Below, one piece after another: positions 1 to 64,000 of a DNA stretch of 64,000 bases. Position numbers and translations under genes: made by a program. The DNA is from Sphingomonadaceae bacterium (GTDB lineage: Bacteria > Pseudomonadota > Alphaproteobacteria > Sphingomonadales > Sphingomonadaceae). How positions within the stretch are numbered: the stretch's first letter is position 1; each line of letters begins with the position of its first letter. A model generated the notes under the pieces. That model was not told the origin of the DNA. It made no database searches and saw only the letters and a list, made by a program, of their open reading frames with translations. The DNA lies in contig JAJTEF010000006.1 in assembly GCA_021300355.1 (NCBI GenBank), positions 1 to 64,000 of the forward strand. The letters are read 5' to 3'.

Positions 1-723
1 GGTGCAGGGGCGGTTCCCGTCATCAATGAAAATGACAGCGTCGCCACCGAAGAAATCCGCTTTGGCGACAATGATCGGCTCGCCGCACGCGTGGCGCAGG
101 CGGCTGGCGCCAGTGGGGTGATTTTGCTGTCGGATGTCGATGGCCTGTTCGACCGCGCGCCGCATTTGCCGGGTGCGACGTTGTTGCCGACAATCGCAAA
201 AATTGACGGCCGCGTGCGCGTGATGGTGGCGGAGGGTTCATCCTCTGGCATGGGGTCGGGCGGTATGGCGTCCAAGCTGGATGCCGCCGACATTGCGGCA
301 CGCGCTGGCATTGGACTGGTCATCGCCTCCGGACTTCGCGATCACCCGCTCGCCGCGCTTGAAACAGGCGGGCCTTCGACCTTTTTTGCACCGCGCGACG
401 GGGGTTCTGCGCGCAAGAGCTGGTTGGGCGGGCGCCTGACCGTCAAGGGCCGCATCCGCGTCGATGCTGGCGCCATCAAAGCGCTCAGCTCGGGCAGCAG
501 CTTGTTGCCTGCAGGTGCCCTGTCGGTGGAGGGTGAGTTTAAACGCGGCGACGTCATCGACATCAGTGATGATGACGGCGTTGCGGTCGCGCGCGGCCTG
601 TCCGAATATGATGCCGTCGATGCCGCCCGCATTTGCGGCCATCGTTCGAGCGAATTGGCGGATATCTTGGGCACCGTGCCCCGCTCGGTCCTTGTGCACC
701 GCGACCAGTTGGTCCTTTTGTGA
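1..723 (+). CDS. proB: Glutamate 5-kinase, C-terminal part (5' truncated by window edge)
   Basis: ATP-dependent phosphorylation of glutamate, the first step of proline synthesis. The frame is open from base 1, so the start lies outside the window. The visible part begins in the amino-acid-kinase domain (PVINENDSV, FGDNDRLAA, LLSDVDGLF, and a GMGSGGMASK substrate/nucleotide loop). It ends in a PUA-type domain (roughly visible residues 140-240: WLGGRLTVKGRI, GAIKALSSG, LPAGALSVEGEF). About 240 residues are visible of a family length near 370. The TGA stop overlaps the GTG start of the next gene, so the two are probably cotranscribed. Assignment is secure. Confidence 0.95.
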   Translation, partial: GAGAVPVINENDSVATEEIRFGDNDRLAARVAQAAGASGVILLSDVDGLFDRAPHLPGATLLPTIAKIDGRVRVMVAEGSSSGMGSGGMASKLDAADIAARAGIGLVIASGLRDHPLAALETGGPSTFFAPRDGGSARKSWLGGRLTVKGRIRVDAGAIKALSSGSSLLPAGALSVEGEFKRGDVIDISDDDGVAVARGLSEYDAVDAARICGHRSSELADILGTVPRSVLVHRDQLVLL

Positions 724-1628
724 AAACAGTCGCGCTAACCGGAGCGACGGGTTTTGTCGGACGGATCACGCTGGATCGGTTGATTGCCGCTGGTTGGCAT
801 GTGCGCGCACTGACGCGGCGGGACCAGCATAAAAAAGCGGGCGTTAGTTGGGTTCATGGCAGCTTAAATGATACCGCAAGCCTCAACGAATTGTGCAAAG
901 GCGCCGATGCTGTCTTGCATGTCGCAGGCGTGGTCAACGCGCCTGACGCGGCGGGTTTTGAAAGCGGGAATGTGATCGGCACAGCCCATATCCTCGCCGC
1001 TGCCCAATCGGCTGGCATCACACGTTTTGTCTGCGTCTCCTCGCTTGCTGCGCGCCATCCGGAGCTTTCGATGTACGGCGCGAGCAAGGCCACGGCAGAA
1101 GCGCTCGTGCGCACATCATCGCTCGACTGGACCGTCATCCGTCCGCCCGGTGTGTACGGCCCCGGCGACACCGAAATGTTCGATATGTTCCGCATCGCCG
1201 CCAAGGGATGGGCCTTGCTGCCGCCGCGCGGAAGGGTCTCCGTCATTCATGTCGACGATCTTGCCCGCTTGCTGGTGACTTTGCTGTCGGCGGATGATGT
1301 GTCGAAATGCGTGTTTGAGGCAGATGACGGAACGGCAGGCGGGTGGAGCCACGCCGGTTTTGCCAAGGCCATCGGCGCTGCGGTCGGGCGCGATGTCATA
1401 ACGGTGCACGCGCCTGCGTTTCTGCTGAAATTTGCAGGATGGGCCGACCGTGGGTTTCGCGGTGCAAAGGCGAAACTGACGCCCGACCGCGCCAATTATC
1501 TCGCGCACCCCGACTGGACAATCAATCGCGATGCTGCGCCCGCGCCCCAGCTTTGGACGCCGGAAATCGCAACGCCTAAGGGATTGAAAGACACCGCAAG
1601 CTGGTATCGCGCACAAGGGTGGATGTAG
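720..1628 (+). CDS. NAD-dependent epimerase/dehydratase, candidate 3-ketoceramide reductase (CerR-like)
   Basis: A 302-residue extended-SDR protein. The GTG start at 720 overlaps the proB stop as GTGA and puts the Rossmann motif LTGATGFVGR at residues 6-15. The catalytic signature is the VSS stretch followed by YGASK (YxxxK). In Caulobacter, an epimerase-annotated SDR called CerR, encoded beside spt and an ACP gene, reduces 3-ketoceramide. Here the protein is followed directly by an ACP gene and serine palmitoyltransferase on the same strand, so the same role is likely. The SDR fold is seen in the sequence; the ceramide substrate is inferred from neighbours. Another sugar or steroid-like substrate cannot be excluded. 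Confidence 0.75.
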   Translation: MKTVALTGATGFVGRITLDRLIAAGWHVRALTRRDQHKKAGVSWVHGSLNDTASLNELCKGADAVLHVAGVVNAPDAAGFESGNVIGTAHILAAAQSAGITRFVCVSSLAARHPELSMYGASKATAEALVRTSSLDWTVIRPPGVYGPGDTEMFDMFRIAAKGWALLPPRGRVSVIHVDDLARLLVTLLSADDVSKCVFEADDGTAGGWSHAGFAKAIGAAVGRDVITVHAPAFLLKFAGWADRGFRGAKAKLTPDRANYLAHPDWTINRDAAPAPQLWTPEIATPKGLKDTASWYRAQGWM

Positions 1629-1718
1629 GTGCATGGCTTTGCCCTCATACTGCCTTATTCCCTTGCCATAGCGCGCCGATATGGCGCATTGCCCGTCACA
1701 TAATTTGAGGATTTACGT

Positions 1719-1964
1719 ATGACCGACCGCAGTGAAATGTTTGATCGCCTGAAGGGCCTGATTGAGCCTTTTAACAAAAAAGGTGTTGAGGTTGGCGAGA
1801 CCACCACTTTTGCAGGTGATTTGGAATGGGACAGCCTGACCGTCATGGATTTTGTCGCTGAAGTCGAAGACAGCTTTGACATCATCATCAGCATGAATTT
1901 ACAGGCAGAAATCGAAAATGTCGGCCAATTGGTTGACGCTGTGACCAAGCTGACCGCAGCCTGA
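1719..1964 (+). CDS. Acyl carrier protein dedicated to sphingolipid synthesis (putative)
   Basis: An 81-residue acidic protein of ACP length. The phosphopantetheine attachment motif is EWDSLT with the serine at about residue 39, followed by the usual acidic helix (DFVAEVEDSFDI). A GAGG ribosome site lies 8 bases before the ATG. It sits 35 bases upstream of the serine palmitoyltransferase gene, matching the ACP that supplies acyl thioester to Spt in Caulobacter-type ceramide clusters. It is not the general fatty-acid ACP by context, because no fab genes are nearby. Function as an ACP is firm; exclusive service to Spt is inferred. Confidence 0.85.
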   Translation: MTDRSEMFDRLKGLIEPFNKKGVEVGETTTFAGDLEWDSLTVMDFVAEVEDSFDIIISMNLQAEIENVGQLVDAVTKLTAA

Positions 1965-1999
1965 TTCAAACGGACGCCTGATTTTAACGGAAGACGTGC

Positions 2000-3199
2000 A
2001 TGACTGACTTATTCTCCAAATTTGATGCCCTGATTGCGCAACGTGAAGGCTTGTTGGCCACGGGCGTAAAAGACCCGTTCAGCCTTGTGATGGAAGAGGT
2101 GAAATCGCCCACCGTTGCTGTGGTGAACGGCAAGGAAACCATCTTGCTTGGCACCTATAATTATATGGGCATGACCTTTGACGATGATGTCATCGCCGCG
2201 GGCAAGCAGGCTTTGGACGAATTTGGCGCAGGCACGACCGGCAGCCGCGTTTTGAACGGCACATTTCAGGGCCACAAGGAATGCGAAGACGCGTTGAAGG
2301 AATTTTACGGAATGGACCATGCGATGGTCTTTTCCACGGGCTATCAGGCGAACCTTGGCATCATCAGCACGATTGCGGGCAAGGGCGATTATATCATTCT
2401 GGATATCGACAGCCATGCGTCGATCTATGACGGTTGCAAAATGGGCGATGCCGAAATTGTCGCCTTCCGCCATAATGACGTCGAGGCCCTCGAAAAGCGG
2501 CTGAAGCGCCTACCCGCCGATGCGGGTAAGCTTGTCGTGCTTGAAGGTGTCTATTCGATGCTGGGCGATGTTGCGCCGCTGAAGGAAATGATCCGCGTTT
2601 CGAAAGAAGCAGGCGCGATGATCCTTGTCGACGAAGCACATTCGATGGGCTTTATCGGCGAAAATGGCCGCGGCGTGGCCGAAGAGCAGGGCGTGCTCGA
2701 CGATGTTGACTTCGTCATCGGCACATTCTCCAAATCGGTCGGAACCGTCGGCGGTTTCTGCGTGTCCAACCATCCGAAGTTTGAAATCATGCGGCTTGTC
2801 TGCCGTCCCTATGTGTTCACGGCGTCATTGCCACCAGCGGTCGTCGCATGTTCGGCGGCGAGCATTCGCAAGTTGATGCACAATGGCAACAAGCGCGCGC
2901 ATTTGTGGGAAAACTCCAGAAATCTGCACCAGGGCCTGCGCGATCTTGGTTTCAAACTCGGCACGCCTGATGCGCAAAGCGCCATCATCGCGGTGATTAT
3001 GCCCGATTTGGAAAAGGGCGCGATGATGTGGGCTGCGCTTCTTGAGAATGGCCTATATGTAAACCTCGCCCGTCCGCCCGCAACGCCCGCTGGCATGACA
3101 TTGCTGCGCTGTTCTTTATGTGCCGAACATAGCAGCGAACAGGTTGCCGACATTCTCAGCCGCTTCGAACGCGCGGGCAAGGCAGTCGGGATCATTTGA
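2000..3199 (+). CDS. spt: Serine palmitoyltransferase
   Basis: A 399-residue PLP-dependent alpha-oxoamine synthase that condenses L-serine with a long-chain acyl thioester to 3-ketosphinganine, the committed step of sphingolipid synthesis. The PLP-site lysine is in GTFSKSVGT at about residue 245, the cofactor-stacking histidine in DIDSHAS near 139, and the aspartate in LVDEAHSMG near 211. GTYNYMG and GTTGSRVLNGT near the N-terminus are typical. The length fits the soluble homodimeric bacterial Spt (about 400-420). A GGAAG ribosome site precedes the ATG. It is last in the 720-3199 group and converges with the Tam41-like gene. Related KBL or ALAS enzymes are excluded mainly by the ACP/CerR context. 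Confidence 0.93.
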   Translation: MTDLFSKFDALIAQREGLLATGVKDPFSLVMEEVKSPTVAVVNGKETILLGTYNYMGMTFDDDVIAAGKQALDEFGAGTTGSRVLNGTFQGHKECEDALKEFYGMDHAMVFSTGYQANLGIISTIAGKGDYIILDIDSHASIYDGCKMGDAEIVAFRHNDVEALEKRLKRLPADAGKLVVLEGVYSMLGDVAPLKEMIRVSKEAGAMILVDEAHSMGFIGENGRGVAEEQGVLDDVDFVIGTFSKSVGTVGGFCVSNHPKFEIMRLVCRPYVFTASLPPAVVACSAASIRKLMHNGNKRAHLWENSRNLHQGLRDLGFKLGTPDAQSAIIAVIMPDLEKGAMMWAALLENGLYVNLARPPATPAGMTLLRCSLCAEHSSEQVADILSRFERAGKAVGII

Positions 3200-3235
3200 C
3201 CGCGGCGCGCTTTTCGTTCCGCGCAAAAATAGGCT

Positions 3236-4159
3236 TTAACGCACGGCGCCTTTTGCCAAAAGCCTGGGCACCAGAAACAACGCCGCGATTAACGGCCATT
3301 TGCGCTGCCAAGGGCGCACGATGATTTGCGTGCCGGCGTGGCGGTTAATCTTCCACGCCAGATAATCAATGCCGCCCGCATATGTGAACGCCGCCTTTGC
3401 CAGCCGTGCAACGGTCAGCAACTTTCCACGTCGACGTAACGCCGGCCAACGGCGTTTTTCTTGAACGATGTGGCCATCGGGGTCGGGCAAGATACCTATT
3501 TTGTCACCGCGCACTTCATGTGCGATCGTTATGTGCTGCAATGCCGCTTGGCCAAAGCGGACGTAGCGATCGGTGTCGAATGAAATCACCGAAGATGGCC
3601 GGTCCTTGCGTTCCGCGCGCAGCTCCGCGCCATATGTCATCTGGAAACCCGACTGCCAAAGGTCGAGCACATCAGCTTCGCGCTCCGCAAATGCCAGCGC
3701 CGCATTCAGCAAAGTCGGGGCGGCACCGGATATCGCGAGAACCGCAGACTGCCGTGCGTCTTCATCCGCGCACCAGACAAGCCGCGATGGCTGGGCAAAG
3801 CGCGCCCAGACCGACACCGCAGACGCCGCCGGGCGGTTGAGGTGGTGAAAGTCCGCCTCGCTTAAAATCGCGACCTTTGCGACCAGATTGCCATGTTGAA
3901 ACGGGAATACATTGGGGGGCAGGCGGCGGTTCCATGTGGCGAGCCAACCGCGTCCATAAGCCGATTGGTAATCGGACACGATGAGGTAGAAATCGAGCAT
4001 CTCGCCCTCTAGCTGTTCCGACCGCAGGCACGATCCGTAGAACAGAACGGCGCGGGCTGCCGTGCCATATTGCGCTGCGATATGCGCAGCGAAGTCGCTT
4101 GCGCCCTGTTGCGCGGGTACGGCCAATTCCTCGGCCACAAGCTGGGTCAGCGAGAGCAT
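3236..4159 (-). CDS. Tam41/Mmp37-like nucleotidyltransferase, possible CDP-lipid synthase of sphingolipid pathway
   Basis: A 307-residue protein I do not recognise by name. Near residues 40-63 it has FYGSCLRS followed by MLDFYLIVSD, then W.....N...PPNVFPF. This recalls the Tam41 phosphatidate cytidylyltransferase pattern (YGSG.., MLDF..V.D, W..N.., P..Y). A later AELRAERKDRP stretch also fits the Tam41 GD.RM.AEDK-like segment. The second metal-binding acid of the general nucleotidyltransferase motif (DxD) is replaced by tyrosine in DFY. It is third in a minus-strand unit after the DUF2141 gene and a lipid kinase (33-base gap) and ends 36 bases from spt. The C-terminus is hydrophobic and basic (ALFLVPRLLAKG), perhaps membrane-associated. 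CTP:ceramide-phosphate or phosphatidate chemistry is a hypothesis. Confidence 0.5.
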   Translation of the reverse strand: MLSLTQLVAEELAVPAQQGASDFAAHIAAQYGTAARAVLFYGSCLRSEQLEGEMLDFYLIVSDYQSAYGRGWLATWNRRLPPNVFPFQHGNLVAKVAILSEADFHHLNRPAASAVSVWARFAQPSRLVWCADEDARQSAVLAISGAAPTLLNAALAFAEREADVLDLWQSGFQMTYGAELRAERKDRPSSVISFDTDRYVRFGQAALQHITIAHEVRGDKIGILPDPDGHIVQEKRRWPALRRRGKLLTVARLAKAAFTYAGGIDYLAWKINRHAGTQIIVRPWQRKWPLIAALFLVPRLLAKGAVR

Positions 4160-4191
4160 GTGTGCGCCTTAGCCGTTTCCGTTGCCGCTTG

Positions 4192-5163
4192 TTAAGCAGC
4201 GAGTTTCAGAAAAGGCACAGGCGGCGTTGACCGAAGCACGATCGGGCTACCGCGATACGCCTCGAACACTTCGCCATCCAAGACGACGCTGCTGCGTTCG
4301 CTATCGATGCGGATGACATCGCCTTGCTGGAAATGGACGCCGCTTGTGGGCGTGTGCCCCAATTTGCCGCGCAATGATGCCGCGATCATTTTCAGCATCG
4401 CCCATGGCGTTTGGTCAACGGCCATAAACTTCATCAAACCGCGTTGTTTGGTTTTGCCGGCCTGTCCGCCAAGCAACAGCTTTTCCAGCGTGGTGACGAT
4501 CAGAACCGAAAATGTGCCCTGCAATTCGCCATTGCGGATAAACGATATGCTGACGGGCTTTGATCGTTCCGGCAGGAAACTTGCTTTCACCCGGACAAAG
4601 GCCGAAAACATGAAGGCAATGAACGTCAGGAAATGGCTTAAGCCATTGGGCAATCCCAATGGATAGATTTTGTGGCGGCAATATAGGATCGTTTCGGCAA
4701 GACCGGCACCGCCCAAGAACATGCCAAGAACCGGACGCGCGCCTTCGCTGCCGTCGCTTAACGCAATCAGTTCGCGGACAACGATATGTTCGGAAAGATC
4801 GCCCTTTGCCACGTCAATGATACGCGCCAGCGCCTCCAACGGGTCACCTTCAGCACCCAAATCAAGCGCAATCAGGTTGGTCTTGCCATTGGGCAGCACG
4901 GCGACGGGCGGCGGCGACCCTTCAAAATGGCCACCATGGTACAGTTCGGTCAAAGCGGACTGCACGGTGCCATCGCCGCCATTGATGACGAGCACCTTTG
5001 GCTTCACGCGGGCAATCATTTCCAGCGCTTTGGCGATTTGGCCAATTTCCTCGACTTCGTAATGGAATATATCAGGATTTTTCGCGCAATAGTTTCGAAC
5101 AGCCGGCAACAACGACCTGTTGCCGGTGGAATTGGGGTTCGAAAGAAGCGCGACTAAAGCCAA
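4192..5163 (-). CDS. Diacylglycerol/ceramide-kinase family lipid kinase (CerK-like candidate)
   Basis: A 323-residue member of the DAGK catalytic superfamily (LCB5/YegS type). The N-terminal strand carries SNPNSTGNRS (residues 8-17) and the nucleotide loop INGGDGTVQSA has GGDGT at 62-66. LPNGKTN follows near 109-115. The C-terminal beta domain ends with VRIDSERSSVVLDGE-type strands, the usual lipid-recognition half. Caulobacter has a kinase of this family beside spt that phosphorylates ceramide (CerK/CpgB). The gap to the upstream DUF2141 gene is 10 bases and to the downstream Tam41-like gene 32 bases, so the three form an operon. Kinase fold is firm; ceramide rather than diacylglycerol or sphingoid base is inferred. 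Confidence 0.78.
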   Translation of the reverse strand: MALVALLSNPNSTGNRSLLPAVRNYCAKNPDIFHYEVEEIGQIAKALEMIARVKPKVLVINGGDGTVQSALTELYHGGHFEGSPPPVAVLPNGKTNLIALDLGAEGDPLEALARIIDVAKGDLSEHIVVRELIALSDGSEGARPVLGMFLGGAGLAETILYCRHKIYPLGLPNGLSHFLTFIAFMFSAFVRVKASFLPERSKPVSISFIRNGELQGTFSVLIVTTLEKLLLGGQAGKTKQRGLMKFMAVDQTPWAMLKMIAASLRGKLGHTPTSGVHFQQGDVIRIDSERSSVVLDGEVFEAYRGSPIVLRSTPPVPFLKLAA

Positions 5164-5173
5164 ATCATTACCT

Positions 5174-5650
5174 TCACATATATTTCAGGTTGATGGTGAT
5201 CCGCGTAACGCCTGGGCCCGCGTCAAATGCGACTTTGTTGACCGACGGCTTGCCCAAATTCAATATGCTCACGCCGGGGTTGTTGGAAAAACCGCCGCCA
5301 TCCTGCGTGAAGTCTGTTTTGCCATTTCCGTTCAGGTCATGGCGCACAGCAATGCCATATTTCCCTTCGGAAGGGACGGGCAGGCAAAAGCTCATATTTC
5401 CTGCGCTCGCGCGGCTTTCGATGCGGTGCAGCCAGCGGCCTTTGGCCAGCCAAGTGCCGGGCGTTGCGGCATAAGATTGCACGCGAACATTGCCTCGCGC
5501 TTCCTTCACGCCTTGCACGTTCACCAGCACAGCGGGGCCTTTGCCCGCGGCGCAGCGCGACAAATCATTGCTTATTTCCTGGCCTGCAGCAGCGGTGCCC
5601 GATACGAGCGCCAATGCTGCGGCAGATATAAGAACCAAATATGTATGCAT
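5174..5650 (-). CDS. DUF2141 family exported protein
   Basis: A 158-residue protein with a signal peptide (LVLISAAALALVSGTAAAGQ, cleavage near residue 22). The mature domain has the DUF2141 pattern: VLVNVQGVKEARGNVRVQSY, then FCLPVPSEGKYGIAVRHDLNGNGK and GGGFSNNPGV. DLNGNGKTDF resembles a calcium-binding loop. It is probably periplasmic or outer-membrane associated. It starts the minus-strand unit ahead of the lipid kinase and Tam41-like gene, and is divergent from lptF across a 127-base gap. No biochemical role is known to me for this family. Association with sphingolipid export or modification rests on position alone. Confidence 0.8.
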   Translation of the reverse strand: MHTYLVLISAAALALVSGTAAAGQEISNDLSRCAAGKGPAVLVNVQGVKEARGNVRVQSYAATPGTWLAKGRWLHRIESRASAGNMSFCLPVPSEGKYGIAVRHDLNGNGKTDFTQDGGGFSNNPGVSILNLGKPSVNKVAFDAGPGVTRITINLKYM

Positions 5651-5777
5651 CTCAAAACTCCTGGAACAGCAAATCCGGTATCACTTCACAACGATACCAT
5701 CGATATATTGCCCCTGAACCTGTAAGCGTCTATCGGGTCAGTTTGCGGCCAAATTAGGGTGACAGGGCGACCATAAG

Positions 5778-7016
5778 TTGAAATTTCTTACTGCCACCGA
5801 CCGATATATCTTCCGGCTTGTGATGTTGCCGTTGCTGGCGACGCTCGCAATCGCGGCATCATTGCTGCTGCTGGACAAGATGTTGACCCTGTTTGACTTC
5901 GTCGCTGCAGAGGGCGGCCCGGTCAGCGTGGTCTGGCGCATGCTCGCCAATCTGATACCCGAATATCTGTCGCTCGGCATCCCTATCGGGCTGTTGCTGG
6001 GGATATTGCTGGCGTTCCGCAAACTCGCGACATCGTCCGAACTCGACATTTTCCGGGCGGTGGGGATGAGCTATTTTCGGCTGCTGCGCGTGCCGTTCCT
6101 GCTGGCAATCGCGCTTGCCGCCGTCAACTTTGCCATTGTCGGATTCGTGCAGCCCAGCGCGCGCTATCTCTATGAAGAACTCCGCTTCGAACTGCGATCA
6201 GGGGCGTTTGGCGCGAAGGTCCGGGTCGGCGAATTCAACAATGTTGGCAAGAATTTGACCATGCGCATCGATGAAAGCCGGAACAACGGTAATGCACTGT
6301 CGGGCATGTTTGTGTACGCGCAGGGCAATAAAGGACAGTCGATTGCCGTTACGGCTGAAAAGGGTCAGTTTTTGCGCACCGATGATCCGGACACGATATT
6401 GCTGCGATTGGAAAAGGGCACGCTGGTGCACGACGCGCCCAATTATAAATCACCCCGCGTACTTAGCTTTACCAGCCATGATGTCCCCATCCCGCTGCCG
6501 CAGATTGAAAGTTTTCGGTCGCGTGGCGGCAAAGACCGCGAATATCTGATTACAGAATTGGTGCAGATCGGAAATGATATGCAAAGGCCCGCGCCGGAAC
6601 GCGACAGTGCGTGGGCTAATTTCCATTTCCGCCTGGTTGAGGTGGCGATGATGCTTCTGCTGCCATTGCTTGCATTGGCGCTGGCGATACCGCCGAAACG
6701 GTCGACATCCGCGCTTGGCGTCTTTTTATCGATCGTGATGGTCGTGACCTATCATAAGATAAATGAATATGCCGAAAGCGTTGGCGCCATGGGCATTGTT
6801 GATCCGTTTATTGCATTGTGGGCGCCGTTTGTGCTGTTCGCCGCGCTCATCATCTGGATGTATCATGTGATCGCGCATGTGCCCGGTGGTCAGCCCATCG
6901 GCGCATTGGAAGTCTTCGCGACAAAGGCCGGTACGTGGTTCAAGAAACTGTTCCGCTGGGGCCGAAAATCGCGGCTGGCCACCATTGGCATGCCTGTGCC
7001 GCAAGAGGGGTCATAA
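5778..7016 (+). CDS. lptF: LPS export ABC transporter permease LptF
   Basis: A 412-residue YjgP/YjgQ-family permease. With LptG and LptB it extracts LPS from the inner membrane and pushes it along the Lpt bridge. Transmembrane helices occupy roughly residues 13-35, 55-75 and 100-125, followed by a periplasmic beta-jellyroll domain (about 130-270) and three C-terminal helices. The start is a TTG (MKFLTATDRYIFRL); no ATG in frame gives a better fit. lptG follows after 3 bases. Being between ceramide genes is notable, since anionic sphingolipids can partly substitute for LPS in Caulobacter. The family call is firm; the F versus G assignment follows gene order. Confidence 0.92.
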   Translation: MKFLTATDRYIFRLVMLPLLATLAIAASLLLLDKMLTLFDFVAAEGGPVSVVWRMLANLIPEYLSLGIPIGLLLGILLAFRKLATSSELDIFRAVGMSYFRLLRVPFLLAIALAAVNFAIVGFVQPSARYLYEELRFELRSGAFGAKVRVGEFNNVGKNLTMRIDESRNNGNALSGMFVYAQGNKGQSIAVTAEKGQFLRTDDPDTILLRLEKGTLVHDAPNYKSPRVLSFTSHDVPIPLPQIESFRSRGGKDREYLITELVQIGNDMQRPAPERDSAWANFHFRLVEVAMMLLLPLLALALAIPPKRSTSALGVFLSIVMVVTYHKINEYAESVGAMGIVDPFIALWAPFVLFAALIIWMYHVIAHVPGGQPIGALEVFATKAGTWFKKLFRWGRKSRLATIGMPVPQEGS

Positions 7017-7019
7017 CCC

Positions 7020-8108
7020 ATGCATTTCTTCCCATCGCGCAACATTACAATGTATATGGCCCGGCTGTTTGTCGTGCGCAGCTTTGCTGTCTTGATGATG
7101 CTTGTGCTGGTGTTGATGACGCTCGATCTGCTGGGTGAAAGTGGCAAGATATTGGCGGTCCCCGGAAATGATCAGGGCGATGTTCTGCGCTATGTGACGA
7201 TGCGCGCGCCGCAAATTATTGCCAGATTTCTGCCCTTCTCGGTGCTGTTGGGGACGTTAATCACTTTCGCGACCCTCAGCCAGAACAGTGAAGTGGTGGC
7301 GATGAAGGCTGCGGGATTGTCCGCGCACCAAATTCTTGCGCCCATGTTTGTCGCCAGCTTGGGCGTCGCGCTTATCTCGTTCGTGTTTAACGACGTTGTC
7401 GTCGCGCCGAATACACAAAAGCTTAAGATTTGGAAGGATGCCGAATATGGCGTCATCGCGCCCGATACGGACGCGCGCAACAATGTGTGGGTCCGCGAAG
7501 GCGGCGACCTTATCAATGCAGGCAGGGTGCTGGGATCGGGCGACAATATCGTCCTCGATAATGTCCGCGTCTATTTGCGCGCCAATGGCGGCTTGCGTCA
7601 GGTCATTACCGCGCCAAATGCCCGTTATGTGGACAACGCATGGCTGCTTGAAAATGCGGAGACATTTGACGTCGCGACCACCGAACAGAAGAAGGTCAGC
7701 AATCTTACCATCGGCAAAGGCATTACGCCCGATAGGTTCAACGTCGTTAAGGTTGACGGGGACAGCCTTGGCTTCTTGCCGTTGATGCGCGCCATTGACG
7801 ATCTGCGGGCCGCCGGTCGCCGCACCGATAATCTTGAAGGCATATTGTGGCACAAGCTTGCGGGGCCTTTATCCACCTTGTTAATGCCGTTGCTGGCTGC
7901 GGTCGCCGCCTTTGGCCTTGCCCGCTCGGGCGCTTTGTTCGTGCGCGCGGTGCTGGGCATGGCGCTTGGCTTCACCTATTTCGTCGCGGATAACTTTGCA
8001 TTGGCGATGGGCAATCTGGGTGCTTATCCGCCGTGGATTGCCGCATGGGGACCATTTCTGCTCTTTTTACTGATCGGCGAAACGGTGCTCATCCGCACCG
8101 AAGAATAA
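7020..8108 (+). CDS. lptG: LPS export ABC transporter permease LptG
   Basis: A 362-residue YjgP/YjgQ permease, the partner of LptF. The N-terminal helix pair starts YMARLFVVRSFAVLMMLV, a periplasmic domain spans about residues 125-260, and C-terminal helices include LAGPLSTLLMPLLAAVAAFGLA. KAAGLSAHQIL near residue 100 lies at the cytoplasmic coupling segment typical of this family. It starts 3 bases after the lptF stop, so the pair is one operon. The downstream GNAT-like gene starts 54 bases later and may be read through. No anomalies are seen. Confidence 0.92.
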   Translation: MHFFPSRNITMYMARLFVVRSFAVLMMLVLVLMTLDLLGESGKILAVPGNDQGDVLRYVTMRAPQIIARFLPFSVLLGTLITFATLSQNSEVVAMKAAGLSAHQILAPMFVASLGVALISFVFNDVVVAPNTQKLKIWKDAEYGVIAPDTDARNNVWVREGGDLINAGRVLGSGDNIVLDNVRVYLRANGGLRQVITAPNARYVDNAWLLENAETFDVATTEQKKVSNLTIGKGITPDRFNVVKVDGDSLGFLPLMRAIDDLRAAGRRTDNLEGILWHKLAGPLSTLLMPLLAAVAAFGLARSGALFVRAVLGMALGFTYFVADNFALAMGNLGAYPPWIAAWGPFLLFLLIGETVLIRTEE

Positions 8109-8162
8109 GCCTTCCGGATAAGGCGGCGTTGGGCACATAAAAATGCGTTTCGGGAATTCACT

Positions 8163-9314
8163 ATGACAGACATCATCATTCGGCCGGTTGTAACCAAGGC
8201 AGACAAACGCGCCTTTATTGACCTGCCGTTCCGGCTTTATGCGCATGATCCCAACTGGGTTCCGCCGTTGAAGAGCGATGTGATGGCGACCATTACGCCG
8301 GGTAAGAACCCATGGTTCGAACATGGTGAGGCGCAGCTTTTCCTCGCGGAAAAGGACGGGAAAGTTGTTGGCCGGATATCCGCACATTTGGATTTTCTCG
8401 CGCTGAAACAGCCGCCAGAACAAGGCATGGGCCCCGGCGTCGGCAATTGGGGATTTTTTGAGGCTGAAGATGAAGCCACCGGAAAGCTGCTGATTTCGGC
8501 CGCTGAAGATTGGCTGCGCAGCAAAAACATGGTGCGCTCACTCGGGCCGCTGAGCCTGTCCATCTGGGAAGAACCGGGCGTGTTGATTGATGGCCATGAC
8601 CATCCATCGACCGTGCTGATGGGCTATCATAACGCCGCCTATGGCGGTTGGATTGAGGCGGCGAGCTACGCCGGCATCAAAGATCTCTATACCTATCAAA
8701 TCCCGATTGATGTGCCGTTTCCGCCGCTGGTGGAACGCATTGTCGCGTCGGGTGAACGCAATGAACGCATTGTCATTCGTAAGGTAAACAAGGATAATTT
8801 TGACGCGGAAGCCGCGTTAATCCTGTCCATATTGAACGACGCGTGGAGCGGGAATTGGGGATTTGTGCCCATCACCGATGCCGAAGTCGCGCATACCGGA
8901 AAGCAGTTGAAACCGATCGTCTTTAACGACCTGATCCGGATTGCGGAGGTCGATGGTGAACCTGTCGCCTTCATGATGACATGGCCCGACATCAACGAGA
9001 AAATCGCTCAATTTGGTGGCAGCCTGTTCCCGTTCAACTGGGCGAAGCTTTTGTGGTGGCTGCGTGCGCCAAAGGTCAGCACGATGCGCGTGCCGTTGAT
9101 GGGCGTGATGAAAAAACTGCAGTCGACCCGCATGGCGAGCCAATTGGCGTTCATGATGGTCTCGCTCATTCGCGACGCATCCACCAGCCAATATGGCGCA
9201 AGCCGGGGTGAATTTGGCTGGGTCCTTGACGATAATGGTCCGATGCGATCGGTGGGTGAGGCGATTAACGGCAAAATCAACAAGGTATACCGCATCTACG
9301 AAAAGCAACTCTGA
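8163..9314 (+). CDS. GNAT-like N-acyltransferase, candidate bacterial ceramide synthase (bCerS-like)
   Basis: A 383-residue protein beginning IIRPVVTKADKRAFIDLPFRLY with PNWVPPLK, then an acyl-CoA-type fold (AQLFLAEKDGKVVGRISAHLD, WGFFEAEDEATGKLLISAAEDWL). This family has long carried misleading names. In Caulobacter a GNAT-like protein of this type acylates 3-ketosphinganine and is called bCerS. The call here combines general resemblance with location: the other expected ceramide genes (CerR-like, ACP, Spt, lipid kinase) lie within 8 kb. It starts 54 bases after lptG on the same strand. The acyltransferase fold is likely; ceramide synthesis is an inference that a targeted comparison would settle. 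Confidence 0.65.
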   Translation: MTDIIIRPVVTKADKRAFIDLPFRLYAHDPNWVPPLKSDVMATITPGKNPWFEHGEAQLFLAEKDGKVVGRISAHLDFLALKQPPEQGMGPGVGNWGFFEAEDEATGKLLISAAEDWLRSKNMVRSLGPLSLSIWEEPGVLIDGHDHPSTVLMGYHNAAYGGWIEAASYAGIKDLYTYQIPIDVPFPPLVERIVASGERNERIVIRKVNKDNFDAEAALILSILNDAWSGNWGFVPITDAEVAHTGKQLKPIVFNDLIRIAEVDGEPVAFMMTWPDINEKIAQFGGSLFPFNWAKLLWWLRAPKVSTMRVPLMGVMKKLQSTRMASQLAFMMVSLIRDASTSQYGASRGEFGWVLDDNGPMRSVGEAINGKINKVYRIYEKQL

Positions 9315-9338
9315 CGGCCTGCGCGGACATATGCTGGC

Positions 9339-9899
9339 GTGACGCGCATATATCGTCTTGATGCGCATTCCCGCGATATCGCCGCGGCCCTGTCCGCGGA
9401 CCAAGGTCCGGACCCATGGGGCGGTGGCGAGCCAAGGCCAGGGACATTCGCGCCGGTCGTCGTCCGATCATCCAAAACGGCACGGCGCTTTATCCGCCCG
9501 ATGGTGTGGGGCTATCCCGCGCCCAACAGCGTGACGCCCGCGGGCGATGTGCAATGGGTGACGTCGGTGCGCAATGTGGCGAGTCCGTTTTGGATCGGCA
9601 ATTTGCGGCATATTGAATTGCGTTGCCTCGTTCCGGCGACATCGATCGGCAACCAGCCACCGGCGCACCCCGACAGCGGCCCAGCACCGGTCTGCGCGAT
9701 GGCGGGCATTTGGCGGGACCTGACGGATATGCCGGTCTTTGCGATCATCACTGTTGATGATGACACAGATCCTACGAAAAAGCGCAGCACGCCGCTCATT
9801 CTCAACAGCGCGCAGCAGCACATGTGGCTGACGGCGGATTGGAAAGCGGCCTCTCGTCTGGTCCAGCCTGCGCAAAAGGAACCCATGGCATGTGCGTAG
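9339..9899 (+). CDS. Degenerate SRAP (YedK/HMCES)-like protein
   Basis: A 186-residue protein with a GTG start. RRFIRPMVWGYPAP, ASPFWIGNLRHIELRCLVPAT and DMPVFAIIT align with the SRAP family pattern (RPMVWGL, F..A...RCLVPA..YYEW, RMPVIL). SRAP proteins shield abasic sites through a catalytic cysteine at position 2. Here the N-terminus is TRIYRLDA, without that cysteine, and the usual Glu after RCLVPA is absent (ATSIGNQP). It therefore looks like an inactive or repurposed paralogue. Its end overlaps the start of the following NRDE gene by 10 bases, so the two are translationally coupled. Family membership is by pattern recall. Confidence 0.6.
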   Translation: MTRIYRLDAHSRDIAAALSADQGPDPWGGGEPRPGTFAPVVVRSSKTARRFIRPMVWGYPAPNSVTPAGDVQWVTSVRNVASPFWIGNLRHIELRCLVPATSIGNQPPAHPDSGPAPVCAMAGIWRDLTDMPVFAIITVDDDTDPTKKRSTPLILNSAQQHMWLTADWKAASRLVQPAQKEPMACA

Positions 9900-10594
9900 T
9901 ATCCATTGCGTGGGAGGCGCATTCGCGTTGGAAACTTATCGCCGTTGGCAACCGTGATGAATTTCACGACCGCGGGTCTGACGCGCTCAGTTCATGGGTG
10001 GACGCGCCGTCGATATTGGCGGGGCGCGATTTGCTGTCGGGCGGCACATGGATGGGTGTGCACAGCGATGGCCGCTTTGGTGTCGTCACCAACATACGCA
10101 ACCCCGATGGCCCCGACCCGACCAAAAGGTCGCGGGAGGCGCTGGTTACTGACTGGCTGTCTGGCGGGGTGCTTCCGACCGCTGTGGAGACATTTAGCCC
10201 CTTCAATCTGGTGCTGGCTGACAAGGATGGGCTGACGCATGTCGCGAACCGGCCCCGCGCGGTGCAGGAGAGATGGCCGGGCGGCATATATGGATTATCC
10301 AATGCGGAGACGGGCGCGCCATGGCCGCGCAAGGACCGGTTGAACCGCGCGCTGACAGAATGGTTTGCCGTCGATGGGCATGATCCGGTCGACCTATTCG
10401 ACGTTCTGTTGGATGAACAATGTCCTGTATCGGGCGATCCGCCGATCTTCATCCGCAATGACATTTACGGGACGCGCTGCAGTACACTGGTGGCCGTGGA
10501 TGGCGACGGTGGCGGGTTCATCACGGAACGGCGCTTTGACCGCGATGGCAATTTCGCCCGCGAGAGCCGTTTCGCATTTGATTGGCCAATCTAA
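9890..10594 (+). CDS. NRDE (TANGO2-like) family protein
   Basis: A 234-residue protein starting MCVVSIAWEAH. It carries the family signature GNRDEFHDRGSDAL near residues 20-33 and a following GGTWMGV and VVTNIRNP. The cysteine at position 2 resembles an N-terminal-nucleophile arrangement seen in this family. The eukaryotic relative TANGO2 is linked to heme or lipid handling; the bacterial function is not established. The ATG overlaps the end of the SRAP-like gene by 10 bases. The 3' end overlaps a 34-codon gene on the opposite strand by 4 bases. Confidence 0.85.
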   Translation: MCVVSIAWEAHSRWKLIAVGNRDEFHDRGSDALSSWVDAPSILAGRDLLSGGTWMGVHSDGRFGVVTNIRNPDGPDPTKRSREALVTDWLSGGVLPTAVETFSPFNLVLADKDGLTHVANRPRAVQERWPGGIYGLSNAETGAPWPRKDRLNRALTEWFAVDGHDPVDLFDVLLDEQCPVSGDPPIFIRNDIYGTRCSTLVAVDGDGGGFITERRFDRDGNFARESRFAFDWPI

Positions 10595-10695
10595 CGCGTG
10601 ATGGCTTCGCCGATAGAGGCGTAAATCATCACCACGGCAAAAGATGCGATCATGCCGATGAACAAGGCGACGGCGGGAATTTGCAAAACGTCCAT
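10591..10695 (-). CDS. 34-residue single-pass membrane peptide (unannotated small gene)
   Basis: A short frame too small for routine gene callers. It encodes MDVLQIPAVALFIGMIAS followed by FAVVMIYASIGEAITR, one hydrophobic helix over about residues 7-27 with a short basic tail. A GGAG Shine-Dalgarno lies 6 bases before the ATG on the minus strand, which strongly supports translation. The stop overlaps the convergent NRDE gene end by 4 bases. I do not recognise the peptide. It resembles small membrane subunits or stabilisers of oxidases and transporters in size and topology only. Confidence 0.6.
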   Translation of the reverse strand: MDVLQIPAVALFIGMIASFAVVMIYASIGEAITR

Positions 10696-10741
10696 ATCAG
10701 GCTCCTATATTGAGGAAGCCACTATGCACCGCGCAATCAGG

Positions 10742-11068
10742 TCATGCTTTGATCTGGATCAAATGGCCGACAATCGCGTCCATCGGCAACGGCCCGTAAA
10801 TATGCGGGAACAGCGCACCGCCGCGGGATACCTCCCATAGGATGGTCTCACCCAGATAGGCCAAGTTCACTTCGGCAATGACGAGGCCGTCTTGTCCCGC
10901 AAAATGCTTGTCCAACGTGCCCTGCAGCTGATCGGTCGCCGACAAATGAATATAGCCATCGGCCAGATCGACTGGCGCGCCGTGAAAGACGCCGTCGGCT
11001 TCAAACTGCGCCCATTGCGCGGCGGTGAATATTTTGAAGGCGGTATCGGGATGGCTATGTTCGGACAT
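10742..11068 (-). CDS. DUF952 domain protein
   Basis: A 108-residue cytoplasmic protein with the DUF952 pattern: FKIFTAAQWAQFEADGVFHG, then DGYIHLSATDQLQGTLDKHFAG and a C-terminal PHIYGPLPMDAIV. The family is related in fold to glutathione-S-transferase-associated or tRNA-ligase-adjacent domains, but no reaction is known to me. It lies 46 bases downstream of the start of the minus-strand 34-residue peptide gene and 70 bases after the YdcH-like gene, all on the minus strand. Nothing unusual is seen. Confidence 0.85.
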   Translation of the reverse strand: MSEHSHPDTAFKIFTAAQWAQFEADGVFHGAPVDLADGYIHLSATDQLQGTLDKHFAGQDGLVIAEVNLAYLGETILWEVSRGGALFPHIYGPLPMDAIVGHLIQIKA

Positions 11069-11138
11069 GCCCAGCCCATGCCGAAAAGCGGGGGTGGGCG
11101 CAAGCGGTGCATAGGAAGCCGGCCCGCCCGTGTACCGG

Positions 11139-11384
11139 CTATGCCGACACGTTTTTGACCATCACCGCGACCTGATCCAGGATCGAAAGCCGCTCTTTCT
11201 TCAACGCCTCTGTCCGGTCGTCGGATGCAGGCTCAATCCCGCTGTCGATCCGGTGAATTTCGCGGTTCACATCATGATATTGCGCCGCAAGCTTGCCGAA
11301 ATGTTCATTGCCGATTTTCAACGCGTGCAAGGCGTCGGCGGCGTCGGGGAATTCGGCATGGAGATCATGGGGGGTATGCGACAT
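11139..11384 (-). CDS. YdcH family (DUF465) small protein
   Basis: An 81-residue, highly charged, mostly helical protein. The family signature is visible as FGKLAAQYHDVNREIHRIDSG followed by EALKKERLSILDQVAVMV. DUF465 proteins are short coiled-coil proteins of unknown role, common in Proteobacteria. The 242 bases between this gene and nrdB contain no other gene that I can support. Confidence 0.85.
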   Translation of the reverse strand: MSHTPHDLHAEFPDAADALHALKIGNEHFGKLAAQYHDVNREIHRIDSGIEPASDDRTEALKKERLSILDQVAVMVKNVSA

Positions 11385-11626
11385 GGCTATGGTTCCTTTT
11401 CAAACGGGATAACACGCGCGTGGCCGAAATGGGCCCGCCCCGCATTGCGCCAAATCAAAGATTGCCGCGTGGCGCAGCGCCCCCGCCCTAATTGCGCGCA
11501 CGACTTTAGAGCGATCGGCGTCAGGCGCCGTCGCTTCGTTTATGTCTATCTATGGAATATATGGGTCGCGGTCGTCAGGTGGAAACGGCGTGGTCTCCAT
11601 CCTGAAGACAGGCGACGGGGGGCGGA

Positions 11627-12679
11627 TTATTCCGCGGCGACCCCGGCTTGTTCGAACATATCGACGCCGTCATTTTCGGCGATCGGCTCAATGCCGATGA
11701 TCTTTTTCTTACGATTGTCAAAGCTATCCCACACTTGGCCCCAATCGCCGCGGGTCGACGCCTTGCTGTACTCGGTCGCGCGGGTTTCGAAGAAGTTGGC
11801 GTGCTCGACGCCGTTCAACAATGGCGCGAGCCATGGCAGCGGGTGGTCTTCGACCATGTAGATTGCGGGCAGGCCAAGCTGCCCCAAACGCCAATCTGCG
11901 ATGTAGCGGATGTAGCGTTTGATTTCCTTGGCGGTCATGCCGGGGACGGGGCCCATTTCGAACGCAAGGTCGATGAACGCGTCTTCCAAACGGACAACCT
12001 TTTGGCAGCAATCGATAATGTCTTCCTTCACCGACTTGGTGAGGCAGCCGCGCTCTGCACAAAATGCGTGGAACAGCTTGGTAATGCCTTCGCAGTGCAG
12101 CGATTCGTCGCGGACCGACCAGGATACGATTTGCCCCATGCCCTTCATCTTGTTGAAGCGCGGGAAGTTCATCAGCATCGCGAAGGATGCGAACAGTTGC
12201 AGCCCTTCGGTAAAGCCGCCGAACATCGCCAATGTGCGGGCAATGTCTTCGTCGGTGTCGACGCCGAATTGGTGGATATAATCAACCTTCGCCGCCATTT
12301 CTTCATATTCGAGGAAGGCCGAATATTCGGACTCGGGCATGCCAATGGTGTCCAGCAAGTGGCTATATGCCGCGACGTGGACGGTTTCCATGTTGGAAAA
12401 CGCGGTCAGCATCATCTTCACTTCGGTCGGTTTGAACACGCGGCCGTAATTTTCGTGGTAGCAATTCTGCACCTCGATATCGGCTTGGGTGAAGAAGCGG
12501 AAGATTTGCGTGAGCAGGTTGCGTTCGTGGTCCGAAAGCTTCTGCGCCCAATCGCGGCAATCTTCGCCCAAGGGCACTTCTTCGGGCAGCCAATGGATCT
12601 GCTGTTGGCGTTTCCAAAAGTCATAGGCCCAAGGATATTCAAAAGGCTTGTAGCTATTGCGTGCTTGTAACAATGACAT
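11627..12679 (-). CDS. nrdB: Ribonucleoside-diphosphate reductase class Ia, beta subunit
   Basis: A 350-residue diiron-tyrosyl radical subunit that generates the radical for dNTP synthesis. Iron ligands are D67 (TQADIEV), E98 and H101 in NMETVHVAAYSHLLD, and the later RDESLHCEG pair. The radical tyrosine is Y105, four residues after H101, so this is the ordinary tyrosyl-radical type. No ATP-cone is attached to the N-terminus. The start follows the nrdA stop by 55 bases, and the two are clearly one unit. The acidic C-terminal tail (NDGVDMFEQ) is the part expected to dock in NrdA. Confidence 0.95.
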   Translation of the reverse strand: MSLLQARNSYKPFEYPWAYDFWKRQQQIHWLPEEVPLGEDCRDWAQKLSDHERNLLTQIFRFFTQADIEVQNCYHENYGRVFKPTEVKMMLTAFSNMETVHVAAYSHLLDTIGMPESEYSAFLEYEEMAAKVDYIHQFGVDTDEDIARTLAMFGGFTEGLQLFASFAMLMNFPRFNKMKGMGQIVSWSVRDESLHCEGITKLFHAFCAERGCLTKSVKEDIIDCCQKVVRLEDAFIDLAFEMGPVPGMTAKEIKRYIRYIADWRLGQLGLPAIYMVEDHPLPWLAPLLNGVEHANFFETRATEYSKASTRGDWGQVWDSFDNRKKKIIGIEPIAENDGVDMFEQAGVAAE

Positions 12680-12734
12680 GTCGGTTTCCTTGGGTCTTTA
12701 ACTGTTCAATACGGTTGGTCGTGTCCCTTTTGCC

Positions 12735-14681
12735 TTATTGGCAGGCGAGGCACTCTTCGTAATCGGTTTGCGCGGCAAGCTCCATCACGGGCAGTTCGGC
12801 GGTGTTGTCCGCCTCCACCCCGCCGGCAAAGCCAGCGCGCTGAATGCTCTTCGAACGCAGATAATATAGCGATTTCACGCCCAATTCCCATGCGCGGAAG
12901 TGGAGCATGAGAAGGTCCCATTTTTCCACATCGGCGGGGATGTACAGGTTCAGCGATGTCGCCTGATCAATATAAGGCGTGCGGTCCGCGGCCAGTTCGA
13001 TCAACCAACGCTGGTCGATTTCAAAGCTGGTCTTGAACGTGTCCTTCTCCTCTGGCGTCAAGAAGTCGAGATGTTGGACAGAGCCGCCCTTTTCAAGGAT
13101 GCTGTTCCACACATTGGTCGAATCCTTCGCCTTTTCCTGCAACAGCTTTTCCAGATACGGATTCTTCACGATGAAGCTGCCCGAAAGCGTCTTGTGCGTG
13201 TAAATATTCGCCGGAATCGGCTCAATACACGCGCTGGTGCCGCCGCAAATGATCGAAATCGACGCGGTCGGCGCAATCGCCATTTTGCAGGAAAAGCGCT
13301 CCATAACGCCCATTTCCTCAGCATCAGGGCAGGCCCCCCGCTCATTGGCCAGCATCATCGACGCCTCATCAACCTGCGCCCGAATGTGCTTGAAGAACTT
13401 CATGTTCCAAGATTTGGCAAGCGCGCTTTCAAAGCCAACGCCGCGTGACTGCAGGAAGCTGTGATAGCCCATGACGCCCAAACCAACCGAACGTTCACGA
13501 CCGGCCGAATATTTGGCGCGCGACATTTCGTCCGGCGCGCGGTCGATAAAGTCCTGAAGCACGTTGTCGAGCATGCGCATGACATCTTCGATGAAGACCT
13601 TGTCGCCGTTCCATTCATCCCAAGTTTCGAGATTGAGCGACGACAGACAGCAGACCGCAGTCCGGTCATTACCCAAATGGTCGTGACCCGTTGGCAAGGT
13701 AATTTCGCTGCAAAGATTGGACGTCGACACTTTCAGACCAAGATCGCGGTGATGCTTGGGCATCGCGTTGTTCACGGTGTCGCTGAAGATGATATAAGGC
13801 TCGCCCGTCGCAAGGCGGGTTTCCACCAGCTTTTGGAATAGCGAGCGTGCATCAACCGTGCTGCGCACTTCGCCCGTTTTGGGCGAACGCAGGTTGAACT
13901 CTTCGCCAGCGCGGACGGCTTCCATGAATTCGTCCGACAGCAACACGCCATGGTGCAAGTTCAGCGCCTTGCGGTTGAAGTCGCCCGATGGCTTGCGGAT
14001 TTCAAGGAACTCTTCGATTTCAGGATGGCTGACATCGAGATAGCACGCGGCCGAACCACGACGCAGCGAACCTTGCGAGATGGCGAGTGTCAGGCTGTCC
14101 ATAACGCGGACAAACGGAATGATGCCGCTGGTCTTGCCGTTGAGGCCAACAGGCTCGCCAATGCCGCGCACATTGCCCCAATAGGTCCCAATGCCGCCGC
14201 CGCGTGATGCGAGCCAGACGTTCTCGTTCCATGTGTTGACGATGCCTTCCAAGCTGTCATCGACGCTGTTCAGATAGCAGCTGATAGGAAGACCACGGCC
14301 CGTTCCGCCGTTTGACAGCACGGGCGTTGCCGGCATGAACCAAAGCCGCGAGATATAGTCATAGAGCCGCTGGGCATGATCCTGATCATCCGCATATGCC
14401 GACGCAACGCGGGCAAACAGGTCCTGATAGCTTTCGCCTGGCAACAAATAACGGTCCTGCAGCGTGTCCTTGCCAAATTCGGTCAGCAGGGCGTCGCGCG
14501 ACGAATCCGTCACAACGCTGAAACGGCGCTCGTCAACGGATTTGCTCGACACGGCTTTCTTGTCGTCAGCCGGCTTGGTCTCGGCCTCAACCTTCACAGC
14601 TTCGGTAGCAACTTTTTCAAGCATATCAGTCATCATTGCGGTCATATCGTCGGCCCCTTGGCCTGTATCCCTGAAATCCAT
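12735..14681 (-). CDS. nrdA: Ribonucleoside-diphosphate reductase class Ia, alpha subunit lacking ATP-cone
   Basis: A 648-residue catalytic subunit. Visible active-site parts are GLPISCYLN (redox cysteine), NLCSEI (the N, C, E catalytic triad), CCLSSLNL (second redox cysteine) and a C-terminal ECLACQ shuttle pair. The fold begins around residue 50 (DERRFSVVTDSSRDALLTEF). It has no ~90-residue ATP-cone at the N-terminus, which the 761-residue E. coli enzyme has, so dATP feedback through that domain should be missing. Several in-frame ATGs near 14645-14681 leave the exact start open. The gene is transcribed with nrdB from the long gap at 14682-15322. Confidence 0.95.
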   Translation of the reverse strand: MDFRDTGQGADDMTAMMTDMLEKVATEAVKVEAETKPADDKKAVSSKSVDERRFSVVTDSSRDALLTEFGKDTLQDRYLLPGESYQDLFARVASAYADDQDHAQRLYDYISRLWFMPATPVLSNGGTGRGLPISCYLNSVDDSLEGIVNTWNENVWLASRGGGIGTYWGNVRGIGEPVGLNGKTSGIIPFVRVMDSLTLAISQGSLRRGSAACYLDVSHPEIEEFLEIRKPSGDFNRKALNLHHGVLLSDEFMEAVRAGEEFNLRSPKTGEVRSTVDARSLFQKLVETRLATGEPYIIFSDTVNNAMPKHHRDLGLKVSTSNLCSEITLPTGHDHLGNDRTAVCCLSSLNLETWDEWNGDKVFIEDVMRMLDNVLQDFIDRAPDEMSRAKYSAGRERSVGLGVMGYHSFLQSRGVGFESALAKSWNMKFFKHIRAQVDEASMMLANERGACPDAEEMGVMERFSCKMAIAPTASISIICGGTSACIEPIPANIYTHKTLSGSFIVKNPYLEKLLQEKAKDSTNVWNSILEKGGSVQHLDFLTPEEKDTFKTSFEIDQRWLIELAADRTPYIDQATSLNLYIPADVEKWDLLMLHFRAWELGVKSLYYLRSKSIQRAGFAGGVEADNTAELPVMELAAQTDYEECLACQ

Positions 14682-15322
14682 TTAACCCGTTGCTCCATTC
14701 ATTACGGCGACCCGAAACTGGATGCCGGTTTTCCGGCGGCCAGCGACCAGTTCAAATATCTGTCGGGAACGCGTGTTCCCATATTGTTCGACTCAGGGCG
14801 CGAAACTCCCTGTTAGCATTTTTTGACCACGCCAGGCGGTATATTTTCACTTGTCCCCAGCTTATCGACGGGAAAAATCCCCCCAACAACAGAATCACTA
14901 TCTGAAGCTGCAAGCACAAATTGTGGTAATGCCCCCTATGACCAACCGCTACCTATAGTGCCTTATTCATTTTCAGACGCAAGGGGGTAAATTGTAAATT
15001 AACCTTTCAATTCGTCGCTATTCTGATTCCATTCGTCGCACATGTCTGCGGACAAAAGGTAGCGACGCGTGGACGTTCTAAGTGTTGTAGAGGGCGCAAG
15101 ATGGAAAATGACGAATTAACAATATTTCTGGCGTCGAAGTGAACCCAATCCTTCGAACCACATATTTTAGATAAAAACCGGGTAACCGCATCATCCAGAC
15201 GGGACAAATGTGGCCGGCGCATCGGTCGTGCGCTAATATTGATTCAGCCGGTCAGAATGATGCTTGTATCAGTCCCCCGGGACGTTAATGGCGTGGGGGT
15301 TCTATCCAGTCCGGGGCCTTAT
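14682..15322. other. Intergenic region between nrdA and fumarase; no gene seen
   Basis: About 640 bases of divergent promoter DNA. It holds a CACAA-A-TTGTG dyad at 14915-14925 and, 34 bases on, a TATAGTG-containing stretch at 14949-14960 that faintly recalls an NrdR box. A 9-base direct repeat ATTCGTCGC occurs at 15010-15018 and 15031-15039 (21-base period), with a GACGAAT reverse copy near 15110. Short frames here have no recognisable protein character. No tRNA or known riboswitch was identified. Confidence 0.5.
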
Positions 15323-16849
15323 ATGACCGTCACCATCCGCAATTCCGATTTGATCGACAGCGTCGCCGACGCGCTGCAATATATCAGCTATTTTCACCCG
15401 ATGGATTATATCCGGGCATTGGGTGATGCATATACCGCCGAACAGTCGCCTGCGGCAAAGGATGCGATCGCCCAAATTCTGACCAACAGCCGGATGTGCG
15501 CCGAAGGACATCGACCCATTTGTCAGGACACGGGCATCGTCAATGTCTTCGTCAAATGGGGGATGGATTGCCGGCTGGAGGATACGTCCGCGTCGCTTCA
15601 GGAGGTGATCGACGAAGGCGTGCGCCGTGCCTATCTGCACCCTGACAACAAGCTGCGCGCCTCGGTATTGGCCGACCCTGCTTTCACGCGGCGTAACACC
15701 AAAGATAACACGCCCTGCGTCCTGCATGTCGAAATGGTCGCCGGTTCAAAAGTTTCGGTTGATGTTGCGGCCAAGGGCGGCGGCAGCGAGAATAAGTCAA
15801 AGTTCAAGATGATGAACCCGTCAGACAATATCGTCGACTGGGTCGTTGAAATGTTGCCGCAAATGGGCGCTGGCTGGTGCCCGCCCGGAATGCTGGGCAT
15901 TGGTATCGGCGGGACCGCGGAGCATTGTGTCTTGCTGGCCAAGCAAGCGTTGATGGAGCCTATCGATATGGGGCCGCTAAAAGCACGCGGCCCACAAAAT
16001 GATATTGAGGCGATGCGCATTGAGATTTTTGACAAGGTCAATGCGTTGGGTATCGGCGCGCAGGGGCTTGGCGGGCTCTCGACCATCCTTGATGTAAAAA
16101 TCATGGATGCACCATGTCATGCTGCGGGCAAGCCAGTTGCGATGATTCCCAACTGTGCGGCGACGCGTCATGCACATTTCACGCTGAACGGGTCGGGCCC
16201 TGCCTATCTGGAGGCGCCGAAGCTGGACGCATGGCCAAAGGTAGATTGGAAACCCGACACAGCCGCGATCCGCGTGGATTTGGACGCGTTGACCCCCGAA
16301 ACCGTTGCCAGTTGGAAACAGGGCGACCGTCTGTTGTTAAACGGCAAGATGCTGACCGGGCGAGATGCCGCACATAAACGCATCGCCGACATGCTGGCGA
16401 AAGGCGAAGAGCTGCCCGTCAGCTTTAAAGGGCGGATGATTTATTATGTTGGCCCAGTCGATCCGGTGGGTGAAGAAATTGTTGGCCCCGCTGGGCCGAC
16501 GACGGCTACGCGCATGGACAAGTTCATGGACATGATGCTTGAACAGGGATTGCTGGCATGCGTTGGTAAAGCGGAGCGCGGTCCGGCGGCAACACAAGCC
16601 ATCGCCAAGCATAAGAGCGCATATCTCATGGCCGTTGGCGGCGCAGCCTATTTGGTGGCGCGCGCGATCAAGGGCAGCAAGGTCGTCGGTTTCGAAGATC
16701 TGGGCATGGAAGCAATCTACGAATTTGAAGTGCAAGACTTCCCCGTCACCGTCGCGGTCGACAGCGACGGCAACAATGTGCATCAACTGGCCCCTGCTTA
16801 TTGGCAAAAGCGGATCAAGGACGAGGGATTGTTAGAAAACGCGGGCTAG
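15323..16849 (+). CDS. Class I (iron-sulfur) fumarate hydratase
   Basis: A 508-residue FumA/FumB-type enzyme interconverting fumarate and malate in the TCA cycle. Cluster cysteines are visible in CQDTGIVNVFVKWG, in GWCPPGMLGIGIGGTAEHC, and in PNCAATRHAHF. The C-terminal beta domain starts about residue 350 (LTGRDAAHKRIADML, GPVDPVGEEIVGPAGPTTATRMD). I take the ATG at 15323 (MTVTIRNSDL). A TTG 84 bases upstream would add a low-complexity, unconserved-looking leader. The class I enzyme is oxygen-sensitive compared with FumC; whether a FumC exists elsewhere cannot be seen. Confidence 0.92.
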   Translation: MTVTIRNSDLIDSVADALQYISYFHPMDYIRALGDAYTAEQSPAAKDAIAQILTNSRMCAEGHRPICQDTGIVNVFVKWGMDCRLEDTSASLQEVIDEGVRRAYLHPDNKLRASVLADPAFTRRNTKDNTPCVLHVEMVAGSKVSVDVAAKGGGSENKSKFKMMNPSDNIVDWVVEMLPQMGAGWCPPGMLGIGIGGTAEHCVLLAKQALMEPIDMGPLKARGPQNDIEAMRIEIFDKVNALGIGAQGLGGLSTILDVKIMDAPCHAAGKPVAMIPNCAATRHAHFTLNGSGPAYLEAPKLDAWPKVDWKPDTAAIRVDLDALTPETVASWKQGDRLLLNGKMLTGRDAAHKRIADMLAKGEELPVSFKGRMIYYVGPVDPVGEEIVGPAGPTTATRMDKFMDMMLEQGLLACVGKAERGPAATQAIAKHKSAYLMAVGGAAYLVARAIKGSKVVGFEDLGMEAIYEFEVQDFPVTVAVDSDGNNVHQLAPAYWQKRIKDEGLLENAG

Positions 16850-16926
16850 TTTTTCGGCAGCCTTCAACTTTCCGCATCATATAGCGTTGTTGACATTGAC
16901 CTCATGTGGGCCTGTTATCGGCAGCA

Positions 16927-18189
16927 ATGCGAACCGATAAAAAACCGAGCACAAGCTTCCTCTCGCGCCTCGGTCCCGGACTGGTAACTGGCGCTGCGGA
17001 TGACGATCCTTCGGGAATCGGCACGCACAGCCAAGTTGGCGCGCAATTTGGCTATGGGTTGAGCTGGACGTTTTTGTTCAGCTTCCCATTGATGGTCGCC
17101 ATTCAAGAAGTCGCGGCTGAAATCGGGCGGGTGACCGGTGCAGGTATCGCGCGCAATATGCGCCGACATTACCCCCGGCCCTTGCTGGTGCTCATGGTCG
17201 GCCTTCTGCTCATCGCTAATATCGTTAATCTCGGGGCCGATTTGGCCGCGATGGGCGCTGCTGTGGGGCTGCTGATCGGTGGGCCAATCGGCCTTTACAC
17301 GTTATTGTTCGGGCTCTTCTGCATCATTGTTGAAGTGGTGCTTTCTTATGAGCGCTATGGTGCGGTGCTCAAATGGGCGACGCTATCGCTCTTTGCCTAT
17401 GTTGCTGTGGTCGTTGTGGCACAGGTGCCTTGGGGAGAGGCGCTGACCTCGCTGGTTGTTCCGCGCATTGAATGGACCGGCGCGTACGCCACTGCCGTCG
17501 TTGCGATATTGGGGACCACTATTAGCCCTTATTTGTTTTTCTGGCAGGCGGGACAAGAGATTGAGGAGCAGAAGCGGCACAAGGTAAAGCCATTGTGCAT
17601 CACGCCCAAGGACGCCGGACCTGAATTAAAACGCATCCGGATCGATACGCTGACCGGCATGGCGTTCAGCTCAATCGTGTCGCTGGCCATTGTATTTGCA
17701 ACGGCGGCGACGCTGCATGCCAATGGCATCCGTGATATCGAAACGTCGGCGCAAGCGGCCGAAGCATTGCGTCCCATTGCGGGAAATTTCGCTTTTGCAT
17801 TATTCGCGCTGGGTATCATCGGAACGGGCTTGCTTGCGGTGCCCGTGCTTGCAGGGTCGGCGGCTTATGCCGTGACAGAAATGTTTGGTATCTCGGGAAG
17901 CCTTGATGCCAAGCCAACGAAGGCACGTCTGTTTTACGGGACGATAGCCGTGACAACCTTGCTTGGCGTGTCGTTGCAATATGTCGGCATTGACCCGGCG
18001 CGTTCATTGCATTGGGCCGCTGTCGTCAATGGTGTGCTTGCCGCGCCGTTAATGGTCATGATGATGCTCATCGTGCGCAATCCGCGCGCGATGGGGCGGC
18101 TGACATTGGGACGCCGCGCGACCATTACCGGCTGGATCGCGACGGGGGTTATGGCAGTTGCAACGATCGTGTTTTTCGCGACGCTCTAG
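16927..18189 (+). CDS. NRAMP-like divalent cation transporter with non-canonical metal-site motifs
   Basis: A 420-residue integral membrane protein of the NRAMP superfamily, with about 11 helices. The first-helix motif is DDDPSGIGTHSQVGAQFGYG where canonical Nramps have DPGN. The sixth-helix region reads TISPYLFFWQAGQEIEEQK where canonical ones have a MPH motif. These changes match a distinct NRAMP-like clade often called simply divalent metal cation transporters, and argue against a standard Mn/Fe specificity. The start could also be the GTG at 16906, which adds seven residues. Substrate is unknown. Confidence 0.8.
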   Translation: MRTDKKPSTSFLSRLGPGLVTGAADDDPSGIGTHSQVGAQFGYGLSWTFLFSFPLMVAIQEVAAEIGRVTGAGIARNMRRHYPRPLLVLMVGLLLIANIVNLGADLAAMGAAVGLLIGGPIGLYTLLFGLFCIIVEVVLSYERYGAVLKWATLSLFAYVAVVVVAQVPWGEALTSLVVPRIEWTGAYATAVVAILGTTISPYLFFWQAGQEIEEQKRHKVKPLCITPKDAGPELKRIRIDTLTGMAFSSIVSLAIVFATAATLHANGIRDIETSAQAAEALRPIAGNFAFALFALGIIGTGLLAVPVLAGSAAYAVTEMFGISGSLDAKPTKARLFYGTIAVTTLLGVSLQYVGIDPARSLHWAAVVNGVLAAPLMVMMMLIVRNPRAMGRLTLGRRATITGWIATGVMAVATIVFFATL

Positions 18190-18211
18190 AGTGGCGATGC
18201 CGCGGCGCTTA

Positions 18212-19237
18212 TTATTGGGGTTTTGGGGCGGGCGGCTGTTTGGCCGGCGCATTCGTGGGCGCTGGTAGCGAATCTAGAAACTCCAGTTCGTTGAGGTCTA
18301 TGTTCGCGTCTGATCTTTTGCCTTTCAGAACATCAATCTCTGCCTGGCGTTTCATGAGATAATATTCGCGCATCGCCGCGTACGGGTTCCCGCTTTCCTG
18401 CACCCGGGTTAGAATCACATCATTTTCGACACGATCGTCAATTGAGGAAAGCATGCCTTTGGTTCCCGAGACAATGGGATTGGTAAACGGCTTACCGACG
18501 GCTGCGGGTAAAAGCGAAAGATCAACGACGCGCCCGAGGAGATCACGAACCGTCGTGGAGCCGAATACAGGTAAAAATAAATAGGGCCCCGGACCGACGC
18601 CATAATATCCCAATGTGTCTGCGAGGCCATTAGAACGGCGGGGCAGGTTGATTGGATGCTTTTTAGCGAAATCAAAAAGCCCGGCAACGCCGATGGTTGA
18701 GTTGATGGCAAATCGACCAACGGTTTCGGCCGCTTTGCCGATCTTGAGCTGCAGCAGAAAATTCAGAAAGACGACGGGTTCATCCAAGTTGTTTAAAACA
18801 TTATGCATGCCGTCGCGGATCGGGGCGGGTAATCCATCTCGATACCCGTACGCGATCGGTGCAATAATGGCTTTGTCTACCGACTGTACCGCGCCGAATG
18901 AGACTTCGTTCACGACCGCAATCGGGTCGCCTTTCGGGGGTCCCTGATTTGCGGTAACAACGATTATGGCCTTTTCGGCAGCAACCGGTGTAACGGGTCC
19001 GACGGGCGTTTGTGTATCCAAAGATTGCGACGGAACCTCCGGCCCATCTGTGGATGGCGGCACAGTGGCTTGGGTACCCTGCTCAGGCGCTGCTGTGGGT
19101 GCGCCAGCAGTTTCCAACGCAATAACTGGCTCTACCACAGGCGGAAGCTGCGGGGTCCCCGATAAAAGGGCGATTGCGACGATATTGGTGATGCTCAACG
19201 TTGGAACTTTCCGGTCATAACCGCTTGCAAGCGACAT
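18212..19237 (-). CDS. MlaA/VacJ-like protein without a lipobox cysteine
   Basis: A 341-residue protein whose second half matches MlaA: GYRDGLPAPIRDGMHNVLNNLDEPVVFLNFLLQ, NSTIGVAGLFDFAKKH, LGYYGVGPGPYLFLPVFGSTTVRDLLG. MlaA is the outer-membrane lipoprotein that removes phospholipid from the outer leaflet. This copy contains no cysteine, so it cannot be a lipoprotein. Instead a hydrophobic segment (IVAIALLSG) is followed by a Pro/Thr-rich linker of about 90 residues before the MlaA core. The ATG at 19237 has only an adjacent AGG; a TTG a few codons later (before SITNIVAIALL) is a plausible alternative. The C-terminus is also Pro-rich. Confidence 0.82.
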   Translation of the reverse strand: MSLASGYDRKVPTLSITNIVAIALLSGTPQLPPVVEPVIALETAGAPTAAPEQGTQATVPPSTDGPEVPSQSLDTQTPVGPVTPVAAEKAIIVVTANQGPPKGDPIAVVNEVSFGAVQSVDKAIIAPIAYGYRDGLPAPIRDGMHNVLNNLDEPVVFLNFLLQLKIGKAAETVGRFAINSTIGVAGLFDFAKKHPINLPRRSNGLADTLGYYGVGPGPYLFLPVFGSTTVRDLLGRVVDLSLLPAAVGKPFTNPIVSGTKGMLSSIDDRVENDVILTRVQESGNPYAAMREYYLMKRQAEIDVLKGKRSDANIDLNELEFLDSLPAPTNAPAKQPPAPKPQ

Positions 19238-19358
19238 CCTAAGGGCTGGCTGCCAAGCTGACAACTGCCATTCAAGGATTTCAGTTCACGCTTAATCGCG
19301 CGCTATATTAGGCAATTCCCGATAGCATCCGAAGATATTGGGTGCTTTCGGGGCGGCA

Positions 19359-19982
19359 TTATTGCCCCTGTTGGGCCCGCATCTGTGCATCAATTTGTGC
19401 CTGGATTTCGGGTGGTAGGCCCTGCGGTGCGCCGCTGGTCTGTCCACCTTGCTGCTGTTGCATTTCCTGCATTTGCTTTTGCATGGCTTCGATTTCTGCG
19501 CGTGATTTGAATTCTAACAATTCGACATCAAAGGTTAGCTCGCTACCGCCGGGGATTGCGACTTGGCCGGTTTGCGGATTACGCTGATCTTCGGGGCCAT
19601 AGCCAAGCTCGGCCGGGATCCACAGACGATATTTGCCGCCGCGCTGCATGATTTTAAGACCTTCTGAAAAACCGGGAACAACTCCAGTGACCGGGAAGCC
19701 AGCCTGAGGATTTTGGTCGAAAACTGTGCCGTCTTTCAACATGCCTGTGTAGCTGACGAGCACGACATCATTGTCCGTCGGCGATTTGCCTTCGCCGGTT
19801 TGGATAATCTTGTAACGCAATCCTGACGGCGTGGTGACGATATCGCCATATTCCTGCCGCACGTCGCTTGTGCCCCAATATGCCAAACCGCCACCGGCAG
19901 CGAGCACGAGCGCAATCGCGGCCCAATATTTGGTCATCGTGCCTTTTTTGAGCGGAAGAATCGGGACGGCAGTTACGGACAT
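19359..19982 (-). CDS. FKBP-type peptidyl-prolyl isomerase, membrane-anchored or periplasmic
   Basis: A 207-residue protein. A hydrophobic segment (WAAIALVLAAGGGLAYW) near residues 17-35 probably anchors it in the inner membrane facing the periplasm. The FKBP domain follows: VVLVSYTGMLKDGTVFDQN, GVVPGFSEGLKIMQRGGKYRLWIPAELGYG, GGSELTFDVELLEF. The tail is Gln-rich (MQKQMQEMQQQQGGQ), likely a short coiled coil. I choose the ATG at 19982 because an AGGA lies 7 bases before it; the ATG at 19988 is only 2 bases from that site. Confidence 0.9.
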   Translation of the reverse strand: MSVTAVPILPLKKGTMTKYWAAIALVLAAGGGLAYWGTSDVRQEYGDIVTTPSGLRYKIIQTGEGKSPTDNDVVLVSYTGMLKDGTVFDQNPQAGFPVTGVVPGFSEGLKIMQRGGKYRLWIPAELGYGPEDQRNPQTGQVAIPGGSELTFDVELLEFKSRAEIEAMQKQMQEMQQQQGGQTSGAPQGLPPEIQAQIDAQMRAQQGQ

Positions 19983-20043
19983 ACACATTTCCTGTTGGCT
20001 AAGTTGCGCGGTGACTAGCAGAAACTAGCAGGGATTCCAGACA

Positions 20044-20069
20044 CAAAAAAAGCGCCGTAAAAGGCGCCT
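20044..20069 (-). terminator. Rho-independent terminator after rpsU
   Basis: On the minus strand a GGCGC/GCGCC stem with a 6-base loop is followed by a run of seven T. It lies 24 bases after the rpsU stop and separates rpsU from the FKBP gene. Confidence 0.8.
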
Positions 20070-20092
20070 TCCTTGTTGCGGGTCGCAGACGC

Positions 20093-20299
20093 TTATTTCG
20101 CGCCGTCACGTTCCTGCTGCTTGCGCTCCATCTTGCGGGCACGACGAACAGCGGCGGCCTTTTCACGCGCACGCTTTTCCGATGGCTTTTCGAAGTGACG
20201 ACGCAGCTTCATTTCGCGATACACGCCTTCACGCTGCAGCTTCTTCTTAAGCGCGCGTAGGGCTTGATCAACATTATTGTCGCGAACCATGATCTGCAT
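20093..20299 (-). CDS. rpsU: 30S ribosomal protein S21
   Basis: A 68-residue, very basic protein. The sequence [38 protein letters not shown] and [14 protein letters not shown] is the full S21 pattern. The start is the internal ATG, because the upstream extension ([10 protein letters not shown]) is not part of the family and a GGAG lies about 11 bases before this ATG. It is monocistronic, ending in a terminator. Confidence 0.97.
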
Positions 20300-20371
20300 A
20301 AAAAACTCAACTCCGGATCGAATCGGCAAAATGGCTTAAAACGGCCACTTTGAAAGGCTAAAAACGAAAAT

Positions 20372-20391
20372 CGCCGCGTTCACAGGCGGCG
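20372..20391 (-). terminator. Orphan terminator-like hairpin upstream of rpsU
   Basis: On the minus strand CGCCGC and GCGGCG pair across an 8-base loop and are followed by ATTTTCGTTTTT. No minus-strand gene precedes it, and rpsU starts about 70 bases further on. It could be an attenuator in the rpsU leader or the end of a small RNA read from the 20392-20556 gap. Confidence 0.45.
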
Positions 20392-20556
20392 TGTTGAGGT
20401 GGCCCCTAACTAGGTCGCCCTTAAATATCAAGCGAAAATGGCGCTTTTAAGCATGAGGATGGAGAAATCCGCCTGCCTTTTTGCTGCGCCCAACCCCTTG
20501 CCCTCGTGCAATGTTCGTTTCATAAAGCAACGCAACGAATGAGCAGGAGAGCGCCA

Positions 20557-21321
20557 ATGGCAACCCAATTGAAGTCGAATAGCAAGTATAGCGAAGCCGA
20601 ATGGACCGCGCGTCAGGAGCTTGCTGCTTGTTACCGCATTTTTTCGATGTTCGGTTGGGACGAGCTGGTGTTTAACCACATTACGGTCAAAGTGCCCGAC
20701 GAAGACGGCGCTTTTTTGATCAACCCTTATGGCATGCATTTCGGTGAAATTACCGCATCGAGCCTGATCAAGATCGACATTGATGGTAACAAGATCGATG
20801 TCGATAACCCATGGCACGTCAATAAGGCGGGCTTCGTCCAGCATAGCCTGTTCCATCGCACTTTGCCTGACGCGCATGCGATCATTCACACCCATACAAC
20901 GGCCACCGTAGCCGTTTGCAGTCTTGAAGGTGGCCTCCAGCCAATCAATTTTTACGCCTGCAACTTTGCAGGACAACTGGCTTATCATGATTTTGAAGGC
21001 GTCACCGTTCGCGAGGAAGAAGGCACGCGATTGGTCCAAAATCTGGGCGACAAGCGGATATTGATGCTTAAAAATCACGGTCCTGTCGTGATGGGTAAGA
21101 CATTGCCGGATGCGTTCATCAGATATTGGGCGTTGCAGCGTGCGTGCGAGCAACAGATTGCGACAATGCAAATGGGCAAACCAATCACGGTACCGCCTGA
21201 AGTCATCGCTGTGCACCAGCGCGACCTGTATATGGCATCACCCCCAGGCGGTTCGGGCCGCGTTGAATTTGACGCAATGGTACGCAAGGTTGACCAGATC
21301 GATAAAAGCTGGCGGGATTAA
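20557..21321 (+). CDS. Class II aldolase/adducin domain protein
   Basis: A 254-residue protein with the class II aldolase fold. The zinc ligands are visible as AIIHTHTTATVAV (HTH) and a later LKNHGPVVMG histidine. LVFNHITVKVPDEDGAFLINPYGMHFGEIT is the N-terminal substrate region. The ATG at 20557 has an AGGAG ribosome site 8 bases upstream; the more distal ATG at 20506 gives a non-conserved leader. This subgroup is widespread in sphingomonads, and its substrate cannot be told from sequence. The next gene lies 100 bases downstream. Confidence 0.88.
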   Translation: MATQLKSNSKYSEAEWTARQELAACYRIFSMFGWDELVFNHITVKVPDEDGAFLINPYGMHFGEITASSLIKIDIDGNKIDVDNPWHVNKAGFVQHSLFHRTLPDAHAIIHTHTTATVAVCSLEGGLQPINFYACNFAGQLAYHDFEGVTVREEEGTRLVQNLGDKRILMLKNHGPVVMGKTLPDAFIRYWALQRACEQQIATMQMGKPITVPPEVIAVHQRDLYMASPPGGSGRVEFDAMVRKVDQIDKSWRD

Positions 21322-21421
21322 ACACTCCGTCCCCCCTGAATTCGGTTCTCCGTTGGTGACTGTGTTTCGGGATCTCAAATAAGATGCTGAAACGCGTTCG
21401 GCATGGCTATAATGGGGCTGC

Positions 21422-21961
21422 ATGACCAAATTCACCGTCAACGACCGTCCCGTCCAATATAAAATGGACCCACAAACGCCCTTATTATGGGCGCTTCGTG
21501 ATGCGTCTAATTTGACTGGAACCAAATATGGTTGCGGCAATGGTGATTGCGGCGCGTGCATTGTGGAAGTCGACGGGGAGGCGATACGGTCTTGTCTGGT
21601 CACGATTGCCGAAGCCGAAGGACGTTTTGTCACGACGATTGAAGGCCTCAGCCGTGATCGTAGCCATCCGCTGCAACAGGCGTTTGTCGCCAGCAACGTG
21701 CCGCAATGCGGCTTTTGCATTCCCGGTATCATCATGGCGGGCGCGGTGTTGCTTAAGAAAAGCAACAACCCAACCGATGAAGAAATCGACGCGGCGATTA
21801 CGAACTTGTGCCGTTGCGGCGTGTATCCACGCCTGCGCGACGCTATCAAACGAGCCGGACGCGTCATGCGCGGTGAAGAGCGCATCGCTGCTGCGCCACC
21901 GCCGGGCATTACGCCCGAAGATGCCGCGCGGGCGGTTCCTGCGTTGACGGTTACCGATTAA
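21422..21961 (+). CDS. (2Fe-2S)-binding small subunit of xanthine-oxidase-family dehydrogenase (IorA-like), orphan
   Basis: A 179-residue protein with two iron-sulfur sites: a plant-type ferredoxin site YGCGNGDCGACIV with a later SCLV cysteine, and an all-helical site QCGFCIPG plus CRCGVYPRL. This is the electron-transfer subunit of molybdenum hydroxylases such as isoquinoline 1-oxidoreductase. The molybdopterin-binding large subunit is normally the next gene. Here the gene runs head-to-head at its 3' end with an HNH nuclease gene 2 bases away and no large subunit is in the window. moaD and moaE (46281-46969) do show that molybdopterin is made. Confidence 0.87.
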   Translation: MTKFTVNDRPVQYKMDPQTPLLWALRDASNLTGTKYGCGNGDCGACIVEVDGEAIRSCLVTIAEAEGRFVTTIEGLSRDRSHPLQQAFVASNVPQCGFCIPGIIMAGAVLLKKSNNPTDEEIDAAITNLCRCGVYPRLRDAIKRAGRVMRGEERIAAAPPPGITPEDAARAVPALTVTD

Positions 21962-21963
21962 GC

Positions 21964-22548
21964 TTAACCCTGCAGTTCAATATCCCAATACAACCAGTCG
22001 TGCCATGTTTCGTGCAGATGGTTCGGCGGGAACGCACGGCCTCTGTCTTGCAATTGCCAACTGGTGGGGCGGATCGCGGCCATGTTCAGCTGCATATGCG
22101 CTTGCTTTGGTGTGCGGCCACCTTTTTTCAGGTTGCAGTGTAGGCAAGCCGTGGTGACATTTTCCCAGCTGGTGATGCCGCCCAAACGGCGCGGAACGAT
22201 ATGGTCAAAGGTCAGATTGTCGCCCGATCCGCAATATTGGCACTCAAACTTGTCACGCAGGAATAGGTTGAAGCGGGTGAATGCCGGATATTCCGATGGC
22301 TTCACATATTGGCGCAGCGCGATAACCGACGGGATTTTCATATCCAGCCTTGGGCTATGGACATGGCGATCATAGTTGGAAACGATGTCGACCTTGTCGA
22401 GGAACACCGCCTTAATGGCGGCTTGCCATGGCCATAAGCTTAATGGATAATAGCTCAACGGCGTGTAATCGGCGTTGAGTACCAATGCCGGGCAGTTCTC
22501 CGGGTGCCTTGCGCGGCCCGCTGCTTCGAAAGTTCCGGTATGCAACAT
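21964..22548 (-). CDS. HNH endonuclease family protein
   Basis: A 194-residue protein. The core is an HNH zinc-type motif: CQYCGSGDNLTFDHIVPRR, then W-NVTTACLHCNLKKGGRTP. The two CxxC pairs bind a structural zinc, and D-H plus the later N and K complete the catalytic set. The N-terminal half (LVLNADYTPLSYYPLSLWPWQ, VHSPRLDMKIPSVIALR) is typical of a chromosomal, conserved bacterial HNH protein rather than a homing or restriction enzyme. Role unknown. Confidence 0.88.
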   Translation of the reverse strand: MLHTGTFEAAGRARHPENCPALVLNADYTPLSYYPLSLWPWQAAIKAVFLDKVDIVSNYDRHVHSPRLDMKIPSVIALRQYVKPSEYPAFTRFNLFLRDKFECQYCGSGDNLTFDHIVPRRLGGITSWENVTTACLHCNLKKGGRTPKQAHMQLNMAAIRPTSWQLQDRGRAFPPNHLHETWHDWLYWDIELQG

Positions 22549-22635
22549 AAGTCGAACCCTACTCCCTTTATGTCATACATGCTTTAAGCGTATCAACGTT
22601 ACAGCAATCTGACAGTCATCAACCTATTTGCACAT

Positions 22636-23595
22636 ATGGTGACGTCAAGAGGGCAAAGGCACCGGATATGGTATTTTTTGGGGATATGTTTTTTGCGTGC
22701 GGATGACTTTTTGAAGCAATATCTGCCTGCGCTGCCGCAATGTGATGGCGCAGTGGTGACGCGGTTCGCGCCGAGTCCCAATGGACGACTGCATCTGGGG
22801 CATGCCTTTTCGGCATTATGTGCGCATGATTTTGCGCGGGCTTTGGATGGCCAGTTCCATCTGCGGATTGAAGATATTGACGGAACACGCAGCCGTGCGG
22901 AGCATGTTGCGGCGATACTGTCGGATATGGACTGGCTTGGGCTTCATCATGACGGCCCAGTGCAATTTCAATCGCAAAACATTGCCAGATATGAAGCGGC
23001 GCGTGACCGGCTGATCGCGGACGGGCTGCTATACCGCTGCGTCTGTACGCGAAGCGATATTGCCGATGCGCTGAAACATAAGCCAGTGCCGCACGGTCCA
23101 GACGGCCCCCATTATCCCGGAACGTGTCGGGACAGCGACATTGACCCTGCCGTTCCCCATTGCTGGCGGATTGATATGGCCAAAGCATTGGCGCGGGCGG
23201 GGCTGTTGGGGTGGATGGATTTGGCGGCTGGCCCGCAATTTGCCGACCCAATGGCATTTGGCGATGTTGTTCTGTGGCGCAAAGATGCGCCGGCATCATA
23301 CCATCTGGCCGCGACGATTGACGATGCCGCCGACGGCGTGTCGCATGTCGTGCGGGGCCAAGACCTTTTCGGATATACCGCCATTCATAGGCTGTTGCAG
23401 AAACTGTTGGATTTGCCTGAACCCACATATTGGCACCATCCGCTGTTGTTGGACGCGAGCAGTGAAAAACTGGCGAAGAGCAAATCCTCACCTGCGCTTT
23501 CGGACCGGCGGTTGGCGGGCGAATGTGGCGATGGACTTATTAATAATTTGCGTCAGGGAACGCTACCGCTTGGAATCTCGCTATCTCACGCCTAA
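22636..23595 (+). CDS. gluQ: Glutamyl-Q tRNA(Asp) synthetase
   Basis: Transfers glutamate to queuosine in the anticodon of tRNA-Asp. It resembles a GluRS catalytic domain without the anticodon-binding part. RFAPSPNGRLHLGHA is the HIGH signature, and KLAKS replaces KMSKS. Zinc ligands are CVCTRS and the Y..GTC segment. The conserved region begins VVTRFAPSP, so the GTG codons at 22753 or 22756 are likelier starts than the ATG at 22636, whose 39-residue leader is not family-like. With a GTG start the protein is about 280 residues, the normal length. Confidence 0.85.
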   Translation: MVTSRGQRHRIWYFLGICFLRADDFLKQYLPALPQCDGAVVTRFAPSPNGRLHLGHAFSALCAHDFARALDGQFHLRIEDIDGTRSRAEHVAAILSDMDWLGLHHDGPVQFQSQNIARYEAARDRLIADGLLYRCVCTRSDIADALKHKPVPHGPDGPHYPGTCRDSDIDPAVPHCWRIDMAKALARAGLLGWMDLAAGPQFADPMAFGDVVLWRKDAPASYHLAATIDDAADGVSHVVRGQDLFGYTAIHRLLQKLLDLPEPTYWHHPLLLDASSEKLAKSKSSPALSDRRLAGECGDGLINNLRQGTLPLGISLSHA

Positions 23596-23638
23596 ATAGG
23601 CGCAGCGGGGTATTGGCCCCGGACAAGGATTTCTCCCG

Positions 23639-23866
23639 ATGACTATTTTGCTGGTTCTCCTCACCATTGGCGCATCTGGTGCCGTGGCATTTGCACTTAT
23701 CCGTGGCCTTCATGCGTTCGCCAATTTGCGACCAGCAGATGTTGACGAGGCGGGCCTGCCCAAATCGCTCACCGTGCAGAACAAGATGATGTTTGCCCGC
23801 GTCAAATGGCAGGCCATTACTATCGGTTTGCTTGCTGTGCTCGTCGTGGTCGCCGGCTCGCAATAA
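23639..23866 (+). CDS. HIG1-domain twin-transmembrane small protein
   Basis: A 75-residue protein with two transmembrane helices (about 3-22 and 57-73) joined by a polar loop containing KMMFARVKWQAI. This R/K..Q pattern marks the HIG1 family, whose members associate with respiratory complexes (cytochrome oxidase) in mitochondria and alphaproteobacteria. It starts 43 bases after gluQ and is 16 bases before the adenosyltransferase gene. The respiratory link is inferred from family knowledge. Confidence 0.8.
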   Translation: MTILLVLLTIGASGAVAFALIRGLHAFANLRPADVDEAGLPKSLTVQNKMMFARVKWQAITIGLLAVLVVVAGSQ

Positions 23867-23882
23867 GCGGGCGGCATCAGAC

Positions 23883-24464
23883 ATGGTCAAGCTCAACAAG
23901 ATTTACACACGCACCGGTGATGACGGGACCACTGGCCTCGTCGATGGCTCGCGCGTGTCCAAGACCAATGCGCGCTTACACGCAATTGGCGAAGTCGATG
24001 AGACCAACAGCGCGCTTGGCGTAGCGCTTCAGACGCTGGCAGCGGATGAGGGGGAAACGCCTTTGGTCGCTGAATTGCGGCGTATCCAGAACGATCTGTT
24101 TGATCTGGGTGCCGATATCGCAACGCCCGGCGAAAGTTTTGAACCATCGCCGATGGAATTGCGGATTGTGTCATCCCAAGTCGAATGGCTTGAGGCGGCG
24201 ATCGATAAAGCCAATGAGCAGCTTCCACCGTTGACCAGTTTCATTTTGCCGGGCGGCAGCTTGCCAGCAGCGCATATGCATATGGCGCGGGCCATTTCGC
24301 GCCGTGCCGAACGGGCGCTGGTCGCGGCATCGCTGGACGTTTCGATAAATCCGCAAGCGTTGAACTACATCAACCGCCTGTCGGACTATCTGTTTGTGCT
24401 GTGTCGCCTGATTAATTCGACGCGCGGCGGTGATATCATGTGGGTACCGGGCGCATCGCGGTGA
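23883..24464 (+). CDS. Cob(I)alamin adenosyltransferase, PduO type
   Basis: A 193-residue ATP:corrinoid adenosyltransferase that makes adenosylcobalamin. The ATP motif TRTGDDGTTGLVDGSRV is at residues 8-25, FILPGGSLPAAHMHMARAISRRAER and NYINRLSDYLFVLCR follow. The start ATG at 23883 (MVKLNKIYTR) is chosen over an upstream ATG that would overlap the HIG1 gene. No cobalamin riboswitch is seen upstream. The nearby ribonucleotide reductase is class Ia and does not need the coenzyme, so the user of AdoCbl is elsewhere. Confidence 0.93.
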   Translation: MVKLNKIYTRTGDDGTTGLVDGSRVSKTNARLHAIGEVDETNSALGVALQTLAADEGETPLVAELRRIQNDLFDLGADIATPGESFEPSPMELRIVSSQVEWLEAAIDKANEQLPPLTSFILPGGSLPAAHMHMARAISRRAERALVAASLDVSINPQALNYINRLSDYLFVLCRLINSTRGGDIMWVPGASR

Positions 24465-24495
24465 GCGCGGGGGCGTCGCCCCAGATTTGCAGCCC

Positions 24496-25350
24496 CTAAC
24501 GCTTACGGCCACATGGCCCAAGCGCATCAATGACAAATTTATAGTCCGCTTGCGCGCGCGCAGCGTTTTGATCGCCCGTTGTTTCGATGCGGTCGGTGGG
24601 AAGGCTGCGCGGTAGGCCACAGGCTAGGCGATACCATAGCAATGTGGATCGTTCCGGCGCGGTCGCAGACGAATCGATGACTTCGGCTGTCGATACTGCC
24701 CACTGTTTTTGCTCATTCGGCCGACTAAGAACCGTAAGGGACACTGGCTGGTCCTTTTCGGTCTTTAGGAAAATCTGTGTTTCGCCTTCACCGAGCACCG
24801 TTCCAGGGCTATGGAAAGCACTGGCAACACCTATGATGCGTTGCGGTGCATCACGCAGGACGGCCTCTTGTGTGATGCGGCGGACCAAAGCATCATTTGT
24901 CGGACTGAAATTTGCGAGCGCGTTGGGTCGCGATAAACGGATTTCGCCCGTTCGGCCCGCAACGGGGCTACCAAATAGAAACAACCGCTGTTTTTTCAAT
25001 TTGGGCGCTTTGCCCTTCGCATCCTTGGGCACATCCAGCACAAAGCGGACGCGGTCGGCAATGCCGCCTTCGCCGCGAATCAACGCCATGACGTCCGCTT
25101 CGATCAGCATACGCTGAAGCGACACGGGTACGCCAATCGCTTGTTCCGGGGCAACTTTAGCAGCTTTGCGGACAGTAACATCAATGATCAGAGGCGATAT
25201 GACGACCAAATCGGCAATATCCGAATAACTCGCCGATTCTGCTTCAATGGCAAGTGCAGGGGGCAGGGTGGCCACGGGTTGGGCAGATGCGGCATTGCCC
25301 AAACCCATCAAAACCAAGCATAAAATCACTTTCGCTTGCGAAATTCGCAT
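24496..25350 (-). CDS. Secreted protein of unknown function
   Basis: A 284-residue protein starting at 25350 with a signal peptide (KVILCLVLMGLGNAASAQP, cleavage near residue 22). The mature part has ADLVVISPLIIDVTVRKAAKVAP followed by a basic VRFVLDVPKDAKGKAPKLKKQRLFLFGSP stretch, and two C-terminal cysteines (LACGLPR, GPCGRKR) that could form a periplasmic disulfide. I do not recognise the family. A longer open frame extends antisense through tonB but is not real coding. The gene is divergent from tonB across 252 bases containing a 7-7-7 inverted repeat. Confidence 0.7.
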   Translation of the reverse strand: MRISQAKVILCLVLMGLGNAASAQPVATLPPALAIEAESASYSDIADLVVISPLIIDVTVRKAAKVAPEQAIGVPVSLQRMLIEADVMALIRGEGGIADRVRFVLDVPKDAKGKAPKLKKQRLFLFGSPVAGRTGEIRLSRPNALANFSPTNDALVRRITQEAVLRDAPQRIIGVASAFHSPGTVLGEGETQIFLKTEKDQPVSLTVLSRPNEQKQWAVSTAEVIDSSATAPERSTLLWYRLACGLPRSLPTDRIETTGDQNAARAQADYKFVIDALGPCGRKR

Positions 25351-25397
25351 TAAACAACCCTTCCTGAAACCGACATCCGTCGCCGGTTTTACGTGTA

Positions 25398-25418
25398 TCA
25401 CATTGTAGCATAATGTGA
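25398..25418. promoter_or_regulatory. Inverted repeat TCACATT-N7-AATGTGA between secreted unknown and tonB
   Basis: Perfect 7-base arms separated by 7 bases, 48 bases before the minus-strand gene start and about 185 bases before tonB. It has the size of a dimer-binding operator. The binding protein is unknown. Confidence 0.4.
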
Positions 25419-25602
25419 ACCTGTCCATGAATTGCGTCTGAATCGCAGAATCCGGATTGCTTGGCATGTTAGGGTTGGCTAATGCGTCGATGAATCGAGT
25501 AAAAAAAGATATATTTCGATATCGCGAGGGTACTTTGGGGCACGGTAAAATGTGCGCCCTTAGTGTACTATTTTGTTTTGAAGGTAGGAGAGTTGTTTCC
25601 GC

Positions 25603-26250
25603 ATGGCATATGCTGATCAAGATGGGATGAGCACAAACCGTTTGGTTTCTGTCGTCATTGTACTCCTTCTTCACGCTTTCCTCGGTTATGCCTTGGTGAC
25701 TGGCCTCGCATATGATGCGGTCGTCTCGATCAAGGAAAAGATGACCGTGGTCGACGTGAAAGAAGAAGAACCACCCGAAGAAGAAGAACCACCACCAGAG
25801 CCAGAGAAGCAAATCGAGCCTCCGGTCGTTTCGCCTCCGCCAATGGTTGTTACGGTGACACCACCGCCAACGGTTCGTACAGTTGATACGCCGCCACCTG
25901 CGGCTCCAATTGTACCGACAGCCGCGCCTCCAGCGCCCCCGCCGCCGCCAGCAGGTCCTACTGCTGAAGCGAAGCCACGGGGCAACCCAGGTAACTGGGC
26001 AAACACGAACGACTATCCGTCGCGTGCTTTGCAACAGGAGCGTGAAGGAACCACTGGCTTCCGCGTTACGATTGGCATCGATGGCCGTGTCGTTGATTGC
26101 CAAGTTACGCAGTCAAGTGGCCATGCGGATCTTGATGCGGCAACCTGCACCAACGTGAAGCGTCGTGCGCGCTTTGAACCCGCCGTTCGTAATGGCGAAA
26201 AAGTTCAAGGCTCGTATTCAAACCGCGTACGGTGGCAGATACCGAAATAA
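25603..26250 (+). CDS. tonB: Energy transducer TonB
   Basis: A 215-residue protein. A single N-terminal transmembrane helix (LVSVVIVLLLHAFLGYALV, about 13-31) is followed by a Glu/Pro-rich periplasmic spacer (about 45-115, EEEPPEEEEPPPEPEK and many Pro-Ala repeats). The C-terminal TonB box-binding domain is TGFRVTIGIDGRVVDCQVTQSSGHADLD, ending RARFEPA. It couples proton motive force to outer-membrane receptors. It begins the tonB-exbB-exbD-exbD operon. Two cysteines in the C-terminal domain (VVDCQ, ATCTN) could pair. Confidence 0.93.
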   Translation: MAYADQDGMSTNRLVSVVIVLLLHAFLGYALVTGLAYDAVVSIKEKMTVVDVKEEEPPEEEEPPPEPEKQIEPPVVSPPPMVVTVTPPPTVRTVDTPPPAAPIVPTAAPPAPPPPPAGPTAEAKPRGNPGNWANTNDYPSRALQQEREGTTGFRVTIGIDGRVVDCQVTQSSGHADLDAATCTNVKRRARFEPAVRNGEKVQGSYSNRVRWQIPK

Positions 26251-26330
26251 TTTTTCTGGCCCGGTTTGGGGGGAGCCTTGGTTCCGGGCCTCATTTGCTA
26301 GCAAGTAATATTTTTTGAGAGGTAGTTAAA

Positions 26331-27089
26331 ATGTCGATTTTGTTTCTGACCGCGGCCGGTGCCGCACCTGAGGCCGCCGCACAATTCGGTCTTATCCCTG
26401 CGCTTAAAGAAGGCGGACCAATCTCCATCGCGATTTTCTCCGTGATGGTCATCATGTCGGTTTTCTCGTTCTACATCATGTTCACGAAGCTTTTTGAACA
26501 GCGGAAGGTTCTGAACCAGTATAACGACGTTCGTGCGCAATTCTGGCGCGCAGCTACGCTTGAAGAAGGCGCAGTAAAGCTCGATAAGAACAGTGCATAT
26601 CGTCAGGTCGTTGACGACGCCATCCAAGCGAAAAAGCAGCATAGCCTTTTGACTGATCCAGTCGAAGCACATGACTGGCTGCATGGCGCGATGGCGCGTT
26701 CGGAAGACTCCATCAATAACAAGCTGTCGAGCGGCCTTCCTTTCCTCGCAACGGTTGGTGCAACGGCTCCTTTCGTTGGTCTGCTCGGTACGGTTATCGG
26801 CATCTACTCGGCGCTGATCAAAATCGGTATCGCTGGTCAGGCTGACATCGGCAAGATCGCTGGTCCAGTTGGTGAAGCACTGATCATGACCGCAATTGGT
26901 CTGTTCGTTGCTGTTCCTGCTGTTCTTGCGTACAACTGGCTTCAGGCACGTAACAAGACAATCGCACGTAGCCTCGCAACCTTCTCGAACGATGTACTTG
27001 GTTACATCTCTTCGGGCGGCCGCGTTAAGCCTGCTGTTCCTGCCGCTGCACCAGCTGGTAAGCCAGCACCTGCTGCAGCTAAGAAGTAA
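26331..27089 (+). CDS. exbB: ExbB/TolQ-family proton channel subunit
   Basis: A 252-residue membrane protein with three helices, about residues 30-50, 140-165 and 180-205. The conserved block LPFLATVGATAPFVGLLGTVIGIY and GLFVAVPAVLAYNWL is the MotA/TolQ/ExbB signature, with threonines lining the proton path. The C-terminal tail is Ala/Pro-rich (PAVPAAAPAGKPAPAAAKK). It assembles as a pentamer with ExbD and TonB. It lies 80 bases downstream of tonB and 92 bases before the first exbD. Confidence 0.93.
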   Translation: MSILFLTAAGAAPEAAAQFGLIPALKEGGPISIAIFSVMVIMSVFSFYIMFTKLFEQRKVLNQYNDVRAQFWRAATLEEGAVKLDKNSAYRQVVDDAIQAKKQHSLLTDPVEAHDWLHGAMARSEDSINNKLSSGLPFLATVGATAPFVGLLGTVIGIYSALIKIGIAGQADIGKIAGPVGEALIMTAIGLFVAVPAVLAYNWLQARNKTIARSLATFSNDVLGYISSGGRVKPAVPAAAPAGKPAPAAAKK

Positions 27090-27181
27090 TATTGGGTTAG
27101 GGCCGCGTTTCGGCGCGGCCCATCCGCCAGCAACCGCTGGCGCTCGATTTTTGACCCAATTTATTTAGAGAGGATTGGCCA

Positions 27182-27724
27182 ATGGCAATCAGTTCAGGAG
27201 GCGGCGGCGATGATGCGCCAATGTCTGACATCAACACAACGCCGCTCGTCGACGTCATGCTGGTGCTCCTCATCGTATTCCTCATCGCAATTCCGGTCGC
27301 TATCCAAACAGTGAAAATGGACATTCCGGTCATCAAGTTTGAACCAACGAAGGCAAAGCGTGAAAACGTTCTTCTGTCGGTGACAACAACCGATGCCGGC
27401 GGTCGTGATCCCGGTGACCCCGCTTATGAAGGTGCAAACCCGAATGGCGAGTGCCGAATTTACTGGAACGTAACGCCTGTTGATTCAACCGAGTTGGTGG
27501 ATCGTGCGGCGAAGCATTTGAAGGCAGAATTTGAAAAGCTCGGTGGCCCAGAAGCCGCCGCCGCTGGTCTGATCGAGCCTGACATGCTGCCAGAGGCGCA
27601 CATTCGTGGTGATATCAACACGCCTTATCGATGCATCGGTGGTGCAATTTACACCATGCAGATGGCCGGTTTTGCGCGTGTTGGCTTCATTTCATCGCCG
27701 TTCGAAAACGCGAACGTGCAGTAA
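27182..27724 (+). CDS. ExbD-family protein (first copy)
   Basis: A 180-residue protein with one N-terminal helix containing the essential proton-carrying aspartate: MSDINTTPLVDVMLVLLIVF (Asp in LVD). The periplasmic domain is longer than in E. coli ExbD (141 residues) and has an inserted segment around residues 70-95 (TTDAGGRDPGDPAYEGANPN). It is paired with a second exbD 21 bases downstream, suggesting a mixed ExbB/ExbD assembly or two alternative partners. Confidence 0.92.
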   Translation: MAISSGGGGDDAPMSDINTTPLVDVMLVLLIVFLIAIPVAIQTVKMDIPVIKFEPTKAKRENVLLSVTTTDAGGRDPGDPAYEGANPNGECRIYWNVTPVDSTELVDRAAKHLKAEFEKLGGPEAAAAGLIEPDMLPEAHIRGDINTPYRCIGGAIYTMQMAGFARVGFISSPFENANVQ

Positions 27725-27745
27725 GTAATTTAAGGAGCAATCATC

Positions 27746-28201
27746 ATGGCAATGAGTGGCGGTAACGATGATGGCCAGCCGATGATGGAAATGAACACAA
27801 CGCCGTTAATCGACGTTATGCTCGTTCTCCTCATCATGCTGATGATCACCATCCCCCCGGTTTCGCACGCCGTAAACATTGACCTTCCGGTCAATGATCC
27901 AAATGCGCCACCACCGGAAGTTCCGATCGATCCTGTTATCAACAAGATCATCATTCTTCCGAACAGCGCAATTCAGTGGAACGGCACGCCGGTTTCGATT
28001 CAGCAGATGGAGCAGTATCTGGTCCGGACGACTTCAATGAATCCAGAACCCGAGCTTCAGTTCCAACCAGCCCCAACGGCGCCATATGACACCGTTGATA
28101 AGGCCCTGGTTTCTGTAAAGCGTAGCGGAATCTCGAAATTCGGTTTTGTCGGCAACGAACAATACCGCGTCTTCGGTAAGGCTTCGCGTGAGGGTCGGTA
28201 G
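27746..28201 (+). CDS. ExbD-family protein (second copy)
   Basis: A 151-residue ExbD with the same helix motif, MMEMNTTPLIDVMLVLLIML, Asp conserved. The periplasmic domain (LPVNDPNAPPPEVPIDPVINK, later KRSGISKFGFVGNEQYR) is clearly different from the first copy, so this is an old duplication rather than a recent one. It ends 29 bases before the operon terminator. Confidence 0.92.
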   Translation: MAMSGGNDDGQPMMEMNTTPLIDVMLVLLIMLMITIPPVSHAVNIDLPVNDPNAPPPEVPIDPVINKIIILPNSAIQWNGTPVSIQQMEQYLVRTTSMNPEPELQFQPAPTAPYDTVDKALVSVKRSGISKFGFVGNEQYRVFGKASREGR

Positions 28202-28230
28202 TTTCCGAACCTTCCGTTAATACGACATTT

Positions 28231-28264
28231 AAAAAGGCGGTGCAGAAATGCGCCGCCTTTTTTA
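28231..28264. terminator. Bidirectional rho-independent terminator
   Basis: Arms AAAAAGGCGG(T)GC and GC(G)CCGCCTTTTT form a 13-bp stem with one G-T pair and a 6-base loop. It has A and T runs on both sides, so it can end both the tonB-exbD operon and the M20 peptidase gene. Confidence 0.9.
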
Positions 28265-28322
28265 TTGTCTGCTGTGACGGCCAAGGAACAACACCGGCCC
28301 ACTGTTCGCTGTTGTTTTTGCT

Positions 28323-29696
28323 TTATTTGCTCATGGACAGCCGGCTCATCAGAATTGCTGCGCGCTTTGCCTGCCGTTTGATGCTCGCAAGGTCGACTGT
28401 CTCCCCGGGGGCGTGGTCACCTTTGCTATAGACGCCAAGGCCGACGAGACCGTCGACGTCATTGGCGACGAAGCTGATGTCTCCTGCGCCACGTTTCAAC
28501 GGGTTGAGCGGCGGTTGGGCATCCAGTCCCAGATCCCGGTTTACAACATTCAGTTGCGCCAACAACGCCTTGTTGCCCTCTGTTGGCGCCATCAAATCCT
28601 GATTCACAAGATTGAGTTGCGCCAATAATGCTTTGTTACCCTCCGTCGGTGCCATGGCGGGATAGCCGCCGGGGTCAAAGCTAATCTTGGCGCTGGTCTT
28701 TGGTGCAGATGCCGACACGATGGCCTGCATCTTCTGCCGGACCCGCGCACTTTGGTCTTCGGATAAGGTCCGGAAGTCACCGCGCGCGATGGCTATGCCG
28801 GGAATGATGTTGGTCTTCCCCTTGGCACTTGCGCGGACGCCGTCATTATCAAACGTTGCCTCTTGCCCCGCGGCAATCAAACCGACGTTGAACGTCAGAT
28901 TTGGTTCAGGCAGCTCGGTGCGGAATTGATGAATGATGCGCGCCAGTTCAAACGCTGCGCCATCGCCATAAGTGGAATCAAAGATCAGCGAGCTATGCCC
29001 GGTGACGCCGGAAACCTCTAACTTCCAACTATTCGACGACCGGCGCGCGATAACGCCCATGTCCTTGCCATCCTCAATCGACAGTCCTTCGAAATCGAGC
29101 GCGACATCTGCAGTCTTGCCGGCGGCAATCAACGGCGCGCGGGTAATCTCGATTGGGTCGCCTGCGTCCTCTTCATCGCCTGTCATATGAATTTCTATAT
29201 GCGCGTCCTTCAGCGTGCCTGCCGCTTGCATGGCGCGCAAAGCAGACACGATCACGACCATGCCACCCTTGTCGTCACCTGCGCCCGGCCCAACGGCTTC
29301 ATCACCGTTGCGGACGAATTTCTGGAATGGGCTATCGGCTTCAAAAACGGTGTCGAGATGCGCAATCAGTAAAAGCTTCTTTGTGTCCTTCTTGCCGGTC
29401 ATTGTTGCGACCAGATGCCCCGAGCGTCCAGCCTTGGCCATATCCAGCCATGCCACCTTGAACCCAAGCGGTTCGAGCTCAGCGCGCATCATATCGCCGA
29501 CGGTTTTGACACCAGCGAAGTTCATCGTTCCCGAATTTTGGTTAACCATCCGCTCAAGCAAGGCAACCGAGCGTTCATACTCCGCGTCAACGGTTGCGGC
29601 CATCTTGGCTTCGGGCTTTGAAAGCTGGGCAAACGCCGGCGTTGAAAGCGCCAAGAGCGCAACGCTGCTCATCAAAGACAGGGCTTGGAATTTCAT
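28323..29696 (-). CDS. M20-family zinc metallopeptidase, exported, with internal duplication
   Basis: A 457-residue protein with a signal peptide (LMSSVALLALSTPAFAQ, cleavage near 23). Metal ligands are HLDTVFE, GAGDDKGG and TGDEEDAGDP, and a C-terminal SFVANDVDGL histidine region is replaced by a less clear ending. The family includes carboxypeptidase G2-like hydrolases that release terminal glutamate or act on peptides. Residues near 348-389 carry a 21-residue segment repeated in tandem (MAPTEGNKALLAQLN.VN.DL twice). The gene ends at a bidirectional terminator and its downstream 3' flank faces the tonB operon. Confidence 0.88.
   Translation of the reverse strand: MKFQALSLMSSVALLALSTPAFAQLSKPEAKMAATVDAEYERSVALLERMVNQNSGTMNFAGVKTVGDMMRAELEPLGFKVAWLDMAKAGRSGHLVATMTGKKDTKKLLLIAHLDTVFEADSPFQKFVRNGDEAVGPGAGDDKGGMVVIVSALRAMQAAGTLKDAHIEIHMTGDEEDAGDPIEITRAPLIAAGKTADVALDFEGLSIEDGKDMGVIARRSSNSWKLEVSGVTGHSSLIFDSTYGDGAAFELARIIHQFRTELPEPNLTFNVGLIAAGQEATFDNDGVRASAKGKTNIIPGIAIARGDFRTLSEDQSARVRQKMQAIVSASAPKTSAKISFDPGGYPAMAPTEGNKALLAQLNLVNQDLMAPTEGNKALLAQLNVVNRDLGLDAQPPLNPLKRGAGDISFVANDVDGLVGLGVYSKGDHAPGETVDLASIKRQAKRAAILMSRLSMSK
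28530..28655 (-). repeat. Tandem duplication of 63 bp inside the M20 peptidase gene
   Basis: Units 28593-28655 and 28530-28592 each encode the 21-residue pattern starting MAPTEGNKALLAQ. The protein copies differ at only a few positions while synonymous bases differ often, so the repeat is in frame and not freshly copied. Confidence 0.9.
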
Positions 29697-29768
29697 GACA
29701 TACTCCTGAAAACTATAGCCATGATGTGCCGCGCTTTGTGCGTTCGGGCAAGGGTGTTGATGCGGAAC

Positions 29769-30677
29769 TTATGCGGCCGGCTTTTTCGCGAGGATGTGTT
29801 CGAGAATGAAATGCGGCACCGTCAGCGTTGATATCAGAATAAATGCAGACCGGACGATGCCCATGTCCGAAGGGACGTCGCCTTGGCACAGGAACATCAA
29901 GACGCCTAACCCCAAAGAAAGCGCGGACACGGCGGCCACAATGGCTGCCTTTTTCAATTTAGACAGGCCGCCCGTTTCGCGCAGCGCGTCCGCCATATGT
30001 CGCGGCGAGTGCAGCCCGCAAAAGAAAACGGCAAATGCCACGAGCGGCGGCAGGAACAAGGCGGCTGTGATACAGGCCAGCACTTCAAGCGCGCTTTGCG
30101 TGTCATCATGCCGGAACGCCCAATAGGCAAAGACAAGGCTGCCCAGCGCAGCAGGGACTGATGCCGCGCCAAGCAGCGCGGCGATCACTGCGCCGTTTTG
30201 GCTACCCGTTAGCGCGGCGAATATCATGGCGACATCGTCGGGGCTGGCCAGCGCAGGCAGGGCGACCAATGCCCACCCAACCATCATGGCTAGAAACGGA
30301 TCTACGCCACCACGCCAATCACGGCTGAAATGCACAATTGAGATGAGCAGGAATGAAATGAGCGCAAGTTCCGGAAGCTGGAGCCATAAGACGACCATAG
30401 CGGCGGCGCATCCCACATAGCTGCCAATTATCTTCATCCTGCCCGCCACCCCATTCTGCCCAAAATGGGCAGCAGCGATTTCGACGTCCAGCGTGCCGTG
30501 GGGAATGCCTGCAATCACGATGGCCGCAGCAGCCAGCATATTGGCCTCAACGCTGTCCATGCCGCCCAGAAGGCGGTCTACGGCAATAAGCAGCAACGTT
30601 GCTGCCGGTAACGCAAACAGGCGCAACATTTTAGAAAATGTCGCGCCTGCAGAATGCGGATATAAAATTATATTCAT
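29769..30677 (-). CDS. blh: Brp/Blh-type beta-carotene 15,15'-dioxygenase
   Basis: A 302-residue integral membrane enzyme that cleaves beta-carotene to two retinal molecules. Metal-binding histidines are visible in GIPHGTLDVEIA (H60), VHFSRD (H116) and GLHSPRHM (H223, H227). There are about eight hydrophobic helices. It starts 52 bases after the rhodopsin stop, in the same direction, and so supplies its chromophore. A 9-bp hairpin in the gap may lower its translation. The ribosome site is weak. Confidence 0.93.
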   Translation of the reverse strand: MNIILYPHSAGATFSKMLRLFALPAATLLLIAVDRLLGGMDSVEANMLAAAAIVIAGIPHGTLDVEIAAAHFGQNGVAGRMKIIGSYVGCAAAMVVLWLQLPELALISFLLISIVHFSRDWRGGVDPFLAMMVGWALVALPALASPDDVAMIFAALTGSQNGAVIAALLGAASVPAALGSLVFAYWAFRHDDTQSALEVLACITAALFLPPLVAFAVFFCGLHSPRHMADALRETGGLSKLKKAAIVAAVSALSLGLGVLMFLCQGDVPSDMGIVRSAFILISTLTVPHFILEHILAKKPAA

Positions 30678-30685
30678 ACAGGAAT

Positions 30686-30707
30686 GTACGCCGCCATAGC
30701 GGCGTAC
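30686..30707 (-). promoter_or_regulatory. Perfect 9-bp hairpin between rhodopsin and blh
   Basis: GTACGCCGC and GCGGCGTAC pair across a 4-base loop. The base of the stem lies about 9 bases before the blh start codon, in the place where the ribosome site should be. There is no T-run after it, so attenuation or mRNA protection fits better than termination. Confidence 0.6.
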
Positions 30708-30729
30708 GTCCAGTGTTTATCCGAAGGAC

Positions 30730-31476
30730 TTAGCCATATTCGGCTTGCGACTTGCGCACGGCGATCATGTAGATCAAGACGCCGACGCCTGCCTTTGCGA
30801 TCAAGTCAGCGATTGTGTAGCCGACTTGTACGCCAACGGTTACGTCAGAACCGCTCAGATTGGTGTACGGGATCATGTATACGATCGGGTAGAAACCCCA
30901 TGATGCGAAGGTCAGCAAGCGTGCCTTCTTCACCAGTTCACGTACATTTTCAGGCTGGTTGTTGATCGATGCACCGAGGCCGGCGAACAACTGCCACATG
31001 ATGTAGACAAATGGGATTGCCGACAATGTGCCCCACAAAACGCGGGTCGGAATGTCCGTTGCGATTTCACCTGGGTAGCCCAAAATGATCATCAATGCAG
31101 CGGCGCCGCCAAGCTTGAACGACTTCGAGACAGTTTCTTCTTGGCTCAGACGCATCACGAGGATGAGTTCGATGAGAAGCAATGGCACGGTCAACAACCA
31201 ATCGACATAGCGATAGGCATCGTTAAACGCATAGCCGCTTGCGGCCACGATTCCGCCTTCAACGGTATATGCGCCTTCCCAGCTTTCGAAAATACGGAAA
31301 TAGTGATACGCGGCAATGGCGGTAACCAAGCCGGAAATGGTGAGCGCTGTCTTGTAGGCTGGGCCCACTTGCGAGCGGCCGAGCCACAAAAACAGCGTTG
31401 CTGCTGCCATGGTGGCAAATGTAAATGAGAATGCATTATAGACCAGGGAATACTGGCCAAAAGTTAGATTTTCCAC
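30730..31476 (-). CDS. Green-tuned proton-pumping microbial rhodopsin (proteorhodopsin/xanthorhodopsin-like)
   Basis: A 248-residue, seven-helix retinal protein in the inner membrane. Helix C YRYVDWLLTVPLLLIEL gives acceptor D92, T96 and donor E103, the DTE motif of outward proton pumps. L100 at the colour-tuning position predicts green absorption. The counterion-coupled histidine is H58 (AYHYF). The retinal lysine is K228 (ADLIAKAG). The helix E residue matching the carotenoid-fenestration glycine is G149 (RVLWGTLS). The start is GTG with GGAG six bases upstream. It heads a unit with blh and is divergent from the LOV regulator. Not predicted to be a sensory type (no transducer gene). Confidence 0.95.
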   Translation of the reverse strand: MENLTFGQYSLVYNAFSFTFATMAAATLFLWLGRSQVGPAYKTALTISGLVTAIAAYHYFRIFESWEGAYTVEGGIVAASGYAFNDAYRYVDWLLTVPLLLIELILVMRLSQEETVSKSFKLGGAAALMIILGYPGEIATDIPTRVLWGTLSAIPFVYIMWQLFAGLGASINNQPENVRELVKKARLLTFASWGFYPIVYMIPYTNLSGSDVTVGVQVGYTIADLIAKAGVGVLIYMIAVRKSQAEYG

Positions 31477-31493
31477 GTTACTCTCCCCCTTTG

Positions 31494-31513
31494 CGACATC
31501 ATTTCGGATGTCG
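31494..31513. promoter_or_regulatory. Inverted repeat CGACATC-N6-GATGTCG upstream of rhodopsin
   Basis: Two 7-base arms in the rhodopsin leader, 18-37 bases before its GTG. It could bind a dimeric HTH regulator or fold as RNA. See the third half-site at 31586-31592. Confidence 0.55.
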
Positions 31514-31585
31514 GGGGCTTTTTCATAAACGCTGACCTGGGGACAACAACCTAACCTTTATACCATGTTTTTGTGATATTGCCCT

Positions 31586-31592
31586 CGACATC
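31586..31592. promoter_or_regulatory. Third CGACATC half-site abutting a candidate rhodopsin promoter
   Basis: On the minus strand GATGTCG directly precedes a poor -35 (AGGGCA, 31585-31580). A TATAAA -10 follows at 31562-31557 with 17-base spacing. This is the position of a class II activator site. Confidence 0.35.
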
Positions 31593-31633
31593 GCAGAACT
31601 GGCATATATAGTGGTTAACTCTGAAATGCCCCT

Positions 31634-32275
31634 ATGGGGGTACGCGGGAGGCACTGTAATTTGGACGTTTTGGGCCGCTCTAACGAGAAACTAGACGCGC
31701 TAATCGCGAATAGCCCGATAGCGTCAGTGATCAGCGACCCGCGTCAAAGCGGCAATCCAATCATTGCCTGTAATGCTGCGTTTCTTGAACTGACGGGCTA
31801 TGCGGAACATGAAATCATTGGGCGGAACTGCAAATTTTTGGCCGGTCCAGAGACTGAACCGTGGTTAACCGACACGATCAGCAATGGCGTTCAACGTCAC
31901 GCCCCGGTCATGGTCGAAATTCTGAACTACAAACGCGATGGCACACCCTTTCGTAATGCAGTGCTGGTCGCGCCGTTGTTTGACGAAGAAGGTGAACTTG
32001 AGTTCTTTCTTGGTTCTCAGGTCGAACTTGAGCCCAGTGCGCCAGCGTCTTACGAGAGCCGTCATGCCGCGGCCGCGGCGGCGGTGAAGGCATTGTCACG
32101 GCGGCAGCGCGAAGTGTTGGCCGAAATGGCGCTGGGCCATTTGAACAAGCAAATCGCGTTCCGGCTTGGGCTCAGCGAACAAACCGTCAAAATGCACCGT
32201 GCGTTGTTAATGGAGCGGTTGGGCGCGGCGAGTTCGGCCGATGCTATTCGCATTGCAGTAGAGGCCGGGCTTTAA
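31634..32275 (+). CDS. Short LOV-HTH (LuxR) blue-light transcription regulator, EL222-like
   Basis: A 213-residue protein. The LOV domain spans about 20-132; [12 protein letters not shown] has the photoactive cysteine at C66, [13 protein letters not shown] binds flavin and FFLGSQVEL carries the signalling Gln at 129. A short linker leads to a LuxR/FixJ HTH (151-213, [43 protein letters not shown]). Blue light would form a cysteinyl-flavin adduct and release the HTH. It is divergent from the rhodopsin-blh unit with 157 bases between. The ATG at 31634 has no clear ribosome site; a TTG at 31661 has GGGAGG 9 bases upstream. Confidence 0.93.
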
Positions 32276-32359
32276 TCTGCGCATTTGCTGTAACGGCGGC
32301 TAATGAGCTGCCTCGACAAGACACGGCGTCAAGGACGCAACTACTAAACACCAAATGAA

Positions 32360-32391
32360 AAGGCCCGGCAGTCCCCCAACCGCCGGGCCTT
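32360..32391 (-). terminator. Rho-independent terminator after glnA
   Basis: AAGGCCCGGC and GCCGGGCCTT pair perfectly (10 bp) over a 12-base loop, with TTTTC following on the minus strand. It lies 25 bases beyond the glnA stop. Confidence 0.87.
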
Positions 32392-32415
32392 AAGCTAATG
32401 ATCCGATGCGTAGGA

Positions 32416-33828
32416 TCAGTAGCTGTAGTACATGTCGAATTCGACTGGGCTTGGTGTCATTTCCCAACGGGCGACGTCTTCCATCTTCAATTCGATATAG
32501 CTGTCAATCTGGTCCTTCGAGAACACGTCACCCTTCAACAGGAAGTCGTGATCCGCGGCCAGGCACTCGAGAGCCTCACGCAGCGAACCGGCTACGGTTG
32601 GTACTTCAGCAAGCTCAGCTGGTGGCAAGTCATAGAGATTCTTGTCCATGGCGTCGCCAGGGTGAATCTTGTTCTGAATGCCGTCGAGGCCAGCCATGAA
32701 CAAAGCTGCATAGCACAGATATGGGTTCGCCATTGCATCGGGGAAGCGGACTTCAACGCGCTTGGCCTTGGCACCGGCACCATATGGAATACGGCATGAA
32801 GCCGAGCGGTTGCGCGCCGAATATGCGAGCAACACGGGCGCTTCGTAACCAGGTACCAGACGCTTGTAGCTGTTTGTGGTCGGGTTTGTGAATGCGTTCA
32901 CGGCCTTGGCATGCTTGATGATGCCGCCGATGAAATACAGGCACATGTCCGAAAGCCCGGCATAGCCGTCGCCTGCGAAAAGCGGGGTCTTGCCTTCCCA
33001 GATCGACAGGTGGGTGTGCATACCCGAACCATTGTCTTCCTTGATTGGCTTCGGCATGAACGTTGCGGTCTTGCCATATGCATGTGCGACCTGATGCACG
33101 ACATATTTGTAGATCTGCATACGGTCAGCGGTCTGTGTCAGCGTGCCGAACGTCAGGCCAAGCTCATGCTGGGCTGCGGCAACTTCATGGTGATGCTTAT
33201 CGCAAGGCAGGCCCATTTCGAGCATGGTCGAAACCATTTCGCCACGGATGTCGACTGCGCTGTCGACGGGCGCAACTGGGAAATAACCACCCTTTGCGCG
33301 GGGGCGATGCCCCATGTTGCCGCTTTCATATTTCGTGCCGGTGTTCGTTGGCAGTTCAATATCGTCGATCTTGTAATATGACGTGTTGTAGCTGTTTTCG
33401 AAACGCACATCGTCGAACATGAAGAACTCGGCTTCTGGACCGACATAGACGGTGTCGCCGATGCCTGTGGTTTTCAAATATGCTTCAGCGCGCTTTGCGG
33501 TCGAGCGCGGGTCGCGGCTGTACAGTTCGCCCGTTGATGGCTCGACGATATCGCAGAAGATGATCATCATTGGCGTTGCGGAGAATGGATCTACGTACAC
33601 GGCATCAAGATCAGGCTTCAGGATCATGTCGGATTCGTTGATGGCTTTCCAGCCTTCGATGGACGAACCGTCAAACATCAGGCCATCTTCCAACTCGTCT
33701 TCGCCGATCACGCCAGCGCACATGGTCAGATGCTGCCATTTGCCCTTGGGATCAGTGAAACGGACATCGACCCACTCGATCTCTTCATCTTTGATGCGCT
33801 TGATAATGTCCTTAGCTGAGGTACCCAT
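32416..33828 (-). CDS. glnA: Glutamine synthetase type I
   Basis: A 470-residue GSI-beta type enzyme forming glutamine from glutamate and ammonia; dodecamer. The start is [18 protein letters not shown] with [12 protein letters not shown]. The metal site EAEFFMFDD and the [10 protein letters not shown] loop are intact. The adenylylation tyrosine is in NLYDLPPAE near residue 398. It is regulated by GlnB/GlnE adenylylation. glnB lies directly upstream (47-base gap), so the two form glnBA as in many alphaproteobacteria, starting at a sigma-54-like promoter. Confidence 0.98.
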
Positions 33829-33875
33829 TCTACTTTCCTTCTTTGGCTTGTCTTTTTTGGATATTTTGGATTTTT

Positions 33876-34292
<417 letters not shown>

Positions 34293-34339
34293 AAATTGAC
34301 CAACACCAAAACGCGTTATTTTTGCCCGTTTGGCCAATA

Positions 34340-34366
34340 GCATCTGCCTAAATTTTAGGCAGATGC
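34340..34366. repeat. Perfect 13-bp inverted repeat between PQQ dehydrogenase and glnB
   Basis: GCATCTGCCTAAA and TTTAGGCAGATGC flank one base. It lies 23 bases after the minus-strand PQQ gene and ahead of the glnB promoter. No T-run follows. It may end or stabilise the upstream transcript, or be an operator. Confidence 0.55.
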
Positions 34367-34388
34367 CAGATTCATGGGCAGCAGTTTT

Positions 34389-36581
34389 TTACTTTGCTGC
34401 CTTTTTTGGTCCACCGCTCAATGCGGCATCATTTGCCTTTGCATAATGTGCACGGCTGACAACATAAGCGCGCATTTGCTCGGCTTCTTTCGCTGTTAAC
34501 ACGCTGCTAAAGCCGACCATACCATTGCCCTTCAATATGCCGTCAATCACAACCGATTTCCAGGTTGCGGCATCCGCAATCACACCAGATTTACGCAGGT
34601 CCGGCAGCACGCCGTTCCCGACCGCGCCGGGTCCGTGGCAGACCAGGCAATAGCGTTGGAAATTCGATCCCCCCGCAGCGATATCCGCTGGCGTGCCGAA
34701 TTGCGCAGGCGGTGCCCACACATAGGCTGGCGCTTTCGGTACGGGTGGCAACGTTGTTTTTCCGCCAAGCTTTAGAACGATCAGGCGGGGGATATTGGGA
34801 ACCGCAGCGCTGGTGGAGCCTGCATAACCCGATACGAGCGGGAACGCGCCGCCCTTGCTGGTCAGGAAGGCGACATATTGCTCGCCGCCCACCGTATAGG
34901 TCGATGGGCCGGACAACACGCCAGACTGTACGTTAAGGTTCAACAATTGCTTACCGCTATCCGCAGCATAAGCACGGAACTCGCCCATTGCCGTACCTTG
35001 GAAAACCAGATTTCCGGCGGTGGTCATCGTTCCGCCATTCCATGAGGCGGGATGATCTACGGTCCATTTTGCTTTGCCGGTCTTGGGGTCGAACGCGACA
35101 AGTTTCCCGGTCGTCGCCGCTTTCACAGCCTTCACGAAATTGATGTCATCGGGAAGGTCGGCCGTTGCCATCGCGCCGCCCACGTTGAAGCCCAGCGCCT
35201 TGCGCTCTTGTTCATTTGGCGCAACCGGCGGCAGATACGCGCCGCCAATGTACAATGCGGGAATGTAGACCAGTCCCGTTGCGGGGTTGAAGCTCATCGG
35301 GTGCCAGTTATGCGCACCCAGCGCCGAAGGGTTCGCCAAATACAGCTTGCCGGTTTTTTCATACCGCGCGGCAGGGTTTTCGATTGGCCGCCCCGTTTTC
35401 ATGTCATAGCCGGTTGCCCAGGTGATGCCGTCGATAAACGGGTTTGCTGACAACAACTTGCCGTTCAGCCGATCAATGGTGAAGAAAAAGCCGTTCTTCG
35501 GCGCGTGGTACAGAACTTTGCGTTCTTTGCCGCCGCGGGTTTCCGTCGCCAATATGATCGGCTGGGTCGCAGTGTAATCCCAGCTTTCGGCTGGCGTTTC
35601 CTGATAATGCCAGACATATTCGCCCGTGTCGGGTTTGAGCGCGACGATGGACGACAGGAACAGATTGTCGCCTTCGCCATTGGAACGGATACCATGGTTC
35701 CACGGGTTTCCGTTGCCGACGCCAAGGTACAATTGGTCGAGCTCGGCATCATAGACGATTGCGTCCCACACGGTGCCGCCGCCGCCACTTTCGCGCCAGT
35801 CACCCTTTTTGGGCTTGGAACTCCATGTTTTGTTTGCCGCCGTTTTTAAGATCTTGTCGCTCGCGGCATTGTCTGGCTCGCCCTTGGGATTGGGCGTGGT
35901 GTAAAAACGCCATGCCTGCTTGCCGGTCGCGGCGTCATATGCGGTTACATAACCGCGCGCGCCGAACTCTGCGCCGCCAAAGCCAATAACCACCTTGTCC
36001 TTTACGACCCGTGGCACCCCTGTGATGGTGCCGTTGGATTTGAGATCAAGCGTTTGGACACTCCACAATTGCTTGCCCGTGGCGGCGTCCAGGGAAATCA
36101 AACGTCCATCGATGGTTCCAACAAAAACGCTGCCTTTCCAGAACGCAACGCCACGGTTGACCACGTCGCAGCAGGCTTTGACGCCGCGCGCTTTGTCGAC
36201 TTCGGGATCGAAGCTCCACAATGGTTTGCCGGTTTTGGCGTCATAAGAAAATACTTTGGACCAGGCGGTCGAGATGAACATTTTGCCGTCGACAACCACT
36301 GGTGTTGCTTCCTGGCCGCGCGCATCGGGCAAGTCAGCGAACCAGGCAATACCCAGATCCTGCACATTGCTGTCGTTAATTTGGGTAAGCGGGCTGTGCC
36401 GTTGCTCATTATAATTGAAGCCAGTCATCGCCCAGTTTGAGCCATCGCCGCCGGTTTTCAGATAATCTCCGTTAATCTTAGCGAATGCAGGCACATCGGT
36501 CGGGCCTGCTATTTTTTGGCAAGAACCCAATAATAATGTCGCGCCAGCAAATGCGGCTGCGAACCAAAGTTTATTCTTCAT
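34389..36581 (-). CDS. PQQ-dependent quinohemoprotein dehydrogenase, lipoprotein
   Basis: A 730-residue type II quinohemoprotein. The signal peptide ends in LLGSC (C21 lipobox), so it is a lipoprotein. An eight-bladed beta-propeller binds PQQ; the vicinal disulfide is KACCDVV, and the catalytic aspartate is in ETPAESWDYT. After the propeller a c-type cytochrome domain (from about 640) has CLVCH and a later GNGMVGF methionine as axial ligand. It oxidises alcohols or aldehydes and passes electrons to the respiratory chain. No PQQ synthesis genes are in the window. The substrate is not predictable. Confidence 0.92.
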   Translation of the reverse strand: MKNKLWFAAAFAGATLLLGSCQKIAGPTDVPAFAKINGDYLKTGGDGSNWAMTGFNYNEQRHSPLTQINDSNVQDLGIAWFADLPDARGQEATPVVVDGKMFISTAWSKVFSYDAKTGKPLWSFDPEVDKARGVKACCDVVNRGVAFWKGSVFVGTIDGRLISLDAATGKQLWSVQTLDLKSNGTITGVPRVVKDKVVIGFGGAEFGARGYVTAYDAATGKQAWRFYTTPNPKGEPDNAASDKILKTAANKTWSSKPKKGDWRESGGGGTVWDAIVYDAELDQLYLGVGNGNPWNHGIRSNGEGDNLFLSSIVALKPDTGEYVWHYQETPAESWDYTATQPIILATETRGGKERKVLYHAPKNGFFFTIDRLNGKLLSANPFIDGITWATGYDMKTGRPIENPAARYEKTGKLYLANPSALGAHNWHPMSFNPATGLVYIPALYIGGAYLPPVAPNEQERKALGFNVGGAMATADLPDDINFVKAVKAATTGKLVAFDPKTGKAKWTVDHPASWNGGTMTTAGNLVFQGTAMGEFRAYAADSGKQLLNLNVQSGVLSGPSTYTVGGEQYVAFLTSKGGAFPLVSGYAGSTSAAVPNIPRLIVLKLGGKTTLPPVPKAPAYVWAPPAQFGTPADIAAGGSNFQRYCLVCHGPGAVGNGVLPDLRKSGVIADAATWKSVVIDGILKGNGMVGFSSVLTAKEAEQMRAYVVSRAHYAKANDAALSGGPKKAAK

Positions 36582-36652
36582 ATTTTTCTCCCCCTCGACG
36601 GAAAGGCTATGCCCTCGAATAGGCTTCGTCCAGTGGGAATTTAACTGACGGG

Positions 36653-37318
36653 TTAAATTTTCTTTTTTATGGCGCTTTCCATCTCGGTTGCGGCCTTTTC
36701 ATAGACGCGTGCGCGGAGGCTTGAGAGTATTGCATCAGGTGCATTTGCCGGCGTTCCGCCGCTAAACGGTGGTGCTGGGTCATATTCCAGCGCGAGTTGG
36801 ATGGTGCGCGCAACATCTTCGCCTGCAATGTCTGAAATCAGTTCAAGCGCAAAGTCGATGCCTGACGTGACGCCGCCTGCAGTCACCAAATTGCCGTCGC
36901 GAACAACCCGCGCGGGGCGATGTGTTGCGCCAAACATCGGCAACAAATGCGTATATGCCCAGTGGCATGTCGCTTCTTTGCCGCGCAGCAAATCGGCCGC
37001 GCCCAATATGAAGGCACCGGTGCACACGCTGGTGATATATTGCGCGCCGCGTGCTTGCGTGCGGACGAAATCGACGATCTGCGCATCAGCAATTGCGTCG
37101 CGGACACCATGGCCGCCCGGCACGCAGATTATGTCCGCCTGCGGGCAGTCTGCAAAACTGGACCTAGGGAGAATAGAAAATCCGCTATCGGTGGTAACCG
37201 CCGCGCCCGTTTTGCTGACGACATGAACATCCGCGCCCGGCAATCGCGACAGGAATTGCACCGGCCCTGTGAAATCGAGTTGCGTGACATTGTCGAAGAG
37301 AACGAAGACGATATTCAT
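36653..37318 (-). CDS. DJ-1/PfpI family protein, isonitrile-hydratase-like
   Basis: A 221-residue protein with the nucleophile elbow ITSVCTGAFILGAADLL (catalytic Cys near 99) followed by ATCHW. LFDNVTQLDFTGPVQ at the N-terminus and VTAGGVTSGIDFALEL are typical of isocyanide hydratase and related transcription-regulator-like DJ-1 proteins. There is no AraC domain. It lies 71 bases after the PQQ gene start on the same strand and ends against the thiolase terminator. The isonitrile activity is a family-level guess. Confidence 0.75.
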   Translation of the reverse strand: MNIVFVLFDNVTQLDFTGPVQFLSRLPGADVHVVSKTGAAVTTDSGFSILPRSSFADCPQADIICVPGGHGVRDAIADAQIVDFVRTQARGAQYITSVCTGAFILGAADLLRGKEATCHWAYTHLLPMFGATHRPARVVRDGNLVTAGGVTSGIDFALELISDIAGEDVARTIQLALEYDPAPPFSGGTPANAPDAILSSLRARVYEKAATEMESAIKKKI

Positions 37319-37343
37319 GCCGTCTGCTTAACCTGCACGCGGC

Positions 37344-37379
37344 AAAAAACAAAGGGCCGCCGGATTTCTCCGACGGCCC
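37344..37379 (-). terminator. Rho-independent terminator after thiolase
   Basis: GGGCCG and CGGCCC arms plus an inner CGGA/TCCG pair (one mismatch between) are followed on the minus strand by TTTGTTTTTT. It sits 22 bases past the thiolase stop. Confidence 0.87.
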
Positions 37380-37400
37380 AAAGGTCGCAAATTGTATCGA

Positions 37401-38588
37401 TCAGATAAGTTCGATCGCCAAAGCCGTCGCTTCGCCGCCGCCGATGCACAGCGATGCCAGGCCGCGTGTCTTGCCATGGCGCTGAAGCGCGGCGACCAAG
37501 GTTGTGATGATCCGCGCACCCGATGCACCAATGGGATGGCCCAATGCCGTGGCGCCGCCATGAACGTTAATCTTGTCATGCGCTATGCCCAGATCGTGCA
37601 TCGCAAACATCGCGACGCAGGCAAATGCTTCATTTACTTCGAACAGGTCAACGTCCGCGATGGTCCAGCCAGCCTTGGCCAAGCATGTGTTGATAGCACC
37701 GACCGGAGCGGTGGTGAATGCTGATGGCTCCTGCGCGTGCGCCGCGTGCGCGACGATACGCGCAATCGGTTTTTGCCCATTGGCGTCGGCGACCGATTGG
37801 CGGGATAGCACCAGTGCAGCAGCACCATCCGAGATCGACGAGCTGGTGGCGGCCGTGATTGTGCCGTCCTTTGCAAAGGCTGGCTTGAGCGTTGGAATCT
37901 TGTCGGGCATGCCTTTGCTAGGTTGTTCGTCGGTGTCGATGATCACGTCGCCCTTACGTGTGGCAACGGTCACCGGAACGATTTCCGCTTTGAACGCGCC
38001 GTCTGCAATCGCGCTTTGCGCGCGGCGTAACGATTCAAGGGCGTATGCGTCCTGCCCTTCGCGCGTCAGCTTATAATCGTCTGCGGTGTCTTGCGCGAAC
38101 GTGCCCATGGCACGGCCCGCTTCATATGCGTCTTCCAGTCCATCAAGGAACATATGGTCATAAGCGGTGTCGTGCCCGATGCGTGCGCCACTGCGATGCT
38201 TTTTGAGCAAATAAGGCGCGTTGGTCATGCTTTCCATGCCGCCGGCGATGACATAATCGACTGAGCCAGCGGCGAGTGCCTCGCTGCCCATGATGACGGT
38301 CTGCATGCCCGAACCGCAAACCTTGTTCACCGTCGTTGCTTGCACAGATTTGGGCAGGCCCGCTTTAATCGCGGCCTGACGGGCAGGGGCTTGGCCGAGG
38401 CCTGCTGGCAACACACAACCCATGTAAATGCGCTCAATCGCCGCGCCATCGACACCAGCGCGTTCAACCGCGGCCTTCACCGCAGTCGCGCCAAGGTCGG
38501 TCGCAGAAACGTCAGCCAACGCCCCTTGCATGGCCCCCATTGGGGTGCGGGCGTAGGACAGGATGACGACAGGATCGGCGTTGCGCAT
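37401..38588 (-). CDS. Acetyl-CoA C-acetyltransferase (biosynthetic-type thiolase)
   Basis: A 395-residue thiolase II. The acyl-accepting cysteine is in VNKVCGSGMQTV (C90 region). The catalytic histidine is in GGATALGHPIGASGAR and the second cysteine in LCIGGGEA. It condenses two acetyl-CoA to acetoacetyl-CoA, feeding polyhydroxyalkanoate, ketone or isoprenoid routes, or works in reverse. No phaB or phaC is adjacent; the acyl-CoA ligase gene upstream is 83 bases away. Confidence 0.95.
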   Translation of the reverse strand: MRNADPVVILSYARTPMGAMQGALADVSATDLGATAVKAAVERAGVDGAAIERIYMGCVLPAGLGQAPARQAAIKAGLPKSVQATTVNKVCGSGMQTVIMGSEALAAGSVDYVIAGGMESMTNAPYLLKKHRSGARIGHDTAYDHMFLDGLEDAYEAGRAMGTFAQDTADDYKLTREGQDAYALESLRRAQSAIADGAFKAEIVPVTVATRKGDVIIDTDEQPSKGMPDKIPTLKPAFAKDGTITAATSSSISDGAAALVLSRQSVADANGQKPIARIVAHAAHAQEPSAFTTAPVGAINTCLAKAGWTIADVDLFEVNEAFACVAMFAMHDLGIAHDKINVHGGATALGHPIGASGARIITTLVAALQRHGKTRGLASLCIGGGEATALAIELI

Positions 38589-38671
38589 GGGAGATTCCTT
38601 TAATTTTGATTTGCCGCCTTATAGTGCGGCGCAGCATCAAAAACAAATGTGAATCAGCCCAGTTTGCTGCG

Positions 38672-40408
38672 TTAGAACAAGGCCTTCAAATCGCGTTTCA
38701 GGATTTTGCCATTGGCGTTGCGCGGCAGGGTATCCTGCGTGAAGATGATCTTCACGGGCACTTTGAATTTTGCCAATCGTGCGCTGACATATTCGCGAAG
38801 TTCATCCTCGCTTGCGGTCATGCCGGGCGCCAGATGGACTACAGCCGCGGGTTCTTCGCCCAGTGTCTGGTGCGGAATGCCAATCAGTGCGGCATCGGTG
38901 ACCGCGGGATGTTCATACAAGATATTCTCGACTTCCGACGAATAGATATTCTCGCCGCCGCGAATGATCATGTCTTTGGCGCGATCAACGATGAAGCAGA
39001 AGCCTTCATCATCGACGCGGGCAAGATCGCCTGTGCGCACCCAGCCATCGACAAACGTCTGTGCGGTGGCGTCCGGGCGGTTCCAATAGCCTTTGACGAT
39101 TTGCGGGCCGCGTGCCCACAATTCACCGACTTCGCCAACAGGCAATTCAACCTGGCCATCCTCTGACATGATTTTCACGTCCGAGACTGCAACGGCCGGA
39201 CCACAGCTGTCGGGACGATTCAGATAATCTTCGGCAACATGCGAGGTGACCGTTGCCATGGTTTCGGTCATGCCCCAGCCATTGCCGGGGAATGCGCCGA
39301 ATATTTCGTAGATCTTGCTGACGAGCTCTGGCGCGGATGGTGCACCGCCATAGCTTATCGCGTCGATTGAGCTGAGGTCATATTTCTCGCGGTCGGGGTG
39401 CTCGATTAACTGCCAAGCGATGAACGGCACGCCGCCCGTGGCGTTGATCTTTTCGCGCTCAATAATCTCGAATGCCTTCACCGTATCCCATTTGTGGAGG
39501 AGTACGATCTTATGCCCTGCTTGAATCGTCGGAATCATCGACGCGGAACATGCGGTGACATGGAACATTGGAATGACAAGCAGGCTCGCCCTTATGCTGG
39601 GTTCGGGCAAAGGCTCACCCCGGCGCAGCATAGTCGCAGCGCCAGAATAGGCGCTGGAAAAGCCATTGGTCAGCAGGTTGCGGTGCGAACCCAAGGCGCC
39701 CTTTGGCTTTCCGGTCGTCCCGCTGGTGTAGAAAATGGTAGCCGCATCATCTGGCGCAATCGCGACATCAGGCAACGGTAGGTCAGCCAAATCGGCGTAA
39801 TTTTTGGGGCTGCCAATGATGCTTTCGAGCGTGATGGCGGGCTCGGCCATTGCCGCTGTCCCCGCGCGTGCGACCATGACATGCGCGAGCGCCGGCATCT
39901 CTGCTTTATAGGGCGATATGCGGTCCCAACGTTCCGCGTCGCAGATCAGAACCGCTGCACCCGAATCGGCCAAACCAAAGGCAAGCTCTTCGCCCGTCCA
40001 CCATGCATTTAACGGCACAACAATCGCGCCCGTCACTGCGGCCGCAAAAAAGGCGACTGGCCATTCAGGCAGGTTGCGCATGGCAAGGGCAACGCGGTCG
40101 CCCTTTTTTACGCCGCGTGCTTGCAGCGCATGCGCGAGGGTCGCCACCGCGCGGTGCCAAGCTGCGTAAGCGACGCGTTCATCCTCATACACCACAAATT
40201 CGCGGTCGCCGAATGACGCATTGGCGTGCGCGGCCAGTACCGCGAGATTTGGCAGTGCGTTTTTCCAGACGCGCGTTGGCACACCTTCAATCTCGGCCGT
40301 TTCCATTTCGAACGGCATGCCAGGTGCACATAATGCATCCTTTACTTGATCTCGCGTCATGACGGGCCAACCCGCAGGTGGCGTCCACTTTTTACCGGCC
40401 TCGATCAT
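38672..40408 (-). CDS. Class I adenylate-forming acyl-CoA synthetase
   Basis: A 578-residue ANL-superfamily ligase. The P-loop-like motif TIFYTSGTTGKPKGALGSHRN is near residue 225. GWGMTETMATVTSH and the hinge GWVRTGDLARVDDEGFCFIVDRAKDMIIRGGENIYSSEVE follow, and the acetylated lysine motif PRNANGKILKRDL is at the C-terminus. It activates a carboxylic acid (fatty or aromatic) to a CoA thioester. The gene is divergent from the aldehyde dehydrogenase, and the thiolase gene lies downstream; a shared degradative pathway is plausible. Confidence 0.9.
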   Translation of the reverse strand: MIEAGKKWTPPAGWPVMTRDQVKDALCAPGMPFEMETAEIEGVPTRVWKNALPNLAVLAAHANASFGDREFVVYEDERVAYAAWHRAVATLAHALQARGVKKGDRVALAMRNLPEWPVAFFAAAVTGAIVVPLNAWWTGEELAFGLADSGAAVLICDAERWDRISPYKAEMPALAHVMVARAGTAAMAEPAITLESIIGSPKNYADLADLPLPDVAIAPDDAATIFYTSGTTGKPKGALGSHRNLLTNGFSSAYSGAATMLRRGEPLPEPSIRASLLVIPMFHVTACSASMIPTIQAGHKIVLLHKWDTVKAFEIIEREKINATGGVPFIAWQLIEHPDREKYDLSSIDAISYGGAPSAPELVSKIYEIFGAFPGNGWGMTETMATVTSHVAEDYLNRPDSCGPAVAVSDVKIMSEDGQVELPVGEVGELWARGPQIVKGYWNRPDATAQTFVDGWVRTGDLARVDDEGFCFIVDRAKDMIIRGGENIYSSEVENILYEHPAVTDAALIGIPHQTLGEEPAAVVHLAPGMTASEDELREYVSARLAKFKVPVKIIFTQDTLPRNANGKILKRDLKALF

Positions 40409-40527
40409 GTTCTCTCCAATATACGCGTCATGCTTTTTGCATGTTGAACATGTCGATACGCCAAAATGGTTTTCATTTGCAACGCTTCACGCTAGCAATT
40501 CATCAACGGGTTAAATGGAGAGAGAAA

Positions 40528-41949
40528 ATGACCGCAAATATGCAGACTGTGCTCGAAAAGCAGCGCGCAGCATTTACCGCAGCTATGCCAGAATCGATGT
40601 CGGTCCGCCGTGACCGTATCGACCGCGCGATTGCGATGTTGATCGATCATGCGGAGGATTTCGCAAAGGCCGTTTCTGCTGATTTCGGGCATCGTAGCCG
40701 CGAACAAACGCTGCTGACCGACATCATGCCTTCTGTGAGCGCGATGAAACATGCCAAGAAGCATTTTGAAAGCTGGGCAAAAGGTGAAAAGCGCAAGCCA
40801 ACATTCCCACTTGGTCTGCTCGGTGCCAAGGCCGAAGTCGTTTACCAACCAAAGGGCGTTGTCGGCGTTGTTGCGCCATGGAACTTCCCCGTTGGTATGG
40901 TGATGGTCCCGATGGCAGGTATTCTCGCCGCCGGTAACCGCGCGATGATCAAGCCATCGGAATTCACCGAGCGCGTGTCGGCGTTGTTCGAAGAGCTCGT
41001 GCCAAAATATTTCGCTGAAGAGGAAATGGCCGTTTTCAATGGCGGCGCTGAAGTCGGCATGGCGTTTTCAAAGCTGGCATTCGACCATATGATATTCACC
41101 GGCGCGACGGGCGTGGGCAAGCATATCATGCGCGCCGCAGCGGACAATCTCGTGCCCGTGACGCTTGAGCTTGGCGGCAAATCACCGACCATCATTGGCC
41201 GAAGCGCCGACACGAAAAAGGCGGGCGAGCGTATTGCCCTGGGCAAGATGATGAACGCGGGCCAAATCTGCCTCGCGCCCGATTATTTGATGGTGCCCGA
41301 CGACCAAGAGCATGATGTCATCGCGGCGGTGAAGGCTGGCGCAATCGCGCAATATCCCACTTTGCTGCACAATGACGATTACACCTCGGTTGTGAATGGC
41401 CGAAATTATGAGCGGCTTCAGGGCTATCTGGACGATGCGCGTGAAAAGGGCGCTGAACTCATCGAAATCAACCCTGCGGACGAGGATTTTGTCGGATCAA
41501 ACGGCAACAAGATGCCGCTGACGATTGTCCGCAATGTCACCGATGACATGAAGGTGATGCAGGAAGAAATCTTCGGACCGATTCTGCCCGTCATGACTTA
41601 TTCGTCGATGGATGAGGCGATTGATTATGTGAATGCACATCATCGTCCGCTTGGCCTATATTATTTCGGAACGGACAAGGCGGAAGAAGAACGCGTCTTG
41701 TCGCGGACCGTCTCTGGCGGCGTAACGATCAACGACGTCGTCTTCCACAATGCGATGGAAGATCTGCCCTTTGGTGGAGTCGGGCCTTCGGGCATGGGCA
41801 ATTATCACGGCGCAGACGGGTTCAAAACCTTCAGCCATATGCGTGCGGTCTATCGTCAGACCGGCGTCGATGTTGCTGGAATTGGCGGATTCAAGGCGCC
41901 TTATGGCAAAGCGACGCTGAAGACACTCGCTAAGGAACTTAAGAAATAA
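40528..41949 (+). CDS. Coniferyl-aldehyde-type aldehyde dehydrogenase
   Basis: A 473-residue NAD(P)-dependent aldehyde dehydrogenase. The N-terminus AFTAAMPESMSVRRDRIDRAI resembles the CalB (coniferyl aldehyde dehydrogenase) branch. The catalytic residues are E in LELGGKSPTI and C in NAGQICLAPDY. FNGGAEVGMAF is the cofactor region. The ATG at 40528 has GGAGAGAG before it; the upstream ATG at 40378 adds a non-family leader. It is divergent from the acyl-CoA ligase, whose product class it could supply. Terminator-like hairpin follows. Confidence 0.88.
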   Translation: MTANMQTVLEKQRAAFTAAMPESMSVRRDRIDRAIAMLIDHAEDFAKAVSADFGHRSREQTLLTDIMPSVSAMKHAKKHFESWAKGEKRKPTFPLGLLGAKAEVVYQPKGVVGVVAPWNFPVGMVMVPMAGILAAGNRAMIKPSEFTERVSALFEELVPKYFAEEEMAVFNGGAEVGMAFSKLAFDHMIFTGATGVGKHIMRAAADNLVPVTLELGGKSPTIIGRSADTKKAGERIALGKMMNAGQICLAPDYLMVPDDQEHDVIAAVKAGAIAQYPTLLHNDDYTSVVNGRNYERLQGYLDDAREKGAELIEINPADEDFVGSNGNKMPLTIVRNVTDDMKVMQEEIFGPILPVMTYSSMDEAIDYVNAHHRPLGLYYFGTDKAEEERVLSRTVSGGVTINDVVFHNAMEDLPFGGVGPSGMGNYHGADGFKTFSHMRAVYRQTGVDVAGIGGFKAPYGKATLKTLAKELKK

Positions 41950-41967
41950 GGATGCGCTTGCATCGGG

Positions 41968-41995
41968 GCGGAGGCTCGGTTAGAGGAGCCTCCGC
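41968..41995 (+). terminator. Terminator-like hairpin after aldehyde dehydrogenase
   Basis: GCGGAGGCTC and GAGCCTCCGC pair perfectly (10 bp) over an 8-base loop, 18 bases after the stop. The T-tract is weak (TTCAA). Confidence 0.6.
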
Positions 41996-42023
41996 TTCAA
42001 CGGGTTCGCCCTGACGAAGATGT

Positions 42024-42107
42024 GCCCCAGTGGTGGAATGGTAGACGCGCTGGATTCAAAATCCTGTTCCGAAAGGAGTGCCCGTTCGAGTCGGGCCTGG
42101 GGCACCA
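42024..42107 (+). tRNA. tRNA-Leu (anticodon CAA)
   Basis: Acceptor stem GCCCCAG pairs with CTGGGGC, then A and an encoded CCA. The D-arm has the AATGGTAGACGCG shape and the T-arm GTTCGAGTC. The anticodon at 42057-42059 reads CAA, between two U and A neighbours, and a long variable arm (TGTTCCGAAAGGAGTG) marks a class II tRNA. One position in the anticodon stem (T-T) is unpaired. Confidence 0.95.
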
Positions 42108-42169
42108 CCATATTTTCTCAGACAGCTTGAAATCCGTTGGTCCGCAGTGCGATGCGGTATCGCTGTCAA

Positions 42170-42892
42170 TCAGAATCTGATCATGATCCGCCGCGCAAGT
42201 GCGGGCGATATCGAATACACAAGCCGAAGCAGCTTCACCATGCCGACATTCGCCTCAGGCGCGTTTGTCGCAATGGCATCAACGATTTCTGCGGCACATT
42301 CCTTTGCCGACATCTTTTTGCCATTCACGCGGCCGCGCGTCATTGCGGTGTCGACGACCGGCGGCAATGCTTCAATGACATGAACCTTGGTATCACGCAG
42401 ATTGTGCCGCAGTGATTGGGTAAAGCTTCTGAGGCCCGCTTTGGTCGCGCAATAGACTGGACCGCCCGCGCGCGGGGCAATGGCGAGGCCTGAGGTGACA
42501 TTCACAATCGACGCCTCGGGCCGCTGAAGCAAGCCGGGTAACAAGTGCCCAATCAGGTGCAACGGCGCGTTGAGGTTCAGGAAGATCGCCTGATCAGTGA
42601 GCGCCAGATCAAGCGGCTCGCCGGGACCGAAATTACCGCTCATTCCTGCATTGTTGATCAGGATGTCCAATTCGCGCCCTGCGAGCGCGGCAGCAAGCTT
42701 CGCGCAGCCCGCAGCATTGGAAAGGTCTGCCTTTATCGCCTCCAATCCCTCTTGCCGTGCAGAGGCAAGCACGTCGTCGCGGCGACCGCAGACGATGACG
42801 TTGGCGCCTTTCGCCATCATTTGGCGTGCTATTTCCAAACCGATGCCGTCGGTCCCACCCGTAACCAATGCAGTTTTGCCCTTAAGTTCCAT
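42170..42892 (-). CDS. Short-chain dehydrogenase/reductase
   Basis: A 240-residue classical SDR. The cofactor motif is TGGTDGIG (residues 11-18), NNAG is near 84, and the catalytic YCATK follows a VNVTSG serine. The basic residue after the cofactor strand (CGRRDD) suggests NADP(H). The C-terminus (LVYSISPALARRIMIRF) is hydrophobic and basic, perhaps membrane-touching. It resembles DltE-like SDRs. It lies 45 bases after the quinone oxidoreductase gene on the same strand, so probably co-transcribed. Substrate unknown. Confidence 0.88.
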   Translation of the reverse strand: MELKGKTALVTGGTDGIGLEIARQMMAKGANVIVCGRRDDVLASARQEGLEAIKADLSNAAGCAKLAAALAGRELDILINNAGMSGNFGPGEPLDLALTDQAIFLNLNAPLHLIGHLLPGLLQRPEASIVNVTSGLAIAPRAGGPVYCATKAGLRSFTQSLRHNLRDTKVHVIEALPPVVDTAMTRGRVNGKKMSAKECAAEIVDAIATNAPEANVGMVKLLRLVYSISPALARRIMIRF

Positions 42893-42937
42893 AAATCCCC
42901 CCTCAATATTGTCCGAAATTAACCTTGCCCTGCATTG

Positions 42938-43912
42938 TCAGGGAATCAGTATCGAAGAACCAACTGTTTTGCCTCCTTCAAGATCGCGATGTGCCTGTGC
43001 GGCGTCTTCCAACGCGTAGCGATGGCCGATCGTGATATCGATGATGCCTTGGCGGAACATGTCGAACACATATTCTGCGCCCGCTGCCCGCTCTGCTGCA
43101 TTGTAATAATAATCGAACAGGGTTGGGCGCGAGACGTAGAGCGAACCTTTTTGTGCCAAAGTGCCAAGGTTGACACCCGTCACCGGACCGCTGGCATTGC
43201 CATAGCTGACGATCAGGCCGCGCCGCGCGGTTGCGTTCAACGATGTTTCCCATGTGTCGCGGCCGACACCATCGAAGGTCACTTCAACGCCTTTGCCGCC
43301 CGTCAGTTCGCGGACCTGCGCTGCGACATCTTCTTTGCCATATAGAATGACATGGTCGGCCCCCGCTGCGCGTGCCAGCGCCGCCTTTTCATCCGTGCTG
43401 ACTGTCCCAATGACGCGGGCACCAACATGCTTCAGCCATTGCACAAGCAACAATCCGACGCCGCCTGCCGCCGCGTGCAACAATATGTCCCATTTGGGCT
43501 GAACCTTGGCACAGCGCTCGACAAGAAACTCGGTGGTGCAGCCCTTGAGCAAGCCCGCGGCCGCAATTTCGTCGCTGATGTCGTCTGGTATTAAAAACAG
43601 GCCATGCGCGGCAATATTGCGCGCGGTCGCATAGGCACCGATGCTCGGGCCAAAAGTCGCAACCCGGTCGCCCACGCGCCAGTCGGTAACGCCGTCTCCC
43701 ACGGCCTCAATGATGCCCGCTGCCTCCATACCAAGGCCAGAGGGCAACGCCATCGGATACAGGCCGCCACGATGATAGGTGTCAATGAAGTTCAGGCCCA
43801 CGGCCAGATTGCGCATGCGGACTTCACCGGGACCGGGCGCTGCCAGTTCAACGTCCGTCCACGCAATAACGTCCGGCCCACCGGTTTGCTGAATTTGTGC
43901 TGCTCTTTCCAT
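42938..43912 (-). CDS. Zinc-free MDR quinone oxidoreductase
   Basis: A 324-residue QOR-type medium-chain dehydrogenase. The cofactor site is HAAAGGVGLLLVQWLKHVGARVIGTVS. No zinc-ligand cysteines are present in the GMEAAGIIEAVGDGV region, and the SYGNASG segment is typical. It reduces quinones or enones with NADPH. The ATG at 43912 has AGGAG 8 bases upstream, favoured over the ATG at 43936. It starts the minus-strand pair with the SDR. Confidence 0.92.
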   Translation of the reverse strand: MERAAQIQQTGGPDVIAWTDVELAAPGPGEVRMRNLAVGLNFIDTYHRGGLYPMALPSGLGMEAAGIIEAVGDGVTDWRVGDRVATFGPSIGAYATARNIAAHGLFLIPDDISDEIAAAGLLKGCTTEFLVERCAKVQPKWDILLHAAAGGVGLLLVQWLKHVGARVIGTVSTDEKAALARAAGADHVILYGKEDVAAQVRELTGGKGVEVTFDGVGRDTWETSLNATARRGLIVSYGNASGPVTGVNLGTLAQKGSLYVSRPTLFDYYYNAAERAAGAEYVFDMFRQGIIDITIGHRYALEDAAQAHRDLEGGKTVGSSILIP

Positions 43913-44095
43913 CGGGAGAACTCCTGTTTGTTGCATGCATCCTAACAGAGCCAGTGGCAGGCCGCCAACCTGCGCTGCGGAATATGGTTAAAAAGACGTC
44001 AATAACTGTCGCAGATCGGGACAGTCGAATTTGGGTCCCTCTTTAACCATCTTTTGGCATGGCTATTATGCCTAACAAAACGTTAACGTCTGATC

Positions 44096-44287
44096 ATGAT
44101 GAAAAGAAGATTAGTCGGTCACAACGAAGCTGCCCGCCACCCCCTTCGGCAGATGCTTCCCCCACCACAGATGACGCACGCCGTCATCGCGCCACGCCCC
44201 ACATCGTGGTGGCGCAGTGAGGATACGCATTTGTTTATGCTCAGCTTCAGTGCGTTTTTTGTCGCAATAAGCAGCTATATTGACTGA
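44096..44287 (+). CDS. Small membrane protein, possible CtrA-regulated gene
   Basis: A 63-residue frame ending in WWRSEDTHLFMLSFSAFFVAISSYID, a single C-terminal hydrophobic helix after a basic, Pro/His-rich N-terminal half. I do not recognise it, though sphingomonad genomes carry similar small proteins with a W..ED..LF..SFSAFF tail. Two CtrA-type half-sites lie upstream (ATGGTTAA 43984-43991; TTAACCAT 44043-44050). No strong ribosome site is seen. It converges with the LplT-like gene with 3 bases between. Coding status is probable but unproved. Confidence 0.45.
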   Translation: MMKRRLVGHNEAARHPLRQMLPPPQMTHAVIAPRPTSWWRSEDTHLFMLSFSAFFVAISSYID

Positions 44288-44290
44288 GTT

Positions 44291-45586
44291 TTATACGGCG
44301 ACGGGGTCGCACGCCTTGTGCAGCTTCCACGAAATCCATGCCGAAACAAGGCAGGCCGCCGCAATCATGAACAGTGTGTCGGGAATGCTGACGCCTGCGC
44401 TGACGAGAAGGCTGTAAATCACAGCACCAATGACCATCGCGCCGGAATTCACGATGTTATTGGCGGCAATGGTGCGGGCGGTTTGCGACTTTGCAACCGT
44501 CGTTGTCAGAAACGCGTAGAGCGGGACGACAAACATGCCCCCCGCGATGGAAATACCCAGAAGATCGACAATCATACGCTCGCCATAGCCTAGCGTCAGA
44601 AACTGCCACCAATCTATCAGCTCTGGCCCGGTGGGTTGCCAGTGGCTGACCGTCCACCAAAGATCCAGGACGAACAGACCCATTATGATGACTGAAATCG
44701 GCGCATATTTTGCCGACACTGTGCCATTCAGCATGCGGTTGACGGCGACTGAGCCAATGGCGATGCCGATGGAGAAAAACGCGGTAAACAAGGTCGCGAC
44801 AGTGTTGTCGCCGCCGATTGCGTTTTTGACCATGGGCGGGAAAATTGACCCAAGGACAGCGCCAACGCCCCAGAAAAAGCTGATTGCCATGATCGCCAAA
44901 AATAGGCGGGGTATGTGCATGGTGTCGCGCACCAGTCGCCAGCTGCTGCGAAAGATGTTCCAGTCCATTTTGGCGGTTGGAGCATCGCTTTCGGGCGGTG
45001 CAAGCGGAACAGATTGCGCGGTCACGCGCCCGATGATCGCAACGATGATAATCCCTACGCCGGCAATCTTTCCGGGAATGATGCCGCCCGCAATCGTCCC
45101 GCCCAAGATGGCGAGATAGGTGCCGGCTTCGACAAGGCCAGTTCCGCCCAAAACCTCGTCTTCTTTAAGATGCTGGGGCAAAATCGCATATTTAATTGGG
45201 CCAAAGAAGGTGGAATGCACGCCCATTGCGAACAATGCGACGAGCATCATCGGTATGTTGTGCAGGTAGATACCCGCTGCACCGAAGATCATGATAAAAA
45301 TCTCGGCTGTCTTTACCATGCGAATGACGCGCGTCTTTTCGATGGTATCGGCCAGTTGTCCCGCAAGCGCGGAAAACAGGAAAAAGGGTAAGATGAACAG
45401 CGCGCCGGCGATGGCGTTAAAATTCGCTTCCTGGGTCGGGTCCGAATAGATCTCGTACGTCACCAAAATGACCATGGCCATCTTGTAAAAATTGTCGTTG
45501 AAGGCATTCAGGAACTGGGTGATGAAAAGCGGCAAAAATCTGCGCTTATTCAACAGGGACATTGTCGTAGCCATTGGTTTTTGCAC
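44291..45586 (-). CDS. MFS transporter, LplT-like lysophospholipid permease family
   Basis: A 431-residue, 12-helix MFS protein. FLPLFITQFLNAFNDNFYKMAMVIL at the N-terminus and GVHSTFFGPIKYAILPQHLKEDEVLGGTGLVEAGTYLAILGGTIAGG are the LplT pattern. In E. coli LplT flips lysophospholipids inward for re-acylation by Aas. No fused or adjacent acyltransferase is visible, so the partner must be encoded elsewhere or the substrate differs. It stands alone on the minus strand. Confidence 0.83.
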   Translation of the reverse strand: MQKPMATTMSLLNKRRFLPLFITQFLNAFNDNFYKMAMVILVTYEIYSDPTQEANFNAIAGALFILPFFLFSALAGQLADTIEKTRVIRMVKTAEIFIMIFGAAGIYLHNIPMMLVALFAMGVHSTFFGPIKYAILPQHLKEDEVLGGTGLVEAGTYLAILGGTIAGGIIPGKIAGVGIIIVAIIGRVTAQSVPLAPPESDAPTAKMDWNIFRSSWRLVRDTMHIPRLFLAIMAISFFWGVGAVLGSIFPPMVKNAIGGDNTVATLFTAFFSIGIAIGSVAVNRMLNGTVSAKYAPISVIIMGLFVLDLWWTVSHWQPTGPELIDWWQFLTLGYGERMIVDLLGISIAGGMFVVPLYAFLTTTVAKSQTARTIAANNIVNSGAMVIGAVIYSLLVSAGVSIPDTLFMIAAACLVSAWISWKLHKACDPVAV

Positions 45587-45703
45587 TTCCCATGCGGACG
45601 GTATCGGAGCATTAGCGGCCCAGCCCTATCATGGCAAAGTGCATTTCATGTGACGGTGAAATAGCCGCGTGATTTTGCTGGCACATCGCGCTATTGCTAT
45701 AGG

Positions 45704-46276
45704 ATGCTTAGCTTACCCAACCTCCTAACCTTGTCGCGCATTCTTGCTGTACCCATCCTCGTCTTTTTGCTGTGGCCTGGCGCCAAGCAGATAGGCATTC
45801 AACCGGTGCCACTGGATTACGGCTTTGCATTCATATTGTACTGCCTGATGGGGATTACCGATTATTTCGATGGTTATCTTGCGCGGGCGCAGGGGACAGT
45901 ATCGAAATTGGGCGTTTTCCTTGATCCCATCGCCGATAAGATCATGGTCGCCGCTGTCATTTTGATGCTGGTGTTCACGCGTGATGTCGACGGTTGGCAT
46001 GTCATTGCTGCCCTCATCATTTTACTGCGTGAAATGATCGTATCGGGCCTGCGCGAATTTTTGGCTGGCCTGCAGATTTCCGTGCCTGTTTCGAAACTCG
46101 CCAAATGGAAGACGACGTTTCAGCTTGTTTCGCTCGGCGGCATCATTTTGGCGGGCGCCTTGCCGGACTGGATGTTGCTGAAGCAAGCCGCACTAGCGCT
46201 GCTGTGGATCGCCGCGGTGCTGACCATGATTACCGGCTGGGATTATCTACGCGTCGGCATAAAGCATATGGATTGA
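45704..46276 (+). CDS. pgsA: CDP-diacylglycerol-glycerol-3-phosphate 3-phosphatidyltransferase
   Basis: A 190-residue integral membrane enzyme making phosphatidylglycerol phosphate. The CDP-alcohol phosphotransferase motif is complete: DYFDGYLARAQGTVSKLG then FLDPIADKI (DG..AR...G...D...D). N-terminal LPNLLTLSRILAVP is typical of PgsA. Six helices are expected. moaD begins 4 bases after the stop, so molybdopterin and phospholipid genes share a transcript. Confidence 0.93.
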   Translation: MLSLPNLLTLSRILAVPILVFLLWPGAKQIGIQPVPLDYGFAFILYCLMGITDYFDGYLARAQGTVSKLGVFLDPIADKIMVAAVILMLVFTRDVDGWHVIAALIILLREMIVSGLREFLAGLQISVPVSKLAKWKTTFQLVSLGGIILAGALPDWMLLKQAALALLWIAAVLTMITGWDYLRVGIKHMD

Positions 46277-46280
46277 CCAG

Positions 46281-46532
46281 ATGAGGCTGGTGTATTTCGC
46301 GGCGGTTCGCGAGGCCATTGGTGTGGCCTCCGAAACATGTGATCTGCCGGCACATGTGCGCAATATTCATGACGCCATTCACTGGCTGGCCAGTCAGTCA
46401 CCGGGGCACGCACTGGCCTTTCAAGACAAAGCGCGGCTTCGTTTCGCTTTGGACCAAGCTATGGTGCCGTTGGATGCCGCACTTGGCGATGCACATGAGC
46501 TTGCAATTTTCCCGCCAGTGACCGGCGGATGA
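46281..46532 (+). CDS. moaD: Molybdopterin synthase sulfur-carrier subunit
   Basis: An 83-residue ubiquitin-fold protein ending in the required double glycine (FPPVTGG), which carries thiocarboxylate sulfur for molybdopterin. RLVYFAAVREAIG opens the fold. The stop overlaps the moaE start by 4 bases (ATGA). Confidence 0.93.
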   Translation: MRLVYFAAVREAIGVASETCDLPAHVRNIHDAIHWLASQSPGHALAFQDKARLRFALDQAMVPLDAALGDAHELAIFPPVTGG

Positions 46533-46969
46533 AACGCGTCCTTATCAGCGGCGAGCCGATCAGCGAGGAGGTTGCACTGTCGGGCCTGAGTGATTTGGGG
46601 GGCGGTGCTGTGTCCAGTTTTACGGGCATATCGCGGGACGATGGCGGTGTGACCGCGATTGAGCTTGAGCATTATCCCGGCATGACGGAATCAAGCCTGC
46701 TGCGGTTAATCGATGAAGCCTTTGCCCGCTGGGCATTGCTTGGCGCCGCCATTGTGCACCGGATTGGGCGCGTTGCGGTTGGCGAACCCGTGGTCGTTGT
46801 CGGCGCAGCGTCGCGGCACAGGGCAGACGCGCTTGAGGCCACGGCGTTTCTCATTGACCGCCTGAAAACCGACGCGCCATTTTGGAAGAAAGAGCATTAT
46901 GCAGACGGAATGTCCGTCTGGGTTGATGCCAAATCCAGCGACGACGACCGGTCTTCACGCTGGTCCTAA
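46529..46969 (+). CDS. moaE: Molybdopterin synthase catalytic subunit
   Basis: A 146-residue enzyme that inserts sulfur into precursor Z. GGAVSSFTGISRDDGGVTAIELEHYPGMTE and VHRIGRVAVGEPVVVVGAASRHR are diagnostic. The catalytic lysine region FWKKEHYADG is at the C-terminus. It is translationally coupled to moaD, and converges with oxyR 23 bases away. Confidence 0.94.
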   Translation: MKRVLISGEPISEEVALSGLSDLGGGAVSSFTGISRDDGGVTAIELEHYPGMTESSLLRLIDEAFARWALLGAAIVHRIGRVAVGEPVVVVGAASRHRADALEATAFLIDRLKTDAPFWKKEHYADGMSVWVDAKSSDDDRSSRWS

Positions 46970-46992
46970 CTGTTCCGGGCGCGGTTCAGCGC

Positions 46993-47898
46993 TTAGGTTA
47001 TGTGCAATTCCCGCAGGGACTCCGCAAGCAATTCGAATTCCTCACGGCGCGGGCTGTTGGTTCGCCAAATCAGCGCAATTTCCCGGCTCGCATGCTCCGC
47101 ATTCAATGGCCGCGCCTGAACGTCTGTTCCGTTCAATAGGCCAGCCGCGACGGCCATCTCGGGAATGATGGTTAGGCCCAAGCCATTGTCCACCATCTGT
47201 ACAAGCGTGTGCAGCGATGTCCCCAGCATCATGGCCGTGGCGCGCAGTTCCGGCCTGTTACAGGCAGCCAGTGCGTGGTCCTTCAAGCAATGGCCATCGA
47301 CCAATAACAAAAGCCTGTTTTCATCAATCAGCTCAGGCTCAATGCTTTCGGGCGGGTCGCGCGGGTCATCCAATGGAAAGGCCACATATAATGCGTCGTT
47401 AAACAGATGCGCTTTTTCGACATCGCCCGCCGGAAAAGGAAGCGCCAGCAGGACACAGTCGACCTGACCATGATGCAATGCTTCGACCGCAGCCGCGCTG
47501 GCTTCCTCCCGCAGGTATAGCTTTAAATCGGGGTACTTTTTTCGCAATGCCGGTAACAACTTCGGCAACAGGAAAGGCGCAATCGTGGGGATGACGCTCA
47601 TGCGCAAATCATCGGCAAGTGGCTTGCCCGCGGAACGCGCCATTTCGGCGAGCTCTTCCGCCTCACGTAAAATGCGGTGCGCCTTGGTCACCATCTTGTT
47701 GCCCAGCGGCGTAAAGCGGACGACGCGGCGCGTGCGCTCCACAAGCATCAGGCCAAGCAGCGACTCCAGCTCGCGTATCCCAGCGGACAGCGTAGACTGC
47801 GTGACAAAGCACGACACCGCAGCTTTACCGAAATGGCCATGCTCCTGAAGCGCGACCAGATATTGCAGCTGTTTCAATGTTGGAAGATAGGTGCTCAT
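46993..47898 (-). CDS. oxyR: LysR-family hydrogen-peroxide sensor OxyR
   Basis: A 301-residue LTTR. The N-terminal HTH is TLKQLQYLVALQEHGHFGKAAVSCFVTQSTLSAGIRELE. The regulatory domain contains the redox pair of OxyR, GHCLKDHALAAC (two cysteines with eight residues between, as in C199-C208). Peroxide oxidises this pair and switches DNA binding. The ATG at 47898 has GAGG 8 bases before it. A 6-3-6 palindrome at 47932-47946 in the shared gap with cysE may be its autoregulatory site. Confidence 0.9.
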   Translation of the reverse strand: MSTYLPTLKQLQYLVALQEHGHFGKAAVSCFVTQSTLSAGIRELESLLGLMLVERTRRVVRFTPLGNKMVTKAHRILREAEELAEMARSAGKPLADDLRMSVIPTIAPFLLPKLLPALRKKYPDLKLYLREEASAAAVEALHHGQVDCVLLALPFPAGDVEKAHLFNDALYVAFPLDDPRDPPESIEPELIDENRLLLLVDGHCLKDHALAACNRPELRATAMMLGTSLHTLVQMVDNGLGLTIIPEMAVAAGLLNGTDVQARPLNAEHASREIALIWRTNSPRREEFELLAESLRELHIT

Positions 47899-47931
47899 AA
47901 ATCGACCTCGTTTATTATTCTGGGCCACATA

Positions 47932-47946
47932 ATCGTTTTTAACGAT
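47932..47946. promoter_or_regulatory. Palindrome ATCGTT-TTT-AACGAT in oxyR/cysE gap
   Basis: A perfect 6-3-6 dyad 34-48 bases before the oxyR start, with the T-N11-A spacing of LysR-type sites. OxyR is the simplest candidate binder. Confidence 0.45.
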
Positions 47947-48052
47947 GATTCTAGCAATATTTAGCGAAAAGGTTCATAGATTGCTGGAAATGCCCGTTTG
48001 AAAGTCTTAGCTTAAATGCTCAACGGTCCCACTAGGGACGGCAGGGTCATCT

Positions 48053-48775
48053 ATGTTCATTTCAAATCTCATCGAATATCTCGACTCGATCAAAGAACGT
48101 GATCCTGCGCCGCGCTCGCGTTGGGAGATATTGCTCTACCCCGGCGTATGGGCCGTGGGTTATCACCGCGTCGCCCATTGGCTGTTCCTTGGCCAGATGT
48201 TCTTTCTTGCGCGGTTGGTGAACCATTTCGCCCGATTTTTAACGGGTATAGACATTCACCCCGGCGCCAAGATTGGCAGTAATTTCTTCCTCGACCATGG
48301 TTTCAGCGTGATTGGTGAAACGGCCGAGATTGGCGACAATGTCACCATGTACCAGAACGTCACCTTGGGTGGCACCAACCCGACGAACGGGATGGCGGGC
48401 AAACGGCACCCAACGATATTGGACAATGTTATCATTGGATCAGGTGCGCAGATCCTTGGCCCAATTACAGTGGGCGAACGCGCTCGCATTGGCGCTGCTG
48501 CCGTGGTCACCGACGACGTACCAGCTGGTGCAACGATGGTTGGCCAAAAGGCGCGCTCGACATTGGTTCAGGCCGAAACCTATGCACGCGACTTCATGCC
48601 TTATGGCACGCCATGCCGGGAGATGTTCGACCCGGCGACGCAAAGCCTCGAGATCTTGCAGTGTGAAATCGAAACCCTGCGCAAACGTATCGCCGACCTG
48701 ATGGCCGAGCGTGATGGAACGCCGGCAGCGACGCCGGTCAAGCCCCGTGCGAGCAAGGGAAGCAAGACCAGTTGA
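48053..48775 (+). CDS. cysE: Serine O-acetyltransferase
   Basis: A 240-residue left-handed beta-helix acetyltransferase, the first step of cysteine synthesis. [43 protein letters not shown] contains the hexapeptide repeats and catalytic His/Asp. [29 protein letters not shown] continues them. The C-terminal tail is Lys/Thr-rich. It is followed by an overlapping DUF2794 gene. Being beside oxyR ties thiol supply to peroxide response. Confidence 0.93.
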
Positions 48776-49116
48776 GCGCAATCATCACGCCGTTCCCGAT
48801 AACCAACCGGCTTAACCAGATTGGTTTTGAAAAAGGCGAGCTAACCCAGATACTCAATCTGTATGGGCGGATGGTCGCCGCGGGCAACTGGCGCGATTAT
48901 GCCATCGATCTTGGCCGCGATGCCGCCGTATTCAGTGCGTTCCGGCGCGCCACCGAGCGGCCGGAATATCGCATTGAAAAGCGACCAGCATTGCGCAACC
49001 GCCAAGGCATGTGGGCATTGGTCGGCGAGGGTGGCGCAATTTTGAAACGCGGGCATGATCTTGGCCCCGTCCTTGCGCCTGTTGAACGAAAGCTCATGAA
49101 ACTCGTCGACGCATAA
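48772..49116 (+). CDS. DUF2794 domain protein
   Basis: A 114-residue alphaproteobacterial protein ([47 protein letters not shown]). The TTG start at 48772 overlaps the cysE stop by 4 bases, so translation is coupled. No function is known to me. The family is almost confined to Alphaproteobacteria, which supports the taxonomic placement. Confidence 0.88.
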
Positions 49117-49141
49117 AAAAAGCCCAACCAAAGACCGGGCT
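49114..49141 (-). terminator. Terminator of SDR gene, overlapping DUF2794 end
   Basis: AGCCC and GGGCT arms with an 11-base loop; eight T follow on the minus strand, beginning inside the DUF2794 stop codon. It terminates the SDR gene ending at 49165. Confidence 0.75.
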
Positions 49142-49164
49142 CTTTCGAAACGTTTCGCAGGCAA

Positions 49165-50067
49165 TTAGCCGAGCGCTTGAAGCGCCTTCATCACGGCGAT
49201 CGATTGTTCGCCGCCTGACTGTGGAACGGTTTCACCCGTGCGGTCGATAATCTTGTCCCAAGCCGCAGCAAAGCCTTCGACGTTGCGGTCTTCCTGACGA
49301 AGGGCAACACCTGGGGTCATCGTGACATAGGCTGCGTGATAGCCGCCACCGCCTGCGCCGATGATCATGTTGGTTGGGGCGTCTTCGCTGACCAGATACA
49401 ATGCGGCGGGCACAACATTTTCGGGCGTGAACTGTTCGAACAGGCCTTCTGGGAAAATATCTTCGGTCATGCGCGTGCCTGCAACAGGTGCGAGCGAATT
49501 GACGCGCACGTTATATTTGGCGCCTTCAAGGTGAAGCGTCTTCGTGAACCCAGCCAATCCGAGCTTCGCTGCGCCATAATTGGCTTGGCCGAAATTGCCG
49601 TACAGACCGGTTGACGATGTGGTCATCAAGATGCGGCCATAGGCCTGATCGCGCATCGTATCCCAAACGGCCTTGGTGCAGTTTGCCGATCCCATGACAT
49701 GAACCTGAAGCACCAGATTGAAGTCGGGCATATCCATCTTGGCAAAGCTCTTGTCGCGCAAGATGCCGGCATTGTTGATCAACACATGCACGCCGCCCCA
49801 TGCTTCTTTCGCCTTGGCGACCATTTCGACCATCTGCTCATATTCAGTGACGCTGCCGCCATTGGCCATAGCTTCGCCGCCAGCAGACTTAATCTGTTCG
49901 ACGACCTGAGCTGCTGCGTCGGATGTGCCTGTGCCATCGCGCGCGCCGCCCAAGTCATTGACCACCACTTTTGCTCCGCGCTTGGCGAGTTCAAGTGCAT
50001 AGGCCTTACCCAATCCACCGCCTGCACCGGTCACAATAGCGACTTTGTCTTTAAAACTGATGGTCAT
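49165..50067 (-). CDS. SDR of the (3R)-hydroxyacyl-CoA dehydrogenase (MFE-2-like) type
   Basis: A 300-residue SDR. VTGAGGGLGKAYALELAKRGAKVVVNDLGG is the cofactor region with the longer ND-loop of peroxisomal MFE-2. NNAGILRDKSF and SSTGLYGNFGQANYGAAKLGL (Y..K) complete the site. Its C-terminal extension beyond the normal SDR end (TMTPGVALRQEDRNVEGFAAAWDKI) resembles the start of the hydratase part but stops early. Expected to oxidise 3-hydroxyacyl-CoA in beta-oxidation-like pathways. It stands alone before the Pho-box region. Confidence 0.87.
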   Translation of the reverse strand: MTISFKDKVAIVTGAGGGLGKAYALELAKRGAKVVVNDLGGARDGTGTSDAAAQVVEQIKSAGGEAMANGGSVTEYEQMVEMVAKAKEAWGGVHVLINNAGILRDKSFAKMDMPDFNLVLQVHVMGSANCTKAVWDTMRDQAYGRILMTTSSTGLYGNFGQANYGAAKLGLAGFTKTLHLEGAKYNVRVNSLAPVAGTRMTEDIFPEGLFEQFTPENVVPAALYLVSEDAPTNMIIGAGGGGYHAAYVTMTPGVALRQEDRNVEGFAAAWDKIIDRTGETVPQSGGEQSIAVMKALQALG

Positions 50068-50165
50068 ATTATATCTCCATAATCAGGGGCGAACCCAGCC
50101 GCCGAAACACGCTGTGCCTTGGCATGAGCAGCAACTTGACGCAAGCGTAAAGCAAGTTGGGATGA

Positions 50166-50209
50166 ATGTCATAAAAGAGAAATAATGTTGTCATGGGAAA
50201 GACATAAAA
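50166..50209 (+). promoter_or_regulatory. Pho-box-like array upstream of OprO/P porin
   Basis: Four 11-base units starting at 50166, 50177, 50188 and 50199 read ATGTCATAAAA, GAGAAATAATG, TTGTCATGGGA and AAGACATAAAA. Units 1, 3 and 4 keep the TGTCAT/GACAT core with helical phasing, as PhoB sites do. The next gene is a phosphate porin and phoB is at the other end. Confidence 0.72.
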
Positions 50210-50248
50210 TTGCTGTCTAGGCGTCACCATTGAAACGAGGATAACATT

Positions 50249-51763
50249 ATGACCGCCGCAAAAAAATGGTTCGCAACGACAGCATTGGTAACGGCGGCAT
50301 GTGTCGCGTTTCCTGCATATGCGCAGGACAGCACATCTGAGGTCGAATCGCTGCGCGCGGAAGTTGCGGCGCTTAAGACACAATTGGCCGCGATTTCGGC
50401 AAAGGTTGATGCGGTTGAGAAAAAGCCTTTAGCAGAGGTAAAATGGAAGGGCGGACCAGAGACCAGTGGGCAAGGTGGTTGGACCTTTAAGCCACGTGGA
50501 CGCATCCATTATGACGCAGGCTATGTGAGCGTACCCGGCGATTATGCCGTCAACCGCAACCTGGGTTTCAATAGCCGCGTTCGGCGGGTTCGCCTTGGCG
50601 CTGAAGGCAGCATGCCCGGCGGCTTCGGTTATAAGGTCGAGGCTGACTTTGCTGGCGGCAATGTTGCCTTTGGTGACGTATTGCTGAGCTACAATCCCAC
50701 CAACGCGCCGATCAGCGTTCGGATTGGCAATTTTGAATCGCTGAACGGGATGGAGCAAATCACCAGTTCCAACAGCGCTAGCTTTACGGAGCGCGCTGCA
50801 TTCAATGACGCGTTTTTAAACAGCCGTCGCCTTGGCGGCGCGGTTGCATGGCGTGATTCCGATAATGTGCTCCGCGCCGAAGTCGGCTTGTTTGCCGGCC
50901 ACAGTATCGACAACTCGTTCGACAATGACGGCTGGATTGGCGCGGGACGGCTGACCTATGCGCCAAAGGCGTTTGGCGGACAGCTGCATTTTGGTGCAAC
51001 CATTCAGCAGCGCGAATTCGCATCCAACAACAATGGAACGGCATCGGCTTCGACAAATGCGCCGTCGACCAACCAGCTGGCCCGATATCGCGCGCGGCCG
51101 AACACACAGCTTACCGACGTACGATTTGTCGACACCGGAAGCTTCGCCGCCAAAAGCGACCGAATTCTAGGTGTCGAATTGGCGGCTATTTTCCCCGGAT
51201 TTTATTTTGCCGGCGAAGGCCAATGGACCAAAGTAAATGCCTATCGCGCGGGTGACATTGCAACCGGATTGAACAGTTTTTCTGGCGGCAACAGTGCGGT
51301 CACGCCAAATGGCGACCCGAGCTTTTTTGGCATGTATGCCGAAGCCGGCTATTTCCTGACCGGCGAAACCCGCGGTTATAAAGACGGCGCATGGGCGCGT
51401 ACCAAGGTACTGAATCCAATTGATAAAAAGGGCCTCGGTGCTTTCCAAATTGCGGCACGCTATGATTATCTGGATCTCGACAGCGACGCCTTGAAAAACG
51501 GCGTGACGAACAACTTTGCGACGGGCAGCAATAGCCTGGCTGCGGTCAATGCGCGGCTTGGACGGGGTGGTACACAGACAAGCTATTTGCTTGCTCTGAA
51601 CTGGTACCCAATCGATTATATTCGCTTCATGTTGAACTATGGCCGCGTCAATGTCGAAGGTGGTCCGTTGGCCGCGACAGTTGACCCACTTTCAACGCAG
51701 GCGGTTGATAAGCGCGACTATTCGGTTGATGTACTTGCCGCGCGGATGCAGTTGGAGTTCTAA
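50249..51763 (+). CDS. OprO/OprP-family phosphate-selective porin
   Basis: A 504-residue outer-membrane protein with a signal peptide (FATTALVTAACVAFPAYAQ) and a coiled-coil start (SEVESLRAEVAALKTQLAAISAKVDAVEKK). The barrel follows with alternating strands (LGFNSRVRRVRLGAEGSMPGGFGYKVEADFAGG) and ends in an aromatic residue (LEF). OprP-type porins are anion- or phosphate-selective. The Pho-box array upstream supports phosphate control. Its stop overlaps the stop of phoB on the other strand by 3 bases. Confidence 0.9.
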   Translation: MTAAKKWFATTALVTAACVAFPAYAQDSTSEVESLRAEVAALKTQLAAISAKVDAVEKKPLAEVKWKGGPETSGQGGWTFKPRGRIHYDAGYVSVPGDYAVNRNLGFNSRVRRVRLGAEGSMPGGFGYKVEADFAGGNVAFGDVLLSYNPTNAPISVRIGNFESLNGMEQITSSNSASFTERAAFNDAFLNSRRLGGAVAWRDSDNVLRAEVGLFAGHSIDNSFDNDGWIGAGRLTYAPKAFGGQLHFGATIQQREFASNNNGTASASTNAPSTNQLARYRARPNTQLTDVRFVDTGSFAAKSDRILGVELAAIFPGFYFAGEGQWTKVNAYRAGDIATGLNSFSGGNSAVTPNGDPSFFGMYAEAGYFLTGETRGYKDGAWARTKVLNPIDKKGLGAFQIAARYDYLDLDSDALKNGVTNNFATGSNSLAAVNARLGRGGTQTSYLLALNWYPIDYIRFMLNYGRVNVEGGPLAATVDPLSTQAVDKRDYSVDVLAARMQLEF

Positions 51764-52455
51764 ACCGCGTCCTGATCGAGCGAATAGCCTGCCGACCGCA
51801 CCGTCCGGATGATATCGCTGTCAAAGCCCTCATTTAGGGCTTTGCGCAAGCGGCGGATGTGGACGTCAACGGTACGTATTTCGATATCGCTGTCATGGCC
51901 CCAGACACTGTCCAAAAGGCGCTCACGCGAGAATACATGGCCTGGATATTCGAGGAAATGCTTGAGCAACCGGTATTCGGTCGGTCCAAGCGGAACCTGC
52001 TTTCCGCCGCGCTTTACTTTGTGCGCGACCGTATCCATTTCGACGTCACCAAAGCGCAATGCTTCGCCAGCAAGCGCGGGACGGACCCGGCGCAGCACGG
52101 CCTTTGCACGGGCGACCAATTCGCGCGGTGAAAAGGGTTTAGTGACATAATCATCAGCGCCGATTTCAAGTCCGCGAATACGGTCATCTTCTTCGCCGCG
52201 TGCCGTCAGCATGATGATTGGCACATTGGCGGTGTTGTCCGCTTTGCGTAATTGCCGGCACACTTCGATGCCCGACAGATTCTCCAACATCCAATCTAGC
52301 AAAACCAGATCTGGCGTCCGTTCTTTGGCCATCAGCAGCGCTTCTTCACCGTCCCCGGTATGCTGAACGTCGAACTCCTCGCGTTCGAAATGCCAGCGCA
52401 CCAGCTCGGCCAGAGCACTATCGTCTTCAACCAACAGCAATTGCGCCTTGGGCAT
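51760..52455 (-). CDS. phoB: Phosphate-regulon response regulator PhoB
   Basis: A 231-residue OmpR-family regulator. The receiver (residues 5-120) has LVEDD, phosphoacceptor in LVLLDWMLEN and a conserved K in YVTKPFSPRE. The winged-helix domain (about 135-230) has LGPTEYRLLKHFLEYPGHVFSRERLLDSVWG and VDVHIRRLRKAL. The ATG at 52455 (MPKAQLLLVEDD) is preferred to the upstream one. It is the last gene of the minus-strand pho unit, ending tail-to-tail over the porin gene. Confidence 0.95.
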   Translation of the reverse strand: MPKAQLLLVEDDSALAELVRWHFEREEFDVQHTGDGEEALLMAKERTPDLVLLDWMLENLSGIEVCRQLRKADNTANVPIIMLTARGEEDDRIRGLEIGADDYVTKPFSPRELVARAKAVLRRVRPALAGEALRFGDVEMDTVAHKVKRGGKQVPLGPTEYRLLKHFLEYPGHVFSRERLLDSVWGHDSDIEIRTVDVHIRRLRKALNEGFDSDIIRTVRSAGYSLDQDAV

Positions 52456-52468
52456 ATGTCTCTCCGCG

Positions 52469-53140
52469 TTAAGCGTCGGGTAGGTTTTCACCCGTTTCGG
52501 TAAAATAAATCATCTGGGCAACGGTGGTGGTATGGTCCCCAATCCGTTCCAGATTCTTGGCTGTAAAAAGCAGATGGGCGACTTCCGTCGCATTCTGGGG
52601 GTTTTTCGCCACATATGCGACAAAATCGACGAACAGATCTTTGTTCAGCTGATCAACATCGTCGTCACGAATGGTCACTGCACGTGCCAGATCAACGTCC
52701 CGTTTGGCATAAGCATCCATGGCGGTGCGGATCATTTCGACAACGATTTCACCCATGCGGCCCAGCTGTTCTTTTGCGGAGGCGTGGATTTTGCCTTCCA
52801 TCTTCGGAACACGCTTGGCGATGTTTTTCGCGTAATCACCGATGCGTTCAATAACCGCAGACATTTTGAGTGCGGCGATAAGCTCACGCAAATCGTCGGC
52901 CATCGGTGCGCGTAAGGCAATGGTGCGCACAACCAAGCGTTCGACGTCGGTTTCCAGATTGTCGATCACTTTGTCTTCGGCACGAACGGAGGCGGCCAGT
53001 TCGACGTCATGCTCCGATAACGCTTTCATGGCTGCAACGACCGCAGTCTCGGCGCGCGCACCCATCTCGGCGATGAGGCCACGGATTTCGTCCATGTCAT
53101 CGTCAAACGCGCTAATGGTGTGCCTTGTGCCTGTGCTCAT
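52469..53140 (-). CDS. phoU: Phosphate signalling protein PhoU
   Basis: A 223-residue helical protein with two three-helix PhoU repeats, each with the E/D..D metal motif (IGDYAKNIAKRVP; ERIGDHTTTVAQMIY). It links the Pst transporter to PhoR, keeping the kinase inactive when phosphate is plentiful. Between pstB (11-base gap) and phoB (13-base gap). Confidence 0.95.
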   Translation of the reverse strand: MSTGTRHTISAFDDDMDEIRGLIAEMGARAETAVVAAMKALSEHDVELAASVRAEDKVIDNLETDVERLVVRTIALRAPMADDLRELIAALKMSAVIERIGDYAKNIAKRVPKMEGKIHASAKEQLGRMGEIVVEMIRTAMDAYAKRDVDLARAVTIRDDDVDQLNKDLFVDFVAYVAKNPQNATEVAHLLFTAKNLERIGDHTTTVAQMIYFTETGENLPDA

Positions 53141-53151
53141 GCTATTAAATC

Positions 53152-53946
53152 CTAACCGTAGCGGCCTGTAATATAATCCTTGGTCCGGTCTTCAAGCGGA
53201 TTGGTGAATATTTCGGATGTCTCACCAAATTCGATGAGATTGCCCAAATGGAAAAATGCGGTGCGTTGTGACACACGCGCCGCCTGCTGCATATTATGCG
53301 TCACGATGATGATAGCATATTTTCCACGCAAGTCGTGGATTAACTCCTCGATCCGTGCAGTCGCGATCGGATCGAGCGCCGAACAAGGTTCGTCCATCAA
53401 AATGACTTCGGGATCAACGGCGATGGCGCGGGCAATGCACAAACGCTGCTGTTGACCACCGGAGAGCGCAGTGCCGCTTTCGTTCAGCCGATCCTTGACC
53501 TCAGTCCATAAACCGGCCCGGGTAAGCGAACCTTCCACGATTTGGTCCAGTTCTGCCTTGCCGCTCGCCAGTCCGTGGATCCGGGGGCCATAAGCGACAT
53601 TGTCATAAATGGATTTGGGAAACGGATTTGGTTTCTGGAAAACCATACCAACGCGGGCGCGCAATTGTACGACGTCCATCGACGATGCATAGATATCCTG
53701 CCCATCGAGCAAAATCTCGCCTTCGACGCGTGCACCAATCACGGTGTCGTTCATGCGGTTAAGTGACCGCAGGAAGGTCGACTTACCACAGCCCGACGGG
53801 CCAATGAAGGCGGTCACGTTTTCGCGGTCGACGTCAATGGATACGTTGTTTATCGCTTGTTTATCGCCATAAAAAACATTCACATTGCGCGTGGATATTT
53901 TCGGATTTCCGGGGTTTTCGCCCACATTAACGTCCTTTTTGTTCAT
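53152..53946 (-). CDS. pstB: Phosphate ABC transporter ATPase
   Basis: A 264-residue ATPase. Walker A is [11 protein letters not shown], the signature [14 protein letters not shown], Walker [13 protein letters not shown] and the switch histidine ITHNMQQ. It powers phosphate import with PstA and PstC and is needed for signalling through PhoU. It starts 3 bases after pstA. Confidence 0.97.
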
Positions 53947-53949
53947 AAA

Positions 53950-55215
53950 TCACCACCGCGTTTCAAAACGGTTGCGAAGATAAATGGCCAAAGCGTTCAT
54001 TCCCAACAGGAATATCAGCAACACAATGATTGCCGCACTGGTTTTTTCGACAAAGCCCTGATTGACTTCATCCGACCACAGATAAATCTGCACAGGCAAT
54101 GCCGTGGCGGCGTCCGTAAAGCCTTCTGGCGCAGCCGGAATGAAGGCGCGCATGCCGATCATCAGCAGTGGCGCCGTTTCGCCAAGCGCACGTGCCATTC
54201 CGATGATGGTGCCCGTTAGGATACCGGGCAGAGCAAGCGGCAGTACATGGTGGAAAACGACTTGGACAGGTGAAGCGCCTATACCTAACGCCGCTTCGCG
54301 GATCGACGGCGGGACGGATTTGACAGCGTTGCGGCCGGCAATGACAATCACGGGCATTGTCATCAGCGCGAGTGTTAATCCGCCCACCAATGCGGATGAT
54401 CGCGGCAAGCCAAAGATCGTGAGAAACACGGCGAGCCCCAAAAGACCAAAGATGATCGACGGAACAGCGGCGAGGTTGTTGATGGACACTTCTATCATGT
54501 CCGTCAGCCTGTTCTTCGGCGCATATTCCTCAAGATATAACGCCGCGAGGACGCCAACGGGAAAGGCGAGCAACAGGGTAATCGCCATCGTCATCAGCGA
54601 TCCCTTGAACGCAGCCCAAATGCCAACCGCAGATGGGTCTGTCGCATCTGCACCTGTTAGGAACGTCCAGTTAAAGCCAGTGCGCAAAGCATCCTTTTCA
54701 GAAAGCGCAGCAACCGTCTTTTCAGCCGCTGGCTCGCCTTGGCGCTTGAATGCCACGTCCAATCGGGAGTCCGCTGGCAACCAAAGCGTTTGTTTGGATG
54801 TGACAAGTTCCGGATTGTCTATCAACATCTGCCGCACATTTGCTGCCGCGGTGGAGGTCAGTAGGCTGTCGCCCAAGCCAGCATATTGTTGCCCCACAGC
54901 CAATTCGACGAGGCCGGGAATGTCCATCGAATTCAACGCCGCATCGGCATTTGGACCAGTGACAGACGCTGCAGTCGCGCCGGAGGTCAGTGCCGGAAAA
55001 TCAAACTCAACGGCGAGTTCTGTACGCTGGAAGCCACGCAGGCCTTGGCCAAGCATGGTGAACAAAAGAAACGCAAGGAAAAGCGTTGATAGCGCGACCG
55101 CAAAAAAGCCCATCGCTTTAAAGCGTCGCTCAGCCGCATAACGGCTGGCAATGCGCTTTTGCATGATGTGCCCGTTCCAGTCGGTCGGGCTTGGGTCGAT
55201 GACGGCCTTATTCAT
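53950..55215 (-). CDS. pstA: Phosphate ABC transporter permease PstA, long alphaproteobacterial form
   Basis: A 421-residue permease. An N-terminal extension of about 190 residues (DUF3333-like, with a first helix and a periplasmic domain) precedes the standard permease core. The EAA-type loop EAALGIGASPVQVVFHHVLPLALPGILTGTIIGMARALGETAP is intact. The start ATG at 55215 overlaps the pstC stop by 8 bases. This longer PstA is typical of alphaproteobacteria; E. coli PstA has 296 residues. Confidence 0.95.
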   Translation of the reverse strand: MNKAVIDPSPTDWNGHIMQKRIASRYAAERRFKAMGFFAVALSTLFLAFLLFTMLGQGLRGFQRTELAVEFDFPALTSGATAASVTGPNADAALNSMDIPGLVELAVGQQYAGLGDSLLTSTAAANVRQMLIDNPELVTSKQTLWLPADSRLDVAFKRQGEPAAEKTVAALSEKDALRTGFNWTFLTGADATDPSAVGIWAAFKGSLMTMAITLLLAFPVGVLAALYLEEYAPKNRLTDMIEVSINNLAAVPSIIFGLLGLAVFLTIFGLPRSSALVGGLTLALMTMPVIVIAGRNAVKSVPPSIREAALGIGASPVQVVFHHVLPLALPGILTGTIIGMARALGETAPLLMIGMRAFIPAAPEGFTDAATALPVQIYLWSDEVNQGFVEKTSAAIIVLLIFLLGMNALAIYLRNRFETRW

Positions 55216-56596
55216 ATGCTTCTCGATATTTTTTGACGACCCGCAATGCGACATAATTCAGGAAGAACGTCGTGATGAACAACGCCAGTCCAAGCGCGAA
55301 CGCGGCCAGCGTGTGTGGGCTGCCGAAATCCTGATCGCCCGTCAAAAGCGCGACAATCTGGACTGTAATGGTGGTGATCGTGTCGAAAGGATTTGCAGTC
55401 AGGTTCGCGGTGTAGCCTGCGGCCATCACCACGATCATCGTCTCACCAATAGCGCGGCTGACGGCGAGCAATATGCCGCCGACCACGCCCGGAAGTGCAG
55501 CTGGCAAGAGCACCTGTTTAATGGTTTCGCTCTTGGTCGCGCCCATGGCCAAGCTGCCATCGCGCATCGCGTTGGGAACTGCCGCAATGCTGTCATCCGA
55601 CATCGACGATACCAATGGAATAATCATCACGCCCATGACGATACCTGCAGCAAGCGCGTTATCAGATGCTGCGTTGCTGACACCCAGCATGACCGCAAAG
55701 TCGCGTACGGCAGGAGCCACGGTTAAGGCCGCAAAATAGCCATATACCACGGTGGGCACACCGGCGAGAATTTCCAGAATGGGCTTCATCCATTTGCGGA
55801 CAGTGGAGGATGCATATTGCGTCAGGAAGATAGCGCTCATCAGGCCCAACGGAACCGCCACGACCATCGCGATGATCGCGCCAATGAAAATCGTGCCCCA
55901 GAACAATGGTATGGCGCCATAGCCATTGTCCGCGCCCGGCGTGACAACCGATTTGGGGTTCCAGTCGGTTCCAAACAGGAATTCAAATGGCGACACCATT
56001 GAGAAAAAGCGCCAGGATTCAAATATCAACGAGGCGAAGATACCCAGCGTGGTGATGATGGCGATCAAGGATGCCAAAAGCAGCCCGAACATGATGACAC
56101 GTTCGACTTTGCCGCGCGCCCGAAAATCCGGCTTCAGACGGGTGAAGGCAAAAGCGCCGCCGGCAAACAACAGCAACAATGTCGCGGCTACGCCGAGCCA
56201 TTTATAATAAGACAGCGCGCCTTTGTATAAAGGAACAAGTTTGTCGCTCATGTCCTGAAATGCGGTTGCTTGAAAACCCTGCGCTATGGCGCGTGCTTCA
56301 GACAATATGGCTGCGCGGGCAAAGGTGTCTTGTGGCAATTCAGCGGCGATCGGTGCCGACAGCACCATATTGGTGACCAGCGATGGCGAAAGCGACTGCC
56401 AAATAACCATGAACAACAGCGCAGGCGCAACAGAGCAAATCGCAACAAACCAGCCGTGATAATAAGGCAGGCTGTTCACAGTGCCACGTGGGCCACCCTT
56501 TGCCTTGCGGACGAAACCCGACGCGCGGGCACGCCCAAAGATCCAGCCGATCAGGCCTAGACCAAGGACAAGGAAGAGCAATGCCGTTCCGGTCAT
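55208..56596 (-). CDS. pstC: Phosphate ABC transporter permease PstC, long form
   Basis: A 462-residue permease. The N-terminal about 180 residues carry two helices and a periplasmic segment (FRDMSDKLVPLYKGALSYYKW-like) before the core. The EAA loop reads AMGATKSETIKQVLLPAALPGVVGGILLAVSRAIGETM. The ATG at 56596 has GGGGGC about 12 bases before it; the ATG at 56656 adds a stretch that fits less well. It is 127 bases after pstS with a strong hairpin between. Confidence 0.94.
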   Translation of the reverse strand: MTGTALLFLVLGLGLIGWIFGRARASGFVRKAKGGPRGTVNSLPYYHGWFVAICSVAPALLFMVIWQSLSPSLVTNMVLSAPIAAELPQDTFARAAILSEARAIAQGFQATAFQDMSDKLVPLYKGALSYYKWLGVAATLLLLFAGGAFAFTRLKPDFRARGKVERVIMFGLLLASLIAIITTLGIFASLIFESWRFFSMVSPFEFLFGTDWNPKSVVTPGADNGYGAIPLFWGTIFIGAIIAMVVAVPLGLMSAIFLTQYASSTVRKWMKPILEILAGVPTVVYGYFAALTVAPAVRDFAVMLGVSNAASDNALAAGIVMGVMIIPLVSSMSDDSIAAVPNAMRDGSLAMGATKSETIKQVLLPAALPGVVGGILLAVSRAIGETMIVVMAAGYTANLTANPFDTITTITVQIVALLTGDQDFGSPHTLAAFALGLALFITTFFLNYVALRVVKKYREAYE

Positions 56597-56663
56597 AAAC
56601 TTAACATTGCCCCCTTGGACCAAAATTGGCCGAATTCCGCTGAATACCGAACCCAAAATAGCA

Positions 56664-56701
56664 ATGGGCCTGGATCAAACAGAGATTCGATCCAGGCCCA
56701 T
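56664..56701 (-). promoter_or_regulatory. Strong intergenic hairpin between pstS and pstC
   Basis: ATGGGCCTGGATC and GATCCAGGCCCAT form a perfect 13-bp stem with a 12-base loop, 22 bases after the pstS stop. The T-tract is short (TATTTT), so it probably acts as partial terminator or 3' stabiliser that raises PstS over PstCAB. Confidence 0.7.
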
Positions 56702-56723
56702 AGACGCGATGATTGTTGCAGTT

Positions 56724-57776
56724 TTATTTCAAATCTGCGCCCGTCATGGGATTGAGGCTGTTTGCAGCTTCGTTTGCAGCTTTATAGTCTGCTTCAGTGG
56801 ATGCAATCATGCCCAATTTGGTCAGATATCCGCCAACTGCACCACCCTTAAGAAACTCGGCAATAAATTCCTTGATGCCAGGAATTTTGTCGATGTGGGC
56901 TTTCTTGACATAGATGAACATCTTGCGCGCACCGGGGTAGCTACCGTCCGAAATCGTCGCGACTGTCGGGTTGACGCCGTTCATCACGATGCCGTGTACC
57001 TTGGATGCATTTTCTTCCATGTAGCTGTAGCCGAAGATGCCAACCATGTTGGGGTTGGAATCGAGCTTCTGCACGATCAGGTTATCGTTTTCGCCCTGCT
57101 CCTTGAACGCGCCATCGGTGCGAATTTCGGTGCAAATTGCTTTATACTTGTCTTCGTCGGTGTCCTTCAACGCCTTCATTGCAGCGTCGGATTTGCAACC
57201 GGATTCCATGATCAGTTCATGGAATGAATCGCGTGTGCCGGATGTCGATGGCGGGCCATATACCGAGATTGGCAATTTAGGCAGCGAAGGGTTCACGTCC
57301 GACCAAAGCTTTGCAGTCTGTGGCTTACCGAACGGGTTGGCTGCGAGTGCCTTGTAGACGTCAGCGGTCGAAAGCACGAACTTGGTGCCCTTGTTCGATT
57401 GCGCAAGTGCCAGACCGTCAATGCCGACCTGAACTTCAACAATGTCCTTAACGCCGTTCTTCTGGCAATTTTCGAATTCGCTCTTCTTCATACGACGTGA
57501 AGCATTTGCGATGTCTGGCGTCTCTGCGCCTACGCCTTTGCAGAATTGTTCAATGCCGCCGCCGGTTCCGGTCGATTCCAGAACAGGTGATTTGCGTGAA
57601 GGATCCGCTTTGGCGAACGCTTCAGACGCGGCCTTTGCGAATGGAAATACCGTCGATGAACCCACAATGCGGATTTCCTGACGCGAGCCGCCAGCGGCAC
57701 CACCCGTGCTTGCCTGGTCATTACATGCCGCAAGCGCGAGCGCGCTGATGGCAACAAGTGAAATTTTCTTAATCAT
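56724..57776 (-). CDS. pstS: Phosphate-binding periplasmic lipoprotein PstS
   Basis: A 350-residue binding protein. The signal peptide ends LALAAC (lipobox), so it is a lipoprotein. The phosphate-binding loop is GSSTVFPFAKAASEAF and the second part is TGGGIEQFCKG; YGPPSTSGTRDSF is the third. The ATG at 57776 starts a standard signal peptide. A triple Pho-box lies between phoR and this gene. Confidence 0.95.
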   Translation of the reverse strand: MIKKISLVAISALALAACNDQASTGGAAGGSRQEIRIVGSSTVFPFAKAASEAFAKADPSRKSPVLESTGTGGGIEQFCKGVGAETPDIANASRRMKKSEFENCQKNGVKDIVEVQVGIDGLALAQSNKGTKFVLSTADVYKALAANPFGKPQTAKLWSDVNPSLPKLPISVYGPPSTSGTRDSFHELIMESGCKSDAAMKALKDTDEDKYKAICTEIRTDGAFKEQGENDNLIVQKLDSNPNMVGIFGYSYMEENASKVHGIVMNGVNPTVATISDGSYPGARKMFIYVKKAHIDKIPGIKEFIAEFLKGGAVGGYLTKLGMIASTEADYKAANEAANSLNPMTGADLK

Positions 57777-57850
57777 AACTGTTGTCCCCATAGTGGATTC
57801 GGCACAGATCGAACTGCGCTCTGGGGTCCATTAGACGCCGCAGATGGCTG

Positions 57851-57883
57851 ATAAATGACTCTTGTGTTACACTATTGTGACGG
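57851..57883 (-). promoter_or_regulatory. Triple Pho-box upstream of pstS
   Basis: Reading the minus strand, CCGTCAC-AATA-GTGTAAC-ACAA-GAGTCAT shows three 7-base repeats with 4-base spacers, the PhoB arrangement. It lies 75-107 bases before the pstS start, between phoR and pstS. Confidence 0.75.
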
Positions 57884-59125
57884 TCATGCCGGCCAAACGG
57901 GCAGCAGAATCGACACCGTGGTGCCTTTTCCCACCGTGCTGCGGATTTCCAGATGGCCGCGGTGCCGGTCGACAATATGTTTGACCAGGCTAAGCCCCAG
58001 ACCGGTTCCGCCAACCAACCGACTGCGCCCCGAATCGACGCGATAAAAACGCTCGGTCAGCCGCGGCAAATGTTCAGGCGCTATCCCGTCGCCTTCATCC
58101 GCGACAGCGAAGTTCAGCATAGCGCCCGATCGCGACGATACGAGTGAGACCAGAACCGGGGTGCCGTCTTTTCCATATTTCATGGCGTTGTTCAGGATGT
58201 TATTGGCAAGCTGCCGCAATTGGCCGGCATCGCCAATAACTGCAGGTAAATCCGTGGTGATATCGACAGCAATATCTGCGCCGCGGTCCTTTTGGCTGTT
58301 GCGCAGTTGGTCCACCGTTTCCATCACGATTTGGGCAAAATCGACGGGCGTTTGCGGCGGGTCATATTTTTCGGCTTCAATGCGGCTAAGCGACATAAGG
58401 TCGCGCACCAACGCTTGCATGCGATCGGTTTCTGTCGCCATGATGCCTAAGAATCGGCTGCGCGTGGCTGGATCGTCACCAGCAGCGGGGTCATCCAATG
58501 TTTCGATGAACCCTTTAACAGCGGCGAGCGGCGTCAACAGTTCGTGGCTGGCATTGGCAACGAAATCAACGCGCATCTTTTCGGCCGCTTGCGTGCCACT
58601 GCGGTCGGCCAACTGGACAATCTTCTGTCCCGGGCCCATCATCTGGATACGCATTTCCCACAACTGGTTTTGCTGGCCTATGCCTGTCAGTTTTATGGGG
58701 TGGCCGCTGTGCTGGGCATCAGGGTCAGACAATCGTTCGATTGCCCCGGCATGCCGAAATGCCATCCGGACATTCTGGCCAACAATGTTGCTACCTAATA
58801 AGCGCAAAGCAGCCAAATTGGCGGCTGTGACGCGCGCGTTTTCGACCATCAATATTGCATCGGTTGATGCATCGATAAACGCCTGCAACTGGGGGTGTGA
58901 TGTGATTGAGGCAGCATCGATAGCTCGCGGCTCGTCTGGCCGCGGCGTATCGATAACGGCGTCATCATGATCTTGCCCTTCGGCCACGACGAACAAAGCA
59001 ATCAGCATCGATACGAACACAACAAGGATGCGTTCGGCCGCACCAATCATTTGCCCCGCAAAAACGGCGCCGACAAAAGCAAGGCCAAAGGCAAAGATTA
59101 CGCGGGGAGAAAACCAACTGTTCAC
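57884..59125 (-). CDS. phoR: Phosphate-regulon sensor kinase PhoR
   Basis: A 413-residue histidine kinase. Two N-terminal helices (about 8-48) anchor it, a PAS domain spans about 80-180, and the H-box reads NASHELLTPLAAVKGFIETL with the phospho-His. The usual SHELRTPL arginine is leucine here. ATP-binding motifs are NILNNAMKYGK, DEGDGIAPEHLPRLTERFYRVD and GGTGLGLSLVKHIV. No large periplasmic sensor domain exists, as usual for PhoR. GTG start. It precedes pstS by 107 bases with the Pho box between. Confidence 0.93.
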   Translation of the reverse strand: MNSWFSPRVIFAFGLAFVGAVFAGQMIGAAERILVVFVSMLIALFVVAEGQDHDDAVIDTPRPDEPRAIDAASITSHPQLQAFIDASTDAILMVENARVTAANLAALRLLGSNIVGQNVRMAFRHAGAIERLSDPDAQHSGHPIKLTGIGQQNQLWEMRIQMMGPGQKIVQLADRSGTQAAEKMRVDFVANASHELLTPLAAVKGFIETLDDPAAGDDPATRSRFLGIMATETDRMQALVRDLMSLSRIEAEKYDPPQTPVDFAQIVMETVDQLRNSQKDRGADIAVDITTDLPAVIGDAGQLRQLANNILNNAMKYGKDGTPVLVSLVSSRSGAMLNFAVADEGDGIAPEHLPRLTERFYRVDSGRSRLVGGTGLGLSLVKHIVDRHRGHLEIRSTVGKGTTVSILLPVWPA

Positions 59126-59251
59126 TATATCAACCCGTCCATGTCATCCCGATCTGCGGCAATCCCTTGTGGGCTATTACCGGCTACATTGCCCCACATA
59201 TAGACGCAGTTTTTGCGTGCAAGCATCGCCGATGAAATAACGGACATTTGA

Positions 59252-59923
59252 TTATGAGAGGTTTCGCAAAGCCGCGATCAGATCATCAAAATGGTCGATG
59301 ATGGCATCTGCGCCTATATCCTCCACTGGCCCGTGCAGGAAACCAAAGCTAACGGCCACACTCGGCACATCGGCATTTTTCGCGGCCATGATGTCGTAGA
59401 TGGAATCGCCAATATAGGCCGCACGTCCGCCGCCGCATCTTTTGACCATTTCAAAGATGGGCGCGCCGGATGGTTTGGCATTTTCTTTGCCCAACGTGTC
59501 CGCGCCCAAGATGCAGCCCATACGGTGCGCAAGGTTCAGGTCGTTCAGCAACTTGACCGCCAGGCTCTCAAACTTGTTGGTCACTACCGCGTAACGCACA
59601 CCCATCGTATCGAGCGCATCCAGCAACTTGAGTGCACCGTCAAAGGGCCGGCTGTGGACCGACACATTGGCTTCATAATAAGCCAACATCTGGCGGTAGA
59701 GCGGCTTAAAATCGCCATCGGGAATGCCGCCCGTTGCCTCCAGTCCCTGCTGCAACATCAACTTTGCTCCGCCGCCGATATGTTGCTTAACCGTTTCGGC
59801 CGAAAGGGTGGGCCTGCCAACGCTGGTCAGGACATGGTTGACCGCGGCGGTTAGGTCGCCGCTGGTATCCACCAAAGTACCGTCAAGGTCGAAGCCGATG
59901 ATGTCGAAAGGAAATTTTGTCAT
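59252..59923 (-). CDS. gph: HAD-family phosphatase, phosphoglycolate-phosphatase type
   Basis: A 223-residue HAD hydrolase. Motif I is GFDLDGTLVDTSGD (nucleophile and acid Asp), motif II TNKF and motif III KPSGAPIFEM, motif IV YIGDSIYDIMAA. The cap inserts after motif I. It should hydrolyse 2-phosphoglycolate from DNA repair or oxygenation. The ATG at 59923 is chosen because the upstream 77 residues are antisense to glmU's leader region and not HAD-like. Divergent from glmU. Confidence 0.87.
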   Translation of the reverse strand: MTKFPFDIIGFDLDGTLVDTSGDLTAAVNHVLTSVGRPTLSAETVKQHIGGGAKLMLQQGLEATGGIPDGDFKPLYRQMLAYYEANVSVHSRPFDGALKLLDALDTMGVRYAVVTNKFESLAVKLLNDLNLAHRMGCILGADTLGKENAKPSGAPIFEMVKRCGGGRAAYIGDSIYDIMAAKNADVPSVAVSFGFLHGPVEDIGADAIIDHFDDLIAALRNLS

Positions 59924-59984
59924 ATCGCTCCCAAATGGCTGCAAGTTCTGGAAACCGCAACAATTTGCTGGCATGACAATGCAC

Positions 59985-61331
59985 ATGACTGAATTAGCTG
60001 CCATCATCCTTGCCGCGGGCAAGGGCACTCGCATGAAATCCGACTTGCATAAGGTCCTGCATCCCATTGCCAGCCGGCCAATGTTGATGCACCTGATGGC
60101 GTCGGTTGATGCCTTAAGTCCGACCAAAAAGGTTGTGGTTGTTGGCAGTGGCAAGGATCAGCTTGAAGCTGCCTTGGCCGGGTCCGCAGAATTGGCCGTG
60201 CAAGAACCGCAACATGGCACAGGCCATGCCGTGCAGCAGGCACACGACGCGTTGGCTGGCTTTGATGGCGATGTCCTCATTCTTTACGGCGATGTTCCGT
60301 TCGTGCCGACGGCAACCATGCAGGCGATGGTCGAAAGACTAAACGCCGCCGACGCGCCTGCCGTGGTTGTACTGGCGTTCGAGCCCGAGGATGCAACGGG
60401 CTATGGCCGCGTGATTGTCGAAGATGGCCGCATCGTTAAAATGGTCGAACAGAAGGACGCGAGCGAAGCTGAAAAGGCGGTGAAGCTGTCCAATTCCGGC
60501 CTGATGGCGGTCAAGTCACGCGATCTGTTTGGATTGCTCGACCGTGTGACCGACGACAATGCGCAGAAAGAATATTATCTCACAGACATCGTCAACATCG
60601 CGAACGCCGATGGCCGCAATTGTGTTGCAGTCACCACGGATCCCTTTGATGTTGCGGGCATCAACAGCCGCGCACAATTGGCCGAGATGGAGGCCGAATG
60701 GCAAAAGCGCCGCCGCGTGCAGGCGATGGACGATGGCGCAACGCTGATCGCGCCGGAAACCGTCTGGTTCGCATGGGACACGCAAATTGGCCGCGACGTC
60801 CTGATTGAACCCAATGTGTTTTTCGGCCCCGGCGTGCGCATTGCTGATAACGTCAAAATTCGCGCCAACAGCCATATCGAAGGCGCGCAAATCGCCAGCG
60901 GTTGCGAAGTCGGTCCATTTGCGCGGTTGCGCCCCGGAACATTGTTGGAAGAAAAAGCCAAGATCGGCAATTTCGTCGAAACCAAGAAAGCCCATCTGGG
61001 CAAGGGCGCAAAGGCCAACCATCTCACTTATCTTGGCGATGCGACCATCGGTGCAGGCGCAAATATCGGCGCGGGCACGATTACCTGCAATTATGACGGC
61101 TATTTCAAATACCAGACAGTGATTGGCGAAGGTGCGTTCATCGGGTCTAACTCTGCCCTGATTGCGCCGGTCAAAATCGGCCGCGATGCAATTGTCGCCG
61201 CCGGCAGCGCCGTATCACGCGACGTCGCCGACGACGAACTCCGCATGGTCCGCGCCGAACAGCTCGTGAAGCCCGGCTGGGCGGACCGTTTTCACGATGC
61301 GATGCGGAAGAAGAAGGCGGAGAAGAAGTGA
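59985..61331 (+). CDS. glmU: Bifunctional GlmU: glucosamine-1-phosphate acetyltransferase/UDP-GlcNAc pyrophosphorylase
   Basis: A 448-residue protein making UDP-GlcNAc for peptidoglycan and lipid A. The uridyltransferase half begins IILAAGKGTRMKSDLHKVLHPI; EPQHGTGHAVQ and LYGDVPFV follow. The C-terminal left-handed beta-helix (from about 255) contains VGPFARLRPGTLLEEKAKIGNFVETKKAHLGKGAKANHLTYLGDATIGAG and NYDG. Three in-frame ATGs at 59973, 59979 and 59985 leave the start slightly open. Confidence 0.95.
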   Translation: MTELAAIILAAGKGTRMKSDLHKVLHPIASRPMLMHLMASVDALSPTKKVVVVGSGKDQLEAALAGSAELAVQEPQHGTGHAVQQAHDALAGFDGDVLILYGDVPFVPTATMQAMVERLNAADAPAVVVLAFEPEDATGYGRVIVEDGRIVKMVEQKDASEAEKAVKLSNSGLMAVKSRDLFGLLDRVTDDNAQKEYYLTDIVNIANADGRNCVAVTTDPFDVAGINSRAQLAEMEAEWQKRRRVQAMDDGATLIAPETVWFAWDTQIGRDVLIEPNVFFGPGVRIADNVKIRANSHIEGAQIASGCEVGPFARLRPGTLLEEKAKIGNFVETKKAHLGKGAKANHLTYLGDATIGAGANIGAGTITCNYDGYFKYQTVIGEGAFIGSNSALIAPVKIGRDAIVAAGSAVSRDVADDELRMVRAEQLVKPGWADRFHDAMRKKKAEKK

Positions 61332-61384
61332 GCGATGCTTGACGTCAAAGGGCAAGTGCCCAAATTCCTTATGATTGCATTGAC

Positions 61385-61415
61385 ATGATATCATGATATG
61401 ATATCAATATATCAT
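61385..61415. promoter_or_regulatory. Palindromic operator overlapping the antitoxin start
   Basis: A perfect ATGATATCAT dyad at 61385-61394 adjoins ATGATAT (61393-61399) and ATATCAT (61409-61415), the last reaching the ATG at 61414. RHH antitoxins bind such repeats. No Shine-Dalgarno is visible, so the transcript may be near leaderless. Confidence 0.65.
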
Positions 61416-61686
61416 GACTCGTATCCTCGCCGATCTGCCTGATGAAGACATCAAATGGCTCGACCAACTTGCTGCCGAGCAGGGCAAGTCGCGGGCGGCG
61501 GTTTTGCGCGAGGCGGTCGAAGCATATCGCGCTGAAAGTCATAAAGAGGGCTTCGAGAAATATTTCGGTCTTTGGGAGCGGCACGGCTCGACGGTCGATG
61601 GCCTAGAGTATGAGCGGCAGTTGCGCGATGAATGGCCGGACGTCAGCGACGTTGCGCTGGCCAAAAAGAAACGCAGTGCTGCGTGA
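61414..61686 (+). CDS. RHH antitoxin of a VapBC-type module
   Basis: A 90-residue ribbon-helix-helix protein: MTRILADLPDEDIKWLDQLAAEQGKSRAAVLREAVEAYRAE is the DNA-binding part (residues 1-45), and the remainder is a flexible toxin-binding tail (VDGLEYERQLRDEWPDVSD). Its TGA overlaps the GTG of the toxin as GTGA. The operator over its own start suggests autorepression. Confidence 0.85.
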   Translation: MTRILADLPDEDIKWLDQLAAEQGKSRAAVLREAVEAYRAESHKEGFEKYFGLWERHGSTVDGLEYERQLRDEWPDVSDVALAKKKRSAA

Positions 61687-62066
61687 GCGAGCGGTTTTTC
61701 GACACCAATATTGTTATCGACATGTTGCACAACCGGCCTGCAGCATGGGCAGAGGTGCGCAACGTCGCCCGTGCTTGGATAAGCCGGATGACATGGATTG
61801 AGGTTATGTCTGGCGTTCCAGATGACGCCGCGACCGAGACGGAGGAATTTTTGCGTCTCTTCGCCATGAGCGAGATTGACGAAGAAATTGCGCGGCGTGC
61901 GGCGGCGCTTCGGCACCAGCGTAAGTCACTGAAATCGCCTGACGCGATCATCCTAGCTTCGGCGCAGGTGACAGGGCGTATACTCGTTACGCGAAATACT
62001 AAGGATTTTCCGGCGGAAATGCCGGGAATAAGGGTCCCCTACAAAGCAGATTGGGAAACAAAATAA
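61683..62066 (+). CDS. PIN-domain toxin (VapC-like ribonuclease)
   Basis: A 127-residue PIN domain: FFDTNIVIDML (first Asp), MTWIEVM (Glu), KSPDAIILASAQ (Asp) and ILVTRNTKDFPAE (fourth acid) make the Mg-binding quartet. VapC toxins cleave initiator tRNA or rRNA. The start is GTG at 61683, overlapping the antitoxin stop. glmS starts at the base after the toxin stop, so toxin and glmS may be translationally linked. Confidence 0.87.
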   Translation: MSERFFDTNIVIDMLHNRPAAWAEVRNVARAWISRMTWIEVMSGVPDDAATETEEFLRLFAMSEIDEEIARRAAALRHQRKSLKSPDAIILASAQVTGRILVTRNTKDFPAEMPGIRVPYKADWETK

Positions 62067-63890
62067 ATGTGCGGAATTATCGGAATTGTTGGCAAGTCTG
62101 CTGCTTCGGACCGGCTGGTCGATGGGCTGAAGCGGATGGAGTATCGGGGTTATGACTCCGCCGGTGTTTGCACCGTGCATGATGGTCAGCTCGTCCGCCG
62201 CCGTGCAGAGGGCAAGCTTGCGAACCTTGTCAATGTTCTAAAAACCGACGATGCCGCTGGTAATATTGGCATCGCGCATACGCGCTGGGCCACTCATGGC
62301 GCGCCGACCACCAGCAATGCGCATCCCCATGCGACGGGCGAAGTCGCGCTCGTGCACAATGGCATTATCGAAAATTTCAAGCAGCTGCGCGATGAACTCA
62401 TCGCGCGCGGGCGGACATTTGAAAGCGAAACCGATACAGAGGTTGTCGCGCATTTGGTTTCGGAACAGGTTGAGGCTGGCCATGCACCGGCCGATGCCGT
62501 GAAGGCCGTGCTGCCGCGCCTGCGCGGTGCCTTTGCACTTGCGATTGCGTTTCGCGCATTTCCCGATTTTCTGATTGGCGCGCGTCTCGGTAGCCCACTG
62601 GTTGTTGGTTATGGTGATGGCGAAACCTATTTGGGTTCGGATGCGTTGGCGCTCGCGCCGCTGACGCAGAAAATTGCCTATCTGGAAGAAGGCGACTGGG
62701 TTGTCGTCACCCGCGATGGTGCACAGATTTTCGATAAGGATAATAATCCTGTCACGCGCGAAGTCACCACCAGCGGCGTGTCCGCGGCGCAGATCGAAAA
62801 AGGCAATTACCGCCATTACATGCAGAAAGAGATATTTGAGCAACCCACAGTGGTCGCCCAAACGCTCTCCAGCTATATCCGCCCCGTTGAACAGACCGTT
62901 GCCCTGCCGCAGATGGATTTTGATCTTGCGGGCGTGAAGCGCATTACCATCGTTGCCTGCGGCACATCCTATTACGCTGGAATGGTCGCCAAATATTGGT
63001 TTGAAACATTCGCCCGCGTGCCCGTCGACATCGATGTCGCGTCCGAATTCCGCTATCGCGATCCGGTGTTGGAAGAAGGCGGTCTGGCGCTGTTTATTTC
63101 GCAATCGGGTGAGACGGCAGATACGCTGGCCGCGCTGCGCCACTGCAAGGAAAATGGCCAGACCATCGCGGTCGTGGTCAATGTGCCGACCTCTTCAATG
63201 GCGCGTGAGGCCGACCTATTGCTGCCGACACATGCTGGCCCCGAAATCGGCGTTGCGTCGACCAAGGCCTTCACCTGCCAGCTTGCGGTGCTCGCGGCGC
63301 TTGCGGCGTATCTCGCGCTCGTCAAAGGCAAGCTGACTGCAGAAGAAGAAAGCGAAATTGTGCGCCATCTGATCGAAGCGCCCGCTGCCTTGAATGCCGC
63401 GCTGGCGCATGACGAAGACATTGCGGCAATGGCGCACCTTATCGCGCCGGCACGTGACGTGCTCTACCTTGGCCGTGGCCCTGATTATCCATTGGCGATG
63501 GAGGGTGCCCTCAAGCTCAAGGAAATCAGCTACATCCATGCCGAAGGCTATGCCTCGGGCGAAATGAAGCATGGCCCAATCGCGCTGATCGACGAAGCGG
63601 TGCCTGTCATCGTCCTCGCACCAAGTGGCCCGCTGTTCGAAAAGACCGTCAGCAATATGCAGGAAGTGCGCGCGCGTGGCGGCAAGGTCGTGCTGATTTC
63701 CGACGCCGAGGGCATAGCCGAAGCCGGCGAGGGCTGCCTTGCCACTATCGAAATGCCAAGCGTGCATCCACTCATTGCGCCATTGGTGTATGCTGTGCCC
63801 GTGCAGCTGCTCGCTTATCATGTGGCGTGCGCGAAAGGCACGGATGTCGACCAACCCCGCAATTTGGCAAAGTCTGTCACGGTGGAGTGA
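62067..63890 (+). CDS. glmS: Glutamine-fructose-6-phosphate aminotransferase
   Basis: A 607-residue enzyme making glucosamine-6-phosphate. The N-terminal Ntn glutaminase starts MCGIIGIVG with catalytic Cys2 after Met removal, and RGYDSAG, HTRWATHG, NGIIEN are conserved. The two SIS domains contain ACGTSYYAG, SQSGETADT and PEIGVASTKAFTCQ; the end is DQPRNLAKSVTVE as in all GlmS. It is separated from glmU only by the toxin-antitoxin pair. Confidence 0.97.
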   Translation: MCGIIGIVGKSAASDRLVDGLKRMEYRGYDSAGVCTVHDGQLVRRRAEGKLANLVNVLKTDDAAGNIGIAHTRWATHGAPTTSNAHPHATGEVALVHNGIIENFKQLRDELIARGRTFESETDTEVVAHLVSEQVEAGHAPADAVKAVLPRLRGAFALAIAFRAFPDFLIGARLGSPLVVGYGDGETYLGSDALALAPLTQKIAYLEEGDWVVVTRDGAQIFDKDNNPVTREVTTSGVSAAQIEKGNYRHYMQKEIFEQPTVVAQTLSSYIRPVEQTVALPQMDFDLAGVKRITIVACGTSYYAGMVAKYWFETFARVPVDIDVASEFRYRDPVLEEGGLALFISQSGETADTLAALRHCKENGQTIAVVVNVPTSSMAREADLLLPTHAGPEIGVASTKAFTCQLAVLAALAAYLALVKGKLTAEEESEIVRHLIEAPAALNAALAHDEDIAAMAHLIAPARDVLYLGRGPDYPLAMEGALKLKEISYIHAEGYASGEMKHGPIALIDEAVPVIVLAPSGPLFEKTVSNMQEVRARGGKVVLISDAEGIAEAGEGCLATIEMPSVHPLIAPLVYAVPVQLLAYHVACAKGTDVDQPRNLAKSVTVE

Positions 63891-63993
63891 TGATGCGCGA
63901 AACGCGTTGAAAGCTGCCGGGCAATGCCGCCGCTTAACCTACCGAGCGATGCATTGAATCGGGCTATAGGCGGTCCAGAAGAAGGAGTATGAT

Positions 63994-64000
63994 ATGTCCG
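63994..64000 (+). CDS. Start of a gene cut by the window end
   Basis: A GGAG site 6 bases before ATGTCCG suggests that a gene begins here. Too short to identify; an ATG at 63989 in another frame is the alternative. Confidence 0.35.

Follow-up and report, generated by a model that had tools for sequence, protein, structure and literature searches.

Does a blue-light photoreceptor decide when a light-driven proton pump is made? The question is raised by a 64,000-nt stretch of a Sphingomonadaceae genome (contig JAJTEF010000006.1, hereafter the window), in which a xanthorhodopsin-type pump gene (XR) and the gene for a retinal-forming enzyme (blh) stand divergent from a gene for a LOV-HTH protein resembling EL222. 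Here we ask what these genes are, whether they are paired elsewhere, and whether the DNA upstream of XR looks like a target of such a regulator.

The pump genes and the divergent LOV-HTH gene

XR occupies positions 30,730–31,476 of the minus strand (GTG start, 248 aa) and is followed on that strand by blh (29,769–30,677; 302 aa), which encodes a beta-carotene 15,15'-dioxygenase, the enzyme that makes retinal. The preliminary description of this DNA as a rhodopsin-blh unit divergent from a LOV-LuxR gene was borne out by family and structure matches. XR matched Pfam Bac_rhodopsin (PF01036) at E = 6.5e-40 and had psXR (9wfa), Gloeobacter rhodopsin (6nwd) and xanthorhodopsin (3ddl) as its top PDB relatives, Blh matched PF15461 (E = 2.8e-38) and reached 155.7 bits with TIGR03753 (curated cut-off 95.25), and the top PDB relative of the regulator was EL222 itself (8a5r, E = 8.9e-73). 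The residues D92, T96, Leu99/100, E103, G149 and K228 are all present in XR, among them the acceptor Asp (D92), donor Glu (E103) and retinal Lys (K228) by which a xanthorhodopsin-type pump is recognized. Because D92, T96, Leu99/100, E103 and K228 are as in the XR of Sphingomonas AAP5, for which absorption at 544 nm is described (PMC7762795), the XR of the window is probably a green-absorbing, light-driven proton pump. Alignment with 3ddl showed that the two proteins share an LWG motif, which in the window includes G149. Matched by eye on this alignment, G149 corresponds to G156 of xanthorhodopsin, which we take to be the glycine that opens the carotenoid-antenna site; the pump may thus use blue light too, and a carotenoid antenna, if present, would give it part of the same blue light. 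The 2.18-Mb genome also encodes a lycopene cyclase (E = 7.0e-84), which would supply the route to retinal, and a search of it for the reaction-centre family PF00124 found nothing. Among the best 80 of 413 XR relatives, the nearest loci bearing a genus name are those of Sphingorhabdus.

The regulator gene lies on the plus strand, in a frame that is open from an ATG at 31,634 and ends at 32,275. This ATG is not conserved (ATT in L003, GAC in L004), and in L013 and L019 in-frame stops fall between its position and the conserved start. Codon 10, in contrast, reads TTG, GTG or ATG, each of them usable as a start, in 13 of 13 compared sequences, the window included, and is mostly preceded by a GGAGG-like site. 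The protein thus probably starts at TTG 31,661, in which case the coding sequence would most likely span 31,661–32,275 (204 aa) and the intergenic region 31,477–31,660, or 184 bp, a correction to the 157 bases originally given for the shared region. A Pfam scan of the whole protein found a PAS/LOV domain (PAS_9) and a GerE domain only. Its LOV motif reads GRNCKFL, and GRNC[RK]FL is found in 50 of 53 XR-linked homologues; the photoactive Cys66 (numbered from ATG 31,634) is invariant in all 53, together with N98, N108, Q129, T184, H188 and R189. Of these, Cys66 presumably acts as the photoactive cysteine, and N98, N108 and Q129 presumably contact the flavin. We note that PDB entry 3p7n, which is EL222 itself, carries the name 'Sensor histidine kinase'.

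Recurrence of the pairing and sites upstream of XR

Uniqueness to this strain had been put forward as the observation that would count against a functional pairing, and the pairing proved to recur: a near-full-length LOV-HTH gene was present in the fetched flanks (up to 6 kb) of 48 of 80 named XR loci, a count that leans to the window's kin as these are the best 80 of 413 XR relatives. An enlarged set yielded 53 distinct LOV-linked XR loci from Sphingomonadales and Caulobacteraceae, with the regulator divergent as in the window (13 loci), codirectional and upstream (38), codirectional and downstream (L074) or downstream on the other strand (L067). Chance adjacency is ruled out by this recurrence over several genera and in four arrangements. 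One contig, L047, is labelled Rhizobiales, and its regulator groups among those of Brevundimonas. On a LOV tree of 79 rows, one for each distinct LOV sequence, XR-linked regulators occupy four places, and EL222 groups with L069 and L099, both XR-linked (support 100/96). Simple inherited synteny is insufficient as an explanation, because well-supported branches of this unrooted tree force at least four changes of linkage; repeated gain and a single gain followed by rearrangements and losses both fit these changes, and we cannot tell which occurred.

In a 396-genome sample of the order, XR was detected at E < 1e-99 in 20 genomes of the window's family, 10 of which have the regulator adjacent to it, and 58–59% XR relatives were found in two further genomes of another family. 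Full-length EL222-like genes (E ≤ ~1e-43) are present in 19 of the 20 XR genomes versus 91 of 374 others, a comparison that ignores kinship, counts genomes with distant rhodopsin matches only as being without XR, and leaves out the two genomes of the other family. Within the window's genus, 27 of 45 genomes carry XR, and a regulator of the XR-linked type (75–100% identity) occurs in 12, always divergent beside XR.

The binding consensus of EL222 is given as RGNCYWWRGNCY, and its high-affinity operator is C120 (PMC10521638). Exact RGNCYWWRGNCY sites stood in the 250 nt before XR in 15 of the 53 LOV-linked loci, where dinucleotide shuffles led us to expect 0.79, and in 0 of 36 other loci (0.54 expected). 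Most of the exact sites are part of one longer dyad near ATACGGCC-TAAA-GGCCGTAT. From nine of them we built a matrix and applied it to the 44 held-out linked loci. It recovered sites at P ≤ 0.02 in 27, all of these among the 31 loci that do not belong to the window's clade; the 17 misses were the 13 loci of that clade plus L050, L056, L063 and L093. Such sites also occur in 13 of the 36 usable unlinked XR loci; this number is 36 and not 37 because the L023 row is an artefact, L002 and L023 starting at or inside XR and having no usable upstream sequence. Duplicates with identical upstream sequence were removed from the clade, consensus and matrix counts; L158 and L159 represent another XR clade, and in L160 the sequence before XR is unrelated.

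The sites hold a fixed position relative to the promoter. Of 36 linked loci outside the clade, 27 have a TA resembling that of a −10 element 32 nt past the dyad centre, whereas any other offset between 12 and 45 yields a TA in two of them at most. No such peak appeared in the 13 unlinked XR loci that have a site. This spacing is that of a class II activator bound near −44, as is known for LuxR/NarL-type activators. When 16 whole genomes were searched at up to two mismatches, 10 had a match, and all 10 sites at up to one mismatch adjoin XR; among the matches with two mismatches, one was the reverse reading of an XR site and one lay elsewhere, and a reversed control pattern gave seven matches at up to two mismatches. 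In codirectional loci the site, where present, follows the stop codon of the LOV gene. A C120-type site upstream of the LOV gene was also sought in 41 codirectional loci, and was found at P ≤ 0.05 only in L032 and L056.

In the window itself, the candidate operator is CATGGTATAAAGGTTAGGTT (XR sense; 31,548–31,567, minus strand), which matches C120, read as its reverse complement, at 14 of 20 positions. Not one of 200 shuffles reached this identity, and the box is the sole match at up to three mismatches in its own genome. Measured against the 12-bp IUPAC consensus RGNCYWWRGNCY it has two mismatches, equalled by 86 of 100 shuffles, and with the nine-site matrix its P value is 0.107, which is not significant. 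The site of the window's clade is therefore a variant, and it is the similarity to C120, along with the pattern across the clade, that leads us to predict an operator here. Abutting the box is a −35-like TTGTTG, read from the sequence (31,544–31,549, minus strand), and 16 nt past this hexamer is a −10-like TATGAA (31,522–31,527, minus strand) whose TA lies 31 nt past the box centre. This spacing recurs in 19 of 20 clade loci; the exception, L012, was mis-anchored on the wrong GGTTG. The XR 5' leader may fold into a hairpin just before the Shine-Dalgarno site (31,495–31,512, minus strand), for which comparison of 20 sequences gave six pairs, five of them changed on both sides in at least one sequence; a search of the window promoter against Rfam returned one match, far below the gathering score. 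On the plus strand, a promoter-like TCGACA-16-TATAGT precedes the LOV-HTH gene (31,585–31,612) and is a weak candidate, with one found against 0.6 expected in shuffles. The candidate operator also stands upstream of the LOV gene.

Regulator loss and the proposed control of XR-blh

XR does not always keep its partner. In the window's clade an intact divergent regulator accompanies 13 of the 23 distinct XR loci; the other 10 lack one, and remnants are detectable at the regulator position in seven of these, the one in L012 being weak (E = 3e-3). No inner stops were found in XR among the matches in the 45 genus genomes, some of which are cut by contig ends. The intact locus L011 stands beside the regulator-less L006 both on the XR tree and on that of glnA, a neighbouring gene (support 99/94 and 95/93), and on the glnA tree alone the intact L086 groups with the regulator-less L005 and L016 (100/99); the XR tree is poorly resolved. 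Such neighbours on the glnA tree indicate that the regulator was lost three or more times independently, provided that a decayed gene is never regained.

Loss of the regulator goes along with changes in the DNA that it is predicted to bind. The CATGG half of the box, chosen after the alignment had been viewed, persists in 12 of the 13 intact loci and in none of the 10 regulator-less ones, kinship being ignored. Intact and regulator-less loci also differ in the identity of the whole box to C120 (P = 0.005, kinship again ignored), which is a weaker contrast, and L018 and L020 have poor boxes despite intact regulators. At the −35 place of XR, TTGACA is present in 10 of 10 loci without an intact regulator and in 3 of 13 with one, from which we infer that the core promoter was strengthened first and that the regulator thereby ceased to be needed.

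Given these patterns, we favour, with a probability of about 0.83, the reading that XR-blh and the regulator form a blue-light-switched phototrophy module, in which a LOV-HTH dimer would bind DNA in blue light and activate XR-blh. A light-switched module of this kind, with blue light sensed by LOV controlling the green-light pump, had been suggested in the preliminary description. The suggestion gains from the recurrent pairing, from an EL222-type site at an activator position and from the change of that site upon regulator loss, and loses from the 10 of 23 clade loci that dispense with the pairing. It thus builds on the genes, their conserved residues, the predicted operator, the fixed −10 distance and the altered box, all of which can be read from the DNA; light-dependent binding by the window protein, activation as the direction of control and any autoregulation we infer, and the conserved EL222 residues together with the position of the site make light-induced activation of XR-blh the likeliest outcome. 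EL222 is described as having to receive blue light and dimerise before it binds its target (PMC4844311). By homology, light would produce a flavin-cysteine adduct in the LOV-HTH protein and free its HTH, the dimer would occupy the operator at 31,548–31,567 next to the weak −35 of the XR-blh promoter, and the bound dimer would recruit RNA polymerase to that promoter, such that XR and the retinal-making enzyme would be produced only when light is usable.

In AAP5, XR was described as silent in the tested conditions, light phases included (PMC7762795). This suggests that light alone is not enough there. A 2022 PNAS paper reportedly found that AAP5 makes XR only in light and below 16 °C, and the two observations are compatible if light is necessary, not sufficient.

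We consider it unlikely that another EL222-like protein, a paralogue, mainly binds the operator and that the linked gene is redundant or serves for fine-tuning. A suitable protein is at hand, as the window's own genome holds a second EL222-like copy (G000:C56:8164-8739, 55% identity) and a 49–59% relative is present in 40 of 45 genus genomes, with or without XR, and the unlinked XR loci that have a P ≤ 0.02 site (13 of 36 usable) would also fit this reading. In the window's clade, however, the box is altered where the linked copy has been lost, even though 9 of 10 such genomes keep the paralogue (none was detected in G423). Less probable still is that blue light turns the linked LOV-HTH protein into a repressor of XR, or that this protein controls its own gene only: EL222 has been used as a repressor with its site overlapping the promoter core (PMC10521638), and the operator of the window faces the LOV gene as well, but in 27 of 36 linked loci the site lies ~44 nt before the presumed start and not over the −10, and codirectional loci have XR, usually with blh, behind it. 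That XR is instead a light sensor partnered with a neighbouring 'histidine kinase', as proposed by Kopejtka et al. (2020) and in keeping with the adjacency of the genes and the silence of XR in AAP5 (PMC7762795), is highly improbable, since all 53 XR-linked homologous segments, two from S. glacialis included, have GerE and none has a kinase domain in the domain scan, the frame stops directly after the HTH in the six loci checked (both S. glacialis among them; 228–304 codons in total), and XR retains proton acceptor, donor and retinal lysine.

EL222-like genes away from XR and comparison with known systems

The pattern TACGGCMYAARGNCCGTAT, allowing one mismatch, occurs 17 times in 396 genomes versus 23 times for its reversed control; it is thus not commoner than the control, and only its placement is special. 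Ten of the 17 sites fall 10–40 nt behind an EL222-like gene, with XR next in G344, G339, G295 and G183 and without XR in G254, G356, G320, G120, G242 and the second copy of G391. We considered 60 XR-unlinked regulators, mostly the top of the EL222-like match list, with six picked for an already found TACGGCMYAARGNCCGTAT site. At a score cut-off of 11, set after earlier results had been seen, 28 of the 60 have a site within 66 nt past their own stop (22 of 54 without the six preselected), versus 9 of 3326 random windows from the same loci, and three of the 60 have one in reverse orientation. Pfam assigned nine next-gene proteins behind such regulators to fasciclin-like (three: L239, L241, L242) and FAD amine-oxidase-like families (four: L210, L211, L222, L248), and to no family in two cases. 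In some loci a hairpin with C-rich loops also follows; aligned over 15 of the 17 loci with a hairpin-like stretch (L222, L248 and L251 included), it has nine pairs, six of them changed on both sides. An Rfam search of 20 loci around XR-unlinked regulators gave no match at the hairpin at the gathering threshold, and found only a tRNA.

The placement of sites behind XR-unlinked regulators makes regulator and operator look like a portable cassette, of which XR is one load. On balance, we think it probable that EL222-type genes constitute a portable blue-light switch, in which a regulator carries its own operator a few dozen bases past its stop and drives any next gene. The load would often be XR-blh in Sphingomonadales and Caulobacteraceae and elsewhere a fasciclin-like protein, a FAD amine-oxidase-like protein or an as yet undescribed small RNA whose loops are C-rich. 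The window would then represent an inverted, divergent form, and the pump would have escaped control in several lineages of its clade, as suggested by the consensus −35 and changed box of the 10 regulator-less loci.

No regulatory pairing of this kind was known to the preliminary description. The adjacency had in fact been printed in 2020 for Sphingomonas AAP5, with the neighbour called a histidine kinase (PMC7762795); as regards regulation the statement held, in that the titles and abstract openings of open-access journal papers yielded no description of a LOV-HTH protein regulating a rhodopsin gene. The AAP5 cluster resembles the window in comprising XR, blh and a 'blue-light-activated histidine kinase', and is syntenic in some Sphingomonas by its description (PMC7762795); unlike the window, two S. 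glacialis loci (L048, L071) are codirectional. The account of that cluster calls the gene a kinase, proposes XR as the sensor and gives no operator (PMC7762795). Control by a LOV-HTH activator would be an alternative to this sensor and kinase reading, and offers a reason for the silence of xanthorhodopsin in laboratory culture.

Regulators have been connected with phototrophy in other ways. Haloarchaeal Bat is likewise described as a PAS-containing HTH regulator, one that mediates bacteriorhodopsin production, and differs in having further domains, lacking the LOV cysteine and being archaeal (PMC4844311). The PAS-GAF-HTH architecture of Bat was not found in the window regulator, in which the Pfam scan detected no GAF domain. 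The haloarchaeal gene order is bop-brp-bat, and brp is a relative of blh. LdaP of Dinoroseobacter shibae, a LOV antirepressor of PpsR, is similar in being a blue-light LOV protein that controls phototrophy genes, and differs in its target, the photosynthesis gene cluster reached via PpsR and not a rhodopsin promoter (cited in PMC11406998). In Gloeobacter, too, a rhodopsin pump is linked to an HTH transcription factor, but there the rhodopsin is described as acting on the regulator, whereas for the window we propose the opposite direction, from regulator to rhodopsin gene (PMC11217422).

The closest likeness is with EL222 of Erythrobacter litoralis HTCC2594. Both are one-component LOV-HTH (GerE) proteins (E = 8.9e-73) with a shared LOV cysteine, the recognition-helix core TVKMHR and the same type of site. 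Unlike EL222, which has served mainly as an optogenetic tool, the window gene stands beside a pump gene with a conserved predicted site. We know of no established physiological target of EL222, and a 2012 paper reportedly had the natural and artificial DNA substrates of EL222 as its subject. The family of this widely used blue-light gene switch would thereby gain a natural candidate target, with promoters and sites, and the regulator losses beside kept pumps point to how the control of phototrophy may come and go.

Leader hairpin and remnants of the regulator

Directly 5′ of the ribosome site, the leader of the xanthorhodopsin-type pump gene (XR) contains a hairpin at 31495-31512 on the minus strand, and an alignment of the window with 19 relatives (A2) revealed changes on both sides in five of its six pairs. 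It is conceivable that this hairpin exerts temperature or translation control.

Decaying LOV-HTH remnants were found at the divergent place next to XR in L005, L006, L008/L085, L012, L015, L016 and L161, all of which carry a TTGACA −35 element. At the Novosphingopyxis locus L067, the LOV-HTH gene lies on a long branch and is positioned downstream of blh, the retinal-making dioxygenase gene, and the dyad 5′ of XR is altered (CTACCCCCAAAAGGGGGTATTG); this regulator and its site may have changed together.

Neighboring peptidase and tandem rhodopsins

The M20 peptidase gene (28323-29696, minus strand) contains a stretch of roughly 21 codons (MAPTEGNKALLAQLN...) that is repeated in tandem and in frame. 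Its region aligns to L002, a locus with an XR identical to that of the window, with a length 63 nt shorter, and the repeat could be an assembly error. Separately, in another family of the order, rhodopsin genes occur as tandem pairs (G066:C20:1841-3326 and G115:C68:3741-5227), the two members of a pair having about 35% and 58% identity to the query.

EL222-like genes unlinked to XR

The genome of the window encodes a second EL222-like gene (G000:C56:8164-8739; 55% identity), a similar copy of which is present in 40 of 45 genus genomes; a search 3′ of its stop (L262) found no operator. Among 60 XR-unlinked EL222-like genes (L206-L265), 28 have an operator of the same EL222 type 3′ of the stop codon (22 of 54 without the six picked for a known site), and the genes next in line include those for fasciclin-like and FAD amine-oxidase-like proteins.

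Beyond the operator, roughly 30-215 nt 3′ of the LOV stop codon, lies a candidate small RNA, aligned (A3) from 15 loci (L226, L212, L213, L217, L222, L223, L227, L228, L248, L251, L206, L207, L240, L243 and L259). Scanning 20 loci around XR-unlinked regulators against Rfam at the gathering threshold returned zero matches at its position. Its C-rich loops, closed by a GCATCG..CGATGC stem, resemble an anti-Shine-Dalgarno sequence.
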